In this document: positions 1 through 64,000 of the stretch, in pieces
How positions within the stretch are numbered: the stretch's first letter is position 1
Layout: each line of letters starts with the position of its first letter
NCBI RefSeq assembly: GCF_000236705.1
Contig: NC_016599.1
Location: 558,001-622,000 of the forward strand
DNA from: Owenweeksia hongkongensis DSM 17368
GTDB taxonomy: Bacteria > Bacteroidota > Bacteroidia > Flavobacteriales > Schleiferiaceae
Direction: 5' to 3'
Length of the DNA: 64,000 nucleotides
Program-made: the position numbers and the translations under genes
Notes under the pieces: generated by a model
The model's input: only the letters and a program-made list of their open reading frames with translations
Told to the model about the DNA's origin: nothing
The model's database searches: none

Positions 1-1
1 T

Positions 2-226
2 ATAGTTTGGGCGAAGGATTGTTTAGAACCCGAAATACATAGTAATGAGCGTGAGAGCTTTTTAATTGTAGAAGGAACTTGTGAAGTATCTATTGATGAT
101 GAAACTCATTATTTAAAGCCAGGAGACTTTTTGTCAATTCCGCTTCATACCAATCATAGCGCTAAGGTGACTTCCGATATACCTTGCAAATTTATAATGC
201 AGCGAGCGCTGCTTCATGTGGCTTAG
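2..226 (+). CDS. Cupin-domain protein, C-terminal fragment
   Basis: Only the last 74 codons are in the window; the gene begins before base 1. The visible part reads as a small beta-barrel cupin: a conserved EIHSNERESFLIVEG stretch (histidine and glutamate of cupin motif 1), then YLKPGDFLSIPLHTNHS, which matches cupin motif 2 (PGD...P...H). The fold usually binds a metal through these His/Glu residues, and small stand-alone cupins have many roles, so no substrate can be named. It ends at TAG 226 and shares a bidirectional hairpin terminator with the convergent kelch gene. The fold is fairly certain, the function unknown. Confidence 0.75.
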   Translation: MVWAKDCLEPEIHSNERESFLIVEGTCEVSIDDETHYLKPGDFLSIPLHTNHSAKVTSDIPCKFIMQRALLHVA

Positions 227-324
227 AAAACTCGATATAAAGTTGACCTCTAAACGAGCCAAATTCCTAGCTGACTAAGAATTCAAAAAATAAATGAAAC
301 GTTCAAAAGGCAAAGTTAGAACAC

Positions 325-353
325 AAAAAAAAGCGACTATAAGTCGCTTTTTT
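325..353. terminator. Bidirectional hairpin terminator
   Basis: An A-tract, a stem AAGCGACT/AGTCGCTT with a three-base loop, and a T-tract. It works in both directions, ending the cupin gene on + and the kelch gene on -. Confidence 0.8.
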
Positions 354-383
354 CGTATAAATTAAATTCTCTGAAGTGTATTC

Positions 384-1571
384 TTAGTTTTGAATCAACA
401 CCTTCGAGGTTTTGATTAATTCTGAATTTGAATAAAACTGAACTAAGTACATACCACCGTCTAACTCTTTAGAGTTTAAACTTTGTGCTTCTGCAGGACT
501 TGCCGAAACTAGTTGTCCTAATGTGTTGTACACTTTTACTTCCGTAATACTTTCATCACTTTTCCATTTTAGGATATCTGTGGCTGGATTTGGGTAAACG
601 TAAGTGTTGGCAAGAACTTCTTCATTCATGCTTACGGTGGCCGCTGCCATATCAAATTTCCATAAATCTGTAGGAAACACATTGGTCAATCGGTTTAGTC
701 CACCAAAAAAGTAAACATCATCACCTATTACAAAGCTTCCGGGAGCCCATCTACTTTGTCCAGGATGAGAAGGAAACTGAGTCCAAGTATCACTTTTCGG
801 ATTGTAGCGCCACATTTCTCCATTTGGCATATAGCCATGATTATCACCATCTCCGCTTAATACAAAACCGTATCCATGCATTCCAAATTGTGTTCCTGCT
901 ACGCGTGCTTCACCAGGAAATTTATTCATTGCTGTCCAAGTATTTGTAGCAGTATCAAGCTTAAACCAGTCATCATAAATCACATTTCCACGATGACCTA
1001 ATCCTGCAAATACTTCTCCACCGGCATTAAACATAAATGGGTGATGTCTACCTGCGCTAGGTAAGCTGGTAATCTGAGTCCAATTATCAGCCTTAATATC
1101 ATACATCCACCAGTCTCTAAGGTCACCTGATGCATCATCTCCCAAGCCTACATATATTTTATCGCCAATACCAATCATAGCTGGATGCCTTCTACCTGTA
1201 CAATCGCAACTTGCTAGTTGAGTATAAGTTCCATTGGAGTCAAGACTCCAAAAGTCTCTTAAATATTGTGAGGTGGAGAAACCAAAACCCATGTAAGCAA
1301 CACCATTAGTCACGGTACCAATACCAAAACTACGTGCAGCACCAGGAAAACTTGGCATCGTTAGCCATGTATCAGTTGTAGGATTGTACTGATAAGCATC
1401 TTTGGTAGGTTGTCCACTGGGTAATGTACCTGTAATAGCGTAGCCTTTTCCATTTAATGAAAATGAAATAGGGTGGTGTCTACCCACTATGGCATCTGCC
1501 TTTTGCTCCCACGTTTGGGCAAAAATTGAGGTGGAAAATAGGATGAGGGTGGCTAGTAATGCTTTATTCAT
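384..1571 (-). CDS. Secreted kelch-repeat protein with T9SS sorting domain
   Basis: 395 residues. Residues 1-18 form a signal peptide ending ...STSIFA before Q. Residues about 25-310 hold kelch-type beta-propeller repeats, seen as recurring YNPTTDTW, YDIKADNW, LDTATNTW and YNPKSDTW blades, each followed by a small-residue/proline run and GR or AR. The last 75 residues are a type A T9SS C-terminal domain: YPNPATDIL, then VKVYNTLGQLV, GGMYLVQF and a final KVLIQN. The protein should cross the inner membrane by Sec and be exported or surface-attached by T9SS. The propeller probably binds a ligand or polymer; no catalytic residue is recognised. It is monocistronic with a strong terminator after it. 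Confidence 0.88.
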   Translation of the reverse strand: MNKALLATLILFSTSIFAQTWEQKADAIVGRHHPISFSLNGKGYAITGTLPSGQPTKDAYQYNPTTDTWLTMPSFPGAARSFGIGTVTNGVAYMGFGFSTSQYLRDFWSLDSNGTYTQLASCDCTGRRHPAMIGIGDKIYVGLGDDASGDLRDWWMYDIKADNWTQITSLPSAGRHHPFMFNAGGEVFAGLGHRGNVIYDDWFKLDTATNTWTAMNKFPGEARVAGTQFGMHGYGFVLSGDGDNHGYMPNGEMWRYNPKSDTWTQFPSHPGQSRWAPGSFVIGDDVYFFGGLNRLTNVFPTDLWKFDMAAATVSMNEEVLANTYVYPNPATDILKWKSDESITEVKVYNTLGQLVSASPAEAQSLNSKELDGGMYLVQFYSNSELIKTSKVLIQN

Positions 1572-1710
1572 AAAATGTGATTTTTATATTAAAAATGCTA
1601 AGTAATACAATTTTAAGAACTTAAAATGTCTCATAAAATACATTTAAGGATCTTAATATGCGAAATCTATTAGTTAGTATTGTAAGTGATGGATTACATT
1701 AAAAGCTAGT

Positions 1711-2103
1711 CTAGCATACCTTAAATATACTTCCCTCATTTAAGTATCCCAGTTTTTTATAATAGTAGTCTACGTCAGACATTACCAAAATATCCTGATC
1801 CGGGTATTCGGGTTTAAGGCATTCCATCAACTGTTTGCCAATCGATCGACCTCTGTATTCCCTTTTTACTAAAAGATCAATTACCCAAATATAAAGCCCT
1901 GAATCATTTATGGATCTTGAATACCCACATATGTTGCCATCTGCAGTAGCTACATAGGTAATAGTGTTTGCCAGTGCCTTTTGATACTTGGGCCTACCTG
2001 GATTTTCGGTGTACATGGCCCATTCTTTCCCTTCTGTTATTATAATGTCCAAAAGCTTGTTATAGTCCTGAGAGGATTGGTACTTTCTAATGATTATATC
2101 CAT
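1711..2103 (-). CDS. GNAT-family N-acetyltransferase
   Basis: 130 residues from the chosen start MDIIIRKY. The longer reading frame adds 15 hydrophobic residues upstream that do not belong to the GNAT fold, so the internal ATG at 2103 is preferred. The acetyl-CoA binding motif A is clear: IDLLVKREYRGRSIGKQLM, with the R-G-R-S-I-G pyrophosphate loop. A late tyrosine-containing strand (DVDYYYKKLGY) matches the end of the fold. GNAT enzymes transfer acetyl from acetyl-CoA to an amine; the substrate is unknown. It stands alone between the kelch gene and csbD. Confidence 0.8.
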   Translation of the reverse strand: MDIIIRKYQSSQDYNKLLDIIITEGKEWAMYTENPGRPKYQKALANTITYVATADGNICGYSRSINDSGLYIWVIDLLVKREYRGRSIGKQLMECLKPEYPDQDILVMSDVDYYYKKLGYLNEGSIFKVC

Positions 2104-2327
2104 AATTATGAAGCTTAGTGAAGCGTATAAAAGTAGAGAAATATACAAGTTTAAGATGCCACAAAAGAGTTAAGGCAATAAAAGTTGAATGTAAGTGTGA
2201 ATTTCACTCTACTACTTTACAAATAATTAATAATGAGTGAGTGAGGGGTATGAAATTTTGTAACCAGTTAAAAACAATTATGCTCTTGTTTGGGTTAATA
2301 TAATTCTAATCAAAAATTACAAATATC

Positions 2328-2513
2328 ATGGACAAGTTAGAAATCAAAGGAAGCTGGAATGAAGCGAAAGGAAAGCTAAAGCAAAAGTATGGTGAGCTTA
2401 CAGATGATGATCTTACCTATACTGAAGGAAAAGAAGACGAACTGTATGGTCGTATTCAAAAGAAAACAGGAAAAACCCGCGATGAAGTAAAGAAAATGTT
2501 CCGCGAACTGTAA
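2328..2513 (+). CDS. CsbD-family small stress protein
   Basis: 61 residues, the whole CsbD domain: [22 protein letters not shown], then [18 protein letters not shown]. It is highly charged, helical and cytoplasmic. Family members are abundant general-stress proteins of unknown molecular role. A hairpin terminator follows, so it is its own transcription unit. Confidence 0.9.
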
Positions 2514-2546
2514 GCTTTCTGAAGTGAGGTTTTTTAAACCAAATTC

Positions 2547-2590
2547 AATGGCAGGGCCTGTGCAATAAAGGTTCCTGCCATTTGTTTTTT
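2547..2590 (+). terminator. Rho-independent terminator after csbD-like gene
   Basis: The stem ATGGCAGG (from 2548) pairs with CCTGCCAT (ending 2581) and is followed by TTGTTTTTT. It lies between the CsbD gene and the topoisomerase gene. Confidence 0.75.
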
Positions 2591-2656
2591 CGTGTTATAG
2601 TTTCAAATAAATAATTCCTCCATATTAATTCGCACCAAGTTCTTTGCTCAGCCATT

Positions 2657-3706
2657 ATGAAAACATCAAAAACAACACAGGCAGATAACTCAGAAATGCC
2701 TCCGCATTTGAAAAAAGTAGATGCAGATAACTTTAACATATCCCGTAAAAAATGGGGTAGAGGTTTTCGCTATTTGAATGAAGATGGTGAATCCCTTGTG
2801 GATGATTCAATCTTAGATACGGTTCAAGGAATTGCGGTCCCTAACACCTGGACAGACGTTACACTGAGCGATAGGTCAGACACTTATATACAAGCACGTG
2901 GTTATGATGGGGCTGGAAAATTGCAATATCTATATCATCCTGATTATCTGGCTTATCGAAATGAGCAAAAGTTCAATGAGCTTCTTGACTTCGGGCGTGT
3001 AATTCCACGTATCAGGCGAAGACTAAGAAAAGACTTAGCTGCTGAGCACTGGGACGAACAAAAGCTACTGGCACTTATTGTAAAGATCTTAGACAAATAC
3101 CATTTGAGAATTGGTAGCCGTATTTATGCCCAAAAAGGACAATCATACGGCCTTACTACTTTGCGTAAAAAGCATCTTAAGGAAGAAGAAGATTCCTTTT
3201 CATTTGAATATATTGGCAAAAGTGGGCAGGAGCGTACCATAAACCTTACGGATAGTAGCTTGGTAAAACTAATAGAAGAAGTAGCAGAATTTCCTGGGTG
3301 GGAGCTTTTTTCATTTCGCACAGATGAAGGAAAATATTCAGCAAATGCAGGTGAAGTAAATAACTATATCCGTAAAATATCTGGAGGAGATTTTAGCGCT
3401 CGAGACTTTAGAACATGGGCTGGCACAGTACTTAGCCTAAAATATCTATCTAAGGCTCAAACTATAGTGGAGAAAAACCCAAAGCGAAAATTGGGTAGCA
3501 CATTGGTAGAGTTGGTTTCAGAAAAACTTGGAAATACACCTGCCATTTGCAAAGATTATTACATACACCCCGAAGTATTGAAGCATGCGATAAAAGAAGA
3601 TTTTGACAGTGAACCATGTGAAGAGAAATTCCTCAAAAACTCCTTGTATCGCAAACATGAATGTAGAACCATGGAGATTTTAGAAAAGATGAACAAGGAA
3701 AGTTAA
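2657..3706 (+). CDS. DNA topoisomerase IB
   Basis: 349 residues, the size of bacterial/poxvirus-type topoisomerase IB. The N-terminal domain (about 20-110) includes GIAVPNTWTDV and LQYLYHPDY, typical of the family. In the catalytic domain the expected active-site residues are visible: R151 (LRIGSRIY), K188 (YIGKSG), R252 (RDFRTW), N293 in the position that is His in vaccinia but Asn in several bacterial enzymes, and the nucleophile Y302 (CKDYYIHP). It relaxes supercoils by nicking one strand through a 3'-phosphotyrosine. It is monocistronic and widespread in environmental bacteria, so probably an ordinary accessory enzyme. Confidence 0.93.
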   Translation: MKTSKTTQADNSEMPPHLKKVDADNFNISRKKWGRGFRYLNEDGESLVDDSILDTVQGIAVPNTWTDVTLSDRSDTYIQARGYDGAGKLQYLYHPDYLAYRNEQKFNELLDFGRVIPRIRRRLRKDLAAEHWDEQKLLALIVKILDKYHLRIGSRIYAQKGQSYGLTTLRKKHLKEEEDSFSFEYIGKSGQERTINLTDSSLVKLIEEVAEFPGWELFSFRTDEGKYSANAGEVNNYIRKISGGDFSARDFRTWAGTVLSLKYLSKAQTIVEKNPKRKLGSTLVELVSEKLGNTPAICKDYYIHPEVLKHAIKEDFDSEPCEEKFLKNSLYRKHECRTMEILEKMNKES

Positions 3707-3787
3707 GCTCAAATTTTAGACTAAGTTTTTGAAAATGAACAAATTTCAAACTCTTATGTTCAAAATAGAAACCAAAATCAAGATATT

Positions 3788-3862
3788 ATGAAAGGCAGGG
3801 GCATTTACATTTCGTTCGGTACTATAATTTTAATCATTATTATTCTTTGGCTTCTTTTCTAG
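3788..3862 (+). CDS. Possible 24-residue single-pass membrane peptide
   Basis: ATG at 3788 opens a 24-codon frame: a short basic N-terminus (MKGRG), then an almost unbroken hydrophobic run rich in Ile and Leu, ending at TAG 3862. A clear terminator follows 27 bases later, which suggests the stretch is transcribed. Very short hydrophobic ORFs of this shape occur widely in Bacteroidota and are often missed. There is no homology evidence, so it could be chance. Confidence 0.4.
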   Translation: MKGRGIYISFGTIILIIIILWLLF

Positions 3863-3888
3863 AAAAAATTTCCAATTAAAATTTTACC

Positions 3889-3932
3889 AAAGGCTAGATA
3901 AGTTTTTTAACGAAACTTGTTAGCCTTTTTTT
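3889..3932 (+). terminator. Rho-independent terminator upstream of the TPP riboswitch
   Basis: AAAGGCTA pairs with TAGCCTTT, and AAGTTT/AAACTT pair inside; the outer arm runs into TTTTTT. It isolates the riboswitch operon from upstream transcription. Confidence 0.7.
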
Positions 3933-4001
3933 ATGAAACATTCTAAATATTAAAATCGGGGAGTCCTTTTCTCATTGTGCACTTACCGTTACATTTGCCG
4001 C

Positions 4002-4088
4002 AAATGGGGTGCTCCAATTTTTGGGGCTGAGATGATACCCGGGAACTTTGTTCCGCACCTGATCCAGATAATGCTGGCGTAGGGATTT
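4002..4088 (+). promoter_or_regulatory. TPP (THI-element) riboswitch
   Basis: The classical thiamine-pyrophosphate aptamer blocks are present in order: GGGGTGCTCC (P2 5' strand), GGGGCTGAGATGATACCC (the CTGAGA thi box), then ACCTGATCCAGATAATGCTGG and CGTAGGGA. The variable P3a arm is the GGGAAC-TTTGTTCC hairpin. It sits 63 bases upstream of the transporter start. TPP binding normally turns expression off, in Gram-negative bacteria often by hiding the ribosome site. No obvious terminator hairpin is seen between the aptamer and the ATG, so translational control is the better guess. Confidence 0.96.
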
Positions 4089-4151
4089 TAAGGTTTTTAC
4101 AAGTCTGTAAATGCCTGGTTCATCTCCTCATTTCATTGAAAATAAAAGACA

Positions 4152-4757
4152 ATGATCGAGGAATTTTTTGTTCAACTTACCTGGCTGCAGGGCATCGGTA
4201 CTTTATTCGGAATTGTGCAGGTGGTGTTTGCACGTCAAAACAATATTCACACCTATTTATTTGGGATAGCCTCCATACTCATTAGCCTTTGGGTACTTTA
4301 TCAAAGTGCGCTTTATGCTGATATTTTGCTGCATCTCTATTACCTGGTGATGAGTATTTATGGTTGGTTTTTCTGGAAATTTGGAAAACAACAGTCCGAA
4401 GCCCCGATTACCAGTTCTTCAAATAATGAGCATTTAAAAGCCATGGGAATAGTGTTGGGTTGCTTTAGTCTAATGTCTTACTGGCTAAGCTTTCATACCG
4501 ACTCTGACGTGCCCATCTGGGATGCTGCGGTTAGTGCATTTGCCTGGGCCGGAATGTGGCTCATGGCCAAACGAAAACTTGAAAACTGGATCTATCTGAA
4601 TGTGAGTAATATTATCTCCATCCCACTTTTGATTTACAAAGACCTTTACATTTATGCAGGCATGTCGGTTTTCCTTTTTATTATGGGCACTTCCGGCTAT
4701 TTGAAATGGAGAAAACTGATGAAAGAAGAAAACAAACATGTTTATGCTACAGCTTAA
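4152..4757 (+). CDS. pnuT: PnuC/PnuT-family transporter, probably for thiamine
   Basis: 201 residues with about seven hydrophobic segments, the size and pattern of PnuC vitamin transporters. The family signature is visible in YQSALYADILLHLYY, MSIYGWFFW and KRKLENWIYLNVSNI. PnuC proteins are SWEET-like facilitators; the substrate (nicotinamide riboside, riboflavin or thiamine) is usually told from the regulation. A TPP riboswitch directly upstream points to thiamine, hence PnuT. The next gene starts 20 bases before its stop, so the two are translationally linked. No thiamine pyrophosphokinase or TonB receptor gene is in the immediate neighbourhood. Confidence 0.88.
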   Translation: MIEEFFVQLTWLQGIGTLFGIVQVVFARQNNIHTYLFGIASILISLWVLYQSALYADILLHLYYLVMSIYGWFFWKFGKQQSEAPITSSSNNEHLKAMGIVLGCFSLMSYWLSFHTDSDVPIWDAAVSAFAWAGMWLMAKRKLENWIYLNVSNIISIPLLIYKDLYIYAGMSVFLFIMGTSGYLKWRKLMKEENKHVYATA

Positions 4758-5730
4758 AAAAATGTTGGGTGATGCAGCTGTCTTTAATGGTGAAGTGCTG
4801 AATTGGATAGCAAAAGAGAACCTTTGGAATATTTGGGTACCGAAACAATATGGAGGGTTGGAATTAAGCTTTACAGAAGGTCTTAAAAAACTTCAATCCT
4901 TAGCACGCCTGGATGGTAGCCTCGGCTGGACGATTACACTATGTAGCGGAGCAAACTATTTTATAGGAAATCTGCAACCCGAAACGGCAAAAGAAATATT
5001 TGCAGAGCCAGCTATTTTTGGAGGCAGCGGAGGGATGTTTGGAACGGCAGAAAAGCTTGGGGGAAATTATAAACTCAATGGCACATGGCGATATGCTACG
5101 GGTGCTCCATACCTCACGCACTTTACGCTAAATGCAAAAATCATAGAAAACGGAAAGGAACAGACCAATGATGATGGATCGCCTAAGTTTTTATCATTTG
5201 TAATTCCAGCCAATCAAGTTTCTATAATAGAAGACTGGAATACCATGGGTTTAAAAGCCTCGGCTACCCATTCATTCGAAGTAAAAAATGTACTGGTTGA
5301 TGAGCGCCACAGTTTTGTATACAACACCTTTTATCTGGAGCAGCCTGTTTTCAAAATTCACTTTTCGGTGTTTGCTGATTTAACCCTTTGGGTAAATTAT
5401 ATCGGAATGGCTGAGCACTTGCTAGGAGAAGCTTCTCTACAGGATAAATTAGAATGGAAAGACTTGAAGCAAGCTATTAACTTGGCTAACGAAGAAGCCT
5501 TTGATATTGCCAAGCATATTGAAACTCTAACAAGGAAGGAGGAAGCAATTCCAGAAACATTTATCAATGAGATTCATCAAACTGCAGTGGATTCGGCTAG
5601 AGAATTATCCAAAGTAGTAATTGCATTATATCCACATCTGGGAGTAAAGGCGAGTAGAGAGAATCATGTGTTAAATCAAATTTTCAGGGACTACTTTACA
5701 GCTACACAACATCATATTTTCACAAAGTAG
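4738..5730 (+). CDS. Acyl-CoA dehydrogenase / group D flavin monooxygenase-like protein
   Basis: 330 residues, shorter than the usual 380-400. The start overlaps pnuT by 20 bases; a second ATG lies two codons in. The N-terminal helical part (WVPKQYGGLELSF...DGSLGW), the central beta domain (GGSGGMFGTAEK...GTWRYATGA, then WNTMGLKASATHSFEVKNV) and a C-terminal helical part ending FRDYFTATQHHIF are all recognisable. The final RD...A..HH pattern is closer to HpaB/DszC-type flavin monooxygenases than to true acyl-CoA dehydrogenases, and no clear catalytic glutamate is seen. Sharing a TPP riboswitch with PnuT suggests a role in thiamine or thiamine-precursor salvage, perhaps oxidation of a breakdown product. 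That role is inference. Confidence 0.72.
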   Translation: MFMLQLKKMLGDAAVFNGEVLNWIAKENLWNIWVPKQYGGLELSFTEGLKKLQSLARLDGSLGWTITLCSGANYFIGNLQPETAKEIFAEPAIFGGSGGMFGTAEKLGGNYKLNGTWRYATGAPYLTHFTLNAKIIENGKEQTNDDGSPKFLSFVIPANQVSIIEDWNTMGLKASATHSFEVKNVLVDERHSFVYNTFYLEQPVFKIHFSVFADLTLWVNYIGMAEHLLGEASLQDKLEWKDLKQAINLANEEAFDIAKHIETLTRKEEAIPETFINEIHQTAVDSARELSKVVIALYPHLGVKASRENHVLNQIFRDYFTATQHHIFTK

Positions 5731-5770
5731 TCAGTTTGAGTATTTCAATCTATAGAGGAATATGATAGGT

Positions 5771-6349
5771 TTATTTGTTCCCTCGTCCCAATTCCTCAAC
5801 CTTCTGTAACCATTTCGTTCTATACTTTTCCTTAGATAAGCGAATAGGTCCAATAGTCGTAATTCTCACCTTTTTTACACCGATAAAGTTTAGCGTCAGT
5901 TTTTTCATTGTTATATGACTAGTGCGGCCATTAAACCATCGGTAATACCAAGCCGGCTGATCGAGGGTACAAATTATTCTTGCGGTTTTACCTTTTAGCA
6001 GCTTATCCCACCACAAAGAGTTTTCTCTTTTCTGAAAAGCAAAACCAGGAAGTAAAATCCTGTCTAGAAAGCCTTTCATTAATCCTGGAACAGAGCCCCA
6101 CCAAACGGGATAAACCCACACTAGGTGATCAGCCCATTTGAGCTTGGCTTGCGCATCCAGTAAGTCTGGCTCTAATTCTGTTCGTTTGCGGTATCCAAAT
6201 TGCAAATTGGGATTGAAACTCAAGTCTCGGATATTGATAACCTGTACTTCTGCATCTGATTTTTCAGCACCTTTTTGATAAGCTTCAGCCAAAGCAAAAT
6301 TGAAACTCTCTTTATCAGGATGTCCGTTTATGATTAATACTTTTTTCAT
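5771..6349 (-). CDS. NAD(P)H-dependent flavoprotein oxidoreductase (NQO1/KefF-like)
   Basis: 192 residues with a flavodoxin-like fold. The N-terminal strand and FMN/FAD phosphate loop read KKVLIINGHPDKESFNFAL. The central WVYPVWWGSVPGLMKGFLDRIL is the hallmark of the NQO1/MdaB/KefF family. Such enzymes reduce quinones or other electrophiles by two electrons using NAD(P)H. The small membrane-protein gene directly upstream ends 6 bases before this start, and the Crp-type regulator lies just beyond it, so the three may be co-expressed. Confidence 0.88.
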   Translation of the reverse strand: MKKVLIINGHPDKESFNFALAEAYQKGAEKSDAEVQVINIRDLSFNPNLQFGYRKRTELEPDLLDAQAKLKWADHLVWVYPVWWGSVPGLMKGFLDRILLPGFAFQKRENSLWWDKLLKGKTARIICTLDQPAWYYRWFNGRTSHITMKKLTLNFIGVKKVRITTIGPIRLSKEKYRTKWLQKVEELGRGNK

Positions 6350-6354
6350 GTCGT

Positions 6355-6651
6355 TTATAAATAGGGTTTTAGCCTTGCCTCCAAAGAGGTGCCGGTGAGA
6401 TTAGAGGTATCGAAAAACTTATAGAGAATAAAACAAGCCGGAAAAGTGAGGAAGGCAGCACATATGCCAAAGGAGATTACGCTGCTTATGATTGCCAGAA
6501 TTGGATAGCCCAGCGCATCAAAATAATGTTTTGTGCTTAGTGCATATCCATAAAAGCGCATGGTGGTTTCGTATGCCAACCACAATGTGTAAAACCACTT
6601 TCTGATGGGAATCCACCATTTACCCCAAATAGATTTTAGCTGGATATTCAT
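6355..6651 (-). CDS. Small membrane protein of unknown function
   Basis: 98 residues; not recognised as a named family. A basic, Trp-rich N-terminus (IWGKWWIPIRKWFYTLWLAYE) may be an amphipathic or membrane-dipping helix. A strong hydrophobic segment at about 49-78 is probably membrane-spanning. It ends 6 bases before the flavoprotein start, which suggests translational coupling. It might anchor or accompany the quinone reductase; that is guesswork. Confidence 0.6.
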   Translation of the reverse strand: MNIQLKSIWGKWWIPIRKWFYTLWLAYETTMRFYGYALSTKHYFDALGYPILAIISSVISFGICAAFLTFPACFILYKFFDTSNLTGTSLEARLKPYL

Positions 6652-6716
6652 TTCTTCCTTTTCGTATTCTTTGAAGCAAAGGTGATACGTAGGAAAGGGT
6701 TATCATTTGATCTATA

Positions 6717-7298
6717 TCAAATTCGCACTTTGGCGCTTCTTATTCTGCTCAAAGTTTCGAGGGTAATGCCCAAATAGGAGGCAATATGGGTGAGGGGAAT
6801 TCTGTTGGTGATATCAGGGTAAATAAGCAACAACTGCTTGTAGCGATCCTCTGCTTTATTAAACTGAATGGAGTTTAACCTTTGGCATAAGCCAAGCATG
6901 GTTTCGGTAACTACTTTGCTGATAAAACGCTCAAAGTCATGATACTTATCAGAAAGGTAGTCCATGGTGTCTTTTGAAAATTCATAAACCGTAGACTCTT
7001 CCACAAACTCCACGTAATGCGGGCTGGGCTCATCACTAAAAAAGCTAACTATGGGAGCGGCAAACTGATTTTCAAAGGTGAACCAGTCCGAAATATCTTT
7101 TCCATCCTTTAGGTAATAAGCTCTGGCACAACCTTGTACAATTAGGTATGCTTTTTTAGAATATTGACCTTCACGAACTACGACTTCACCTTTCTTAAAT
7201 ATCTTAAGTTTTGAATGAGTCATCAACTCTTGCAAGCATTCTATGGATAGGGGAGAGTAGGATTGTCCTATCGAGGTAAAGATTTCTTCGGTATTCAT
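6717..7298 (-). CDS. Crp/Fnr-family transcription regulator
   Basis: 193 residues. Residues about 20-120 form a cyclic-nucleotide-binding-like jelly roll (FKKGEVVVREGQYSKKAYLIVQG). The C-terminus holds a short winged helix-turn-helix, RIPLTHIASYLGITLETLSRIR, the usual form in Bacteroidota. The residues that contact cAMP in Crp are not conserved, and no Fnr cysteine cluster is present, so the signal is unknown. It is 65 bases upstream of the membrane protein/quinone reductase pair on the same strand and may control it. Members of this subfamily often respond to redox or nutrient state. Confidence 0.88.
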   Translation of the reverse strand: MNTEEIFTSIGQSYSPLSIECLQELMTHSKLKIFKKGEVVVREGQYSKKAYLIVQGCARAYYLKDGKDISDWFTFENQFAAPIVSFFSDEPSPHYVEFVEESTVYEFSKDTMDYLSDKYHDFERFISKVVTETMLGLCQRLNSIQFNKAEDRYKQLLLIYPDITNRIPLTHIASYLGITLETLSRIRSAKVRI

Positions 7299-7460
7299 TT
7301 TTCTAACTAGGTACTGCCAACGAAGTGGTTCATTTTTGAAACGGAAATATAGAGTTTTTAAAATCAGTTGGAGGATAAGTATAATCTATAATGTCGCGGT
7401 GAGACAGAGATCATGAGTTTACCACAATTAAATATGTTTCATTTGGGGTAGGCCGAACTA

Positions 7461-8270
7461 TTACGTCAACTTTAATACACGTAAGGTCTTTTGAAAGGCG
7501 GAATTAAGCAGAACTCTGGCTTCATGATATTTTTTCAACCATTTTAACCGATCAGAGGGATTATGATCAAATGAGGTTTTAGTGAAATCGACAGGCAAGA
7601 TATCACCGTCTTTCCCATATCCCATCATCTTCATTTGTTCTCCATGAAATAACCAAAATAGCTTGTGCTGTTTGCCACTAAAAACTTCTTTCCATTGTCC
7701 AACTTTACCTTTATTAAAAAACTTTTTAGAGTGCGTACTACCCTTGGTTTTCTGTCCACCGCTGCCATACCTTGGAGCTCCATACTTAAGCTGAGAAAAC
7801 GTTTTAATTTTTGAATAATCGGCCTCTGGTAAATCGGTTTTAGCTTCTATTTTCTTTAAAAAATGTAAGGGGTCTTTTATTAATTCCTCAAAACGGATTA
7901 TTAAGTCGGCACGCTCTATCCAGCTGTTTACATTTTTTGACCAACCACCAAAATGAGCACCTCGTGGGCTAACAATACCATGGTCAATATTGCTTTTCAG
8001 TTTAGACCGTGGTTCTATAAAGTTCTTTCTATACTTGGCATTGCTAGTTATAGCATCTCTGCCATCTCTTACCAAACAAATAACAAGGTCATCATCCTTT
8101 AGCCCTACCGCGTTTTCATAAGGTACATGAGTTTTCAGGATGCGGTATTTTTTAGATTTATCTGAATTTCTTTCAATTGGAAAGGATGTCGATTCTAATC
8201 CATAAACATCATAAAATAAATTTCTACAAAATGTGTTTCCAGACCTTGGAAATGAAGCTAACCAAATCAT
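7461..8270 (-). CDS. Sulfotransferase-domain protein
   Basis: 269 residues. The PAPS 5'-phosphosulfate loop is at the very N-terminus (IWLASFPRSGNTFCRN) and the 3'-phosphate binding motif follows at about residue 80 (VICLVRDGRDAITS). A later GKVGQWKEVFSG segment matches the RKGxxGDWK-like cofactor loop of cytosolic sulfotransferases. It should transfer sulfate from PAPS to an alcohol, amine or sugar; the acceptor is unknown. There is no signal peptide. No sulfate-activation genes are nearby, and it stands alone beside a repeat element. Confidence 0.85.
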   Translation of the reverse strand: MIWLASFPRSGNTFCRNLFYDVYGLESTSFPIERNSDKSKKYRILKTHVPYENAVGLKDDDLVICLVRDGRDAITSNAKYRKNFIEPRSKLKSNIDHGIVSPRGAHFGGWSKNVNSWIERADLIIRFEELIKDPLHFLKKIEAKTDLPEADYSKIKTFSQLKYGAPRYGSGGQKTKGSTHSKKFFNKGKVGQWKEVFSGKQHKLFWLFHGEQMKMMGYGKDGDILPVDFTKTSFDHNPSDRLKWLKKYHEARVLLNSAFQKTLRVLKLT

Positions 8271-8780
8271 TAATGTAAAGTTTCTTATTCAAGTATTACT
8301 CGTAAAACATCAGCGTAAATAATAGCATAAAATGCTTGCAGCAATAGGATGAGATTCGAGTAACTATTGATTATTAAATGGCCAATTTACTTATTCTTTA
8401 TTCTCCATTCTATAGATTACCTAATAATGTCCTGCCGAAGCATTTGCCCAAGTTGCGTGTCGTTTTCTTTTTATTGAAAAAAGCTCCGCAAACCATGGTA
8501 GCTGCTGCGCTTCATGCTTATCCCTGCGGGATGCAGTTTCGCTTGCTGCTCCATTAGTTCTGATAAATGCTCCCGGGCCACACGAGAGGCCTGTGCTCTT
8601 AGACCGGCCTATTTCTATTTTGGTAGAAAACAAGTGGCTACTTTTCGCTTTAGGAGAAATCCTGAAGCGCAGCGGCTTGGATTTCGGAAGAAAAGGAGGT
8701 ACGTAGTTTTCAAAAAAAGAGAAATCAGCCTTGAATTTTTTGGTTCTTTTTGGGTCAAGCCAAAAATGATCAAGAATAAC
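8271..8780. other. Long gene-free stretch with dispersed repeat
   Basis: About 510 bases without a convincing gene. The first 200 are plain AT-rich spacer. The part from about 8505 to 8765 is a copy of a dispersed repeat that recurs near 19.3 kb (separate entry). Short open frames on both strands here have no coding character and fall inside the repeat. Confidence 0.7.
8505..8765 (+). repeat. Dispersed non-coding repeat, copy A
   Basis: This copy shares an ordered set of blocks with positions 19263-19575: TTCATGCT-ATCCCT, ATGCAGTTT, TGATAAA, CCCGG-CCACACGA, TCTGT/CTGTGCTCTT, AGGCCT/CGGCCT and GTAGAAA. Both end in an oligo-T half palindrome, here TTTTTTGGTTCTTTTTGGGTC followed by GCCAAAAA. 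Both copies have the same orientation. It carries no ORF that is conserved between the copies. Confidence 0.65.
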
Positions 8781-10055
8781 TTATTCCCCCTCTTTCAAAT
8801 CATCAAACTTCGCCTTCATAGTAGAATTCCTATGCGTAAGCTTCTTAATAGTCAAATCATCCGCTTTATTATTCGCTAATCGCAGGTTGTTTTCAGAAGA
8901 TAGAAGAGCATCTTTAGTTTTCTGAAGGTGATTAATTGTTTTGTCGATTTCATCAATAGCGGTTTTAAACTTGCGGCTGGCCAAATCATAGTTCCTCGCA
9001 AAGCCCTCTTTAAAGGTGTTTATCTTCTCCTCAAAATTGGTGATATCCACATTTTGACTTCGTATTAAACTCAACTCAGCTTTATACTGCATGGAATTCA
9101 TCGCGGCATTTCTAAGAAGGGTAATGATGGGAATGAAAAACTGCGGACGCACTACATACATTTTTGGGTACTTGTGCGAAACATCCACAATCCCTTGATT
9201 ATAAAACTCATTGTCTATTTCCAGTAGGGAAACCAAAACCGCGTATTCACATTTCTTCTCGTTTCTATCCTTGTCAAGCTCCTTAAAGAAGTCCTCATTT
9301 TTCTTCTTGGTAGCCGTTTCATCACCCTCATTTTTCATCTCAAACATTATTGAAATGATTTCATTTCCCGCTTCGTCAAGCTCCTTATAGATGTAATCAC
9401 CCTTGCTGCCAGACCGTGAGTCATTGTCTTTCTCAAAATAAGCCTTCTGAAAAGCTGTGGCGCGTAGCTTATTGAATTCAATTTCACAATGCTGCTCCAG
9501 CGTTTCACCCACCATCTTGGTCGAAAGCCTCTGTTTCATATCCTTGCGAAAAGCTATTTCATCATCTTTCAGCTTTATGATGTCGTCCTTAGTTTTTAGC
9601 TCAGCCGCAAACTTTTCGTTTATCGACTTTTCAAGAAGCAGCTTTTCTGTCTCTTTACTTTTTAGCTCACTAGCTAAATTGTCACGTTCCTTTTCGGTAG
9701 CTTTCAAAGCCTCGCTAATAGCCAGTTGCTTTTGTATTTCGGCATTTTCAATTTTAGCCTTCATGTTCGAAATCTCCGACTCCTTCTGAGCCAAAAGTTC
9801 GGATAGTTGACGTTCGTTTCTTGCCCTAAGTTCAATTAGCTCATTGTCTTTTTTGGTCAAATCCGCTTGTAATGCATTTTTCAGATTTGCTTCAGCCAAT
9901 TTTACGGCATTCACTTTTTCTTTTTCAGCTAATTCTAAGCGGGTATGCAATTCTTCTTCAAACTGATGATCGCGCACTTGCTTTAGGATATCAGCATATC
10001 CGGCTTCATCTACTTTAAAGGCTTTATTACAATGAGGGCAAATTATTTCGTTCAT
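8781..10055 (-). CDS. DUF2130 protein: coiled coil plus PD-(D/E)XK nuclease-like domain
   Basis: 424 residues from MNEIICPHC; an ATG two codons upstream (10061) is equally possible, and the longer frame beyond it is non-coding. Residues 1-12 hold one CPHC zinc-knuckle half. Residues about 30-180 are a long charged coiled coil (Lys/Glu/Ala-rich). Residues about 185-330 contain GETLEQHCE, then KGDYIY (D220) and IMFEMKNEGD (E239-x-K241), the spacing of a PD-(D/E)XK nuclease core. This resembles the coiled-coil/nuclease layout of RmuC. DUF2130 is uncharacterised; a DNA-processing or defence role is inferred from the motif and from neighbours (Fic, AlbA_2, Argonaute). Confidence 0.8.
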   Translation of the reverse strand: MNEIICPHCNKAFKVDEAGYADILKQVRDHQFEEELHTRLELAEKEKVNAVKLAEANLKNALQADLTKKDNELIELRARNERQLSELLAQKESEISNMKAKIENAEIQKQLAISEALKATEKERDNLASELKSKETEKLLLEKSINEKFAAELKTKDDIIKLKDDEIAFRKDMKQRLSTKMVGETLEQHCEIEFNKLRATAFQKAYFEKDNDSRSGSKGDYIYKELDEAGNEIISIMFEMKNEGDETATKKKNEDFFKELDKDRNEKKCEYAVLVSLLEIDNEFYNQGIVDVSHKYPKMYVVRPQFFIPIITLLRNAAMNSMQYKAELSLIRSQNVDITNFEEKINTFKEGFARNYDLASRKFKTAIDEIDKTINHLQKTKDALLSSENNLRLANNKADDLTIKKLTHRNSTMKAKFDDLKEGE

Positions 10056-10099
10056 GTTCATCAATATTTTAAAATGTACGGCAGGGGGTTTTGAGTGCC

Positions 10100-10121
10100 A
10101 CAAATATATTCTTTCATCCCA
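10100..10121. repeat. 22-bp direct repeat, left copy
   Basis: ACAAATATATTCTTTCAT-CCCA recurs at 11525-11546 with one mismatch in 22 bases. The two copies bracket the Fic gene. On the minus strand each reads ATGAAAGAATATATTTGT, that is, a start codon and the codons for KEYIC. Confidence 0.75.
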
Positions 10122-10211
10122 GGTACTTGGTGTTGGAGAGGGTGGACATCTGGCTAAACCATAAGGCAAGAGAAGTATGGCGGTTCTTTAATTTAGATTC
10201 TAATATTTTAT

Positions 10212-10323
10212 GTGCACCACATTTGGTTAAACTTTAAACATATGCTTATAACGTGCACAACATTCCGTGCATATTTGTACATGTTATTTAAACGTGCACA
10301 AGAAATCGTGATTTGTTGTGCAT
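10212..10323. promoter_or_regulatory. Cluster of GTGCAC palindromes between Fic and DUF2130 genes
   Basis: AACGTGCACAA occurs twice, at 10250-10260 and 10291-10301, exactly 41 bases apart (about four helix turns). GTGCAC occurs again near 10212, and related TGTGCAT/CGTGCAT half sites lie between and after. The cluster is downstream of Fic and about 190-240 bases upstream of the DUF2130 start. It could be an operator array; no regulator is assigned. Confidence 0.4.
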
Positions 10324-10352
10324 ATTGATTTATTCGTTGAAGTTTCTGGTTA

Positions 10353-11417
10353 TCATCTGTTTTTGAGTATTTGCAACAAGGCAACATTGATGTAATAGTT
10401 AAACTTGCCAATTTTTACCTTGGTAAGCAAGCCTGCTTCTGCAAGAGTATTCAAGTAGTTTGAAGCAGTATTTCTGTGAATTTTTAGTTCACGCTCCAAA
10501 AAACTGTTTTTGGTATACGGATGCTTAAAAAGGATATTGATTAAATCATGACTGTAAAAACTAAAGTTGCTGCGGATTTCCTTTTTGTAGTCGTCCATCA
10601 GCAATTTTATCTTATTCACTACCACAATAGTTTCTTTGGCTGTAAGCTCAACACCTTTCAACATCCACACAATCCATTCTTCCCAAATACCTTTGGTACG
10701 CACTTCCTGTAGCAGGCGATAATAATCGCTTTTGTTTTTTATGATGTAACTACTCAGATAAAGAACAGGAATATCCAGCAAACCTTGTTGCACCAAATAC
10801 AGGATATTCAGCAAACGTCCCGTTCTGCCATTGCCGTCTAAATAAGGATGAATGCTCTCAAACTGAAAATGAATAATGGGCATTTTTATCAACGCATCTA
10901 TTTCGTGAAATTCTGGTGCATTGATATAACGCTCCAAATTATCGAGCAAAGTCTTTATATCGTCATACTGCTGTGGTGGTGTATAAACTACTTCTTGTGT
11001 TCGTGGATTTTTTAAAACCGTACCCGGTATTTTCCGAATAGGGTGGTTGGGCGAAATAATTTGTTGAATTCTTGAAATATCGTTGACTGTCAATAGGCCT
11101 TTTTTGCGAACAATATCTAATCCTAATTTTATAGCATTAGAGTAGTTGAGTGCCTCCTTTGCGGTAACCGAAGCCACCGTTTCGTCAATACTGGCTTGGT
11201 ATATTTCATCATCTGTGGTAACAATATTCTCAATTTCATTACTATCCTTTGCTTCCTGAAGCGTAAGTGTATCCAATAAAATTTGAGAGTTTGGAATTTT
11301 AGAAACCTCTCCCTTTAATTGCCCCAACGCTCGTGAAGCCTTATTGAGCTGCTTTAAAATTGTTAAAGATTCACAATCTGCTTTTGGAGGGAGTGTCTGA
11401 ACTTTTATTTCTTCCAT
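10353..11417 (-). CDS. Fic-family AMPylase-like protein with C-terminal winged helix
   Basis: 354 residues. An N-terminal Fic_N-type region is followed by the full catalytic loop HPYLDGNGRTGR (H190 to R201). The inhibitory helix motif (S/T)xxxE(G/N) is visible at S59-E63-N64 (SNEIEN), so this is a class II, self-inhibited Fic. Residues about 290-354 form a winged helix-turn-helix (FLERELKIHRNTASNYLNTLAEAGLL). Fic proteins usually transfer AMP from ATP to a target hydroxyl; many act as toxins or regulators. No separate antitoxin gene is next to it, consistent with the built-in inhibitor. It is flanked by 22-bp direct repeats. Confidence 0.93.
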   Translation of the reverse strand: MEEIKVQTLPPKADCESLTILKQLNKASRALGQLKGEVSKIPNSQILLDTLTLQEAKDSNEIENIVTTDDEIYQASIDETVASVTAKEALNYSNAIKLGLDIVRKKGLLTVNDISRIQQIISPNHPIRKIPGTVLKNPRTQEVVYTPPQQYDDIKTLLDNLERYINAPEFHEIDALIKMPIIHFQFESIHPYLDGNGRTGRLLNILYLVQQGLLDIPVLYLSSYIIKNKSDYYRLLQEVRTKGIWEEWIVWMLKGVELTAKETIVVVNKIKLLMDDYKKEIRSNFSFYSHDLINILFKHPYTKNSFLERELKIHRNTASNYLNTLAEAGLLTKVKIGKFNYYINVALLQILKNR

Positions 11418-11482
11418 AAGCTGTTTTTTAAACCTTTAATCTGCCAAGTAAAATCACAAATGATTTTTTGCACTTTGTTAAA

Positions 11483-11542
11483 TTAGTAATATTCTTTGTT
11501 CGTAGAAGCGTTATTGCAGTGAGGACAAATATATTCTTTCAT
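11483..11542 (-). pseudogene. Remnant of a DUF2130-like N-terminus
   Basis: A 19-codon frame reads MKEYICPHCNNASTNKEYY and stops. The first dozen residues match the start of the DUF2130 protein (MNEIICPHCNKA), and the DNA is similar as well. It looks like a duplicated or broken gene start left beside the Fic gene. Translation is not implied. Confidence 0.5.
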
Positions 11543-11546
11543 GCCA
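11525..11546. repeat. 22-bp direct repeat, right copy
   Basis: Partner of 10100-10121, one mismatch. It overlaps the start codon of the DUF2130-like remnant. Confidence 0.75.
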
Positions 11547-11598
11547 AGCTTAAAGAGACGGACAGGGGAGATCTAAGGGTAATAGTTACGCCAATTCA

Positions 11599-12066
11599 CT
11601 AATCCCAAATTAACGGACGCTCTACACCCATAGCTCTCAAATAAGACAAAAACTGGCCAGCATGAACGGACTCATGATAGCCGATGCGCAGCAAATACTG
11701 ACCAAGCATTTTCTTTTCACCATTTCCCGGGTGAATGATTTCCGTATTCGCCAATTCCTCATCGGTAAACTGTTTTATAGTGCTCAAAAACTCCTGACGG
11801 TAAGGCTTGGCAAACTCCAGCTCATCTGCTACACTGATGAACGGTCTGGCTTGCCATGGAGTTTTGTACTGGCTCATGTCTGCCTGGCTTACAATCATAT
11901 TCCAGCCATAGTCGGCTTGTAATACGTGCCTTATCATTCCCAAGGCTGTCATAGCTGAGTGGTCCGGTTTCCAACTATAGAATTCTTCGGGGAGGGCTTG
12001 CCATAAAAGTGTGCTGCGCCTGCGGATTTCGGAAAAGTTTAGGAGGATGAGTTTGGATTGGGTCAT
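11599..12066 (-). CDS. DinB/YfiT-like metal-dependent four-helix protein
   Basis: 155 residues from MTQSKLILLNF; the frame extends 18 codons upstream, but those residues do not fit the family and the internal ATG at 12066 starts the first helix. Three conserved histidines of the DinB-like superfamily are present: H in GMIRHVLQADYGW, and the HESVHAGQF pair near the end. They usually bind a nickel or zinc ion. Functions range from thiol transferases to unknown stress roles. It lies between the Fic region and the SPARTA operon, on the same strand, 98 bases after the AlbA_2 stop. Confidence 0.82.
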   Translation of the reverse strand: MTQSKLILLNFSEIRRRSTLLWQALPEEFYSWKPDHSAMTALGMIRHVLQADYGWNMIVSQADMSQYKTPWQARPFISVADELEFAKPYRQEFLSTIKQFTDEELANTEIIHPGNGEKKMLGQYLLRIGYHESVHAGQFLSYLRAMGVERPLIWD

Positions 12067-12164
12067 GGGTAGGTCACGATTTTTGAAAATAGTGGGGTAA
12101 AGCACGGATTGCAAATCCACGCTATCGGAGTTGTTGCTCTTGAAGTAGAGTAAGTCTAATACGA

Positions 12165-13157
12165 TTACCTGACAAGGTCACTTCTGGTAACTTTCTTCAT
12201 GTAGGTTCCGTCTTCTGTTGAAACCTGAATTTTAAAGGAGCAATCTTCAATAATAAATAGAGAGCTCAATTCGATATGACCAATTGATCTTATTACATTT
12301 GGCAGTATTGGCAATCGATCAGTCCCTATCACAAACTTGTTATCACCGACCTCAATCTCTCTTTTCTCTTCATTCGAAAAGTGAACTTGATAGTCTGGCG
12401 TCTGTAAGGGGTGAGAAGAAAAATATTTTGCGGTGTCCTGATCGCCATAAATAAATATATCCAGATACTTTGATATAAGGGTTCCTTTATTGAAAGCCCG
12501 TACTTCGAAATTAATATTAAACTCAATTCCGCTTTCCAGCCTGCGCTTTAAGAATTCCTTAGGAATCCTGGGAACAAAATCAATCTTGATATCAGTTCGG
12601 TTCTGTCGGTTAATAATATCCTTAATCTCCCAGTCATCCATAGGGATAGATTCAAAGTTGAATCGCTTATAGTATCTTTTGTCCGATGCCTGATGAGCGG
12701 TTGTACCTTTTGGAATCTCAACCACAAATACAACTTGGTTGGCCTCTGGCTTCGAAGTTTGAACTGGAGTGATCTTAATGCCAGTTATCCTGGGAGATAT
12801 ATTGCTATTGATGATTTGCTCAAGCCATTCCTTAGAGAACTCATTACCATTCACAGCATCAATTTTTTCTGGTAAATGTCGCTTCTCTGCCTCATCATAC
12901 TCTTTCACACCGTAGATTATGACTCCACCGTCAGAATTTGTAAAAGCGCTAACATCTTTGGAAATTTCCTTTTTTTTCTCTCCCTTTTTATCTAAAGATG
13001 CAGCCCCCTTATAATCTAAATGGATATTTTCTTCAATACCATCACTGATGTACTGATTTATTTTCTTTAATGTCCACATTCCTTCAAATTGATAATTATC
13101 TAAGTTGAGATTTAAACATTTTTTTATCACCTCAACAATACGTTTTACTAAGTCCAT
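12165..13157 (-). CDS. AlbA_2 (Schlafen-type) DNA-binding/ATPase-like protein
   Basis: 330 residues. Residues about 40-175 form an AlbA_2 domain: ENIHLDYKGAASL, KKKEISKDVSAFTNSDGGVIIYGVKE, VVFVVEIPKGTTAHQASDKRYYKR. The FxNSxGGxIxxGV motif is diagnostic. The remaining 150 residues (about 180-330) are beta-rich and unrecognised. It follows the short Argonaute gene after 22 bases on the same strand, so it is the likely third gene of the operon. AlbA_2/Schlafen domains occur in nucleic-acid-targeting and antiviral proteins and often sit in defence islands. A role as accessory or second effector of the Argonaute system is inference; it could equally be a neighbouring independent defence gene. Confidence 0.83.
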   Translation of the reverse strand: MDLVKRIVEVIKKCLNLNLDNYQFEGMWTLKKINQYISDGIEENIHLDYKGAASLDKKGEKKKEISKDVSAFTNSDGGVIIYGVKEYDEAEKRHLPEKIDAVNGNEFSKEWLEQIINSNISPRITGIKITPVQTSKPEANQVVFVVEIPKGTTAHQASDKRYYKRFNFESIPMDDWEIKDIINRQNRTDIKIDFVPRIPKEFLKRRLESGIEFNINFEVRAFNKGTLISKYLDIFIYGDQDTAKYFSSHPLQTPDYQVHFSNEEKREIEVGDNKFVIGTDRLPILPNVIRSIGHIELSSLFIIEDCSFKIQVSTEDGTYMKKVTRSDLVR

Positions 13158-13179
13158 TATGAATCGGGTACGCAGTTTT

Positions 13180-14745
13180 TCATATGTAATACTTGAACTG
13201 CCGCATTTCAGACTCCCAGTTTTTCGTAGCAGTCAAGATATTTCCTATGAGGTCTGAAAACCGAAGGGTCACAGGCAGTCCATCACCATAAATGCAGGCG
13301 TTGTAATTTAATTTTGTAAGTGCTAAGACGTCTTGCATCACAGTTTCAATATGAGCTGAACCTCGATTTACCTCTATGTAAAGCGGATTTGCTGTTTCAA
13401 GATGATTTGTTGAGCCAAGCCTTGGGATAAATCCCCTGGTAAACAAGTATCCTGATTCATCATTTATGATCCATCCTAATCCTCTCATCACACCATAGTT
13501 ATTCTTCTGCCCGTAGGTTTCTTTAAAGAGCTTTAATCTCCTTCGAGCGTCTGATCGAGTGTCTTTAATAAGAATTCCGTTTAGCTGGGTATCCGCGTGC
13601 TTCTTCTCTATGGCGTTCATGAACCCTCTCCATTCTGCATCTTCAAATTGAACCCGGCCGTGTATGAATAACTCCTTCGGATAGTTTCCTTGCGATTCAA
13701 AAAAATCCTCCAAAGCCATGTTCAGTAGCTTTTCGGCACTTTCCTCATCCAAATGATATCCTATGCTGTCTTCACTCTTAAATAGGCCAATGTTCCCTCT
13801 AAAAATTGAACCGTCACCATCTTCTAAGAACATTTGGGCCGCACTACATACAGATCTCTTATTCGTCTTATCTGGCACACGCTTAAATATCAGTCCCAAA
13901 TAGCACACATCCTTTCTGACATCATTCAAAATCCATGGCTTATTCCCGAGTTTGTAATAAACCGCTACTGACTGCGTCCAGGCAAGATGAGCTTTCATGT
14001 CATCACCAAGTTCTTTTAAAAGGAGCTTGTCCTTAAATTCCAAAGTTGGTTCAACAATGACTTGAATTGGACTCTGAATCTTGTTTTTCAGTAATTCTGC
14101 CTTGATCAGATTGTGAAAGTCTGTGGAGTCATCTTTTAACCTATCAAGTTCAAGTAACTCTTCATCAAAATCCTCAAAAAGACTTCCTTGCCCGTGCTTA
14201 AGAAGTTCTATTTGCTGCTTTTCCTTTGCAGTAATGTCCTTGCCTTTTGAATTGTACCTACATTCCATATAAACGGATCGGGGAACAACTACAAACCAAA
14301 GATCAATTTGCTTATCGTCCTTGCCTCTGGATTCAATGATTTTGTTAGCGTAGTAATCAACAAGTTTCCTTGTGCGTTCTGGCTTTCTCGCGATTGCAAG
14401 GATTTTTTCTATCTCCGAAATTTCAAGGTGTTTCTTGAGCACTGGTTCATCATTCCACTCTATTCCAAAAGTTGCCTCAAAGCCAGTGTAACTTGGTCTT
14501 TGAACCTCATTGTCATGTTCCTTTCCGTAAATTACTTTCTTTGAGAAAATTGGCGATTGAAGCCGTTTTACAAAAGCCCGATATTTCGATAAACCTTCAG
14601 GTGTTGCAACTACACCTGCTTTTATTGAGTTCCTCTCAAACTGCTCATTAGCCCCAAACAGCATCAAACCGTCTCGAGGATCTTCGGCAGTTTGCCCTTT
14701 TCCGAAAGTTAGCAGAGGTTCTTTAAAGTGTCTTAGGTTCATCAT
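13180..14745 (-). CDS. Short prokaryotic Argonaute (MID-PIWI) of a SPARTA system
   Basis: 521 residues, the size of short pAgos, with no PAZ or N domain. Recognisable blocks are: DPRDGLMLFG near the N-terminus, GFEATFG, DLWFVVVPRSVY, HLAWTQSVAVYYKLGNKPW, KDVCYLGLIFK, CSAAQMFLEDGDGSIFRG, PKELFIHGRVQFEDAEWRGF, and a C-terminus NYNACIYGDGLPVTLRFSD ending FKYYI. These match, block by block, what I recall of the SPARTA Argonautes. The catalytic DEDX tetrad of slicing Argonautes is not evident, as expected for short pAgos. In characterised systems this subunit loads an RNA guide and recognises single-stranded DNA. Its start overlaps the TIR-APAZ gene by 23 bases; ATG at 14742 is an alternative. Confidence 0.95.
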   Translation of the reverse strand: MMNLRHFKEPLLTFGKGQTAEDPRDGLMLFGANEQFERNSIKAGVVATPEGLSKYRAFVKRLQSPIFSKKVIYGKEHDNEVQRPSYTGFEATFGIEWNDEPVLKKHLEISEIEKILAIARKPERTRKLVDYYANKIIESRGKDDKQIDLWFVVVPRSVYMECRYNSKGKDITAKEKQQIELLKHGQGSLFEDFDEELLELDRLKDDSTDFHNLIKAELLKNKIQSPIQVIVEPTLEFKDKLLLKELGDDMKAHLAWTQSVAVYYKLGNKPWILNDVRKDVCYLGLIFKRVPDKTNKRSVCSAAQMFLEDGDGSIFRGNIGLFKSEDSIGYHLDEESAEKLLNMALEDFFESQGNYPKELFIHGRVQFEDAEWRGFMNAIEKKHADTQLNGILIKDTRSDARRRLKLFKETYGQKNNYGVMRGLGWIINDESGYLFTRGFIPRLGSTNHLETANPLYIEVNRGSAHIETVMQDVLALTKLNYNACIYGDGLPVTLRFSDLIGNILTATKNWESEMRQFKYYI

Positions 14746-15997
14746 AGCCTTTATCTGACTTATACAGTGAGGTTCTTATGTCTAATTCAAAAGCTTCTCG
14801 GCCCGAATTAATCCGCAAAATCCGTTCATCCCTACCATCATTTACATAATTCATAAACGCAAAAATCCTGTCATACCAATGCCGATTGAACCATTCTTTA
14901 GGAATGGACCGTCTATATTTTTGATTATCATCTTTGAATCCGTTTTCGTCTGAGATTAATAAGTGAGGATTGGTAACAAAATGAGGAAATGGATCCAGCT
15001 GGAACTTAAAAGATAAACTGTAATTCCAATGAATATCACCCTTTTTTCCCTTTAAGGTCCTTCGGCCTTTCTTTTTGTCGATTTTAAAAGGATAAGAACC
15101 AGATTCTTTGGGTGGCTTGCGAGTGTAGTAGATTCTTTCCTTGCTTTTTTTTCGCCAGCATTTGATATTTTCATGCTGATAGAAAAACTCATCCAATGCA
15201 CTATTCATTAATTGAGTGAAGTGCAGCCTTGTTCCCTTGATCAAGTCTCCCGAATTAAGAATATAGGTGTCATCGAACAGAAAGTCATCCAAAGCCACAT
15301 CCTCCCTAAACTCAGTTCTCAGGTCTAGTCCAGAATCGTTAAAGAATCCAAGGATATAATCCTTATCACGTTTTTTAGCAAATGGAATTTCTTTTTGAGC
15401 CTTTATTGCATCTCCAGTAAAGCGATAAATAGAAATTGTCTTAGGTAGAGTAGATGGTAACCAGTTGGAGCCATAGAAATCTGACCGATCGACTACTTTT
15501 CCATGTATATTGAGATACTTATGCCATTGCTGTAAGACATTTGGCTCCACAGCACTCTTGGGAATATCCTGAAGCTCCAGCTCCTCTACCAACTCTTTAA
15601 GTCCTTTGCCCCAGTTTTGACTGAAGTCTATGGAATCAAGTGGTAGGAAACTAATTGGAAAGTCATCATAGCTGCATCCATCTACTTTAAGCGGAATTAT
15701 GTAGTTGTCAATTTTCCTTGATATTGATTTCGACAAAGAAACTTCAAGAAAAACCCCTGTGTCTTTATCCAGTGATTTATTGATATAAGCTTTAGATACC
15801 AAGGGAATGAATCTGAGCGAATCGTTCTTTATTCGTAGTTCAATCTCATTCCAAAAGGCATCTCCCTTTTTTAAGTTATCCTTGTCTACCCATACCTCAT
15901 AACCAAGTTGCCGAAGCTTGGAAGCAAGCCAAACAGCCAGATAGTCATCCTCGGGTTGGGCATGACTTATAAATATGAGTTTCTTATCTACGTTCAA
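14723..15997 (-). CDS. TIR-APAZ effector subunit of a SPARTA system
   Basis: 424 residues. Residues 1-135 form a TIR domain: KLIFISHAQPEDDYLAVWLA, GYEVWVDKDNLKKGDAFW, then E53 in NEIELRI at the place of the catalytic glutamate of TIR NADases. Residues about 160-424 form the APAZ region (YGSNWLPSTLP, KDYILGFFN, PHFVTNPHLLIS, WYDRIFAFMNY), which mimics Argonaute N/PAZ parts and binds the short pAgo. In studied SPARTA systems, target recognition triggers TIR oligomerisation and NAD(P)+ loss, killing the invaded cell. The start is TTG: the in-frame TAA at 16003-16001 is two codons upstream and there is no ATG before the TIR core. Confidence 0.94.
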   Translation of the reverse strand: MNVDKKLIFISHAQPEDDYLAVWLASKLRQLGYEVWVDKDNLKKGDAFWNEIELRIKNDSLRFIPLVSKAYINKSLDKDTGVFLEVSLSKSISRKIDNYIIPLKVDGCSYDDFPISFLPLDSIDFSQNWGKGLKELVEELELQDIPKSAVEPNVLQQWHKYLNIHGKVVDRSDFYGSNWLPSTLPKTISIYRFTGDAIKAQKEIPFAKKRDKDYILGFFNDSGLDLRTEFREDVALDDFLFDDTYILNSGDLIKGTRLHFTQLMNSALDEFFYQHENIKCWRKKSKERIYYTRKPPKESGSYPFKIDKKKGRRTLKGKKGDIHWNYSLSFKFQLDPFPHFVTNPHLLISDENGFKDDNQKYRRSIPKEWFNRHWYDRIFAFMNYVNDGRDERILRINSGREAFELDIRTSLYKSDKGYDEPKTL

Positions 15998-16233
15998 TTC
16001 TTAGTTCTGTTTTTTATTTTGATGTGTCCCAACTAAGGACTAATCCAAATTGGTTTATATCCCCTATATAATTATTTGTATAATCTTTTTGCAAACAATG
16101 CGGTCAAAACTCCTTGAAGAAACCAAGGTAAAAGGTGAGATTTCGAGAGGAGTTAATTTTGTAAGCGTTAGTTTACTGATTCTCGAAAATAGTAAAAATG
16201 AAAGAGTAGGCGGCTACCAGTTTTCAGGGGTTT

Positions 16234-16539
16234 TTAACAAAAGGCTTCTCGTCTGCGCTCGAAGAGATATGAGATGCTACTAATTTGCTTTACTTTCTCC
16301 AGCACCTGATACACCGAAAAGCTACGTGCAAAGCGGAACATTTCTTTCCCTTCCTGTTTTAGAATTACCACCGGCAAAGTAAATACCATGGATTGGCCAG
16401 CCAGTTCGGATTCTTCTTCCACATCTACCACGCGTATTTTCACTTCCGGAAAGTTTTCATGTACCGCTTCCAAAAGCTTTGGCTTTAGCACTTGGCATAC
16501 GCCACAGGTTTTTCCGGTAAAATAGAGTAGCTCAATCAT
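16234..16539 (-). CDS. Thioredoxin-family protein
   Basis: 101 residues with no signal peptide. The active site is C12-G-V-C15 (YFTGKTCGVCQVLKP), followed by VKIRVVDVEEE and the cis-proline loop FTLPVVILKQEG. This is a small cytoplasmic thiol-disulfide protein. CGVC instead of CGPC implies an altered redox potential. It begins 8 bases after the stop of the DUF808 gene, so the two are probably co-transcribed. Confidence 0.88.
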   Translation of the reverse strand: MIELLYFTGKTCGVCQVLKPKLLEAVHENFPEVKIRVVDVEEESELAGQSMVFTLPVVILKQEGKEMFRFARSFSVYQVLEKVKQISSISYLFERRREAFC

Positions 16540-16547
16540 GCTAATAC

Positions 16548-17447
16548 TTACTGATGCGCGGCAGGCGTTTTCTTAAAGCTTTTAAATAGCTTTTTGCTTC
16601 CCTCAATAATGAGCAGCACCACGGCCCCGATAAGTAGTCCGGCTAAGAATTCGAAGACAATACCCGGAACGGGGATAAGCTCTTCCAGATGATGCATAAA
16701 GGAAAGGTTGTGCACAAAAATACCACCCGAAACCAGAAGCAGAGCTATGGTTCCAATTACCGAAAGGCTCTTAATCACTTTGGGTAGCGCATTTACCAGC
16801 ACTCGGCCCATCTTGTCTGAAAAGCTGTTATCCTCAGGGTTAATATTTATTAGCTTCAAGCCAAAATCGTCCATGCGTACAATTAAGGCAACAATGCCAT
16901 AAACACCCACCGTAGCCACAAGGGCAATTGCTGTCACCACCATTATTTGTACGGGCAAGGTTTCCTGAGCTACTGCGCCCAGGGCAATGATCACAATCTC
17001 TACAGAAAGTATAAAGTCAGTAATAATGGCGGATTTTACCTTTTTCTTTTCCAGCTCCAGTACTTCTTCTTTTGGAAGATCCGCTTTTACTTTTGGGCCG
17101 CTTTCATGGGCATGAGGAAAAAAGAACTCGTATATTTTTTCGGCTCCTTCATAGGCGAGGTAAAGTCCACCAATAGTCAGAATTACGGTAATAGCCGGAG
17201 GCAGCAGTGCACTGAGGCCAAAGGCAATGGGCAGGATGATAAGCTTATTGAGTAAAGAGCCTTTGGTGATAGCCCACAGCACAGGGATTTCACGCGAGGA
17301 CATAAAACCAGAAGCTTTTTCGGCATTTACTGCCAGGTCATCACCGAGTATGCCCGCTGTTTTTTTCCCGGCAACCTTAGTCATAGTTGCCACATCATCC
17401 ATTAGGGATGCAATATCATCGAGTAGTGCAAAAAATCCTGAAGCCAT
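16548..17447 (-). CDS. DUF808 family inner-membrane protein (YedI-like)
   Basis: 299 residues. The N-terminus GFFALLDDIASLMDDVATMTKVAGKKTAGILGDDLAVNA is the family signature. Five or six hydrophobic segments follow (about 65-100, 140-165, 170-195, 225-250, 255-285). The family is widespread and its function unknown. It is upstream of and close to the thioredoxin gene. Confidence 0.9.
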   Translation of the reverse strand: MASGFFALLDDIASLMDDVATMTKVAGKKTAGILGDDLAVNAEKASGFMSSREIPVLWAITKGSLLNKLIILPIAFGLSALLPPAITVILTIGGLYLAYEGAEKIYEFFFPHAHESGPKVKADLPKEEVLELEKKKVKSAIITDFILSVEIVIIALGAVAQETLPVQIMVVTAIALVATVGVYGIVALIVRMDDFGLKLININPEDNSFSDKMGRVLVNALPKVIKSLSVIGTIALLLVSGGIFVHNLSFMHHLEELIPVPGIVFEFLAGLLIGAVVLLIIEGSKKLFKSFKKTPAAHQ

Positions 17448-17585
17448 AGAGAAAGTTTAGCAGCAAATTAAAGGGAAATATTCAAAATTGGGGGAGTGTT
17501 TATAAATGCTGCGAATGTAAAAAGCAGGTGTGATCAAGTTAGAGCAAAATCAATTGATGTTTCCATAAACTTTTACCGAAGACGA

Positions 17586-17653
17586 TCATTCCGCACTTGA
17601 TGCGGAATCCCTTGTTAGATATCCTTGAGAGATTCCTGCTTTCGCAGGAATGA
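17586..17653. repeat. REP-like double hairpin element
   Basis: Two perfect hairpins sit side by side: ATTCCGCA-CTTGA-TGCGGAAT (17588-17608) and ATTCCTGC-TTTC-GCAGGAAT (17632-17651). The outermost bases also match: TCATTCC at the left end and GGAATGA at the right. This is the layout of intergenic REP/BIME-type repeats. A similar single hairpin (TTCCGCA-GGTA-TGCGGAA) occurs at 19451-19468, inside repeat copy B. Confidence 0.75.
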
Positions 17654-17714
17654 TAAGCATTTTGAAATAGGATTTTATACTTCAGTAAAATGGTGGATTT
17701 TTAATCCATGAAGC

Positions 17715-19103
17715 TTACTTTCCGATACAAAATTTACCGAAGATGTTTCCTAAGATATCCCTATCTGTCTCCACCTCGCCAATAATGCTTCCAAGGTGTT
17801 TCAGCGCTTCACGGATGTCCATCGCCAGAAAGTCTCCGCTGATATTATTTTCCATGCCTTGCTCCACGCGAAGTATATCTTCCAGGCTTTGCTGTAAAGC
17901 ACTAAAGTGACGGGCATTGGTTACTATGGTTTGGTTGCTGTTTAGCGCACCCAAGTTTATTTCACTGGTAAGGCGAGTTTCCAGTTCTTTAAGTCCGCGT
18001 TTTTGCAAAGCAGAAATAGGAATCAGGTTTTCTACATCACCCAGTTTTTCAAGAAGAGTAGCGTCTTCTATCAAATCCATTTTGTTGGCTAGCACCAAAA
18101 GTGTTTTGCCTTTGGTTTTTTCCTGTAGTTGGGCAATTTCATTGCGAATGAGTTCAACATTGTCTTGCAGGCTCTGAGCATTAAAGAGATACATTACAAT
18201 TCTACTTTGCTCAATCTTCTCAAAAGTCTTTTTGATACCGATGCTTTCCACCAGGTCTTCCGTTTCACGAATTCCGGCCGTATCTATAAATCTGAACTTT
18301 ACACCGCCAAGACTTATTTCATCTTCAATGGCATCGCGTGTGGTTCCGGCCACATCGGTTACGATGGCTTTTTCCTCATTCAGTAAGGCATTCAGTAGGG
18401 TAGACTTACCCGCATTAGGCGCACCAACTATAGCTACAGGCACTCCGTTTTTAATCACGTTTCCGGTATCAAAAGATTCCAGCAGACGTGAGATTACAGA
18501 CTTAATGCGAAGCAATAATTCACTTAGCTGGGTGCGGTCGGCAAACTCTACATCTTCTTCACCAAAATCAAGCTCTAACTCAATGAGTGAGGCAAAGTTG
18601 ATAAGCTCGGTACGCAGTCCTTTTATTTCATCAGAAAAGCCTCCACGCATTTGCTGCATGGCTACTTGGTGTGCCGCTTTGCTTTCAGATTCTATAAGAT
18701 CGGCCACCGCTTCTGCCTGGCTAAGATCCATTTTGCCAGCCGTAAAAGCACGCATGGTATATTCACCAGGGTCGGCCATACGGCAGCCATTTTTTAGCAA
18801 TAGGCGAATGATCTGCTCCTGAATGTACACGGAACCATGACAGCTGATTTCGGCTACATCTTCGCCAGTGTAGGAGTGAGGGCCTTTAAAAATACCGACC
18901 ATCACTTCATCAACGATGGTTTGGCCATCTACCATTTTGCCAAACACAAGCGAGTAAGGTTTGGCTTCACTAGGGTTGTGACGCGGGCTAAAAGCTTTAA
19001 AAGTCTTTTCAAGAATAGGGAAGGTGTCGCTTCCCGAAATCCTAATCATAGCAATAGCGCCCATGCCCTGTGGGGTAGAAAGCGCACAAATTGTATCGTC
19101 CAT
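17715..19103 (-). CDS. mnmE: tRNA modification GTPase MnmE (TrmE)
   Basis: 462 residues from MDDTICALSTPQGMGAIA; an ATG two codons further upstream is possible. The N-terminal folate-binding domain (1-120, with GPHSYTGEDVAEISCHG), helical domain and inserted G domain are complete. G motifs visible are GAPNAGKST (P-loop), TDVAGTTRD (switch), DTAG and NKMD. The C-terminus ends FCIGK with the catalytic cysteine. With MnmG it makes 5-carboxymethylaminomethyl uridine at the tRNA wobble position. It is monocistronic here; mnmG is not in the window. Confidence 0.97.
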   Translation of the reverse strand: MDDTICALSTPQGMGAIAMIRISGSDTFPILEKTFKAFSPRHNPSEAKPYSLVFGKMVDGQTIVDEVMVGIFKGPHSYTGEDVAEISCHGSVYIQEQIIRLLLKNGCRMADPGEYTMRAFTAGKMDLSQAEAVADLIESESKAAHQVAMQQMRGGFSDEIKGLRTELINFASLIELELDFGEEDVEFADRTQLSELLLRIKSVISRLLESFDTGNVIKNGVPVAIVGAPNAGKSTLLNALLNEEKAIVTDVAGTTRDAIEDEISLGGVKFRFIDTAGIRETEDLVESIGIKKTFEKIEQSRIVMYLFNAQSLQDNVELIRNEIAQLQEKTKGKTLLVLANKMDLIEDATLLEKLGDVENLIPISALQKRGLKELETRLTSEINLGALNSNQTIVTNARHFSALQQSLEDILRVEQGMENNISGDFLAMDIREALKHLGSIIGEVETDRDILGNIFGKFCIGK

Positions 19104-19109
19104 TCGCAT

Positions 19110-19682
19110 GGTGGCGAAATTAGAGAATCTGTAAATAGTAGTGGATGGTTCTTGAGATGTTCTTTTTGTTTTAAGTCAAAGATGAATATCAATTTTTTCC
19201 TCAAGCCTCAGGGTTTACTCTTTTAACTTTTCTGCGAACGGAAAACCGCTGTTTATTCTAGATTTCATGCTCATCCCTCATGTTTTGTCGAAATTCTGCG
19301 AGATAGGCAGAAATGCAGTTTTATTCGAGTGCCAGCTAGCTTTGATAAAAGTTTCCCGGCCACACGAAGGGTCTGTTCTTTCAGATAGGCCTTTCAGCTT
19401 TTCTGTAGAAAGCCAAATGAAGTGAAGCGTAAAAATTTAGGTTGTTTGAGTTCCGCAGGTATGCGGAATGAGTTTCTAAATTTTAGCGAAACGAAATGTA
19501 GGCTTCAAGGAAAAGATGAGGAGCCTAGGACTTTTTGCTTACTTTTTTGACTCGAGAAAAAAGTAAAAAATAAACTTTGCTAAAGTCGCAAGGCTCTTCC
19601 TTTTTCCATAATGCGAGACGCAAAAAATTAAACCTTATAAATCATGTACAGATTTAAAGAACCTAAAAATGGAAACACATCT
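19110..19682. other. Long gene-free stretch containing repeat copy B
   Basis: About 570 bases between mnmE and the Usp gene with no credible ORF. Most of it (19263-19575) is a copy of the dispersed repeat. The right end (19575-19680) is simple AT-rich spacer. Confidence 0.7.
19263..19575 (+). repeat. Dispersed non-coding repeat, copy B
   Basis: The left half matches copy A at 8505-8640 in the same block order. The right half contains AAATTTAGGTTGTTTGAG...GAGTTTCTAAATTT (a long imperfect inverted repeat around 19432-19482) with the hairpin TTCCGCA/TGCGGAA in its loop. It then has TTTTTGCTTACTTTTTT-GACTCGAG-AAAAAAGTAAAAAA, a terminal near-palindrome. This suggests a structured element with a defined right end. 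Confidence 0.65.
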
Positions 19683-20477
19683 CTATTCAGCAATACACAA
19701 AACCGGGATGCCCTTTGGATTAAGAATAAGATTAGTTTTATCTACATTTCCGAAGTACTGATTTTCCTCTGAATTTTTTGACATAATAGCCAGTAAGTCA
19801 AAACTTTTGTCCTCAGCATAAGCGATGATATCTTTGGAGTAACCTACTGAATACACCTTGCTATCCTGAAGTGTGGAAATGAATCTCACCCCTTCTTTGG
19901 TAAAGGTTGTTTTGGTGAGTTCTAGGTTGTGGGCAATATTATCGGGTAGCGAATCATCGCCTTTAAAAAGGCAAAACACATCTACTCTAGCATCCCAGCT
20001 CTTTGCCCAGTATGCGGTCTGGTCAATCTTTACATTAAAATCGTGATGTGGTGCCAGCGGAAATAGAATACTCTTAGTTTTTGATGGAGGGGCAGGAGTG
20101 TGATCTTGCACCACCAATGCTGATATTCCAAGGCTTTGTACTAAGATAAGCACATTGGCACCAAATAAGGTTTGAAAAATTCCCTTTACCCCATGGGTAC
20201 CGATTACCACAAAATCGGCCTGGTTACGCTGTAGTAGTGTGGGAATTTTTTTCAGGTAATTTCCATCCCCCAGAGACACGGTATATGGAACATTTTGATC
20301 CTCAATACCTGAGAAGTCAATGAGTCTGTTTTCTATTTCTTCCTGATTATCAGATTTACTAGCTTCAATGTGAACAAGATTTACTTTGGCACCTTCATGC
20401 TTTGCAATCCAAGCTGCATATTGAACAGCTTTTTTGGAGGTTTCGGTAAAGTCTATTAAGGCTGAAATTACTTTCAT
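19683..20477 (-). CDS. Universal stress protein, tandem Usp domains
   Basis: 264 residues from MKVISALIDFTETSKKAV; the upstream extension (11 codons) is unlikely. The first Usp domain (1-140) has the start KVISALIDF, and VVIGTHGVKGIFQTLFGANVLILVQ near its end matches the GxxG ATP-loop region, although the canonical G-2X-G-9X-G(S/T) motif is degenerate. The second domain (about 145-264) keeps the fold but lacks the loop. Such proteins are induced by starvation and stress. It is monocistronic. Confidence 0.87.
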   Translation of the reverse strand: MKVISALIDFTETSKKAVQYAAWIAKHEGAKVNLVHIEASKSDNQEEIENRLIDFSGIEDQNVPYTVSLGDGNYLKKIPTLLQRNQADFVVIGTHGVKGIFQTLFGANVLILVQSLGISALVVQDHTPAPPSKTKSILFPLAPHHDFNVKIDQTAYWAKSWDARVDVFCLFKGDDSLPDNIAHNLELTKTTFTKEGVRFISTLQDSKVYSVGYSKDIIAYAEDKSFDLLAIMSKNSEENQYFGNVDKTNLILNPKGIPVLCIAE

Positions 20478-20771
20478 AGGTTTAGATTGGTTCGTGTGGT
20501 TAAAGCACACAATTTAGCATAAGTATTTTATTTATTCAATGTGCATAGCGGCTATTCTGTCGATATGAGTTCGTTTTGACTTTACTGTTGTTTGTTTTGA
20601 GTTTGAGAAGAGCTTAATAGTTTGCGCGCCATCGATATTGCATTAATGAGGCATTTTAGGATTTTTCTATCAGCCTAATATTATAATAACTCATACTCTG
20701 GGATGCTAGTATTACTGATTCTTAGCAAAAGCCTCTGTTTCTACTCGATGTGTTGATTGTAGAGTAAATAG

Positions 20772-22541
20772 TTAGGTTTTAAATGAAACAAACCACATTT
20801 CTATTTCTCCCTTGCCTTTGACTTCTATCTTACCACGACCTTCAAAGGTGAATTGAGGATCATCTTTTAAGAGTTCATAGGTGGCTTTACTGATGTTTAC
20901 TTTGCCGATTTCTCCATGGTTTTCCATTCGGCTGGCCGTATTTACAGTGTCTCCCCAAATGTCGTATTGAAATTTCTTAATACCTACAATACCCGCAACC
21001 ACTGGCCCTGTGTGAATGCCTACGCGCATTTCGAATGCGGGTTTTCCAGCCGCATCCATTTCGGTTTTACGCTGGATAATGAAAGCCTGCATTTCGAGTG
21101 CAGCCTGCACCGTATTTTTTACCGAATCATTAGTGGGGATGGGGATACCTCCAGCGGCCATGTAGGAATCACCTATGGTTTTAATTTTTTCTATGTTGTA
21201 CTTTTCAATAATGTAGTCAAAAGCCTCGAAGCAGTGGTTGATTTCGTACACCAACTCTGCTGCGCTTAGTTTGGCACTTTGCCGGGTAAACTCTACAAAG
21301 TCGGTAAACATGACGGAAATCTTTTTAAAATCTTGAGCCCGGGCCCGTCCAGTTTCTTTTAGCTCCTCGGCTATTTCTTGGGGCAGGATGTTTCGCAACA
21401 ATAAATCACTCCGTTTGCGCTCCTTGGCTATTCGATTGCGCTGAAATACTACTGAAACCGCAAATACCATCACAAGAAAAAATCCACCTATCAAACCGTT
21501 GCGCTGCCTGGTTCTGTTTTTATTTTGGGTATCTAGATAAAGTATTCGTTGCTCTTTAAGCTCTGATTGAAACTTTTGCTCCATTTCAGCAAATGCCCTT
21601 ATTTTTTGCTTATTGTATAGACTGTCTTTTATCAACATAGATTGCCAAAGTTCATCATACCCTCGCTGGAAAGAATCGTTGCTGTAATGAAAGAGGGCGC
21701 TATTTTGTTTTGCCATTTGCATAGCATTTAGATTACCTTTTAGCGAAGCGTAGTAAAATGCTGAATCTAAATAAAAAGCGGTTTGTTGATTATTTTCTGA
21801 AACACCAGCAAGGTTGTTGAAAATACTGCTCACCTGTATGTACGCTTCTCGTTTTTGGGCTACTTTTAGTGCTTTCCTAAAATAGGTTTCGGCCTCAGTA
21901 TATATACCACGCACCGCGTAGGCATAGCCCAGATCATTAAGAGCGCCTTGTTGGTGTTTTAGATCATCTTCATTTACTGCTAATTCATAAGCCAGACTTA
22001 AGTAATGCACTGTGCTATCTAGATTATCAAACAAAAAGCCTTTACTAAGGTAAAGCTCCATTAAAACTGTTTTGTTGGGAAATCTGTCATTCCAGCTTTC
22101 GAAGCCTTTATGAATATATGCAAAAGCTTTATTGCTAAGCTCCATATTCATATAGGTACGCGCATAGGCCAGATAAATTTCTGGAAGCAAATGGTCCTCT
22201 TTACAAATACCAGATTGATATTTATTGAAAACATTGTTTACCGTACTTAGCGCACCATTATCATCTCGGGCCGCACTTTGATAATGGCTTTTGCGAATGC
22301 CGATCTCTATCCAGTTGCAAGGTTCGTCTCGCTTTTCAAACAATAGCAATAGTGAATCCCCTACAATAATTTGGGATTTAAAGTTGGCATTTTCTTCAGT
22401 CTTATAGGAGTTTATCACGCTATCAGACCAATACGAATCGTATTGAGCAGATGTGTTGACTAAAAGTAAGCCAAAGACAATTGAGCTAACAAAATATTTA
22501 GGAATAACAGATAGCAACTGTGGCACGTTTTTAATCATCAA
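20772..22541 (-). CDS. TPR-containing class III adenylate cyclase, copy A
   Basis: 589 residues. Order: signal peptide (1-32), periplasmic TPR-like helical repeats (about 100-310; e.g. LNDLGYAYAVRGIYTEAETYFRKAL), a coiled stretch, one membrane helix (about 348-367), then a cytoplasmic cyclase homology domain (about 400-589). Catalytic features are complete: metal Asp in MFTDFVEFT and GDSYMAAGG, the Lys of EKIKTIGD, the adenine-specifying Asp of QYDIWGDTVNTASRME, and the Asn and Arg in the same block. It should make cAMP in response to something sensed outside the inner membrane. Its start overlaps the beta-trefoil gene by 11 bases, and it is paralogous to copy B. Confidence 0.92.
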   Translation of the reverse strand: MMIKNVPQLLSVIPKYFVSSIVFGLLLVNTSAQYDSYWSDSVINSYKTEENANFKSQIIVGDSLLLLFEKRDEPCNWIEIGIRKSHYQSAARDDNGALSTVNNVFNKYQSGICKEDHLLPEIYLAYARTYMNMELSNKAFAYIHKGFESWNDRFPNKTVLMELYLSKGFLFDNLDSTVHYLSLAYELAVNEDDLKHQQGALNDLGYAYAVRGIYTEAETYFRKALKVAQKREAYIQVSSIFNNLAGVSENNQQTAFYLDSAFYYASLKGNLNAMQMAKQNSALFHYSNDSFQRGYDELWQSMLIKDSLYNKQKIRAFAEMEQKFQSELKEQRILYLDTQNKNRTRQRNGLIGGFFLVMVFAVSVVFQRNRIAKERKRSDLLLRNILPQEIAEELKETGRARAQDFKKISVMFTDFVEFTRQSAKLSAAELVYEINHCFEAFDYIIEKYNIEKIKTIGDSYMAAGGIPIPTNDSVKNTVQAALEMQAFIIQRKTEMDAAGKPAFEMRVGIHTGPVVAGIVGIKKFQYDIWGDTVNTASRMENHGEIGKVNISKATYELLKDDPQFTFEGRGKIEVKGKGEIEMWFVSFKT

Positions 22542-23421
22542 CCAGTCCCGTACCTGATTTGGCGAACTTCCATTTTTGCTTAGACTTGTTTGTTTTTTCA
22601 GCGTTCAGTTTTAGTTGGTCTAAATCGTTTTGCAGCCAGCCAATATTTTCGCCACTTGCTGTAGTACATTGAGCTGTGATGTTACCAAATCCATCATCCT
22701 CAAGACGCCACCTATTGTCGCCCGGTTCTTCGGAAAGAGTAACATTCTCACCGGCACCTGTACCTACTAAATACATTGAACCACCGAATTGCAGGGTAGC
22801 TCCACTCAATACACCATTTACTGGAGATGAACCATCGGGTGAAGAAATGCTTAACTGAATATTGGGACTTTCAGCAACGATTAACTTAAGGGTAGCACTA
22901 GTACCTCCACCAGGCACCACTGCTTTAAGGTCTTGCTGGCTAATAAGTTTAATAGGTGTATCTATTAGTACAGTGGTTGAGGTGGATAGCATTCTCCAGT
23001 TTTTTTCGGTGGGAGCTTCCTCATTTACTTGTAAGAGTAGGGGGTTAATGGAGACCAAAAGGTACAGCCCTGTATCAACTCTTTCTGAATCCAGCAGTAG
23101 AATCTTTTGGTACGGAAACCCGTTTTCATCAATTAAATCTAGGATGCACCATCGCGAGGCATGGTCTTCTTCTGTGGTGATTTGAAGTGGAGAGCCTGCA
23201 GCTATATCTTGAATATATAAATAGGCAGTTTGGTTGCCTATTTTGCATAGGAGCTTGGTGCAAGCAGGTGGACCGTATAGCTTCCAGCATTGATTAGTAT
23301 ATGTGGGTTGATAAGTTAAGTTAATGCCTGTCATATTTAACTCTGACCCTGAAATGGTAAGGCCAACGTCTGACAAATCAGCACATGTAAATATGTACTC
23401 TGCACCGTTTTGAATATTCAT
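22531..23421 (-). CDS. Predicted beta-trefoil (ricin-like) protein of unknown function
   Basis: 296 residues, no signal peptide or membrane segment. Trp-containing strand ends recur at regular spacing (QCWKLYG, SRWCILDL, KNWRMLS, NRWRLEDD, QKWKFAKSG), as in two tandem beta-trefoil domains. The fold is inferred from this periodicity; no exact QxW motif is present. Such domains often bind sugars or act as protein-protein modules. It sits between two cyclase genes, 52 bases after copy B and overlapping copy A by 11 bases, which argues for a shared function. Confidence 0.6.
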   Translation of the reverse strand: MNIQNGAEYIFTCADLSDVGLTISGSELNMTGINLTYQPTYTNQCWKLYGPPACTKLLCKIGNQTAYLYIQDIAAGSPLQITTEEDHASRWCILDLIDENGFPYQKILLLDSERVDTGLYLLVSINPLLLQVNEEAPTEKNWRMLSTSTTVLIDTPIKLISQQDLKAVVPGGGTSATLKLIVAESPNIQLSISSPDGSSPVNGVLSGATLQFGGSMYLVGTGAGENVTLSEEPGDNRWRLEDDGFGNITAQCTTASGENIGWLQNDLDQLKLNAEKTNKSKQKWKFAKSGTGLVDD

Positions 23422-23473
23422 TTTAGTAAGGTTTGGTTTATACGCTAATTTAAGTATTTAGTTTTTAGCTTTC

Positions 23474-25294
23474 TTAAAACCGATTGGAAACAAACCACAT
23501 TTCAATTTCACCCTTGCCTTTTGCTTCAATCTTTCCACGACTTTCAAAGGTGAATTGAGGATCATCTTTTAAGAGCTCATAGGTAGCTTTACTGATGTTT
23601 ACTCTGCCGATTTCTCCATGGTTTTCCATTCGGCTAGCCGTATTTACAGTATCTCCCCAAATGTCGTATTGAAACTTTTTAACACCCACAATACCCGCCA
23701 CTACTGGGCCTGTGTGAATACCCACACGCATTTCAAAAGCGGGTTTTCCCTTGGCAGCATGTTCAGCCTTTCTTTTTGTTACAAAAGTCTGCATGGCTAG
23801 TGCTGCTCGCACTGTATTCTTTACTGAGTGCTTGGTTGGAACAGGCAAGCCTCCAGCCGCCATATAGGCGTCACCAATGGTTTTTATTTTTTCAATGTTG
23901 TATTTTTCTACAATAGAATCAAAAGCCTCAAAGCAGGTGTTGACTTCCGAAACGAGCTCTCCCGCAGTAAGTTTGGCTGAGGCTTCTGTAAAACCTTTAA
24001 AATCTGTAAAGAGGATTGAAACCATGTCAAAGTTCCTGGCTTCAGCTTTTCCATTCTCCTTTAGTTCCTGAGCAATTTCTTCAGGAAGAATGTTGAGTAA
24101 CAGGTTGTCTGATCTGTCTCTCTCAAGTGATATTTTAGTTCGCTGCCTGAAGAAGATAAAGGCAAATATTCCTACCAGTACAAACCCTAAAAAAAGGAGA
24201 TTTCGGATAAGTTTTTGCCGTTCTATTTCCTTTTCTGCAAGTCTGTCTTTTAGTTCTTGCTGGGCTTTTTGGGTTCTAAGCTTTTGCTGAAATTCATATT
24301 GGCCACTCATTTCAGTAACACGCTGTACTACTTGCTGACTGGAAATAGAGTCATTCAATAACTTCAAAGCCTCCAAATAAAAATAGGCACTGTCCATTTT
24401 TCCAATTGCATAAAATGCCTGATACAAAGAAGCTTCGGCTTCACGCAGATAAACGGTATTGGCCCCTCGTCCAAGAGAGAGATTATAGGCCTTTTTACCG
24501 AATTGAATCGCTTTTTTGTAATGCTGTAATTGTAAATGTGCTGTAGACAGAAAAGCAAAAATTGGAGCAAAGCCTTCTTCAGAAATGGTTTCTTTATGTT
24601 CAATTAGAACAGCTTCCAAAATTTCAACAGCTCTTTCATTTTCTCCTTTATTCGAATACATTTTGCCCTTAAAGGCTTGTATCTGTAAATGAAATACATT
24701 GTCCGTCTGTTCAATCTCATTTACTGCGAGATCAAACATTTCTTCGGCCTTTTCAAATTCCTTGAGTTCAGAAAAAGAAAGGGCCAATAGGTAATGAGCA
24801 AGGCCCCGCATGCGAGTATTTTCGGTTTGAGTATTTAGGATATTCTCAAAATAATTAATGGCCGTCTCAAAGTTTCGGATGTCAAAATTGAGCACACCCA
24901 GTTGCAGGTTACACCGAACAATTCCCTCTATATCATTAAGGTTGGTGAAAAGTTCCAGGCTTTCTAGAAATAATTTGGTGGGCACATCCCTGGGGCCAAC
25001 CTGACGAAATTCAATGATACCCAAATTCAGCAAAGCCTGAGCTTCTAGCTTTTTTTCTCCAAGCTTTTGAGCGCATTGTAAGGCCTTTCTAAGTTTAGGG
25101 GAAGCTGAACCCTGCTGCGACTGATTTATGAGCTCTGTTACAGCTTTTATATCATTCTCAACCTGGGCAAGGGAGCAAGTGTACTCTGAAGGAGTGCTTT
25201 GTGAATGCACCTTTAAAGTAGAAAGTGTCAAAAACACAATCCATAAAGGTAGTGCCAGCCTCAACGATATACAGAAATTAAAGAGCACATTCAT
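23474..25294 (-). CDS. TPR-containing class III adenylate cyclase, copy B
   Basis: 606 residues. A signal peptide (about 1-31, ending VHSQ) is followed by six or so TPR-like repeats (about 60-320; e.g. AINYFENIL, AEEMFDLAV, ALNLGIIEF), a coiled coil rich in Gln/Lys/Glu, one membrane helix (about 365-383) and a cyclase domain (about 415-606). All catalytic residues are present (LFTDFKGFT, GDAYMAAGG, EKIKTIGD, QYDIWGDTVNTASRME). The cyclase domains of copies A and B are far more alike than their sensor halves, so the output module is conserved or homogenised while the sensor has diverged. Confidence 0.92.
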   Translation of the reverse strand: MNVLFNFCISLRLALPLWIVFLTLSTLKVHSQSTPSEYTCSLAQVENDIKAVTELINQSQQGSASPKLRKALQCAQKLGEKKLEAQALLNLGIIEFRQVGPRDVPTKLFLESLELFTNLNDIEGIVRCNLQLGVLNFDIRNFETAINYFENILNTQTENTRMRGLAHYLLALSFSELKEFEKAEEMFDLAVNEIEQTDNVFHLQIQAFKGKMYSNKGENERAVEILEAVLIEHKETISEEGFAPIFAFLSTAHLQLQHYKKAIQFGKKAYNLSLGRGANTVYLREAEASLYQAFYAIGKMDSAYFYLEALKLLNDSISSQQVVQRVTEMSGQYEFQQKLRTQKAQQELKDRLAEKEIERQKLIRNLLFLGFVLVGIFAFIFFRQRTKISLERDRSDNLLLNILPEEIAQELKENGKAEARNFDMVSILFTDFKGFTEASAKLTAGELVSEVNTCFEAFDSIVEKYNIEKIKTIGDAYMAAGGLPVPTKHSVKNTVRAALAMQTFVTKRKAEHAAKGKPAFEMRVGIHTGPVVAGIVGVKKFQYDIWGDTVNTASRMENHGEIGRVNISKATYELLKDDPQFTFESRGKIEAKGKGEIEMWFVSNRF

Positions 25295-25335
25295 ATTTCC
25301 AAATATCTATTGAGTATTAACTTTATAAATTATGT

Positions 25336-25905
25336 TTAGTGAGTTGATTTGGGGAAAACCAAATACTGGCGTGGTTCTCCGCAAGCATTAGGGCAGGGGT
25401 CTCCTGGCTTGGCATCTCCAGTTGTTTTTAATCCTCCGGGGTTTACATAACCGCTCACCATAAAGTTGCCTTTTTGATTAGCATCAAGCTGTATTGCGAT
25501 GCCTAGGCTATTGCCTGAAGCAATAGATTCTATAAGAGCTTTGCTTACTTGTGAAACAAACTGTTTATTCTTTGAAAAATAAGCTTCACAGGCCTTTTGA
25601 GCATCAGATTTCTTTAAGGAAGAATAGGTTGGATTATTTTCTCTTACACCCGTAAAGATTTGATATTTAGAAGATAGTTCATTTCCTCGCTCATCAATCG
25701 CAACAATGATTACGGAGTTTGTACTTCTACCTTCATCAATCACAGGATACATACGCAGGCCTTCGCAACCGCGTTCAGATAGAACAATTTTGATTAAGTC
25801 TTTACTAAAATAAAAAGTTTGAGCTTCTGATGACTGCGCTGAAGCGCTGAACGACAGTGCAAAAAGCAATGCAGTTGCAACAAGTTTTGAATATAGATTT
25901 CTCAT
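25336..25905 (-). CDS. Small secreted protein of unknown function
   Basis: 189 residues with a signal peptide (1-23, ...FSASAQ). The mature part is mixed alpha/beta with one early Cys (RGCEGLRMY), one central Cys and a C-terminal CPNACGEP loop, which could form disulfides. No family is recognised. It is 41 bases upstream of cyclase copy B on the same strand and may be the first gene of that cluster, so it is a candidate periplasmic ligand or partner of the TPR sensors. That is inference. Confidence 0.65.
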   Translation of the reverse strand: MRNLYSKLVATALLFALSFSASAQSSEAQTFYFSKDLIKIVLSERGCEGLRMYPVIDEGRSTNSVIIVAIDERGNELSSKYQIFTGVRENNPTYSSLKKSDAQKACEAYFSKNKQFVSQVSKALIESIASGNSLGIAIQLDANQKGNFMVSGYVNPGGLKTTGDAKPGDPCPNACGEPRQYLVFPKSTH

Positions 25906-26017
25906 GGTTTGTTGGCCTGGATTTAGTTAAAGTTAAATTGGTTTTTAAATATAGCTTTTTTAACTCTCTATTAATCGCAACGAATGGATTGCTGCCTTTT
26001 TTTGAGGGGTTACAAAT

Positions 26018-26047
26018 AAAAGAAGCCTCACGAGGAGGCTTCTTTTT
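26018..26047 (-). terminator. Rho-independent terminator after the M16 peptidase gene
   Basis: AGAAGCCTC (26021-26029) pairs with GAGGCTTCT (26035-26043). It is flanked by A-rich and T-rich runs and could act on both strands. Confidence 0.8.
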
Positions 26048-26068
26048 GATACATACTTTCAATAATTA

Positions 26069-28972
26069 CTAATACCCGAAAATTTCTTCAAGGCTCATAA
26101 TCTTCACCTCTCCGAGCTTTGACAAAGCTTCCATATCCGCAAGGTCTTTTTTACCAATCACCAAATAAGCATATTTCTTATCCTTAATGTGAGAGTCGAA
26201 AAAAGCCTGCATGTCATCCATGTCCATATTATTTAGGTAAGAATAGATTTCAGGCTCAAAATTCTTTTCCAATCCTAAATCATTGGTTCTTCTATAGCTC
26301 CAATAGATGGAAGACTTGGTAGTACGATTAGTTTCAATTTGCTTTAGTGTACCCAATCGTGATTGCTCAAACTGCGCTTCTTCGCGAGGCATAGTGTTCA
26401 TCAGGTCTTGCATTGCAGTTACAGCATCGCCTAATTTATCGCTTTGAGTACCGATGTAAGCACGCACAAAGTGTGGCTCGTCACTTCTGCGAGGGGAAGT
26501 GTATACGCTATAAGCGGAGTAAGCCAAGGCTTTTGATTCTCTTATTTCCTGAAAAATAATAGATGATAAACCAGACCCAAAATATTGATTGAAAAGGTTA
26601 GCAGGAGCAAGGTTTGTTTTATTAAAGTTTTCACTTCTTGAAAGCATCAAAAGCTCCATTTGCACTTGATCATAGTCTACAAAGTACACCACGTTTTTAT
26701 CACTTTCGCGATAAGCATACTTCTTGCGCTCCGGATAATCTTTAAGCTCAATTCGTACAGGGTGTGTTTTGCGAACCAAGTCCACTACATCTTCCTGAGA
26801 GCTTGGTCCATAGTAAAATACTTCATGTTTGTAGTCCTTCAGGGTTTTTACCTTTTCGGTTAATGCAGAAGGTTTTAAAGCACGTAATTCGCTTTCGCTA
26901 AGAATATCAGTTGCGGGTGATTCTTCGCCATACACCGCATAATCATACAAAGCCGAATACATAATTTGATATTTACTCAACTTGGCATCTTTGCGCTTTT
27001 TCAAAATACCGTCTACATATTTCTTGTACGATTCCTCGTCTCCTTTGGCTGTAGCCAAAAACTCTTCAAACAACTTAGCGCCTTCTTCCAAAGATTCATT
27101 TAGGCCGCTAAGGGTAATGTAAAGCCTGTTATCACCAACGTACACAGAATAGTCTAGGCCCAGATCATAGAATTTTCGTTTAAGCTCATCTACGGTATAT
27201 TTTTCGGTACCGATATAAGGAAGGTACTGCACGGCTAAGGCTAGTTCCTTGTCATTGCGAGAGCCCATGTCAAAAATATAGTTCAGCTCAAAAAGCTCGT
27301 TGGTGGTGTTCTTTATGTATGAAACCTCCAAATTGGCATAAGCGTCCGAACGTTTAATGTCTTTTTCAAAATCTGCAAATAGGGGAGTCAGTCTTTCTGA
27401 TTGTTTCTTTTCTAATTTTTTTCTAAACTCTGATTGCTCGCCTCGGTTTACCTGAACAGCTGTAATGGCGGGCTTTTCCAAGCGCAATGGGCTGCGTTCG
27501 CCTTTGGTTTTGTGTACAGATACATAGTTGTCCTTAATATTTTTATTAGCCCAAGCTACTACCTCACTTTTGGTGATTTTGGCCATGTCATCATAATAAT
27601 TAGAAAAGTACTCCCAGGGTCTGTCAAAAATGAAACCGTCAACAAGAGTTCTCATTTTCCAACCATTAGATTCCGCCTGGCGCATTTGAGACTTTTTCTC
27701 ATTTTTTACGATGGATGAAATAAGACTTTCATCAAAATCACCATTTTTCAGCTTTGTCACTTGCTCTAAAAGTAGGTTCTGCGCTTCATCCAAACTTTGG
27801 CCTTCTCTTGGTGTAGCACCCATCATGAGTAGCGAGTAATCATTCAGTCCATACGAGTAGGCATAGGCTCTAAGTACCTTTTGCTGATTATTTAAGTTAT
27901 TATCTATCAAGCCCGCTTCACCATTACTAAGTATGCTCGATACCAGATCTACCATCATGGCATCATCAGTTTTTACACCACCCACACGGTAGGCCAAGCT
28001 TACATATTCTGCTTCGGTACCTTTTATCTCTTTTTTAATAGGAGCTGTTATTTCCGGCTGACCAGGATCCTGAAACTGAGCAGGGGTAGGGCCCTTCTTT
28101 AATGAGCCAAAGTGTTTTTTGATTAGGGCCAAAGATTTGTCTGGGTCGATATCTCCCACTAAAATGATGGCCATATTATTTGGGACATAATATTTGTTGA
28201 AGTATTCATGAATCTTCACCATAGAAGGACTCTTAAGGTCATCACCAGTACCTAAAGTGGTTTGAGTTCCATAGGTATGATTGGGGTACATGGTTCTTAG
28301 TATTTCATAAAATACTTGACGGCCATCATTATCCTGGGCACGGTTGAATTCTTCATATACGGCTTCCAATTCTGTATGAAACAGGCGAAGCGTAAGCTCC
28401 TGAAAACGTTCAGCTTCAATGGTCATCCACTTATCCAATTCATTGGAAGGGATATCATTTACATACACAGTACGTTCAGCCGAAGTGTAGGCATTTGTAC
28501 TTTTAGCGCCAAGCTCAGTCACCATTTGGTCGTATTCATTGGTGGCTACAAACTTTGCCGCTTCATTGCTCAAGGAGTCAATTTTGGCATAAATAGCTTT
28601 ACGTTCTTCCTCATCGGTGGTTTGGCGATGAAGCTCGTATTGCTTACTAATTTCTTCCAGGAGTGGCTTCTCTTTTTCCCAATCAAGGCTACCAATCTTT
28701 GAGGTGCCTTTAAAAAGCATATGCTCCAGATAGTGAGCTAGTCCGGTAGCATCTGAGGGGTCATTTTTGCTTCCGGTGCGTACGGCAATGTTGGTAAAAA
28801 CTCGTGGTTCATCTCGATTGATAGAGAGGTAGACTTTCATTCCGTTGTCTAACTCGTAGTGTAGAACTTTGTAGGGGTCATTTTCTACTGTGGTAAAATT
28901 GTTTTTGTACTGTGCTTGTAAACACGTAGTACCCGCAAAAATGAGAGCTAAGAACTTGTGCGTTAATTGCAT
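26069..28972 (-). CDS. Secreted/periplasmic M16 (insulinase-type) zinc metallopeptidase
   Basis: 967 residues from MQLTHKFLALIFAG; the frame opens 22 codons earlier, but only this ATG gives a proper signal peptide (1-19, ...CLQAQ). The N-terminal half carries the inverted zinc motif HYLEH followed by the downstream glutamate (AVYEEFNRAQDN). The second M16 half (about 520-960) is the inactive clam-shell partner. Single-chain, about 110 kDa M16 enzymes degrade small peptides in the periplasm. It is divergent from accC across 96 bases. Confidence 0.92.
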   Translation of the reverse strand: MQLTHKFLALIFAGTTCLQAQYKNNFTTVENDPYKVLHYELDNGMKVYLSINRDEPRVFTNIAVRTGSKNDPSDATGLAHYLEHMLFKGTSKIGSLDWEKEKPLLEEISKQYELHRQTTDEEERKAIYAKIDSLSNEAAKFVATNEYDQMVTELGAKSTNAYTSAERTVYVNDIPSNELDKWMTIEAERFQELTLRLFHTELEAVYEEFNRAQDNDGRQVFYEILRTMYPNHTYGTQTTLGTGDDLKSPSMVKIHEYFNKYYVPNNMAIILVGDIDPDKSLALIKKHFGSLKKGPTPAQFQDPGQPEITAPIKKEIKGTEAEYVSLAYRVGGVKTDDAMMVDLVSSILSNGEAGLIDNNLNNQQKVLRAYAYSYGLNDYSLLMMGATPREGQSLDEAQNLLLEQVTKLKNGDFDESLISSIVKNEKKSQMRQAESNGWKMRTLVDGFIFDRPWEYFSNYYDDMAKITKSEVVAWANKNIKDNYVSVHKTKGERSPLRLEKPAITAVQVNRGEQSEFRKKLEKKQSERLTPLFADFEKDIKRSDAYANLEVSYIKNTTNELFELNYIFDMGSRNDKELALAVQYLPYIGTEKYTVDELKRKFYDLGLDYSVYVGDNRLYITLSGLNESLEEGAKLFEEFLATAKGDEESYKKYVDGILKKRKDAKLSKYQIMYSALYDYAVYGEESPATDILSESELRALKPSALTEKVKTLKDYKHEVFYYGPSSQEDVVDLVRKTHPVRIELKDYPERKKYAYRESDKNVVYFVDYDQVQMELLMLSRSENFNKTNLAPANLFNQYFGSGLSSIIFQEIRESKALAYSAYSVYTSPRRSDEPHFVRAYIGTQSDKLGDAVTAMQDLMNTMPREEAQFEQSRLGTLKQIETNRTTKSSIYWSYRRTNDLGLEKNFEPEIYSYLNNMDMDDMQAFFDSHIKDKKYAYLVIGKKDLADMEALSKLGEVKIMSLEEIFGY

Positions 28973-29068
28973 ATCGTTTGATTTTAAGTAGGCTATAAAA
29001 ATATCGGAATTTTCCGATACCAAAAACATAAATTCCATTAGTTATCTTCGCCCGCAGAAACTGACATT

Positions 29069-30550
29069 ATGCAGAAAATACTTATCGCCAATAGAGGGGA
29101 GATTGCCCTGAGAATAATGAAATCAGCTCGTGAAATGGGCATCAAAACTGTCGCCATTTATTCAGAGGCAGACAGACTTTCGCCACATGTGAAATATGCC
29201 GATGAGGCTGTTTGCGTGGGGCCTCCCGCTTCGTCTGAGAGTTATTTGCTTGGCGATAAGATTATAAAAATCTGTAAAGAACTCAATGTTGATGGTATTC
29301 ATCCGGGTTATGGTTTCCTTTCGGAGAATGCTGAATTTGCTGATGCCGTAGAAAAAGCGGGAATCACTTTTATAGGGCCATCTTCAGAAAGTATGCGTGT
29401 GATGGGCGATAAGCTTTCAGCGAAAGCTGCAGCGGAAAAATTCAATATTCCGCTTGTACCGGGAACGGATGGCGCAATTACTGATATTGACGAAGCAAAA
29501 AGGCTTTCTAAAGAAATTGGTTTCCCAGTGCTTATCAAAGCTTCTGCCGGTGGTGGTGGTAAAGGAATGCGCTTGGTTCATAATGAAGAAGAATTTGAAG
29601 GTCAAATGGAAATGGCGGTGAATGAAGCTGTTTCTGCATTTGGAAATGGAGCTGTGTTTATCGAAAAGTTTGTAACCTCTCCACGTCACATAGAAATTCA
29701 GGTGCTTTGCGATAAGCATGGTAACCGTGTACACCTTTTTGAAAGGGAGTGCAGTATTCAGCGTAGGCACCAAAAGGTGATTGAAGAGGCGCCTTCTGCT
29801 GTGCTTTCTGATGAGCTTAGAGCACAGATGGGGCAGACTGCGATAGATGTAGCTCGTAGCTGCGACTATGTGGGTGTGGGAACGGTTGAGTTCATTTTTG
29901 ATGAAAATCATAACTACTACTTTTTGGAGATGAACACACGTCTTCAGGTAGAGCACCCGGTTACCGAAATGATTACCGGAGTGGATTTGGTAAAAGAGCA
30001 GATTAAAGTAGCAAGAGGAGAGAAGCTGAGCTTTGCTCAGGATGACCTTAAAATAAACGGCCACGCCATGGAAGTGCGTGTGTATGCTGAAAACCCGATG
30101 GAAAACTTTATGCCTGACATTGGTAAGCTTGAAGTATACGAGCGCCCACATGGCCCGGGTATTCGTGTAGACGATGGTTTTGAAGAAGGCATGCAAGTGC
30201 CGATTTACTACGATCCAATGATTTCTAAGCTTATCACGCATGGCAAAGACCGCAAGGAAGCTATCGACAGAATGATTCGTGCTTGCGAAGATTATCGCAT
30301 TGTGGGAATTCAGTCCACTCTAGCTTTTGGGAAATTTGTGATGGAAAACGAGCACTTCATTTCTGGAAATTTTGACACAAGTTTTGTGGATAAGCATTTC
30401 GATCCCAGTATGTTGGTGGAGGAGCATGATGATGAAAAAGAGATTGCAGCTTTGACCTTGGCATATATTTTGGAAAATAAACGTTCTGAAAAAGCAGTTG
30501 TAACCAATACTGGTCAAACATCTTCTGCCTGGAAAAAGAACAGAACCTAA
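29069..30550 (+). CDS. accC: Biotin carboxylase subunit of acetyl-/acyl-CoA carboxylase
   Basis: 493 residues. The biotin carboxylase N domain starts KILIANRGEIALRI. The ATP-grasp domain has the glycine-rich loop ASAGGGGKGMRLV, FIEKFVTSPRHIEIQ, ERECSIQRRHQK and the catalytic EMNTRLQVEHPVTE. The C domain ends near 450, and a Lys/Thr-rich tail of about 45 residues follows. It carboxylates biotin with ATP and bicarbonate. The biotin carrier and carboxyltransferase genes are not adjacent. A possible promoter box TATCTTCG lies at 29043-29050. The stop TAATG overlaps the start of the DUF4294 gene. Confidence 0.94.
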   Translation: MQKILIANRGEIALRIMKSAREMGIKTVAIYSEADRLSPHVKYADEAVCVGPPASSESYLLGDKIIKICKELNVDGIHPGYGFLSENAEFADAVEKAGITFIGPSSESMRVMGDKLSAKAAAEKFNIPLVPGTDGAITDIDEAKRLSKEIGFPVLIKASAGGGGKGMRLVHNEEEFEGQMEMAVNEAVSAFGNGAVFIEKFVTSPRHIEIQVLCDKHGNRVHLFERECSIQRRHQKVIEEAPSAVLSDELRAQMGQTAIDVARSCDYVGVGTVEFIFDENHNYYFLEMNTRLQVEHPVTEMITGVDLVKEQIKVARGEKLSFAQDDLKINGHAMEVRVYAENPMENFMPDIGKLEVYERPHGPGIRVDDGFEEGMQVPIYYDPMISKLITHGKDRKEAIDRMIRACEDYRIVGIQSTLAFGKFVMENEHFISGNFDTSFVDKHFDPSMLVEEHDDEKEIAALTLAYILENKRSEKAVVTNTGQTSSAWKKNRT

Positions 30551-31221
30551 TGAAAAACATAGTCTTTGGAATTTTTGTAGCCCTCTCTACTCTCAGTGTG
30601 GGTCTTGCACAGCAAAACGATTCCATTGTTCAGTATTTTACGAAGAACAGCAAGGAAGCGCTGGATGCCATTATTGTGGATGGAGATACTATTCCAATCC
30701 TTATTTTGGATGAAGTGCTTCTTGTGGATAAGCCGAGTTTCAACTCTGACGAGGCGCGCAGGAGATATTACATTCTGCGCAGAAAGGTTATCAAAGTGTA
30801 TCCTTATGCTGTAATTGCTGGGAACAAGCTGGATAGTCTGAATTTACAACTTGCCGGAATTAGCAGTAAACGGAAGAAGAAGCGATATATAAAGGACTTT
30901 CAAGACTATTTGGAAGGACGATTTGAAGATGAGCTTAAGCAGCTCACACGCACCGAGGGACAAATCCTGTCAAAGCTTATTTCTCGAGAAACAGGCATTA
31001 CCACTTTTGAATTAATAGACACGTACCGCAGTGGCTGGAATGCTTTCTGGTGGAATATGGCCGCAGCTTTTTACGATATCGATTTGAAGATTCCTTATGA
31101 CCCTATCGGCAATGAGGAAGATAAATTAATTGAAAACATACTTCAGCGCTCATTTATCAACGGCTTGCTCAAGGAGCGAGTGCCTATCACTACTTTGCGC
31201 CCTGAGGATATTGGCCTTTAG
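30550..31221 (+). CDS. DUF4294 family exported protein
   Basis: 223 residues with a signal peptide (1-20, ...VGLAQQ). The DUF4294 core follows: GDTIPILILDEV, RRYYILRRKVIKVYPYA, KKRYIKDFQDYLEGRFEDELKQLTRTEGQILSKLISRETG and WNAFWWNMAAAFYDIDLK. The family is restricted to Bacteroidota and its function is unknown. It starts on the last base of the accC stop, so they share a transcript. Its stop interlocks with that of miaE (TTAG, 4-base convergent overlap). Confidence 0.88.
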   Translation: MKNIVFGIFVALSTLSVGLAQQNDSIVQYFTKNSKEALDAIIVDGDTIPILILDEVLLVDKPSFNSDEARRRYYILRRKVIKVYPYAVIAGNKLDSLNLQLAGISSKRKKKRYIKDFQDYLEGRFEDELKQLTRTEGQILSKLISRETGITTFELIDTYRSGWNAFWWNMAAAFYDIDLKIPYDPIGNEEDKLIENILQRSFINGLLKERVPITTLRPEDIGL

Positions 31222-31805
31222 TGCAGGGCTGGTTTTAATTCCAGTCCATTTAAGATTTCAGCTTCAATGATAGCGAGCTCTTCCCAGCGCTGAAACACTT
31301 CATCACGGTCAAAGTAGTTAAGTGCCATTTCTACAAATATGTGCCCGTGCTTTGCTTCTGACACATATATCATGTGGTAAAACTTAGCTAGCTCTTCGTC
31401 CTGAATATTTTCACTTACCAGTTTAAAGCGTTCGAAGCCACGATTTTCTACAATAGAAGCAATTATAAGGCGGTCTCTAAAGCGCTTTTCTCGGTCTGAA
31501 TGACAATGCTTCAAAAGCTGTTTTACATACAAATCTTCGGGAATAGAATGGTTTAAAGTGAGTCCACGTTCTTCCATAATCTTATACACTAAGCGAAAGT
31601 GCTCAAGTTCCTCTATTCCAGTGTGTATGAGTTCTGGAATGATTTCCGTTCTATCTGGATATTTGGCCACAAAACTCATCGCCATTGATGAAGCTTTGCG
31701 CTCACAATCGGCATGGTCTTTCAAAAATTCGTCAAAGTTTGAGATTACACAATTTACCCATTCTTGTGATGAATCTACCTTAAGTTTCAAATCGCTTACT
31801 TGCAT
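31218..31805 (-). CDS. miaE: tRNA-(ms2io6A37) hydroxylase MiaE
   Basis: 195 residues, ferritin-like diiron fold. Carboxylate and His ligands are visible in HADCERKA, GIEELEHFRLVY, VENRGFERF and SEAKHGHIFVEMA. MiaE hydroxylates the isopentenyl group of the modified adenosine 37 in tRNA using O2. It is divergent from the glycosyltransferase gene, with only 41 bases between the two starts. Confidence 0.92.
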   Translation of the reverse strand: MQVSDLKLKVDSSQEWVNCVISNFDEFLKDHADCERKASSMAMSFVAKYPDRTEIIPELIHTGIEELEHFRLVYKIMEERGLTLNHSIPEDLYVKQLLKHCHSDREKRFRDRLIIASIVENRGFERFKLVSENIQDEELAKFYHMIYVSEAKHGHIFVEMALNYFDRDEVFQRWEELAIIEAEILNGLELKPALH

Positions 31806-31812
31806 GCTTTGC

Positions 31813-31830
31813 TAATTTTGGGCAAACTTA
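31813..31830. promoter_or_regulatory. Overlapping divergent promoter boxes for miaE and the glycosyltransferase
   Basis: TAATTTTG on + (31813-31820) and TAAGTTTG on - (CAAACTTA, 31823-31830) both match the Bacteroidota -7 box TAnnTTTG. They face opposite ways and lie 2 bases apart, so the two polymerases probably exclude each other. No convincing -33 box is claimed. Confidence 0.5.
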
Positions 31831-31846
31831 CCGTATAGCTTTTTAA

Positions 31847-33088
31847 ATGACCAGTCTAAACAAGATTACTAGTTTCTACAATGAGCGCTTTGGCGCAATG
31901 AAAAAATATTTCCCTGAGGAAGTACCTTCTCTCAATCTCAAATTGTCTGTCGTTATTCCGTCTTATGAAGAACAATTAGATGGCATTTTAAAGAGTTTGG
32001 GAAATAACAAACTCCCTGATAGCAGTGAAGTAGAAGTTGTTCTCGTTCTCAATCATTCAGAAATATCGGGGCAATCCGTTCGTGATTTTCATGCAAAGCA
32101 ATACACCAATTACCACGACACAACCTTGACTAATGGTGTGCGAGTTTTGTGCATAAAGGCATTTGATTTACCTAAGAAAAAAGCAGGAGTGGGGCTAGCC
32201 CGAAAAATTGGAATGGATGCTGCACTAAATCGTTTTTCGGAAGTAAACCACGATGGCTTAACTGTTTGCCTGGATGGCGATTGTGAGGTTTCACCAGAGT
32301 ATTTAACAATGCTGTTGAAATGTGAGGAAGCCAAAATAAATGGCTTAAGCATAGCTTTTGAACATGATGTTAATTCACTTGACAGTCAAAGGAATAAACA
32401 AATTATTGAGTATGAGATCTTTTTAAGATACTATGTTCATGCTTTGCGTTCAGCAGCTTATCCTCATGCATTTCACACTATAGGTTCCAGCATGGCTTCG
32501 CGTGCTACAGCTTATGCCAAAATAGGCGGAATGAACACCCGTAAAGCGGGCGAAGATTTCTACTTTTTACATAAACTTATCCCACAAGGAAAGTTTTATG
32601 ATTTAACAACAACCACCGTTTTTCCATCTGCCCGGGTTTCTGAAAGAGTGCCTTTTGGAACCGGTCGCGCAATGATGGAAATGAATGACGGCACTAAGGA
32701 TTTTGAAACGCTCTACAATCCTAAAACCTTCCAAGACTTAGGCATTCTGTTTTTTGACGAAGCCGATGCTTTGTTTGGCTTAAGCCTAAAAGATTTTCCC
32801 AAAAGCTTTGTGGCTTTTCTAAATCAAGCCGGGCTATCAAAGCAGTTTGAAGATTTAAAAGCACGAAGCAAGGACAGTATTCAGTTTCGTAAAAACTTCA
32901 ACCATTGGATGGATGGTTTTAAAGTGCTGAAGTACGTACACTTTTGTAGAGATAATTTTTATCCAAACTTACCACTTGAAGAAGCTTTAGAAGGCTTGTT
33001 TGGTTTTAAGAAGCAATCAAGGAAAGGTTTATTGGAGGAGTTGAGGGAGATGGATGAGAAGTCTCTTTTTCATATTTTTAGATTATGA
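31847..33088 (+). CDS. Family 2 glycosyltransferase
   Basis: 413 residues, no signal peptide. The GT-A fold begins at about residue 30 (KLSVVIPSYEEQLDGILKSL), and the metal-binding CLDGDCEVS (a DxD variant) is at about 140. AGEDFYFLHKL in the later part matches the catalytic ED region. There are no clear membrane helices, so it is cytoplasmic or peripheral. It overlaps the alkB-like gene by 4 bases (ATGA), implying a shared pathway, for example making a modified glycolipid. Donor and acceptor are unknown. Confidence 0.82.
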   Translation: MTSLNKITSFYNERFGAMKKYFPEEVPSLNLKLSVVIPSYEEQLDGILKSLGNNKLPDSSEVEVVLVLNHSEISGQSVRDFHAKQYTNYHDTTLTNGVRVLCIKAFDLPKKKAGVGLARKIGMDAALNRFSEVNHDGLTVCLDGDCEVSPEYLTMLLKCEEAKINGLSIAFEHDVNSLDSQRNKQIIEYEIFLRYYVHALRSAAYPHAFHTIGSSMASRATAYAKIGGMNTRKAGEDFYFLHKLIPQGKFYDLTTTTVFPSARVSERVPFGTGRAMMEMNDGTKDFETLYNPKTFQDLGILFFDEADALFGLSLKDFPKSFVAFLNQAGLSKQFEDLKARSKDSIQFRKNFNHWMDGFKVLKYVHFCRDNFYPNLPLEEALEGLFGFKKQSRKGLLEELREMDEKSLFHIFRL

Positions 33089-34131
33089 AAATCAAGGCCT
33101 TAAAATACCTATTGGTGTATTCGCTACCACTGGCGGTATTCTATTCTTTTAGGAACGAAGGCTGGTCTACATTTTTGCCCATTATCTATTCTTTTGGTGT
33201 AATTCCTGTTTTAGAGCTCTTCATAAAACCTAGCTCTGCCAATATTGACGAGGCAGAGCAAGCACTCCGAAAAGCTGACTTTCTCTATGACTTTTTACTG
33301 TATTTAATTGTGCCTATTCAGGTTTGGTTTGTGATTTGGTATTTCTTTATTATCCAAAATGTGGAGGTAAACACCGCAACTTTCTGGGGGCGAACAATAA
33401 GCTTGGGCTTGATGTGTGGCGTATTGGGAATTAATGTGGCGCATGAGCTAGGGCACAGGGTGAAAGGCTATGAAAAGCTTATGGCCAAAGTTCTTTTAAT
33501 GACTTCATTGTACCCGCACTTTTTTATTGAGCATAATTATGGCCATCACAAAAATGTGGCTACTCCTGAGGATCCTGCAAGTGCGCGATACAATGAAGTG
33601 CTTTATGTTTTCTGGATTCGCTCAATGATTTTCGCTTATATCAGCGCCTGGAAAATTGAAAACAAACGCGTACGAAGAAAGGAGGGAAGCGCTTTTAGCC
33701 TAAAGAATGAAATGATTCTATTTACTCTTGTCGAAATTTTGCTCTTAGTTGGAATCACGGCTTTCCTGGGGATTACCGCAGTTTTAGGTTTTTGTGTAGC
33801 AGCCTTTACAGGAATACTTTTGCTCGAAACCGTGAATTACATTGAGCACTACGGGCTTTCCCGAAACAAGGTTTCTGACAATCGCTATGAAAATGCAACG
33901 GTTATCCATTCTTGGAACAGCAATCACTTGGTAGGTAGACTGATGCTTTTTGAGCTTTCGCGCCACAGCGACCACCACGCTAATCCTGTAAAGAAATACC
34001 AAGTTTTAGAATCCTACGATGAAAGCCCACAAATGCCCACTGGTTACCCCGGAATGATGATTCTTTCGGCATTTCCACCTTTGTGGTTTACTGTAATGAA
34101 CAAAAGGGTAAGAAAGTATCAAAGTGTTTGA
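33085..34131 (+). CDS. AlkB-type membrane-bound diiron alkane/fatty-acyl hydroxylase
   Basis: 348 residues with about six membrane segments. All three histidine boxes are present: HELGHR, HNYGHHKN and LSRHSDHHANP. A fourth histidine cluster (NYIEHYGLSR) is as in AlkB. The enzyme hydroxylates a terminal or near-terminal methyl using O2 and a rubredoxin. No rubredoxin or rubredoxin reductase gene is near. Its tight overlap with a glycosyltransferase suggests it may act on a lipid rather than on environmental alkanes. Both readings are open. Confidence 0.9.
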   Translation: MKIKALKYLLVYSLPLAVFYSFRNEGWSTFLPIIYSFGVIPVLELFIKPSSANIDEAEQALRKADFLYDFLLYLIVPIQVWFVIWYFFIIQNVEVNTATFWGRTISLGLMCGVLGINVAHELGHRVKGYEKLMAKVLLMTSLYPHFFIEHNYGHHKNVATPEDPASARYNEVLYVFWIRSMIFAYISAWKIENKRVRRKEGSAFSLKNEMILFTLVEILLLVGITAFLGITAVLGFCVAAFTGILLLETVNYIEHYGLSRNKVSDNRYENATVIHSWNSNHLVGRLMLFELSRHSDHHANPVKKYQVLESYDESPQMPTGYPGMMILSAFPPLWFTVMNKRVRKYQSV

Positions 34132-34151
34132 CAATTTGCTGTAAAAGTAAA

Positions 34152-34174
34152 AAGGCCAGGATTTCCCTGGCCTT
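34152..34174 (-). terminator. Terminator between AlkB-like gene and convergent T9SS gene
   Basis: AAGGCCAGG and CCTGGCCTT form a perfect 9-bp stem. On the minus strand it runs into TTTACTTTT. Confidence 0.8.
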
Positions 34175-34201
34175 CTAAGCACTCAGTATAAAACCAAACC
34201 T

Positions 34202-35593
34202 TTATTGAATGACAAATACTTTGCTTTGGTATTCCTCACCTTTAAGGCGCAGGATATAAGTACCTGGCGCAGCATCTATATTTAGTTCAGCTCCATTTTC
34301 TAGAGAAGTTTTATCCATCGTTACCTCCTTAACGCGCTGTCCTTTTAGGTTCAGTATTTCAATGGTAACCTTATCATTCGCTACTTGACTCAAAACTAAA
34401 TTTACCCTACCATCATTAGGGTTGGGGTAAAGACTTAATCCTTCTATTGACAAGCCATTTTCATCAATTCCCACGGTAGATTTTTTCACATTAAGTAACA
34501 CAGTAAAATCATAGGCAAACTTTTTGTCTATGGCTCTAATGGTGAGGCGATACGGTAAAGGTCTTACATCATTAATAGTCGGGGTCCAGCTAAAATTTCC
34601 TTTAATGTTTGGGCCTGTGGTAGTTTGAACTTGAAAATCGGCATCTGAACCTGGAATTTCAAATGGATCGCCAGTTGCTTCCATATTGAGTTGAGCTAAA
34701 GAATAGCTAGATGTTAATTCAAAGGTTAACTGACTTGAATTACCACCTTGCAGGTTGGTCGAACCCACACCATTATTATTTACGGTGAGAGAATTAGGTA
34801 ACACCAGCTGCATATTTACAGTATCCGGAATTACTATAAACTGCATATCGCGTCTGATTTCCCCAATTTGTACGCCTGATCTAAACTCTTCTACCAGAAT
34901 AGAAATCACATAATTGCCAACTTGAGATGGAGACCAGGTTATTTGCCCTGTTTGAGAATCCATGGTAAGTGGTCCATTAGCGTTTCCTGGTGGTGTGGTA
35001 TACCCCACTATATAGTTCGGGAAAGTAGATACGGGCGTGTCAATCGACCAGTGTAAGGAGTCTCCATCAACATCAAAAGGCAGTGGATTATAGTTCCACA
35101 AAGTATCTAATGGAAAGCTCACTACGGGGGCATTTAGAAATACAGGTGAAGCACTGTTTGTGCTGGTATAAGACGTAAATTCTGTATATAGGGTCATAGA
35201 CTCGCTACCCGGGTTAGTGGAATTGTCTATTGCATGATTTCTGCAACACAGACTCCATTGAAGTCTGAACTTTCCATTTTGAGCCAGCTGAACAGTACCT
35301 GTATAAATATGCCTTTCAACAGGATAAAAGGAGGGAAGCGTGTCAATATTAACTCGACTAAGCTGCACCGATATGCCGGAAGCACTAGGGTTGGATATTA
35401 AGCTAAGGTCAAGAGTTTGTGTTGCTGAAAGTGTTGCTGTACTCGGGGTTATGTCTCTATAAAGCGTCATCACTATATAGGCTTTATTTGTACTGTCTAC
35501 ACCAACTACAATCTCGCCACCCATAAGGTGCGTTGCTTTTGCTGTAAAGCATGTAGCTGTAAAAAGGGCTAAAAAAAGTATAATCTTTTTCAT
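34202..35593 (-). CDS. T9SS-exported surface protein, paralog 1
   Basis: 463 residues. A signal peptide (1-20) is followed by the THLMGGEIVV motif at the mature N-terminus and a later SLCCRNHAI motif. This pair marks a domain common in large Bacteroidota surface and adhesin proteins. Ig/cadherin-like regions follow (NPLPFDVDGDSLHW, GNYVISILVEEF...IRRDMQF). The final 80 residues are a T9SS sorting domain: LYPNPNDGRVNL, VTIEILNLKGQRV, GTYILRL and KVFVIQ. No enzymatic motif is seen. It is about half identical by eye to the next gene and probably arose by tandem duplication. Confidence 0.87.
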   Translation of the reverse strand: MKKIILFLALFTATCFTAKATHLMGGEIVVGVDSTNKAYIVMTLYRDITPSTATLSATQTLDLSLISNPSASGISVQLSRVNIDTLPSFYPVERHIYTGTVQLAQNGKFRLQWSLCCRNHAIDNSTNPGSESMTLYTEFTSYTSTNSASPVFLNAPVVSFPLDTLWNYNPLPFDVDGDSLHWSIDTPVSTFPNYIVGYTTPPGNANGPLTMDSQTGQITWSPSQVGNYVISILVEEFRSGVQIGEIRRDMQFIVIPDTVNMQLVLPNSLTVNNNGVGSTNLQGGNSSQLTFELTSSYSLAQLNMEATGDPFEIPGSDADFQVQTTTGPNIKGNFSWTPTINDVRPLPYRLTIRAIDKKFAYDFTVLLNVKKSTVGIDENGLSIEGLSLYPNPNDGRVNLVLSQVANDKVTIEILNLKGQRVKEVTMDKTSLENGAELNIDAAPGTYILRLKGEEYQSKVFVIQ

Positions 35594-35741
35594 ATTTCAA
35601 AGAATTTTAATGGGGGTTAATAATGAGTAAGTTAAGAAGTATCATTTGTGATGGAAACAGTGATTTAGTTAAGTGCAAGTAATCTGATTTAAAGATCTTC
35701 ATCATGTCATTTCAACTAAATAGTTATCACAAACAAAAAAA

Positions 35742-35760
35742 GCAGCCCTGCTGGACTGCT
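35742..35760 (-). terminator. Terminator between the two T9SS paralogs
   Basis: On the minus strand GCAGTCC-AGCA-GGGCTGC forms a stem with one G-T pair and runs into seven Ts. Confidence 0.8.
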
Positions 35761-35799
35761 TTTGATACATGATTGAGGTATAGATATTTGAAACCAATC

Positions 35800-37185
35800 C
35801 TATTGAATAACAAAAACCTTGCTTTGAGCCTCTTCACCTTTGAGGCGGATGATATAAGTTCCAGGAGCAGCGTCAATATTCAATTGTGCTCCTTGCATCA
35901 GTGAATTACGGTCAATTTGTATTTCTTGAATTCTTTGCCCTTGAAGGTTTAATACTTCAAAAGTGCATTCACTCTTCGGCACCTGTTTTAAGCTCAGCTT
36001 TATATTTCCATTACTTGGGTTTGGGTAAATACTCATGTTATTAGAAAGCAATGTAGATTCATCCAAGCCAACTCCAGTATTTAGATATAGTTCTACACTA
36101 AAATCATAATTGTATGCACCGTCCGTTGCTCTAATGTTCAATACATAAGGTTTAGTTCTTATATCAGACAAGCTAGGGTGCCAGGTAAATGTGCCTTCTA
36201 TGCTATTATTTGAAGTAGTTTGGGTTTGGAAGCTTGCGTTACTTTGAGAAAGTTCCAACGGCTCTCCTGTTCCAATTAAATTTAAAGCGGCATTGTTGTC
36301 GTTTGAGGCTAATTCAAAAGTTAAACTATATGGTGCCCCAGCAATTACATTGTCAAATGGATTTCCATTTGCAAGCGAGAGAGAGTTTGGTGATGAGAAT
36401 TGCATGCTTGAAGTATCAGGAAACACACTAAACTGCATGTCTCTGCGTATTTCAGCGATCTTAGTTCCTGAACTAAATTCTTCGACAAGTATTGAAACAG
36501 CATAGTTACCGATTTGCGAGGGCCACCATGTAATCAGACCTGTATTAGGGTTCATTGTAAAAGGACCATTCACATTTGCGGCAGGAGCAATGTACCCTTG
36601 TACTGCTTGGTAAGGAGCTGAAAGAGGTACATCAATAGACCAGTAAAGTGAATCTCCGGATGTGCTGTATGGCAAAGGATTATAGGTCCACATCGTATCC
36701 AAAGGAAAGCTTACCATTGGAGCATTTAAAAAGATAGGGGTACTACTTTGAGTACTAGAGTAGGATGTGAATTCAGTTTTTAAATACAAATTATAACTGG
36801 AAGGGTTATTAAAGTTTATAATAGATGCATTCCTACAACAAATGCTCCAAGAGACCAGATAGGTACCATTTGATGTTAATTGAATGGATCCTGTGTACAC
36901 ATGTCGTTCGGTAGGATAATTTGACGGAAGTGTATCAAGGGTTGTTCTGGTAACAGGGATATTTTGAGTAGGAGAAGAGGGGGAAGAAATTGATTCCAGC
37001 GCAACAAAGCTGGAGTTCGAAAGGGCTGCGGTACCAGTGTTTGCGTCCCTGTAAATTGTTAAAGTAACGTGAGCCACGTTATTATTATCTACAGTTACTG
37101 TAATTTCCCCACCCATAGCGTGGGAAGCGTTGGCCGTATAGCCCGTAAATAAGATTAAACTGAGAAGAGTAATTAGTTTTTTCAT
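35800..37185 (-). CDS. T9SS-exported surface protein, paralog 2
   Basis: 461 residues with the same layout as its neighbour: signal peptide (1-20), SHAMGGEI, SICCRNASI, NPLPYSTSGDSLYW, GNYAVSILVEEF, and a T9SS domain (IYPNPSNGNIKL, FEVLNLQGQRI, GTYIIRL, KVFVIQ). A separate terminator between the two shows they are individually transcribed. Sequence drift is largest in the central region (residues 260-370), which may be the ligand-binding face. Confidence 0.87.
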   Translation of the reverse strand: MKKLITLLSLILFTGYTANASHAMGGEITVTVDNNNVAHVTLTIYRDANTGTAALSNSSFVALESISSPSSPTQNIPVTRTTLDTLPSNYPTERHVYTGSIQLTSNGTYLVSWSICCRNASIINFNNPSSYNLYLKTEFTSYSSTQSSTPIFLNAPMVSFPLDTMWTYNPLPYSTSGDSLYWSIDVPLSAPYQAVQGYIAPAANVNGPFTMNPNTGLITWWPSQIGNYAVSILVEEFSSGTKIAEIRRDMQFSVFPDTSSMQFSSPNSLSLANGNPFDNVIAGAPYSLTFELASNDNNAALNLIGTGEPLELSQSNASFQTQTTSNNSIEGTFTWHPSLSDIRTKPYVLNIRATDGAYNYDFSVELYLNTGVGLDESTLLSNNMSIYPNPSNGNIKLSLKQVPKSECTFEVLNLQGQRIQEIQIDRNSLMQGAQLNIDAAPGTYIIRLKGEEAQSKVFVIQ

Positions 37186-37303
37186 ATCGTATGTTTTAGT
37201 TTATAAAGTGATGTGAATATACAATGGCTCCTTAGAAAGACAATAGATATTTCACATTTTAACATTATTTCTTATTCGATAGCATACAAAATAATGAACA
37301 TAA

Positions 37304-37337
37304 AAAAGGCTGAGGATTATCTAATTCTCAGCCTTTC
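37304..37337 (-). terminator. Rho-independent terminator after fabH
   Basis: AAAGGCTGAG (minus-strand order) pairs with CTCAGCCTTT and is followed by a run of Ts. Confidence 0.8.
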
Positions 37338-37362
37338 AAAATATATGTAATATAATAATTGT

Positions 37363-38370
37363 TTACCAACGAATAAGTGTACTTGCCCAAGTAAACCCAC
37401 TCCCAAAAGCAGCCAGGCAAAGCAAATCACCATCTTTTAGTTTTCCTTGCTCCACAGCTTCGCTTAGCGCGATAGGGATAGAAGCAGCGGTAGTATTTCC
37501 ATACTTCTGAATGTTATTGAAAACCTTCTCATTCGGCAGTTGCATTTTTTGCTGAATAAACTGGCTAATTCTCAAGTTAGCCTGATGCGGAATTAATAGA
37601 TCAATATCCTCAACTTTTAGATCCGTAGCGTTCAGTGCTTCATGTATCACTTCCTGAAAACGAGTAACTGCATGTTTGAACACGAAGTTTCCATTCATGT
37701 ATGGATAATAACTTGTGTCTTCAGGATCGTTTTCAGCAAGCATTTTATCTACCCAATGTGAGGTGCTTGGGCCAATAAGGGCCAATTCTTTAGCGTGTTG
37801 TCCCTCAGAATGTAGATGTGTGGTGAGCACACCTTTGTTTTTATCTTCGGTAGGTTGCATGAGTACCGCACCGGCTCCATCACCAAAAATAACAGAAACA
37901 CCACGACCACGAGTGGTTTTGTCCAAACCGCCACTATGGTTTTCCGAACCTATTACCAGCACGTTTTTGTATGTTCCGGTTTTTATGAATTTATCAGCAA
38001 TAGAAAGCGCATATATAAACCCAGAGCATTGATTCCTTACGTCAAGGGCACCAATTTCGGCTATACCCAATGCCTGCTGAACTTGTACGCCAGGTCCAGG
38101 AAAATAATAGTCAGGGGATAGGGTAGCAAAGATTATAAAGTCAACATCATCAGGTGTGATACCTGCATTTTTTATGGCTTTTCGGGCAGCTTCTGTACCC
38201 ATGGTTGCAGTAGTGACATCCGTTTTTGGATCAATCCATCTGCGCTCTTTTATCCCGGTTCGTTCTTGTATCCACGCATCATTGGTATCCATCAATTTGG
38301 ATAGATCCTCATTAGTAACCACGTTTTCAGGCACGTAATGACCTACCCCGGCAATTCTCGATTGTAACAT
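37363..38370 (-). CDS. fabH: 3-oxoacyl-[ACP] synthase III
   Basis: 335 residues, thiolase fold. The catalytic triad is intact: C115 (VRNQCSGFIYAL), H262 (IPHQANLRI) and N292 (YGNTTAASIP). It condenses an acyl-CoA with malonyl-ACP to start fatty-acid synthesis. The sequence does not allow a choice between the housekeeping FabH and a second FabH-like enzyme. The usual plsX/rpmF neighbours are absent, which leans toward an extra copy or a split locus. Confidence 0.92.
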   Translation of the reverse strand: MLQSRIAGVGHYVPENVVTNEDLSKLMDTNDAWIQERTGIKERRWIDPKTDVTTATMGTEAARKAIKNAGITPDDVDFIIFATLSPDYYFPGPGVQVQQALGIAEIGALDVRNQCSGFIYALSIADKFIKTGTYKNVLVIGSENHSGGLDKTTRGRGVSVIFGDGAGAVLMQPTEDKNKGVLTTHLHSEGQHAKELALIGPSTSHWVDKMLAENDPEDTSYYPYMNGNFVFKHAVTRFQEVIHEALNATDLKVEDIDLLIPHQANLRISQFIQQKMQLPNEKVFNNIQKYGNTTAASIPIALSEAVEQGKLKDGDLLCLAAFGSGFTWASTLIRW

Positions 38371-38454
38371 ATAGTAATGGTTTAGTCTCTACAAATTAGT
38401 ATTAAAAACCCAATGGGAGCAGGGCTTTTAGATTTTGGTCGAAAAATATTGATT

Positions 38455-38844
38455 TTATATTAAAAAGGAATCCTGCATTTTTTGAGTTACTCTGGCGGGT
38501 CTTCCTGTTTTTGCGTCCAGCATTATCCATGTGGTTTTCGCTTTCGCTAAAATAGTGTCACCTCTTTTTATTTCCACCATCCTTATACTACTCACACCTT
38601 CCAGGCTTTCAATCCAAGTGGTAGCGGTAATAATGTCATTAGGCATAGCGGCTTTAAGGTAATCCAGTTCATGCCTGCGAACCACCCATTTATAGTTTTC
38701 CAAATCATCTGGTTCAGCCACAGAATACCAATGCGAAATAGCTACATCCTGCACCCACTTTAGGTAAACCACATTATTTACATGGCCCATGTCGTCTATT
38801 TCGCTATCCCTTACAGTAAATGAAATGGAGTGTTTGGCAGTCAT
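38455..38844 (-). CDS. Acyl-CoA thioesterase, 4HBT hot-dog fold
   Basis: 129 residues. FTVRDSEIDDMGHVNNVVYLKWVQD is the catalytic motif of the 4-hydroxybenzoyl-CoA thioesterase family (Asp and the HVNN segment). It hydrolyses acyl-CoA or acyl-ACP. It starts 4 bases after the protease gene's stop and is 84 bases upstream of fabH, so a lipid role is plausible. Confidence 0.9.
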   Translation of the reverse strand: MTAKHSISFTVRDSEIDDMGHVNNVVYLKWVQDVAISHWYSVAEPDDLENYKWVVRRHELDYLKAAMPNDIITATTWIESLEGVSSIRMVEIKRGDTILAKAKTTWIMLDAKTGRPARVTQKMQDSFLI

Positions 38845-38848
38845 AATA

Positions 38849-39997
38849 TTATCGAGTAATCAGAATTTTGTGTGTATAAACTCTTTGGTCAGACTCTAAC
38901 TGAATAAAATACAATCCATTTGCATGGTTGCTCAGGTCAATCCTAATTTCATTTTCCCTAGATGTATATGAAGCAGATGTTTTAAATCCAGCAGAATTGA
39001 AAATACTCATGTTCTGCATTAATATATCCGAAGGTAGAATAAGCCTAATATGGTCTTTTGCTGGGTTAGGGAAAACCTTTAATGAAACAGGCAAGGGAGG
39101 TTCAGGCTCTGATAAATCTTTTTGAATGTTTGTTATGCTGTAAAACTCTTCGGGGGTTATTCGTTGATGTCTGAATTGATGCGCTGAAGAGGTAACTCCG
39201 TAAGTAATTGGTAAGATTTTGAAAGTGAACCAAGAACTTCCACTTTGACCACCCATACCAGTAACATCTGTTACGCCAAGATATTGATCTAAAAAAACGT
39301 TTAAATATCCATTTTCATAAAACATGGTATCGCCATTGAAATTTTTAGTTCCAAATATATCGTAAGCTGGGTAGCTGATTTTATGAAATAGTTTATTGTG
39401 GAGTATGCTATCTCGTGCATATCCAAAGCCAATCCAACCTGTGTTGTACCCGATAGATTCTTCCAACAAAGCAAAGGCTAAGTCGCTTCCTTCAAAATAG
39501 AATAGTTTAGAAACCCTTACTGAATCAAATAAAGCGTTTGCTTTACCATTGTTAAAAGCCGGAAATACGTAAAAGTTCGGGGTGGAGGTATCATTAATAA
39601 AATAACTAAAACAATGATTGGCGGTAAGGACTAAGTTGTGACTTACCAAACTTCCCGAGCAGTTGTTGGTAATTGAATCATTTGTTACAACCCTCAGGGC
39701 AACACTACTACTAAAAGGATATTTATCTACATTAAAAGAATCAGCTGCCGGAAACCTTTCTGAATAGTTGGGGTTCAGGGCCAATGGAAATACAGGCTGA
39801 CTTGGCAGCTGAACTATTGAATTTCCACGATTGTCGCCACTAACAAAATCTTCAGCTAAAGTTGAATCATAAAGCACTCCTGGAATTGTGTCATATAGTT
39901 GTAATGCAAAATCATAGCTTACAATCCTTTTGCTTACCTGGGCAGAAAGGATACATGATAGAATGAGAAGAAAAAGGGAAGTGGGTAATGCTCTCAA
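38849..39997 (-). CDS. T9SS-exported trypsin-like serine protease
   Basis: 382 residues. A signal peptide (1-19, ...CILSAQ) and a propeptide-like segment precede a chymotrypsin fold with the triad His in LTANHCF, Asp in EGSDLAFALLE and Ser in GMGGQSGSSWF. Residues about 300-382 form a T9SS domain (VFPNPAKDHIRL, NGLYFIQL, HKILITR). It is likely an extracellular or cell-surface peptidase. It is 41 bases downstream of the DPP-IV stop, on the same strand, so the two may cooperate in peptide use. Confidence 0.88.
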   Translation of the reverse strand: MRALPTSLFLLILSCILSAQVSKRIVSYDFALQLYDTIPGVLYDSTLAEDFVSGDNRGNSIVQLPSQPVFPLALNPNYSERFPAADSFNVDKYPFSSSVALRVVTNDSITNNCSGSLVSHNLVLTANHCFSYFINDTSTPNFYVFPAFNNGKANALFDSVRVSKLFYFEGSDLAFALLEESIGYNTGWIGFGYARDSILHNKLFHKISYPAYDIFGTKNFNGDTMFYENGYLNVFLDQYLGVTDVTGMGGQSGSSWFTFKILPITYGVTSSAHQFRHQRITPEEFYSITNIQKDLSEPEPPLPVSLKVFPNPAKDHIRLILPSDILMQNMSIFNSAGFKTSASYTSRENEIRIDLSNHANGLYFIQLESDQRVYTHKILITR

Positions 39998-40038
39998 TTG
40001 TTAGTTTTTAAGAATATTTAAACTTAGCGTTTTGCTAA

Positions 40039-42195
40039 TTATTTCAAATAATCCATAAAATAGTCCGTCACCTTTTGCATCAAGTGCACGCGGTCTTTGC
40101 CACGTACATTGTGTTTGTGCATTGGGTAATCAAAGTAATCCACTTGCTTTCCTTTTTCTACCGCAGCTTTCAAATACATTTGAGTATGCTGCCACACTAC
40201 CACGTCATCGCTACTTCCGTGAATGATAAGTAGTTTTCCCTCTAAATCATCAATGTGGTTGATTAGGTTACTGGCTTCAAATCCTTCAGGATTTTGCTCA
40301 GGAGTGTCCATATAGCGTTCGGTGTACATTACTTCATAAAAACTCCAGTCAATCACAGGGCCACCGGCAACGCCAGCTTTAAATACTCCAGGATTGCGAC
40401 TCATCATGCTCATGGTCATGAATCCCCCAAAGCTCCATCCGTGAATTCCCATGCGGTTTGTATCCACATAACTTTTGCTTTTCAAATATTCTAGGCCCTG
40501 CATTTGGTCTTCCATTTCTACAGTTCCCAGTTGACGGAAAGTATTTTGCTCCCAAGCTTGACCACGGTTTCCGGAGCCTCGATTGTCGAGCGTCCAAACG
40601 ATGAAACCACGCTGAGCCATGTATTGGTACCAAAGATTACCACCGCCACCCCAGTAGTTGCGGATCATCTGGGCGTGCGGCCCTCCGTACAAATACACGA
40701 TAACAGGGTAGGTTTTTGTACTGTCAAAATCTGTTGGCAAATACATTCTGCAATACAAGTCACCGCCATCTTTGTCCTTTATGGTAAATAGGTTCATTTC
40801 ACCCAATTTATAATCGGTAAGCGGGTTATCTGAATCTATCAAAGTGTAGTTTACTTTATTGTTGGTCCCAATGATTTGGCTTCTCCACGGTACTTCTGTG
40901 CTCGAAAAATTGTCAATAAAGTAAGTTCCTGCATCATTGAGTTTTGGCATGTGGGTTCCTTCATTTGCCGTAAGGCGAGTGGGTTTTCCACCTTTTATTG
41001 AAACCTTGTACAAATCACGGTTTAGCGGGCTGGTAGCGGTAGAAGTGTAAAACACATTTTTGCCGTCTTTATCAAAACCCTCAAATCCGGTTACTTCCCA
41101 ATTGCCTTTGGTGATCTGCTTTACAAGCTTTCCCTTGGTATTGTACAGGTACAAATGGTTGAATCCGCTGCGACTACTTTCCCAAATAAATTGATCATCA
41201 TTTCCTTTTACAAAATGTACCGGATGCTGGGGTTCCACATAGCGTTCACTCTTTTCTTCAAATAGTACTTTCTCAAAATCACTATTTAGAGCATCATAGA
41301 TTTTTAGCTCCATGTGGTTTTGATCGCGGTTTAGGTGTGCGATATAAATCTTCTCACTTTTTGGCCCCCAAGCCACGTTGGTCAAGTATTGCGTGTTTGG
41401 CTCGCCAGTTTTCAAAGTGGTGGTTTTACCGGAATTTACATCGTAAACGTTTACAGAAATCTTCTCCGTTTTATCTGTTCCAGCCATCGGGTACTTTATA
41501 TATTCTACAGTAGCCGGTTTGGTCGTCCAGTCTACGATGGGGTAGCCTGTTACCTCGCTTTCATCTTTTACATAATAGGCCAATTTGGTTCCATCAGGGC
41601 TCCAAAAGATTCCATGAGTGATTCCAAACTCGCTTCGGGAAACGGTTTGTCCGCTTACTATGCCTTTGTTTTTATTTACAGAAACGGCTACTACTTCATC
41701 GCCTTTTAAAATGTAAAGGTTGTTTTCTACGGTATAAGCGATGTGTCCAGTATTTGGCGCATAGTCCCGGTTTTCCGCTTTCGCGGGAAGTTCCAGGCTG
41801 TCCGTTTTTTCCACTTTATTTTCACTAAGATTGAACCGATACACATTTTGATTGTCTTCAAATGTAAATATGGTAGCATCTATCCAGGTTAATGAAGGAA
41901 ATCTGCGGCATTTTGGCCCGTCTATTTCACTCAATTTTTCATTTAAAGTAGAAAGAGTAAGTACACTTTGAGCTTTATCATCTTCTTCTGCATTCCCCAG
42001 TATTAGCTGGGTTTCCTCTTCCTTTTTCTCGACATAACTAAAGCTGTTACTCTCGGGAATCCATTGTAATTGCTGTAACCTCTTTGGAGCGAGGTTTCTA
42101 TGTTGATTCAGCACAGCATCCTCCATAGTGAAGGTTTTTTGCTGACCTACTGCAATAGAAGTTATAAGGGTAAAAAGCAGAACTAATTGCTTCAT
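40039..42195 (-). CDS. Dipeptidyl peptidase IV (S9 family)
   Basis: 718 residues. The signal peptide is 1-17. An eight-bladed propeller region (about 50-460) precedes an alpha/beta hydrolase domain with Ser in GWSFGGF, Asp in HGSSDDVV and His in YPMHKHNV (H695). It removes N-terminal dipeptides, mainly Xaa-Pro, in the periplasm. In Bacteroidota these enzymes feed dipeptide uptake after surface proteolysis; the neighbouring trypsin-like protease fits that chain. Confidence 0.94.
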   Translation of the reverse strand: MKQLVLLFTLITSIAVGQQKTFTMEDAVLNQHRNLAPKRLQQLQWIPESNSFSYVEKKEEETQLILGNAEEDDKAQSVLTLSTLNEKLSEIDGPKCRRFPSLTWIDATIFTFEDNQNVYRFNLSENKVEKTDSLELPAKAENRDYAPNTGHIAYTVENNLYILKGDEVVAVSVNKNKGIVSGQTVSRSEFGITHGIFWSPDGTKLAYYVKDESEVTGYPIVDWTTKPATVEYIKYPMAGTDKTEKISVNVYDVNSGKTTTLKTGEPNTQYLTNVAWGPKSEKIYIAHLNRDQNHMELKIYDALNSDFEKVLFEEKSERYVEPQHPVHFVKGNDDQFIWESSRSGFNHLYLYNTKGKLVKQITKGNWEVTGFEGFDKDGKNVFYTSTATSPLNRDLYKVSIKGGKPTRLTANEGTHMPKLNDAGTYFIDNFSSTEVPWRSQIIGTNNKVNYTLIDSDNPLTDYKLGEMNLFTIKDKDGGDLYCRMYLPTDFDSTKTYPVIVYLYGGPHAQMIRNYWGGGGNLWYQYMAQRGFIVWTLDNRGSGNRGQAWEQNTFRQLGTVEMEDQMQGLEYLKSKSYVDTNRMGIHGWSFGGFMTMSMMSRNPGVFKAGVAGGPVIDWSFYEVMYTERYMDTPEQNPEGFEASNLINHIDDLEGKLLIIHGSSDDVVVWQHTQMYLKAAVEKGKQVDYFDYPMHKHNVRGKDRVHLMQKVTDYFMDYLK

Positions 42196-42332
42196 GTTTT
42201 ATTTACATTAAATTATAAGGTGGGCAAAAGTAAGTAACCTGAATCATTCTGAATTTTCCCTATCTTAATAAGCTTAGATTGCAATCCTGTTGCTGGATTG
42301 ACAATAAAATTCTAAAATTTGAAACTCTAAAT

Positions 42333-44003
42333 ATGCCATACTCCAAACAACGATCACGCGAATCACGAGCAGCCATTGAGCGCCTTTATATCACTATGCG
42401 TCATCTATTTATCCGTGGGTTTTATAAACCAATGGGTATAAGTGGTGAATCTTTGAAGGAAGCTTTACTTACGCTAAAGCCGGAAATATATGGCGACATT
42501 ACCGACCCAGAGAGGGTAGAGCTAAACGGTTTGCTGTATGTAGCTGAGCGTTTACCGAAAGGCATTGAAGAATGTAGGTTTATTCAACTGGTGGCCCGCG
42601 AAGGTTTTGAACAGGCTGGCTACACGCCATTTATTCCGCTAAAGCGAAGAAGAAATTGCTACCGTATAGACAAAGACCGCATGTATGTGGAGATGAGTCG
42701 CGGCCGCAGTGACATTTATGATATTCTTACTCACCTTACATTTTTGTATATAGAAGCGGAGAAAATTAAAAATCACGCTATCGATCAGCGAGGAAAAACC
42801 ACAGATAATTGGAAGCAATTGGCTGAAGTGGTGACCAAGCTTGAAAACGATAAAGAAATAGAGGAGAAGCAGGCCTTGGTGTACTTGAGTAATGTTTTGG
42901 GCCGCACGGTTACCGAAACTCAAGTAGCAGTAGAGGGGTTTAAGAAAAGCTACGGATGTAATAATTTATATCACTTTGCTTACTGGCTTGGTCAATTGGC
43001 GATTGAGGAATCTGAAGATAAGCCCAAGCGAGAGATTAAGGTTTCTGCCAAATTACGTGAAGTGGTAGGGCATCATGTATATGGTGAAGTCTGGGCCACG
43101 GCCATAAAACGATTTTTGGCGGAGAAAGATTGGCTACATAGGCCAATACATATCATAAGTGCCAACCTTCATAGTGTGATGAATGCGCTTTATGGTTTTG
43201 AAGCACTGAAAGAAAACAAGTTTGAAAACCTGATGGACTTGGCTGAATATACTGGTGCAGATAAAACAGGAAAAGCTGCAGATGTCATTCAGAAATATGC
43301 GGGTAAAAATGGTTTGTATTACTTGGGTGACGCCTCAGGCACCAATCTTAGCGTACAAATAATTGACTCCGAAAAGTTAGACTTTGCTAAGCTTCCATAC
43401 TTAAAGAATTATAAAACTGGAGATGACAACCCCGTACTTATTGTGATGGATTATGCCTTTGGCGAACAGGCCTATGAATGCATGGACGAACTGCTAAAAC
43501 CTTTTGAAGTAGAAAATTCAGCAACACCACTTAATATTCAGTCAATCAATGTGATGGGGAAGGCTGGTATACTTGAAGGTAAGAAAGGAGATTTAATGAT
43601 TCCTACCGCTCATGTGTTTGAAGGAACTGCTGATAATTATCCTTTTGAAAATGATTTATCGCCTGAAGATTTTAAAGGTAGCGGTATTCCAATTTTTGCC
43701 GGTCCCATGATTACGGTGCTGGGAACAAGCCTTCAAAATAGGGATGTGCTGCAGCATTTTTTAACATCTACCTGGAATGCCATCGGGCTGGAAATGGAAG
43801 GCGCTCATTATCAAAAAGCTATACAAAGTGCAGCACAAATTCGTGAAAGTATTAGCCCTGATGTGAAAGTGCGCTATGCTTATTACGCTTCTGATAATCC
43901 GCTGGTAACAGGAAGTACACTTTCATCAGGAAGTTTGGGTATAGAAGGAGTGAAGCCTACGTATTGGATTACGCAGCAGATTTTGGAGAAGATACTTTCT
44001 TAA
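42333..44003 (+). CDS. Large conserved Bacteroidota protein with nucleoside-phosphorylase-like C-terminus
   Basis: 556 residues from MPYSKQRSRESRAAIERLY; the 18 codons upstream in frame look non-coding. The N-terminal 260 residues are helical and unknown. In residues about 400-556, GKAGILEGKKGDLMIPTAHV and NAIGLEMEGAHYQKAI resemble the phosphate/base sites of nucleoside phosphorylases, where a Met-Glu pair binds ribose. No exact family name is claimed (possibly DUF6909). It is soluble and cytoplasmic, and convergent to icd. Confidence 0.7.
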   Translation: MPYSKQRSRESRAAIERLYITMRHLFIRGFYKPMGISGESLKEALLTLKPEIYGDITDPERVELNGLLYVAERLPKGIEECRFIQLVAREGFEQAGYTPFIPLKRRRNCYRIDKDRMYVEMSRGRSDIYDILTHLTFLYIEAEKIKNHAIDQRGKTTDNWKQLAEVVTKLENDKEIEEKQALVYLSNVLGRTVTETQVAVEGFKKSYGCNNLYHFAYWLGQLAIEESEDKPKREIKVSAKLREVVGHHVYGEVWATAIKRFLAEKDWLHRPIHIISANLHSVMNALYGFEALKENKFENLMDLAEYTGADKTGKAADVIQKYAGKNGLYYLGDASGTNLSVQIIDSEKLDFAKLPYLKNYKTGDDNPVLIVMDYAFGEQAYECMDELLKPFEVENSATPLNIQSINVMGKAGILEGKKGDLMIPTAHVFEGTADNYPFENDLSPEDFKGSGIPIFAGPMITVLGTSLQNRDVLQHFLTSTWNAIGLEMEGAHYQKAIQSAAQIRESISPDVKVRYAYYASDNPLVTGSTLSSGSLGIEGVKPTYWITQQILEKILS

Positions 44004-44010
44004 CTGTGCT

Positions 44011-44062
44011 AAAAAAAGATTCCGCTCAAATGCGACATGAATTAGGTCACATTGAGCGGAAT
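44011..44062 (-). terminator. Long hairpin terminator after isocitrate dehydrogenase gene
   Basis: ATTCCGCTCA...TGAGCGGAAT forms the base of a stem of about 17 pairs (one bulge, one mismatch) with loop ATGAATTAG. On the minus strand it ends in TCTTTTTTT. Confidence 0.85.
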
Positions 44063-44092
44063 TGAGAAGTATTTTTCAAAAAGGATTTCGCT

Positions 44093-46339
<2,247 letters not shown>

Positions 46340-46438
46340 TTAAATATTAAAGGCCAAAATAGGCCCGATATAATATGGTTTTCCGCTAAATTTTAATCTG
46401 AAGAAATGCAAAAGTAATAAACTGTATAAATTGAATAT

Positions 46439-48223
46439 TTACTCAATGTCAAGATCTAGTTTTTGCTTTAGAATTAAGAGGTTGGGGTTCTTTTCAGCCA
46501 AATATTGAAACTTTTCTTGTGGGCTGTAAGGCTCCAGTTTTTTGGCACTCTTAATTATTGAAATCTCAAATTGAACAGAAAAATTATTCAGCTTTTGCCG
46601 AACGTATTTTAAAATATCCGCTTTCCCCTCAGTAAAATAAGAATCTTGTATTTCATTTTCGAGATGAAGCTCTATGGTGAAATTCTCCTTTAGCTTAATG
46701 GTTTTATTAGCCAAAGTGCTGTAGATACGCTGATGACCTTGGCCTTTCACATGCTCGATGTACTCATTCCAAATATTGGTAAACTGGGCTTCGTCAAAAG
46801 CATCTTTTGGTAAAGCCGGGTTGATGGCGGTTTCGTCAACATCTGATTCTTCTTCGCCTTCTGCGGTTGCTTTTCCCTCCAGGCTTCCGGAAATTGAAAA
46901 TGAACTTCTCCTTTTTTTCAGCTTACCAGGAGTGGTAGCCGTTTTCTTAGCTGGGGTGGCAGGGGTAACACTTGGTTCTGGTTTATAGCTTGCACTTTTT
47001 TCCTGCACGGGCTGTGGAGCAGGAGGGGTGGAGTTAGCTGTTTGCGGTATGTGGCTTGTAGCTTGTGGTTGTCTTTCTTCCGCCTTTGGAATATCAATTC
47101 CTAGCTTATGACCCCCGACTTCTGACTTTCTATTTACCTCAGGACTAGGCTTTTTTTTTTCGGGCTCACCATGAACCAATTGCGAAAGCTGAAGTAGAGA
47201 AAGCTCTACGAGCAGTCGGGCATTATTACTGCCTTTGTACTTCACATCCACCTCTCCCAGGAGTTTTAAACCCCTAAGCAAAAACATGGGGTCAACTTGT
47301 TTAGACTGTTGGCCATACCGAGCCTTGGTGCTTTCGCCAACTTCTAATAATTGTAATGTTTTAGGATCCTGACAAACCAATAAATCCCTAAAGTGCGCAG
47401 CCAAACCATTGGCAAAAAGGTGTCCGTCAAAACCGTTGTCCAATATTTCATTAAAAATAAGTAGCAGCCCTGAGCGGTCTCCGGCAAGGATTAAATCCGT
47501 GGTACGGAAATAATAATCATAGTCTAAAATTCGAAGGTTGGTGATTACATCATTGTAAGTGATGTTTTTCCCTGAAAAGGAAACAATACGATCAAAAATA
47601 GAAAGAGCATCACGTAGCGCTCCGTCAGCTTTTTGAGCGATAATATGAAGTGCTTCACTATCTGCTGTTATTCCTTCTTTTTCAGCTACACCTTTTAAGT
47701 GTTTAGCTGTATCCTCAACAGTAATGCGTTTGAAGTCAAAAATTTGACAGCGGCTCAAAATGGTTGGGATAATCTTGTGCTTCTCGGTAGTGGCCAAAAT
47801 AAAAATGGCGTGAGCTGGCGGCTCTTCCAACGTTTTAAGGAAGGCATTAAAAGCTGCCTGAGAAAGCATGTGAACCTCGTCAATGATATACACCTTGTAA
47901 TTTCCCACCTGAGGAGCAAAGCGTACCTGATCAATCAGGTTTCGGATATCGTCTACGGAGTTATTTGAAGCTGCATCGAGCTCAAATATATTGAATGAAA
48001 AATCCTGATCATCGCCTGTAGCTTCTTCGCTATTAATCATCTTAGCGAGAATACGCGCACAGGTAGTTTTACCAACCCCACGAGGGCCGGTAAACAACAG
48101 CGCTTGTGCTAGATGATTTTGGTTGATAGCATTAAGCAACGTGTTAGTTACGTGCTGCTGACCTACTACTTCATCAAATGCCTGAGGGCGATATTTACGT
48201 GCAGAGACAATGAAATTTTCCAT
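46439..48223 (-). CDS. dnaX: DNA polymerase III gamma/tau clamp-loader subunit
   Basis: 594 residues. AAA+ motifs: Walker A GPRGVGKT (46-53), Walker B IIDEVHML, sensor ATTEKHKIIPTILSRCQ, and the collar domain to about 360. A Pro/Lys-rich linker (about 365-470) and a tau-like C-terminal domain (about 490-594) follow. The Cys4 zinc module normally between Walker A and the ELDAASNNSVDD motif is absent: residues 61-80 contain no Cys. No internal frameshift slip site was looked for in detail, so separate gamma production is undecided. It is divergent from the rpsF operon. Confidence 0.94.
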   Translation of the reverse strand: MENFIVSARKYRPQAFDEVVGQQHVTNTLLNAINQNHLAQALLFTGPRGVGKTTCARILAKMINSEEATGDDQDFSFNIFELDAASNNSVDDIRNLIDQVRFAPQVGNYKVYIIDEVHMLSQAAFNAFLKTLEEPPAHAIFILATTEKHKIIPTILSRCQIFDFKRITVEDTAKHLKGVAEKEGITADSEALHIIAQKADGALRDALSIFDRIVSFSGKNITYNDVITNLRILDYDYYFRTTDLILAGDRSGLLLIFNEILDNGFDGHLFANGLAAHFRDLLVCQDPKTLQLLEVGESTKARYGQQSKQVDPMFLLRGLKLLGEVDVKYKGSNNARLLVELSLLQLSQLVHGEPEKKKPSPEVNRKSEVGGHKLGIDIPKAEERQPQATSHIPQTANSTPPAPQPVQEKSASYKPEPSVTPATPAKKTATTPGKLKKRRSSFSISGSLEGKATAEGEEESDVDETAINPALPKDAFDEAQFTNIWNEYIEHVKGQGHQRIYSTLANKTIKLKENFTIELHLENEIQDSYFTEGKADILKYVRQKLNNFSVQFEISIIKSAKKLEPYSPQEKFQYLAEKNPNLLILKQKLDLDIE

Positions 48224-48344
48224 CGGGGCAAATATAGAAAAGCTACCTTCAGATAGAAGTGCTTGTTGAAAAGTTAGGAAGAAGTAGGTTTACGCATATT
48301 TCTATTATTAAGAATAGGGGAGGTAAATAACGAAATGACGCTGC

Positions 48345-48371
48345 TTGGTTAATGAAAATTCCTTACTTTTG
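48345..48371 (+). promoter_or_regulatory. Probable promoter of the rpsF-rpsR-rplI operon
   Basis: TACTTTTG at 48364-48371 matches TAnnTTTG, with TTG 16 bases upstream (short spacing). It lies 54 bases before rpsF. Confidence 0.45.
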
Positions 48372-48424
48372 CCGTCCTTTTTGGATAAAAGAGGATAATA
48401 TATTAATAATTAAATCTTTAACAG

Positions 48425-48760
48425 ATGAATCAGTACGAAACCGTTTTCATCATGAATCCCGTCTTATCTCCTGAGCAGGTAAGGGAAACGGTACAGAAGT
48501 TTAAAGGCCTTATTGAAAGTAAGGATGGAAAAGTACTTCACGAAGAAGATTGGGGGCTAAAGAAAATGGCCTACGCAATCGAGCACAAGAGAAGTGGTTT
48601 TTATTTCCTACTAGAATTTCAGGCTCCTGGTGAAATCATTGCTCCACTAGAAGTGGACATGAAGCGTGACGAGCGCATTATGCGTTTTCTTACCATGAAA
48701 ATGGATAAGCATCACGTAGAGTTTGCCAAGAACAGAAGAAAGAAATTGCAAAACGCCTAA
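48425..48760 (+). CDS. rpsF: 30S ribosomal protein bS6
   Basis: 111 residues. MNQYETVFIMNPVLSPEQV, then LHEEDWGLKKMAYAIEHKRSGFYFLLEF and DERIMRFLTMKM, are typical of bS6. It binds bS18 on the small subunit platform. It is first in the operon with rpsR (13 bases) and rplI (11 bases). Confidence 0.98.
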   Translation: MNQYETVFIMNPVLSPEQVRETVQKFKGLIESKDGKVLHEEDWGLKKMAYAIEHKRSGFYFLLEFQAPGEIIAPLEVDMKRDERIMRFLTMKMDKHHVEFAKNRRKKLQNA

Positions 48761-48773
48761 AAATTTTTGAATC

Positions 48774-49061
48774 ATGAGTGAATTAGAAACCGGATCGAAT
48801 CAATCCGAAATCAGATATCTTCAGCCTCTTAAAATTGATACAGGTAAGAGAGAGAAGTATGATCGCTTCCTACGTTACGGACTTAAGTACGTAGACTACA
48901 AAGACACAAAGTTCCTTCTTCAGTTTGTAAATGAGCAAGGTAAAATTTTGCCAAGAAGAATTACCGGAACATCATTGAAATACCAGCGTAAAGTTGCCAG
49001 AGCCATCAAGCGTGCACGTCACCTGGCTTTGATGCCTTATGTAGCTGATAACCTTAAATAA
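48774..49061 (+). CDS. rpsR: 30S ribosomal protein bS18
   Basis: 95 residues, with an N-terminal extension of about 20 compared with E. coli. [49 protein letters not shown] is the bS18 core. It carries no zinc cysteines. Confidence 0.98.
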
Positions 49062-49072
49062 GACCGAGAGCT

Positions 49073-49522
49073 ATGGAATTGATACTGAAACAAGACGTAG
49101 AAAACCTTGGCTACAAGGATGATATCGTAGAAGTAAGACCAGGATACGGTCGTAACTTCCTTATTCCTTCAGGAGTAGCGGTACAAGCTACCCCTGGTGC
49201 TAAAAAGATGCTTGCTGAAAACATCAAGCAACGTAAGCACAAAGAAGCTAAGGAAATCGAAGAAGCACAAAAAGTTGCTGCTCAGTTGAACGATCAGAAA
49301 ATGAAAATCACTACCAAAGTTGGTAAGGGTAACAAACTTTTCGGATCTATCAACAATGCAAACCTTGCTGATGAGCTTTCTAAAATGGGTCACCATATCG
49401 ACAGAAAGTACATCCAGATTCAAGGTGGTACTGTAAAAGCTACAGGTCCTTACCAAGCAAAAATTCGTTTGCATCGTGAGGTAGTTGTAGATTTTGACTT
49501 TGAAGTAGTAGGTGAAGCTTAA
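49073..49522 (+). CDS. rplI: 50S ribosomal protein bL9
   Basis: 149 residues. The N-terminal domain MELILKQDVENLGYKDDIVEVRPGYGRNFLIPSG, a long connecting helix rich in Lys/Glu, and a C-terminal domain with GKGNKLFGSINNANLADEL are complete. It is last in the operon, and a terminator follows after 26 bases. Confidence 0.98.
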   Translation: MELILKQDVENLGYKDDIVEVRPGYGRNFLIPSGVAVQATPGAKKMLAENIKQRKHKEAKEIEEAQKVAAQLNDQKMKITTKVGKGNKLFGSINNANLADELSKMGHHIDRKYIQIQGGTVKATGPYQAKIRLHREVVVDFDFEVVGEA

Positions 49523-49548
49523 TTAGCTAAACACTATTTAGAATATAG

Positions 49549-49577
49549 AAACCCTCGGCATTTGTCGGGGGTTTTTT
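49549..49577 (+). terminator. Terminator of the ribosomal protein operon
   Basis: AACCCTCGGC-ATTT-GTCGGGGGTT with one mismatch, followed by TTTTTT. Confidence 0.85.
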
Positions 49578-49646
49578 GTGCGATATTATTTGAGGATTTG
49601 TGAGATTACATACTTTGTAAAGGACAGTTCATTATCTGCTAAGACT

Positions 49647-49693
49647 AAAAAAAAAATCTCGGCAGAGCTCAATATAAGTCATGCCGAGATTTG
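49647..49693 (-). terminator. Terminator after the DUF4168-like gene
   Basis: AATCTCGGCA pairs with TGCCGAGATT. On the minus strand it runs into ten Ts. Confidence 0.85.
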
Positions 49694-49710
49694 CTTAGAT
49701 AATAGATGAG

Positions 49711-50202
49711 CTATGATTCAGCCATCATATCTTTTACTTTCTGCGTCATTTCTGGCGATTGCTGAATGGCCATAGCCATAGTTTGATATTCTTGCATGGT
49801 CATGTCATTTTCATGAAGCTTAGTTTGCATTTTAGCTTGCACATCTTGCTGCATACTCATTACCACCTTCATCGCATTGGCATAAGCTTGCTGCTCTTCT
49901 TCAGTATATTCTTGAGTAGCCTCGGCTTGGCTTTGCTGTGCTTGAGCCATTTGCTGAAACTTCATTGGATCCATTCCTTCTTTTTGAATGGCGGCAGCCA
50001 TTTGCTGCTGTGTTGCCATCTGTAATTGTTGTACTTCCTTAGTAGCATCGGCAAACTTTTGAAGCTCTGCATCGCTGTAATCTTTAGCCTGAGTTACTTG
50101 CGGCATAGCAGTGGTCTGCTGGGCAGCAGCATCAGTAGAGCTTAGCATCAAAGCTAAAGTTGTACATCCTGTTACTAAAAGAGATCTAACCATATTGGTC
50201 AT
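49711..50202 (-). CDS. DUF4168-like exported helical protein
   Basis: 163 residues with a signal peptide (about 1-27, ...STDAAAQQ). The mature part is very rich in Gln, Met and Ala and predicted fully helical. Two similar segments (DYSDAELQKFADATKEVQQLQ and YTEEEQQAYANAMKVVMSMQ) recur about 70 residues apart, the pattern of the DUF4168 family. Function unknown. The composition (about one fifth Gln) is unusual compared with neighbours. Confidence 0.75.
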   Translation of the reverse strand: MTNMVRSLLVTGCTTLALMLSSTDAAAQQTTAMPQVTQAKDYSDAELQKFADATKEVQQLQMATQQQMAAAIQKEGMDPMKFQQMAQAQQSQAEATQEYTEEEQQAYANAMKVVMSMQQDVQAKMQTKLHENDMTMQEYQTMAMAIQQSPEMTQKVKDMMAES

Positions 50203-50300
50203 AAAAGTAATTTTGATTTATAATTCAATTATAGGCCAACAATAAGGATTAGAATAGTCAATCCCAAATAATAAGAAGGTTTTTCCTACAAATCGAATTC

Positions 50301-51314
50301 TTACCAAGTAATCCGTGCCACAGATCCTGAAGGACCAGAAAGCCATGAAACCCCATTTACGGTTGAAACACTGTAAAAACTTCCGTTTAGTTTGTGCCAG
50401 GTTTTACCGCTGTCGCGTGAATAGATAATACCTGTGCGGCTGGTGGCAATGATATCCTTTTCATTTATCACGTTTACACATGACTTGTATAAACCTAAAA
50501 TTTCTGGATGCTCTAATGCTTGCCATGTTTTTCCTCCATCAAAAGTTGTAGCCATGTTTTGGTTTGTTAAAGAGTCAGCTTGGTAATCGCCACCCACGCA
50601 AAAACCATAGTTTTCATTGAGCATGTCAATGGAAAATATTCCCTTTGAGGGTTCACCAAAATCAATTGGTGCTATGGTTTTAGTCCAGGTTTTACCAAAA
50701 TCATTTGTAAGGAGGACTGTTGCCTCAGGGCCACCAAGGCCAATTAGGGCTGAGCTTTTGCCAAAAGTATTGATGCACGTTCCTGAAGCCGCAAACCCAC
50801 CTTGGTGGGAAAATACTTTTGGAGAATGTTTTTTTGGTATCTCTTTCCAAGTTTCCCCAGCGTCTGTTGTAGTAATAATCAAAAGGTGCTCTTCAGGAGC
50901 ATCGCTAAAAGCCATTCCTCTTTGCTCGTCCCAAAAGTCCATAGCGTCAAAAAAAACGCCTTCTGTTTCATTTCTATATACTTCTTTCCAAGATTTGCCA
51001 CCATTTATACTTTTACAAATAACAGCTGGTAAGCCAGCAGAAAGTATGATAGCCGTGTCCTTACCAAAGGCGTGAATATCTCTAAACTGTAAATCGTCAT
51101 ATCCTTTAGGGGAAAGGTTTTCCCACGTTTTTCCTTCATCCGTGGTGCGCAATACTCTTCCTTCAGAACCGCTTACCCAGCAAATGGATTCGCTCACGGC
51201 ACACAATCCTCGAAGGCTGGATTCAGAATCGGTAGGGGAGCCGCTTAGGACCAGTTGAGCATTTGCCGAAAGGCATAATAGGCTGAATGCAGTTTGAAGC
51301 AGAAGTTTTAACAT
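50301..51314 (-). CDS. Exported BNR/Ycf48-like beta-propeller protein
   Basis: 337 residues, signal peptide 1-19. Asp-box repeats recur: TTDEGKTWENLSP, SINGGKSWKEV, TTDAGETWKEI, TNDFGKTWTKT, TFDGGKTWQAL, SRDSGKTWHKL. This is a six- or seven-bladed propeller as in photosystem assembly factor Ycf48 or sialidase-like proteins. There are no sialidase arginines and no T9SS domain, so it is probably periplasmic. The role is unknown. Confidence 0.85.
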   Translation of the reverse strand: MLKLLLQTAFSLLCLSANAQLVLSGSPTDSESSLRGLCAVSESICWVSGSEGRVLRTTDEGKTWENLSPKGYDDLQFRDIHAFGKDTAIILSAGLPAVICKSINGGKSWKEVYRNETEGVFFDAMDFWDEQRGMAFSDAPEEHLLIITTTDAGETWKEIPKKHSPKVFSHQGGFAASGTCINTFGKSSALIGLGGPEATVLLTNDFGKTWTKTIAPIDFGEPSKGIFSIDMLNENYGFCVGGDYQADSLTNQNMATTFDGGKTWQALEHPEILGLYKSCVNVINEKDIIATSRTGIIYSRDSGKTWHKLNGSFYSVSTVNGVSWLSGPSGSVARITW

Positions 51315-51385
51315 GTAATCTTTTTTAAAATTGGATAACCGAACATAGCCATTTTCTGGCTTTATTTGCGGAAAATAGATTTTTC

Positions 51386-52660
51386 ATGTCCGCTAGGAAC
51401 AAGGCTTCTTTAGGTTTCATTTTTGTCACCATTTTGGTGGATGTTATTGGTATTGGAATAATCATCCCAGTACTTCCATCACTTATTGAAAACCTTAGCG
51501 GTGAAGGGCTTAGTGAATCTAGTAGGATAGGGGGATGGTTGATGTTTAGCTATGCCGCAATGCAGTTTCTTTTTGCTCCGGTTTTGGGTGAATTGAGTGA
51601 CCGCTTTGGACGCAGACCCATTATTTTGATTGCATTACTTGGGTTGGGCTTAGACTATGTATTTCATGCTTTTGCACCTACCATCGCCTGGCTGTTTGTT
51701 GGACGTATTTTAGCTGGAATTACTGGCGCCAGTTTTACTGTAGCCACGGCATATATTGCAGATATAAGCACTCCAGAAAAGAAAGCTCAGAACTTTGGTC
51801 TCATCGGGGCTGCTTTTGGTTTAGGATTTATTGTAGGCCCAGTGATAGGAGGTATTGCCAGTAAATGGGGAGTGCAAATGCCTTTCTTTATTGCTGCAGG
51901 TTTGAGTCTTCTCAATTTTTTATATGGTTTGATTATTTTGCCAGAATCACTTACTCCTGAAAACAGAAGACCTTTTGACTGGAAAAGTGTGATACCCTTT
52001 GGATCCTTGCTAAATCTTAAAAGATATCCAGTGGTAATCAGCTTTTTGATTCCTTTTTTCTTCATTTATATAGCCGCGCACTCCGTGCAGTCTACCTGGA
52101 CATTCTTTACCATGTTTAAATTTGGATGGGATGAAACTACCGTTGGCTACTCTCTGGCTGTAGTAGGAATTTTGGTTGCTATTGTGCAAGGTGGTTTGAT
52201 ACGCGTAATTGTAAAAAAGCTTGGTGAAATGAAAACCGTTATTATCGGAATGAGCCTCTGGACGCTGGGGTTAGTTTTATTTTCATTTGCATTTAAAGGC
52301 TGGATGATGTTTACATTTTTGCTACCATACTGCCTTGGCGGAATTGCAGGCCCCACACTTCAAGGAATTATTTCTAACCAGGTAGGGCCAAAGGAGCAAG
52401 GAGAATTACAAGGCGCACTTACGAGTTTGATAAGTCTAACTTCCATAATCGGCCCGCTATTAATGACATGGGTGTTTTACCAATACACGCGTGACGAAAC
52501 CGATGTAACCTTTGCCGGGGCACCTTTTATGCTTGGTGCTATTTTGATGGCAATTAGTATAGTATTAGTAATAAAACCTTTGAGTAAGTTTGTGAAAGGT
52601 GTAAAAGCTGAGGCCGAAGCTAAAGAAACAGAGACTCACGCGGCTGAAGTTTTACATTAA
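51386..52660 (+). CDS. MFS exporter, TetA/Bcr-type
   Basis: 424 residues with 12 hydrophobic segments. Motif A GELSDRFGRRPIIL lies between helices 2 and 3, and motif C-like GAAFGLGFIVGPVIGG in helix 5 marks a drug:H+ antiporter. This subgroup includes TetA, but resistance cannot be claimed from sequence alone. A basic/acidic tail (about 400-424) is rich in Glu and Ala. It is followed by a permease gene after 54 bases. Confidence 0.88.
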   Translation: MSARNKASLGFIFVTILVDVIGIGIIIPVLPSLIENLSGEGLSESSRIGGWLMFSYAAMQFLFAPVLGELSDRFGRRPIILIALLGLGLDYVFHAFAPTIAWLFVGRILAGITGASFTVATAYIADISTPEKKAQNFGLIGAAFGLGFIVGPVIGGIASKWGVQMPFFIAAGLSLLNFLYGLIILPESLTPENRRPFDWKSVIPFGSLLNLKRYPVVISFLIPFFFIYIAAHSVQSTWTFFTMFKFGWDETTVGYSLAVVGILVAIVQGGLIRVIVKKLGEMKTVIIGMSLWTLGLVLFSFAFKGWMMFTFLLPYCLGGIAGPTLQGIISNQVGPKEQGELQGALTSLISLTSIIGPLLMTWVFYQYTRDETDVTFAGAPFMLGAILMAISIVLVIKPLSKFVKGVKAEAEAKETETHAAEVLH

Positions 52661-52714
52661 CACAAACAAAGCACACTTTAAGTTGTTGCACAGTGCTATT
52701 AATCAACCTTCCCT

Positions 52715-53875
52715 ATGAAAGCATTTGAACAGGATAATCATAAGCATGGACCACAAAAAAACGTTCCAGCCCGTACGATTCCTAATTATATAAAGTACTT
52801 TGTTATCCTGTCAAGCCTGGTGCTTACAGGTTACGTGGTTATCCTGGCGCAGTCAGTTGTGGGGCCGTTATTGGCTGCATTTATCGTTTCACTTTTGCTC
52901 AAACCACTTTCTCAAAAATTTGAGCTTGTTCGAATGCCTCGGTCAATTAGCTCTCTATTTGCCATGTTTATTGTATTTATCGTCATAGTAGGTCTTTCAA
53001 CGTTTTTTTCCGCTCAGATTGCCAACATCGCTTCTGAGATGAATTCTATTGAATCGCAATTTAACAGCATGATAGATAAGGGGCATAAGTGGACAGAAAA
53101 TACATTTGGAATAGCTGCTAGTGAACAAACTACTTATTTAAAGCAAAGCTTAGGAAAACTGCTTGAAAATAGCTCAAGCATTGCTACATCTACCATTTCG
53201 GCTACAGCCAATTTCTTTACAGGATTCTTTTTATTCCTGATCTCCTTATTTTTCTTCTTGTATTACAGGAGTTTTTTAGTCTCTTTTCTTTACAGAGTTT
53301 TTTCTCACAAAAATCATGGGCAGCTTGGCGTTACCTTAAAGAAGGTAGAAGGTGTGGTTCGCAATTACATATTAGGGCTGTTTGCAGTCATCTTAATTAT
53401 TGCTGTGCTGAATACCATTGGACTGCTGGCTTTGGGCATCAAACATGCTGTGTTTTTTGGAGCACTTTCGGCCATCCTTACTATTATTCCATACGCAGGA
53501 GTAATGCTTGGAAGTTTGCTTCCGGCCATATTTGCTTTGGTTACAAAAGATTCACTTTGGTACCCGGTTGGCGTGATTGGCATTTTTGCTGTTGTTCAGT
53601 TTTTAGAAGGCAATTTTATCACTCCCAATATTGTGGGTAATCAGGTAAGTGTAAACCCATTTGCTGCAATTGTTGGTCTTTTAGTGGGAGGGATGATGCT
53701 TGGCGCCACTGGGATGATTTTTGCCATTCCGCTTTTAGCTATTGTAAAAGTGATTTGCGATAGCATAGAAGAGACGCGACCTATTGGGTATCTCATTGGT
53801 AGCCCACCTGATGACGAGGAGCTATATGAGAAGAGGAGGAAGCGGGCTCAACGCATGTTTGGTAATAAGGCTTAG
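52715..53875 (+). CDS. AI-2E family (TerC/YdiK-like) permease
   Basis: 386 residues with about eight membrane segments. The central GLLALGIKHAVFFGALSAILTIIPYAGVMLGSLLPA and QFLEGNFITPNIVGNQVSVNPFAAI are family signatures. Members export diverse small solutes or Na+/Li+ for H+; the autoinducer-2 name should not be taken literally. It lies downstream of the MFS gene. Its stop interlocks with the convergent gene (4-base overlap TTAG). Confidence 0.88.
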   Translation: MKAFEQDNHKHGPQKNVPARTIPNYIKYFVILSSLVLTGYVVILAQSVVGPLLAAFIVSLLLKPLSQKFELVRMPRSISSLFAMFIVFIVIVGLSTFFSAQIANIASEMNSIESQFNSMIDKGHKWTENTFGIAASEQTTYLKQSLGKLLENSSSIATSTISATANFFTGFFLFLISLFFFLYYRSFLVSFLYRVFSHKNHGQLGVTLKKVEGVVRNYILGLFAVILIIAVLNTIGLLALGIKHAVFFGALSAILTIIPYAGVMLGSLLPAIFALVTKDSLWYPVGVIGIFAVVQFLEGNFITPNIVGNQVSVNPFAAIVGLLVGGMMLGATGMIFAIPLLAIVKVICDSIEETRPIGYLIGSPPDDEELYEKRRKRAQRMFGNKA

Positions 53876-54900
53876 AAATTCAATCGGGTGTGAATGTTCA
53901 ACTCCAGTACCTCACCCATAGTGTTGCAAAGTCTAAAATCATCTTCATCATAAAAGCGAGCCAATTCAGCACCTAACTGTTTTATATAGCTGTCTTTAGA
54001 TATTTTATCACGCTTCATAATGTGCATGAGCTCTGTAATCTGAGGCTCTACCAGTTTGTAGCGCTTTCGTAGAAGAGCTTGTTCCTCATTTACATATTGC
54101 TGCGCGGTAGCAATAGACATGTGCTTTTGGGTCAACCGTACATAAGGGAGGTTTTCTTTGTAAAACTGAGGCAAATAAATTCTATGACGTCCTTCGTAGT
54201 TTTGTTGATCAAAATCAATAGAGCGAATCCTGTACTGTATCTGGTCAAAATCTTGATTAACAACCACCACCCAGTTATAAGCACGCATATCGCCAAGCAA
54301 GCGTACAAAGCAACGTTCGTTAAACTTTACAAATTCTTTAGCCAGTCGAACTTCATTGTGTCCTTCGTGATATTGCTCTAGTCGGTCAATAAAATCATCT
54401 CCAGGAATGCCTATAATGTGCTCTTCTACCAGAGTATTGTTATAGTAGATGTAATTGATTTTGTTTGGAGAAAGGAAGTGCTCTAGCTCAAGTCCATAAA
54501 CCCTTGAAGCATCAGCTTTTTTGATATAGTAATAATCGTAGTTATCGTTTATCTGGTTTAAGATTTTGATGCGGAAAGGCTGCGAATTTCCATAAGCACA
54601 AAAGTCTACACTATCTACTGTAAGGTAGTCCAGATGCGAACCGTCACCAATCAATATTTGATATAAATCTACCAGATGCCCATAAATTTCCTCCATTTCG
54701 GAGGGGCCATACAATACTGAATTCCAAAGCGTATGACTATCATCTTTATCTAATTTTGGAATAAGATGATTGTAGCGCATCAAGTCAGAATACTCGATTG
54801 GTATTTTGGTACATCGAGAATTATTCACGAGATATTCATTCAAATCATGACTTACCTCATAAATGGGTTTCTTGTATTGTATTTCGTTCATTTCCGCCAT
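53872..54900 (-). CDS. Uncharacterised protein, possibly kinase-like fold
   Basis: 342 residues, soluble. Not recognised as a named family. FVRLLGDMRAYNWVVVVN followed by YRIRSIDFDQQNY resembles the catalytic loop (D...N) and the metal-binding D-F-D of protein-kinase-like/aminoglycoside-kinase folds. The N-terminal lobe (ICH residues, KILNQINDNYDYYYIKKADASRVYGLELEH) could supply the nucleotide site, but no glycine loop is evident. It is convergent with the AI-2E gene and divergent from a small membrane protein. Confidence 0.55.
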   Translation of the reverse strand: MAEMNEIQYKKPIYEVSHDLNEYLVNNSRCTKIPIEYSDLMRYNHLIPKLDKDDSHTLWNSVLYGPSEMEEIYGHLVDLYQILIGDGSHLDYLTVDSVDFCAYGNSQPFRIKILNQINDNYDYYYIKKADASRVYGLELEHFLSPNKINYIYYNNTLVEEHIIGIPGDDFIDRLEQYHEGHNEVRLAKEFVKFNERCFVRLLGDMRAYNWVVVVNQDFDQIQYRIRSIDFDQQNYEGRHRIYLPQFYKENLPYVRLTQKHMSIATAQQYVNEEQALLRKRYKLVEPQITELMHIMKRDKISKDSYIKQLGAELARFYDEDDFRLCNTMGEVLELNIHTRLNF

Positions 54901-55010
54901 AGCAGTAAATATAGTTGCTTAGTTGGGTTTGAAAATCACTTTTCGATAAAATGAAATGTCAAGTAATTAATAAGAAAATATGTTAATTCGTCCACTCTAA
55001 TTTAACAGAT

Positions 55011-55439
55011 ATGCAAAAAGAACTCAACTGGATCTGGACAGAATTAAAAACTGTAGAAAAGCAAAAGCTGTGGATTTACACCTTGCTATATCTGTTATGG
55101 GGGTGGGGGATGAACCTTTTTGGTCAGTATATGGAGATAGCCCGCTTTACCCACTGGTGGCAAATAATCACGGTCTATCTCCTATACATGGTTCCAATTT
55201 CTGTGGTGCTTCGCAATCAAAGCTTCCACCGGCAATATGCCTATGGTCTTATTTTTATGGGCTTGCTAGAGTTTGGTGGTTATACCTTTCATACATCTTA
55301 TGCCTACCCAAATAATTTACTCGATCAGTTTTTTAGCGAACGCAATTTTAGCCTAGCCATGGCTCTGTTTTTTGCGTTTTATTTCCCTTTAGGGAATGCT
55401 GCTGTAAACTGGATTTATCAAAAACTTAAGAAGAATTAA
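55011..55439 (+). CDS. Small four-helix membrane protein of unknown function
   Basis: 142 residues with four hydrophobic segments (about 22-40, 50-67, 76-92, 112-135) and a basic C-terminus (YQKLKKN). Trp and Tyr are frequent. No family is recognised. Its stop interlocks with the carbonic anhydrase stop (TTAA, 4-base convergent overlap). Confidence 0.65.
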   Translation: MQKELNWIWTELKTVEKQKLWIYTLLYLLWGWGMNLFGQYMEIARFTHWWQIITVYLLYMVPISVVLRNQSFHRQYAYGLIFMGLLEFGGYTFHTSYAYPNNLLDQFFSERNFSLAMALFFAFYFPLGNAAVNWIYQKLKKN

Positions 55440-56065
55440 TCTTCTAAGTGATAAATCTCCATGATATCTTTCATGGCTTTCTCATAGTTCACATTAAGGT
55501 CTATAAGTTTACCACTGTGAATATCAAATACCCAACCGTGAACAGTAATGTTTCTATCGCGGTAAGCACGTTGTACATCAGCTGTTTTTATCACATTCAC
55601 ACATTGCTCTTCCACGTTTAGCTCTACCAATCTTTTGTAGCGAGCCTCTTCGTCTTCAATAGCATTAAGCTCAGCTTTGTGTAGGCGATATACATCTCTA
55701 ATGTTTCTTAACCATGGGTTCAAAATACCTAAGTCAGCAGACTGCATAGCGGCTTTTACACCACCACAGTAATAATGACCGCATACTACTACATGCTTTA
55801 CTTGAAGGTGCTTTACGGCATAGTTTATAACCGACATTGAGCTCAAATCGGTGTTGATTACCATATTGGCAATATTACGGTGTACAAAAGCATCACCAGG
55901 GCCTACGCCCATTAGCTCTTCAGCTGTTACACGGCTATCGCTACATCCTATATAAAGTACTTCCGGGCTTTGCCCTTCGGATAGATTCTTAAAATAATTT
56001 GGGTTAACATTCAACTTTTCAGCTACCCATTCTTGGTTGTTCTTAAAGATTTCTTGCATTTCCAT
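55436..56065 (-). CDS. Beta-class carbonic anhydrase
   Basis: 209 residues. Zinc ligands C41 (GCSDSRV, with D43), H97 and C100 (CGHYYCGGV) are intact. It interconverts CO2 and bicarbonate. It is 21 bases downstream of the SulP gene on the same strand. Carbonic anhydrase with a SulP permease is a recurrent pairing for bicarbonate supply. Confidence 0.95.
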   Translation of the reverse strand: MEMQEIFKNNQEWVAEKLNVNPNYFKNLSEGQSPEVLYIGCSDSRVTAEELMGVGPGDAFVHRNIANMVINTDLSSMSVINYAVKHLQVKHVVVCGHYYCGGVKAAMQSADLGILNPWLRNIRDVYRLHKAELNAIEDEEARYKRLVELNVEEQCVNVIKTADVQRAYRDRNITVHGWVFDIHSGKLIDLNVNYEKAMKDIMEIYHLED

Positions 56066-56086
56066 TTCTAAAAATAAATTGAGGTG

Positions 56087-57712
56087 TTAATTTTTTGAGA
56101 TTGTATCCATTGCATTATTGCCGCTCACTTCTTTCACCACACGTTCAAATTCGCCAACGGGGTTTTCCATTTTTACTCCAGCCACATCTATACTTTCTAC
56201 CGTAATGTTTCTAGTAAGTGCATTAGCTTTAAAGTCTTCTATAATTTCAATAATATCAGGGTGAATATCCTTTGTGCGTGAACCATCAATGATTACATGT
56301 TTATTATCTGGAATACTATTTAAGCTGTTCAAAATTCCGGCTTTATTCAGGAAGCTTACGTTTTCGGCTAACTGGATTCTTACAGGTCCTCCAGATTTCA
56401 TTTCATCACTTTCAAAGGTATAAGGCACTTGGTAGTTTTTCCAAAGAATTTGGAAAATAGCTACTACCATACCCATCGTAATACCAATTAGTAAGTCGGT
56501 AAATACAATGCCAATAATAGTAACCATATAAGGAATAAACTGGCTCCAACCTTTACGGTACATTTCTTTGAACATTACGGGTTTGGCCAATTTATAACCA
56601 ACCAAAAATAAAATAGCAGCAAGGCTAGCCAATGGAATTTTGTTCAACACATTAGGGATAGCCATTACGAAAACTAGCATAAGGACCCCGTGTAAGAAAG
56701 CAGAAGCCTTAGTACGACCACCAGACTGTATATTGGCAGAACTACGAACAATTACCTGAGTAATAGGAATTCCTCCAATTAGCCCGGATATAATATTACC
56801 AACACCCTGTGCCTTAAGCTCTCTGTTGGTTGGGGTTACACGCTTATAAGGATCAAGTTTGTCAGTAGCCTCAACACATAATAAGGTTTCCAAACTGGCA
56901 ACTATAGCGATAGTAAAGGCAACTACGTAAATCTGTGGATTGGCAAAACTGCCCCAATCAGGCATACTAAATTGATTGAAGAAATCACCAACACTCTGAG
57001 CTACAGGAATAGAAACCATATGGTCGCCAGAAATAGCCAAAGGAGGAAGGCTATCGAACCAAAAGCTCAATCCAATACCTGCTAATACTACAAGTAAAGG
57101 TCCCTGCACCATGCTTAATATTTTATGATTCCTAATGAACTTTTGTTCCCAAAGAATAAGAATAGCCAGTGAAATAGCACATACAATTAAAGCACCAGGA
57201 GTAATGCCATCAAGCATATAGCTTAATTCCGAAAAAGTATTGTGTCCATCCGGTTGAATAAAATTCATATCACCTTCAGGATCTGCATCATATCCAAAGG
57301 CATGAGGGATTTGTTTTAAGATTATAATGATACCAATACCCGAAAGCATACCTTTAATAACGGCAGTAGGGAAGTAATAACCAATAATTCCAGCTCTTAA
57401 AAACCCAAGAATCAATTGTATTAAACCACCAATAACTACGGCAAGTAAAAAGGGCTCAAAGCCTAAATCTTGAATAGCTGTAAGTACAATTACCGCAAGA
57501 CCAGCAGCCGGGCCACTCACTCCAAGAGGCGAACCACTTAAAGCTGCGACTACAATACCCCCAACTATACCGGCTATAATTCCAGAAAATAGGGGTGCGC
57601 CACTAGCAAGGGCAATTCCAAGGCATAGCGGCAGAGCTACCAGAAATACTACAATACTCGCAGGGAGATCATGTTTAAGGTTTTTGAATGGGCTAAAATT
57701 CATATTATTCAT
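56087..57712 (-). CDS. SulP-family anion transporter, probable bicarbonate permease
   Basis: 541 residues, 10-12 membrane helices. SGSPLGVSGPAAGLAVIV and SGLIGGIPITQVIVRSSANIQSGGRTK are family hallmarks. The C-terminal 110 residues are a reduced STAS-like domain (NVSFLNKAGIL, KHVIIDGSRTKDIHPD). Linkage to carbonic anhydrase makes bicarbonate (BicA-like) more likely than sulfate. It starts about 70 bases downstream of an inverted-repeat site at 57784-57822. Confidence 0.9.
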   Translation of the reverse strand: MNNMNFSPFKNLKHDLPASIVVFLVALPLCLGIALASGAPLFSGIIAGIVGGIVVAALSGSPLGVSGPAAGLAVIVLTAIQDLGFEPFLLAVVIGGLIQLILGFLRAGIIGYYFPTAVIKGMLSGIGIIIILKQIPHAFGYDADPEGDMNFIQPDGHNTFSELSYMLDGITPGALIVCAISLAILILWEQKFIRNHKILSMVQGPLLVVLAGIGLSFWFDSLPPLAISGDHMVSIPVAQSVGDFFNQFSMPDWGSFANPQIYVVAFTIAIVASLETLLCVEATDKLDPYKRVTPTNRELKAQGVGNIISGLIGGIPITQVIVRSSANIQSGGRTKASAFLHGVLMLVFVMAIPNVLNKIPLASLAAILFLVGYKLAKPVMFKEMYRKGWSQFIPYMVTIIGIVFTDLLIGITMGMVVAIFQILWKNYQVPYTFESDEMKSGGPVRIQLAENVSFLNKAGILNSLNSIPDNKHVIIDGSRTKDIHPDIIEIIEDFKANALTRNITVESIDVAGVKMENPVGEFERVVKEVSGNNAMDTISKN

Positions 57713-57783
57713 AACACTAATATTATGCTAAGGCGAGGCTCGCCATTTAATTGTCAAAAAAAATGATAAAATAAGATATAAGA

Positions 57784-57822
57784 CTTTGATTATCATTGTT
57801 ATAAAGCTAATGATTATCAAAG
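57784..57822. promoter_or_regulatory. 14-bp perfect inverted repeat upstream of SulP gene
   Basis: CTTTGATTATCATT (57784-57797) and AATGATTATCAAAG (57809-57822) are exact reverse complements separated by 11 bases. The A/T-rich stem lacks a following T-run, so it fits an operator better than a terminator. It is 72-110 bases upstream of the SulP start. Confidence 0.6.
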
Positions 57823-57848
57823 AAAAAAAGGTAAAAAGACTGGAACTA

Positions 57849-58196
57849 TTATGAAAGTTCTGGAGGTGGGGTAAGAACCCGCTGCTTCAATACGGAATGT
57901 AATGAGCTACTTTCAAATTGAAAATTTATTTCAGTTAAGTAATCCGGCAAAAAATGAAATGAAGTCGTTTCATGATGAAACTCTTCATTCATTATGTTGT
58001 TGGAACTTCCGCTGTCACTTCTTTCTTCCGCAGGTGCTGGAGTTTCCGAATCTACAAGCTGCACTACCTTTTCAGCAAAAAGATCAGTAATAAACATGGA
58101 ATTACCTTGGGTGATAAAAAACATAAGAGCACCAATAATGCTGACACAAAATGTGTTGTATAAAGCGGTTTGATATGTTATTTTATTTGGACTCAC
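57849..58196 (-). CDS. Small single-pass membrane protein co-encoded with TetR regulator
   Basis: 115 residues. One hydrophobic helix (about 13-33) is followed by a polar, Ser/Glu/Pro-rich tail. No family is recognised. It starts with an ATGA overlap at the TetR stop, so translation is coupled. In the absence of homology it may be a target or partner of the regulator. Confidence 0.6.
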   Translation of the reverse strand: MSPNKITYQTALYNTFCVSIIGALMFFITQGNSMFITDLFAEKVVQLVDSETPAPAEERSDSGSSNNIMNEEFHHETTSFHFLPDYLTEINFQFESSSLHSVLKQRVLTPPPELS

Positions 58197-58876
58197 CTAT
58201 TTTCTTCTATTATTGAGAAAACCATATTTTGGAAAAAATCCGTAATGCTCCTGTTTCCTTTATTAATACCTGTTAATGCCGGTAAGTGTTCGGCAAAAAA
58301 TATTTGCTGATGAGCGCCTTCAATAATAGTAGACGCCAGCATTTTTGGATATTTATAAGCCGGGGCAACATCATTTATCATGCCAGCCGCCCGATCTATC
58401 AAATTAGTATATCCTTCATAGCAACCTTGCTTGTTTTCCAGATCAACTTTTCGGGTATGAAATGCCTTTATTGATTCAGAAACTACAATCTTATTTAGCT
58501 TTATTTCATTGATATACTCAAAGTTACCATCTTCTTCCACCGCTTCGGTAAGCAAAATTATAGCTTTTGTAAGTCTTGACTTTGCATCTTCAATATTATT
58601 GGTCCCCATCACCAGGCGATATTCCATCCATGACCAATACCAAGAAGTGAGGTAGAGCAAAAACTTGTGCTTATTTTCAAAATAACGATATATAGTACTC
58701 TCGGGAGAACCAATTTTAGCTCCTAGTTTTTTGAAGGTAAATGCTTCAAAGCCTATTTCGTCAATCAGCTCAATGCCGCGCATAACCATTGTGCGCCCCA
58801 ATTCAGTAGAGTCTGGGTCGCGATTGTAAACTTTATCGTTTACAGAAAATCGAATATGCTGTAAGGTGCTATTCAT
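58193..58876 (-). CDS. TetR-family transcription regulator
   Basis: 227 residues. The N-terminal helix-turn-helix reads GFEAFTFKKLGAKIGSPESTIYRYFENKHKFLLYL (about 41-76), preceded by a 28-residue extension. The ligand-binding helices are unlike any named subfamily. A 23-bp palindrome directly upstream probably carries its own operator. It is followed by the small membrane protein gene and then the SulP/carbonic anhydrase pair. Confidence 0.88.
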   Translation of the reverse strand: MNSTLQHIRFSVNDKVYNRDPDSTELGRTMVMRGIELIDEIGFEAFTFKKLGAKIGSPESTIYRYFENKHKFLLYLTSWYWSWMEYRLVMGTNNIEDAKSRLTKAIILLTEAVEEDGNFEYINEIKLNKIVVSESIKAFHTRKVDLENKQGCYEGYTNLIDRAAGMINDVAPAYKYPKMLASTIIEGAHQQIFFAEHLPALTGINKGNRSITDFFQNMVFSIIEENR

Positions 58877-58890
58877 ATATAGTGCTGCAA

Positions 58891-58913
58891 ATATAATAGT
58901 AATACTATTATAT
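58891..58913. promoter_or_regulatory. Palindromic operator candidate upstream of TetR gene
   Basis: ATATAATAGT and ACTATTATAT flank a 3-base centre in a perfect palindrome, 15 bases before the TetR start. A further half site TTACTATTAA lies at about 58923. This is the classic position for autorepression. Confidence 0.65.
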
Positions 58914-59041
58914 GTAATGTGTTTACTATTAATTTTTTGTTAATGCTGAATTTGGTGACCTTATTTTAAACACAAAAACAATCTTATCTAATTGCGGACT
59001 AAGTGGTGTTGCTTAAATTTCAGGTTCAATTTGTTAGAGTC

Positions 59042-59500
59042 ATGATTCAATACATTTCCTATAGCGACCGCTTAAAGCAACATTTTGCCAAACTAAATTA
59101 CGAATGGCTTGAAAAGTACTTTTATGTAGAAGATTACGACAAGGAAGTGCTTGAAAACCCTAAAGCGTATATAATCGATCAAGGCGGGCAAATATTTTTT
59201 GCGCAAGCAGAAACTGAAATAATTGGAACTGTGGCTTTGATAAAACGTGGAGCAAATACTTTCGAGCTGTCTAAAATGGCGGTTACCCCAAAGTTTCAGG
59301 GGCAAAAAATAGGGAAGGGGTTGATCGAAGTTGCTTTAAATTATTCACGTAGTCAAAAGATGAAGCGGGTAATCTTGGATTCAAATCGCAAATTGAAGCC
59401 TGCATTGGCTCTATATAGTAAAATGGGTTTTAAAGAAATTCCAACAGATCCTAATACGCCCTATGAAAGGTGCAATATCCGTATGGAAAGACTTTTATAA
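59042..59500 (+). CDS. GNAT-family N-acetyltransferase
   Basis: 152 residues from MIQYISYSDRLKQHF. The frame opens 13 codons earlier, but the first is poorly supported. Motif A is KMAVTPKFQGQKIGKGLIEVAL (Q-x-x-G-x-G), with ALYSKMGFKEI near the end. Acetyl acceptor unknown. It stands alone. Confidence 0.85.
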   Translation: MIQYISYSDRLKQHFAKLNYEWLEKYFYVEDYDKEVLENPKAYIIDQGGQIFFAQAETEIIGTVALIKRGANTFELSKMAVTPKFQGQKIGKGLIEVALNYSRSQKMKRVILDSNRKLKPALALYSKMGFKEIPTDPNTPYERCNIRMERLL

Positions 59501-59563
59501 AATTCATATTCGCTTCAGTCTGTTAAATTTTTGTATCTTCTTTAGTCACAAAATTCAGGTATT

Positions 59564-60019
59564 ATGGTAATGAGTTTCCAAGGTCAGCAGGCCAAACCCC
59601 AGACAGAGAGCCAGCAAGTAGTTGTTCGTGATTTTATGACAACCAAGATCACCACTTTTCAGGTAGACCAAACTATGCACGATGTAATTCAGATTTTAAT
59701 TGAAAAGCGAATTTCCGGTGGGCCTGTAGTGGATGTTGACAATCATCTTGTAGGCGTGATTTCTGAAGGAGATTGCTTGAAGCAAGCCGTAAAAGGAAAA
59801 TACTTAAACTCCCCAAGTTTAGGTGCTACAGTTTCCGAATGCATGGTTACAGAAGTAAAAACGGTTTCTCCAAATCTAAATATTCTTGATGCTGCCCAAA
59901 TGTTTTTACACTTAAGATTAAGGCGATTCCCGGTAGTAGAAGAAGGGAAGCTTTTGGGCCAAATAAGTCAAAAAGACATTATGAAAGCAATCCATAATTT
60001 AAAGGAAACCACTTGGTAA
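59564..60019 (+). CDS. Tandem CBS-domain protein
   Basis: 151 residues with two CBS motifs: VRDFMTTKITTFQVDQTMHDVIQ...ISGGPVVDVDNHLVGVISEGDCLK, and MVTEVKTVSPNLNILDAAQMFL...RRFPVVEEGKLLGQISQKDIMKA. Such modules bind adenine nucleotides and regulate partner proteins. The Trk genes follow after 92 bases with their own promoter. Confidence 0.92.
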   Translation: MVMSFQGQQAKPQTESQQVVVRDFMTTKITTFQVDQTMHDVIQILIEKRISGGPVVDVDNHLVGVISEGDCLKQAVKGKYLNSPSLGATVSECMVTEVKTVSPNLNILDAAQMFLHLRLRRFPVVEEGKLLGQISQKDIMKAIHNLKETTW

Positions 60020-60057
60020 TCCCTATTAATCTTCGCTAATTTGCTTTTACTAACAAA

Positions 60058-60089
60058 TTGGTTTTAGTCATAGAAGCATAGTACTTTTG
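60058..60089 (+). promoter_or_regulatory. Promoter of the trkA-trkH operon
   Basis: TTG at 60058 and TACTTTTG at 60082-60089 (TAnnTTTG box) are 21 bases apart, the expected Bacteroidota spacing. The box ends 22 bases before trkA. Confidence 0.55.
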
Positions 60090-60111
60090 TAGCCGATTTC
60101 TAAATGAACGT

Positions 60112-61452
60112 ATGGATATTGTGATTGCGGGAGCAGGAGCTGTAGGGACACATTTGTCAAGATGGCTTTCAGGAGAATCTCATAACATTAGCCTTGTTGA
60201 TCAAGATCAAGAAAGGCTTGCAAACCTCGACAACAGCATTGATGTAATAACCATTGCAGGCGAGGTAACAGATTACAAAGTGCTACTCAAAGCTAAGATT
60301 GCCTCGGCCGATCTTTTCATTTCGGTTACTTCTAGTGAAGAGGCAAACATCCTTAGCGCTATATATGCTAAAAAACTTGGCGCAAAGAAGACCATTGCCC
60401 GTATTAGTCAGATGCAATATCTTACTGATACAGAGACTTTGAATCTTCATGAACTAGGTATTGATGAGCTTATTTCTCCAGAATCTTTGGCAGCTCGTGA
60501 AGTACGTCATTTGGTGAAAGCCAATGCTGCGACAGAATCCATTGAGTTTGAAAATGGAAAAATTACTCTTCTTGGTTTAGATGTAGAAAAAGATGCCTCG
60601 ATTGCAGGAATGAGTTTGCAAGAAATTGCTGCACGATATCCAGTTCGAAACTATGTAATGGTTGCTTTAAAAAGAGACCATGAAACCATTATTCCTCAAG
60701 GACATACAGTAATTGAAGCAGGTGATCATTTGTATATGATTACTCATGCTGAAGGTATGGAAGAAGTGCTGGAAATTACCGGTAGAAAAAAAATACAGGT
60801 GAGTACCATTATAATAATGGGAGGTAGCCGTACAGGGCGTCATTTAGCACGTAAGCTTAGCAAAGACTTTCACGTAAAGCTCATTGAGCAAGATCCTGAA
60901 AAATCCAGAGAAATAGCAGCAGACTTTCCAGATACATTGGTTCTAAACTTTGACGGTACAGATGTAGAAAAGCTCGATGAAGAAGGCATTTCTACCACGG
61001 ATGTATTTGTAGCTGCCACCGGAAACTCTGAAACCAATATTTTGAGCTGCCTTGTAGCCAAAGATCGCGGGGTGAAAAAGACCATTGCTATGGTTGAAAA
61101 TATTGAATATCAAACACTTTCGCACAATATTGGGATTGACTCATTGATAAACAAAAAGCTAGCTGCGGCCAACTTTATATATCGCTACATCCGCAGAGGA
61201 GATTTCGTTGCGCTAAGCACCATCCATGGATTAGACGCGGAAGTAATGGAATATAAGGTAGACAACAACTGTAAAGTCACTCGCAAAAAAATCAAAGATC
61301 TTGGTTTGCCACGTGGAGCTCTCATCGGAGGTGTGATTCGTAACAATAAAGGAATGATACCAACGGGAAACTTTGAAATTGAAATGGGGGACAGAGTGGT
61401 AGTTTTCGCAAAATCTAACTGTGCCAAAAAACTAAGTCGCTATTTCAACTAA
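60112..61452 (+). CDS. trkA: Trk potassium uptake regulatory subunit TrkA
   Basis: 446 residues made of two RCK halves. Each begins with a nucleotide-binding loop (VIAGAGAVGTHLSRWL at 3-18; IIMGGSRTGRHLARKL at about 236) and ends in an RCK-C domain. It binds NAD(H)/ATP and gates TrkH. It is encoded 25 bases upstream of trkH. Confidence 0.95.
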   Translation: MDIVIAGAGAVGTHLSRWLSGESHNISLVDQDQERLANLDNSIDVITIAGEVTDYKVLLKAKIASADLFISVTSSEEANILSAIYAKKLGAKKTIARISQMQYLTDTETLNLHELGIDELISPESLAAREVRHLVKANAATESIEFENGKITLLGLDVEKDASIAGMSLQEIAARYPVRNYVMVALKRDHETIIPQGHTVIEAGDHLYMITHAEGMEEVLEITGRKKIQVSTIIIMGGSRTGRHLARKLSKDFHVKLIEQDPEKSREIAADFPDTLVLNFDGTDVEKLDEEGISTTDVFVAATGNSETNILSCLVAKDRGVKKTIAMVENIEYQTLSHNIGIDSLINKKLAAANFIYRYIRRGDFVALSTIHGLDAEVMEYKVDNNCKVTRKKIKDLGLPRGALIGGVIRNNKGMIPTGNFEIEMGDRVVVFAKSNCAKKLSRYFN

Positions 61453-61477
61453 GCAAGCACATCTGTTCAATTTTAGA

Positions 61478-62911
61478 ATGATAGCCTCCATTATGGGAAC
61501 GCTATTAATCTTGGTTTCAGGGATGATGGCCATCAGTATCTTTGTGGCATTATATTACCATGAAGCCTGGCTAAATTTACTGATAGCTTCTAGTGTAACC
61601 GCTGCTGCCGGTATTGCTTTGCGCTTGATGCGCGATGATAAAAACCGTGATGTTCGTAAGCGTGATGGTTTTCTAATCGTAAGTATGGGGTGGTTGCTCA
61701 TGTCATTGTTTGGTAGTTTACCTTTTGTAATAGGTGGCGCTATTCCTGATTTTGTAGATGCATTTTTTGAAACCGTAAGTGGTTTTACCACAACTGGAGC
61801 TACCATACTCACTGATATTGAGGCAATGCCTAAAGCCTTGCTCTTTTGGCGAAGTATGACGCATTGGCTTGGAGGGATGGGTATTATTGTTCTTACCATT
61901 GCCATTTTACCACTTTTGGGAGTAGGAGGTATGCAGCTTTTTGTTGCTGAATCTCCAGGTGTTACTCCAGATAAGATGCACCCTAGAATTACGGAAACAG
62001 CAAAAAGGCTTTGGATTATTTATTTTGCCCTTACGGCAATTGAAGCTGTAATGCTTTGGATAGCAGGCATGGGCTTGTTTGACGCTGTAAATCATGCAAT
62101 GGCTACTATGGCCACAGGCGGTTTTTCAACCAAAAACGCAAGTATTGCATTTTATGACTCTCCCGCAATTCACTATATCATCACACTTTTCATGTTTTTG
62201 GCTGGTGTCAATTTTACCATGCTATACTTTGGTTTTACGGGTAAAGTAGGTAGGATTTTTAAAAATGAAGAGTTCAGAGTATATGCATTGAATATGCTAA
62301 TCATGAGTATCATTGTATCATTTGGTTTGGCTGTGTACGGTGATTATGGTGTTGAAGAAGCTATCCGCAGTGGATTCTTTCAAGTAGCTTCAATCATTAC
62401 CACTACTGGTTTTATTACAGACAATTATTTGCTGTGGCCCAATTTTCTTATCATGATAATCTTTGTGCTTTTCTTTTCCGGAGGCTCTACAGGAAGTACC
62501 TCTGGAGGTCTTAAGACTATGCGCGTGATTGTAATGATAAAAAATAGTCTTCTTGAACTGAGGAGACAAATTCACCCAACAGCCGTAATTCCAGTAAGAT
62601 TTAATGGTAAAGCGGTACCGCAAAATATAACTAACACGATTGCCGCTTTTGTACTTATCTACTTAATTATATTCTTCGGAGGTACTTTGGTGATGTCTAT
62701 GATTGGGCTTGATTTTATGTCAGCTGTGGGTTCAGTGGCCGCAAGTCTTGGAAATATTGGACCAGGTTTGGGAAGTGTTGGACCAGTTGATAATTTCGCA
62801 CACATAGTGCCGGAAGGCAAGCTTTTTCTGAGCTTTCTAATGCTCATGGGACGTCTTGAACTCTTCACGATCCTAATTCTATTTATGCCTTACTTCTGGC
62901 GTAATCGCTAG
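61478..62911 (+). CDS. trkH: Trk potassium uptake channel subunit TrkH
   Basis: 477 residues with four repeated M1-P-M2 units. Selectivity loops are seen as SGFTTTGATI, MATGGFSTKN, SIITTTGFIT and ASLGNIGPGL, each with the filter glycine. TrkH with TrkA takes up K+ from the medium. Confidence 0.95.
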   Translation: MIASIMGTLLILVSGMMAISIFVALYYHEAWLNLLIASSVTAAAGIALRLMRDDKNRDVRKRDGFLIVSMGWLLMSLFGSLPFVIGGAIPDFVDAFFETVSGFTTTGATILTDIEAMPKALLFWRSMTHWLGGMGIIVLTIAILPLLGVGGMQLFVAESPGVTPDKMHPRITETAKRLWIIYFALTAIEAVMLWIAGMGLFDAVNHAMATMATGGFSTKNASIAFYDSPAIHYIITLFMFLAGVNFTMLYFGFTGKVGRIFKNEEFRVYALNMLIMSIIVSFGLAVYGDYGVEEAIRSGFFQVASIITTTGFITDNYLLWPNFLIMIIFVLFFSGGSTGSTSGGLKTMRVIVMIKNSLLELRRQIHPTAVIPVRFNGKAVPQNITNTIAAFVLIYLIIFFGGTLVMSMIGLDFMSAVGSVAASLGNIGPGLGSVGPVDNFAHIVPEGKLFLSFLMLMGRLELFTILILFMPYFWRNR

Positions 62912-62953
62912 TCATATTTCAACAATTCATTTAATAATTTGTATACTTCCTCT

Positions 62954-63454
62954 ATGAGCAGAGGATTTGTAAAAGAAGAAGATCAGGAAGAAGCACCCTT
63001 TATCCCACCAAGGGCAGCATTGCCGGCAGGACAAACTAATTACGTTACCGAAAGGGGGATGCGCCTACTAGAGGAGGAAAAAGCGGCACTGGAGCAACAG
63101 CGCTCATCAAACAAACAAGAAAATGAAACCGAGCGCAGGCGTACCAACATGGAAATTGATGGGAAGATTCGTCTCTTAAATGAGCGTCTTTCTTCAGCTC
63201 GGATAATAGATATTACCGAGCAACCTAAGGATGAAGTGCGTTTTGGAGCTACAGTGAAATACCGAATCAATAATCGTGAATTTACCATCACTATAGTGGG
63301 GGTGGATGAAGCCGATGTGAAGGAAGGACGTGTGGCCTTTGTTGCCCCTTTGATAAAGGCAATGTCGGGCAAAAAAGTAGGAGAGGAGCTAAAGTTTGAT
63401 ATGGGAGGAAAGCAAGTACCTGTGAAGATTCTGGCTATTGATTACCAAAAGTAG
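62954..63454 (+). CDS. GreA/GreB-family transcription elongation factor homologue
   Basis: 166 residues from MSRGFVKEEDQEEAPFIPP; five codons upstream in frame look non-coding. After a Pro-rich N-terminus, residues about 40-85 form the coiled-coil finger and 90-166 the FKBP-like Gre C-domain (FGATVKYRINNREFTITIVG...GKKVGEELKF). The family rescues stalled RNA polymerase. This subfamily carries the MSRGFVKE start that separates it from classical GreA and GreB, so its exact role may differ. Confidence 0.85.
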   Translation: MSRGFVKEEDQEEAPFIPPRAALPAGQTNYVTERGMRLLEEEKAALEQQRSSNKQENETERRRTNMEIDGKIRLLNERLSSARIIDITEQPKDEVRFGATVKYRINNREFTITIVGVDEADVKEGRVAFVAPLIKAMSGKKVGEELKFDMGGKQVPVKILAIDYQK

Positions 63455-63463
63455 AGCAACAAA

Positions 63464-63486
63464 AAAGGGTGACCGAAGCCACCCTT
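63464..63486. terminator. Terminator between Gre-like and FKBP genes
   Basis: AAGGGTG/CACCCTT stem with an 8-base loop, T-rich on the minus strand (TTTTTTG). Confidence 0.75.
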
Positions 63487-63509
63487 TCTGATTTTCGCTA
63501 AAGCGAATA

Positions 63510-63938
63510 TTATTTGATCTCAAGAAGTTCGATATCGAAAACAAGATCTTGACCAGCCAATGGATGGTTAGCATCTACTACAATAGTTTCGTCTTTTACT
63601 TCAGCTACAGTAAGTCTCATTTCTTGTCCATCAGGAGTTTGAGAAATTAATCCCATACCTACTTCTGGCTTTACTTCTGGTGGAAGCTGATTTTTTGGTA
63701 CCTCTTGCATCATTTCCTCACGTCTTTCACCGTAAGCTTCAGCACAAGGAATATTTAGGGTTTTCTTTTCATTCAACTCCATGTTTATCATTCCCTTCTC
63801 AAACCCCGGAATGAGTTGGCCTTGACCCAAAGTGAATTCAAGTGGTTCTCTCTCCAATGAGCTGTCAAAAACTTCACCGTTTGTTAGTTTTCCGGTGTAG
63901 TGAACCTTCACTGTGTCATTCTCTTTTACCTGACTCAT
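63510..63938 (-). CDS. FKBP-type peptidyl-prolyl isomerase (SlyD-like)
   Basis: 142 residues. The FKBP core is VKVHYTGKLTNGEVFDSS...GQLIPGFEKGMINM, with an inserted chaperone flap (about 70-125; EMMQEVPKNQLPPEV) as in SlyD. The His-rich metal tail of E. coli SlyD is absent, and there is no signal peptide. It assists prolyl folding in the cytoplasm. Confidence 0.93.
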   Translation of the reverse strand: MSQVKENDTVKVHYTGKLTNGEVFDSSLEREPLEFTLGQGQLIPGFEKGMINMELNEKKTLNIPCAEAYGERREEMMQEVPKNQLPPEVKPEVGMGLISQTPDGQEMRLTVAEVKDETIVVDANHPLAGQDLVFDIELLEIK

Positions 63939-64000
63939 AAAAAATGTTTTTCTCAGTTTTTTAATAATTGAGTGATGTCAGGCGCAACTACAATGCCTAA

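Follow-up and report, generated by a model that had tools for sequence, protein, structure and literature searches.

An earlier report describes a thiamine uptake system of Bacteroides in which pnuT and tnr3 lie behind a TPP riboswitch, PnuT transports thiamine and tnr3 encodes a thiamine-phosphorylating enzyme (PMC5613172). This OMthi-pnuT-tnr3 system shares with the loci studied here a TPP aptamer, a TonB receptor and PnuT, followed by a cytosolic enzyme; this enzyme is the thiamine-phosphorylating tnr3 product in Bacteroides, whereas here it is a monooxygenase-type protein with the acyl-CoA dehydrogenase (ACAD) fold. For PnuC, another paper gives facilitated diffusion as the mode of transport, with NadR trapping the ligand by phosphorylation (PMC7221760), and a third presents the specificity of Pnu transporters as predictable from the riboswitch class (PMC7749635). 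The PnuC–NadR pair, which also occurs in the genome studied here (L119), resembles our system in that a Pnu-type facilitator overlaps or lies beside the first cytosolic enzyme, and differs in that the partner is a kinase and the ligand, by family, is NR; no aptamer stood in front of pnuC in the 10 loci examined. PnuT reportedly works by facilitated diffusion as well, a result ascribed to Jaehme et al. in 2018.

What is new here is a flavin monooxygenase-type enzymatic partner in a putative thiamine uptake operon behind a TPP aptamer. The operon lies in the window, a stretch of 64,000 nt of Owenweeksia hongkongensis DSM 17368 (NC_016599.1, positions 558,001 to 622,000), and comprises an aptamer, a pnuT gene and a gene for a 330-aa protein. 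No report pairing this enzyme with thiamine genes was found in searches of one open-licence library. Sun et al. 2013 cover the phylum with Bacteroidaceae only, and their main text mentions neither acyl-CoA nor pnuT nor monooxygenase (PMC3766115).

Positions 3995-4102 (+) hold a TPP riboswitch aptamer whose P3 arm is extended; it matches RF00059 with 48.8 bits (E 1.8e-8) in a sensitive cmscan of 701 bases. Since this score is below the Rfam gathering score of 54.3 bits, the default-threshold Rfam scan of the whole window listed no TPP riboswitch. The first-pass annotation had called the aptamer canonical; it is real and its core motifs are intact, but that word is slightly too strong for a sub-threshold score. 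Both the core sequence and the paired arms expected of RF00059 are present, as seen by cmscan and in an alignment of 34 aptamers, where 95.9% of cells are paired, against 31-58% when the partners are slid, and both sides have changed in 10 of 22 pairs, which is covariation. With our own covariance model R1, built from 34 training rows (32 of them from the 75 related loci described below), the window aptamer scores 100.9 bits, its own sequence being among those rows. Only 3 of 16 sister-locus aptamers pass the Rfam gathering cut-off, and such sub-cut-off scores may be the reason why the operon went unseen. Apparent tandem aptamers in four Salegentibacter loci were rejected, because by sequence each is a single aptamer that the model had cut in two at a long P3-arm insert. 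Very long P3-arm inserts occur in the TPP aptamers of L025, L028, L030 and L035 (each at about 3046-3336), and of L098, L100, L102, L104 and L106; the model either broke these aptamers up or extended them to 167-188 nt.

Around the aptamer, two further elements may take part in control. The octamer TACATTTG at 3990-3997 (+) fits TAnnTTTG, which we take to be the Bacteroidota promoter consensus, and is a probable Bacteroidota-type -7 promoter element; it starts 16 nt before the GGGGTG of the window aptamer. Of 60 aptamers, 46 have TAnnTTTG no more than 40 nt upstream, compared with 2.7% of 1346 background windows, and a generic sigma-70 scan gave no signal above chance. Downstream, a predicted hairpin at 4125-4162 (+) holds the pnuT start codon by pairing TCCTC with GAGGA and TCATTG with CAATGA (RNAfold, -10.8 kcal/mol), with a start-codon pairing of 0.99. 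Over 67 pnuT starts the pairing averaged 0.77; for 257 other ORF starts from these loci the average was 0.51 (Mann-Whitney p 4e-12, uncorrected for kinship). The hairpin is thus probably a translational off-switch of pnuT, and the folding data are consistent with translational control of the operon. An anti-sequestor pairing between the CTGAGA..ACCC strand of the aptamer and the leader before pnuT was unsupported over 69 loci: z was -2.0 in the window, and across the 69 loci its median was -0.37, with p<0.05 in 18.8%.

The transporter, 201 aa encoded at 4152-4757 (+), belongs to the PnuT subfamily, with 164.3 bits against a cut-off of 27.3 for PF04973 (E 3.6e-48) and 91.8 bits against 42.45 for TIGR01528. 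For its ligand, it is the aptamer and the linkage that point to thiamine. The gene overlaps the following ACAD-fold gene by exactly 20 bases behind the TPP aptamer, just as the first-pass annotation had it, and overlaps are the rule elsewhere (66 of 68 pnuT/ACAD-gene pairs, median 20 nt), the other two pairs being separated by gaps of 66-67 nt. Starting from the transporter gave the reciprocal picture. The best 20 matches to the window PnuT in 396 genomes of the class (E <= 4e-44) all adjoin an ACAD-fold gene, whereas of the next 14 places, 10 of which had loci, nine adjoin a NadR-like kinase, one (L170) adjoins neither and none adjoins an ACAD-fold gene; the rank boundary was set post hoc and coincides with a clear change of partner. 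Hence this PnuT subfamily and the ACAD-fold enzyme go together. Four genomes (G121, G176, G205 and G320) have a NadR-side or lone Pnu gene and carry the monooxygenase-type gene elsewhere.

For the 330-aa product of 4738-5730 (+), the most fitting description is a putative flavin monooxygenase-type protein, HsaA/HpaH-C2-like and with the ACAD fold. Its AlphaFold model is confident (pLDDT 95.1, pTM 0.93), and Foldseek places XiaF (E 1.3e-19), Rv3094c (3.4e-19) and HsaA (4.8e-19) first; matches to these three and to HpaH C2 have E of 1e-19 to 1e-15 and TMq of 0.86-0.90 at 15-19% identity, and DszC and a nitrososynthase are also among them. The predicted fold thereby supports the flavin-monooxygenase reading that had been proposed for this gene. 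Pfam and NCBIfam place the protein weakly in the acyl-CoA dehydrogenase superfamily, with NCBIfam matches to SfnB and DszC, and it misses the NCBIfam equivalog cut-offs of HsaA (58.7 against 450 bits) and HpaH (55.7 against 650). An acyl-CoA dehydrogenase proper should have all three Pfam domains above cut-off; here the C domain is above (24.0 against 22.7 bits) and the N (20.9 against 22.9) and middle (25.4 against 33.3) domains are below. His325 does not vary among 52 rows, and both Rv3094c and XiaF have a His aligned with it, the XiaF stretch being a low-scoring second piece of the alignment; we take the conserved His at this C-terminal position to be catalytic in ACAD-fold monooxygenases. 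The protein thus shares predicted fold and C-terminal His region with HsaA, HpaH C2, XiaF and Rv3094c, and differs from them in its length of 330 aa, in its low identity and in that a reductase is not kept beside the gene.

The last point follows from the neighbourhoods of 75 related loci found by a scan of GTDB genomes. Except for pnuT, no neighbour family, flavin reductases included, is common to more than 8 of the 75. On the same ground, a flavodoxin-fold NAD(P)H dehydrogenase-type gene at window positions 5771-6349 (-), which converges on the operon, appears an unlikely reductase partner. A partner reductase could be unlinked to the operon.

The linkage itself is real, wide and specific. 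Among the 75 loci, pnuT is present in 68 and a TPP-type aptamer, detected with our own model, in 69; the aptamer-free ones are L026, L029, L062 and L069, together with two partial matches, L082 and L084. Because the GTDB scan favours close relatives, an additional profile search was made of 396 genomes of the class, of which 36 had a relative at E <= 1e-30. When the six weakest of these carriers are left out, 30 have loci, the window included: pnuT is adjacent in 20, a TonB receptor in two more, and neither is found in the flanks of eight. Alternative gene orders appear to stay within thiamine uptake. One group of six loci (L124-L129) has a TonB receptor ahead of pnuT and the ACAD-fold gene; in L124-L127 a ThiE gene comes after the operon, with a phosphatase-like gene in between that NCBIfam names PafA in L124 and that is similar by eye in L125-L127. 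In two distinct loci, L135 and L076 (the latter identical with L137 on the same contig and counted once), a TonB receptor precedes the ACAD-fold gene without pnuT. Aptamers lie upstream of the receptor in the receptor-containing orders, weakly in L129. In Niabella ginsengisoli (L085:3968-5044), where the preceding pnuT is intact, the gene is spread over three frames, being either broken or affected by sequencing errors.

The linkage was also seen on a tree of 105 rows. In the clade that contains the window, 85 of 95 rows lie beside pnuT, a TonB receptor or a TPP aptamer, compared with one of 10 on the other side. The first-pass annotation had named a gene that mostly stands apart from riboswitches and thiamine genes as the outcome that would speak against its reading, and this outcome was not observed. 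No thiamine feature is linked to the other ten of the 95 clade rows within their flanks of 1.5 to 4 kb; two of the ten are gammaproteobacterial copies (L026 and L062), without pnuT or aptamer in flanks of 4 kb. Among 88 genomes of the window's family, the close form was found only in the window genome and one congener; seven other genomes have relatives of 28-38% identity, without pnuT or aptamer in 1.5-kb flanks. The nearest named rows of the tree are Roseivirga and Marinoscillum, and the closest PnuT proteins outside the genus, in G438 and G370, come from the same class and a different order. These placements suggest transfer. The complete set of aptamer, pnuT and this gene also occurs in a MAG contig labelled Rickettsiales (L018), sister to Marinoscillum and probably misbinned.

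In Flavobacteriales, according to a published paper, vitamin B1 is mostly taken up (PMC8552899). We profiled ThiC, ThiG, ThiE, ThiL and thiamine pyrophosphokinase (TPK) in 50 genomes, comprising 12 non-carriers and 38 carriers that were chosen and not random, four of the carriers (G176, G320, G496 and G497) having an unlinked copy. A full ThiG was defined by E below 1e-100, because weak partial matches were not to be counted: 35 of the 50 genomes pass the Pfam cut-off and nine have the full protein. Six carriers have both ThiC and full ThiG (6/38 for each), and the other 32 have neither. A ThiE-family gene is above cut-off in 23 of the 38, and ThiC, full ThiG and ThiE all went undetected in 15, 12 of which have a linked copy and three (G176, G320 and G496) a copy away from pnuT. 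One of these 15, G026, has a completeness of 92% and is without ThiL as well, a protein found in 49 of the 50 genomes. For TPK, the Pfam model matched two of the 38 carriers and a model of a diverged TPK-like protein matched 23, four matches with E of 0.004 to 0.008 being uncounted; the idea that carriers are without thiamine pyrophosphokinase was weakened by the finding of this protein. One such protein is encoded beside ThiE at L124:2838-3407; it matches nothing in Pfam or NCBIfam and does not keep the GDFD stretch of its relatives.

From these profiles, carriers would seem to be mostly scavengers of thiamine. In the class sample, 4 of the 36 carriers have ThiC, as have 104 of the 360 other genomes (Fisher p 0.029, uncorrected for kinship). 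Non-carriers show similar gaps, nine of the 12 being without ThiC and three having it, so auxotrophy alone fails to explain the gene. In the 15 carriers without ThiC, full ThiG and ThiE, separate pyrimidine or thiazole pieces should be unusable, and whatever product serves them should contain the two rings of thiamine. The first reading of the locus finds support in the predicted fold as to the flavin monooxygenase; the profiles speak against a thiamine degradation fragment as its general substrate, though the 23 carriers with a ThiE-family gene could use one.

On balance, we favour a TPP-repressed uptake module in which the flavoenzyme converts an imported thiamine-type compound, likely a modified thiamine with both rings. 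The observations from which this explanation starts are the operon, its recurrence, its gene order, the predicted fold and the gaps detectable with profiles. For regulation, substrate class and catalysis we would infer the following. When TPP is low, pnuT would be translated, and the flavoenzyme too by way of the overlap; when TPP is bound to the aptamer, the predicted hairpin would close over the pnuT start codon. By facilitated diffusion, PnuT would admit a thiamine-type compound, which in some lineages the co-regulated TonB receptor would supply. Standing in the position that NadR holds next to PnuC, and thiamine pyrophosphokinase (tnr3) next to PnuT in Bacteroides, the flavoenzyme is expected to act directly on the cargo of PnuT. 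As the first cytosolic enzyme on the imported compound, it would pull this compound inward and make it usable, most probably with O2 and reduced flavin from an unlinked reductase. A substantial share of carriers apparently cannot couple pyrimidine to thiazole, and hence an intact thiamine-type molecule is the likeliest product and a modified two-ring thiamine the likeliest substrate. A narrower form of this explanation, possible but held tentatively, is that the PnuT subfamily imports a two-ring modified thiamine and the flavin enzyme oxidises it back to thiamine, which would pull uptake without a kinase. As an example substrate, hydroxyethylthiamine, a C2-adduct, is a chemically sensible guess.

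We consider it rather unlikely that the system instead salvages fragments. In that case a pyrimidine or thiazole left by breakdown, such as an aminomethyl- or sulfonated pyrimidine, would be imported and turned into a substrate of ThiD or ThiE. The ThiE-family matches in 23 of 38 carriers, the six carriers with ThiC and ThiG and the ThiE gene that follows the operon and phosphatase-like gene in L124-L127 would all suit such a route. Oxidation of N and S compounds is known from related ACAD-fold enzymes, and the matches of the 330-aa protein to SfnB, DszC and nitrososynthase agree with such chemistry. However, fragments should be useless to the 15 carriers in which ThiC, full ThiG and ThiE went undetected. 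Less probable still is detoxification or repair, in which the enzyme would destroy thiamine antagonists or oxidised thiamine entering through the same transporter; this would explain both co-regulation with uptake and the lack of a fixed biosynthetic partner, but the tie of a PnuT subfamily to the gene in 20 of 20 cases speaks more for a dedicated substrate than for a by-product. We give least credit to the gene being a bystander or having another job, such as aromatic or lipid oxidation, and riding with pnuT by history, which would suit the 10 unlinked rows of the clade and the nine of 10 on the other side of the tree but not a linkage kept across several families and orders despite changing flanks, nor the overlap with pnuT in 66 of 68 pairs.

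Other TPP aptamers occur in the window genome. One at L118, 12389-12489 (-), precedes a second operon at 9592-12311 (-) that encodes a methyltransferase, a ThiL-like AIRS protein, a ThiE-like protein and a Trm112-like protein; operons of this type also lie behind aptamers in L140-L143 and L146, and they are possibly another thiamine route. The methyltransferase was found in four of the 396 class genomes, and three of these four have the monooxygenase-type gene as well; the probability by chance is 0.003, or 0.02 if the window genome is left out. A third aptamer (L119:3269-6977; aptamer at 5769-5858, -) stands before a TonB receptor with the pnuC-nadR pair just upstream, and L172 has the same order, its aptamer lying between nadR and the TonB receptor.

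Many Bacteroidota must scavenge thiamine, ThiC being present in only 108 of the 396 class genomes. The range of B1-related compounds at their disposal is a question of ecology, for which this operon supplies a concrete gene pair. Moreover, most aptamers of this set score below the Rfam cut-off, and annotation pipelines may overlook them. If our explanation is true, the flavoenzyme would represent an unrecognised step in vitamin B1 scavenging across many Bacteroidota.
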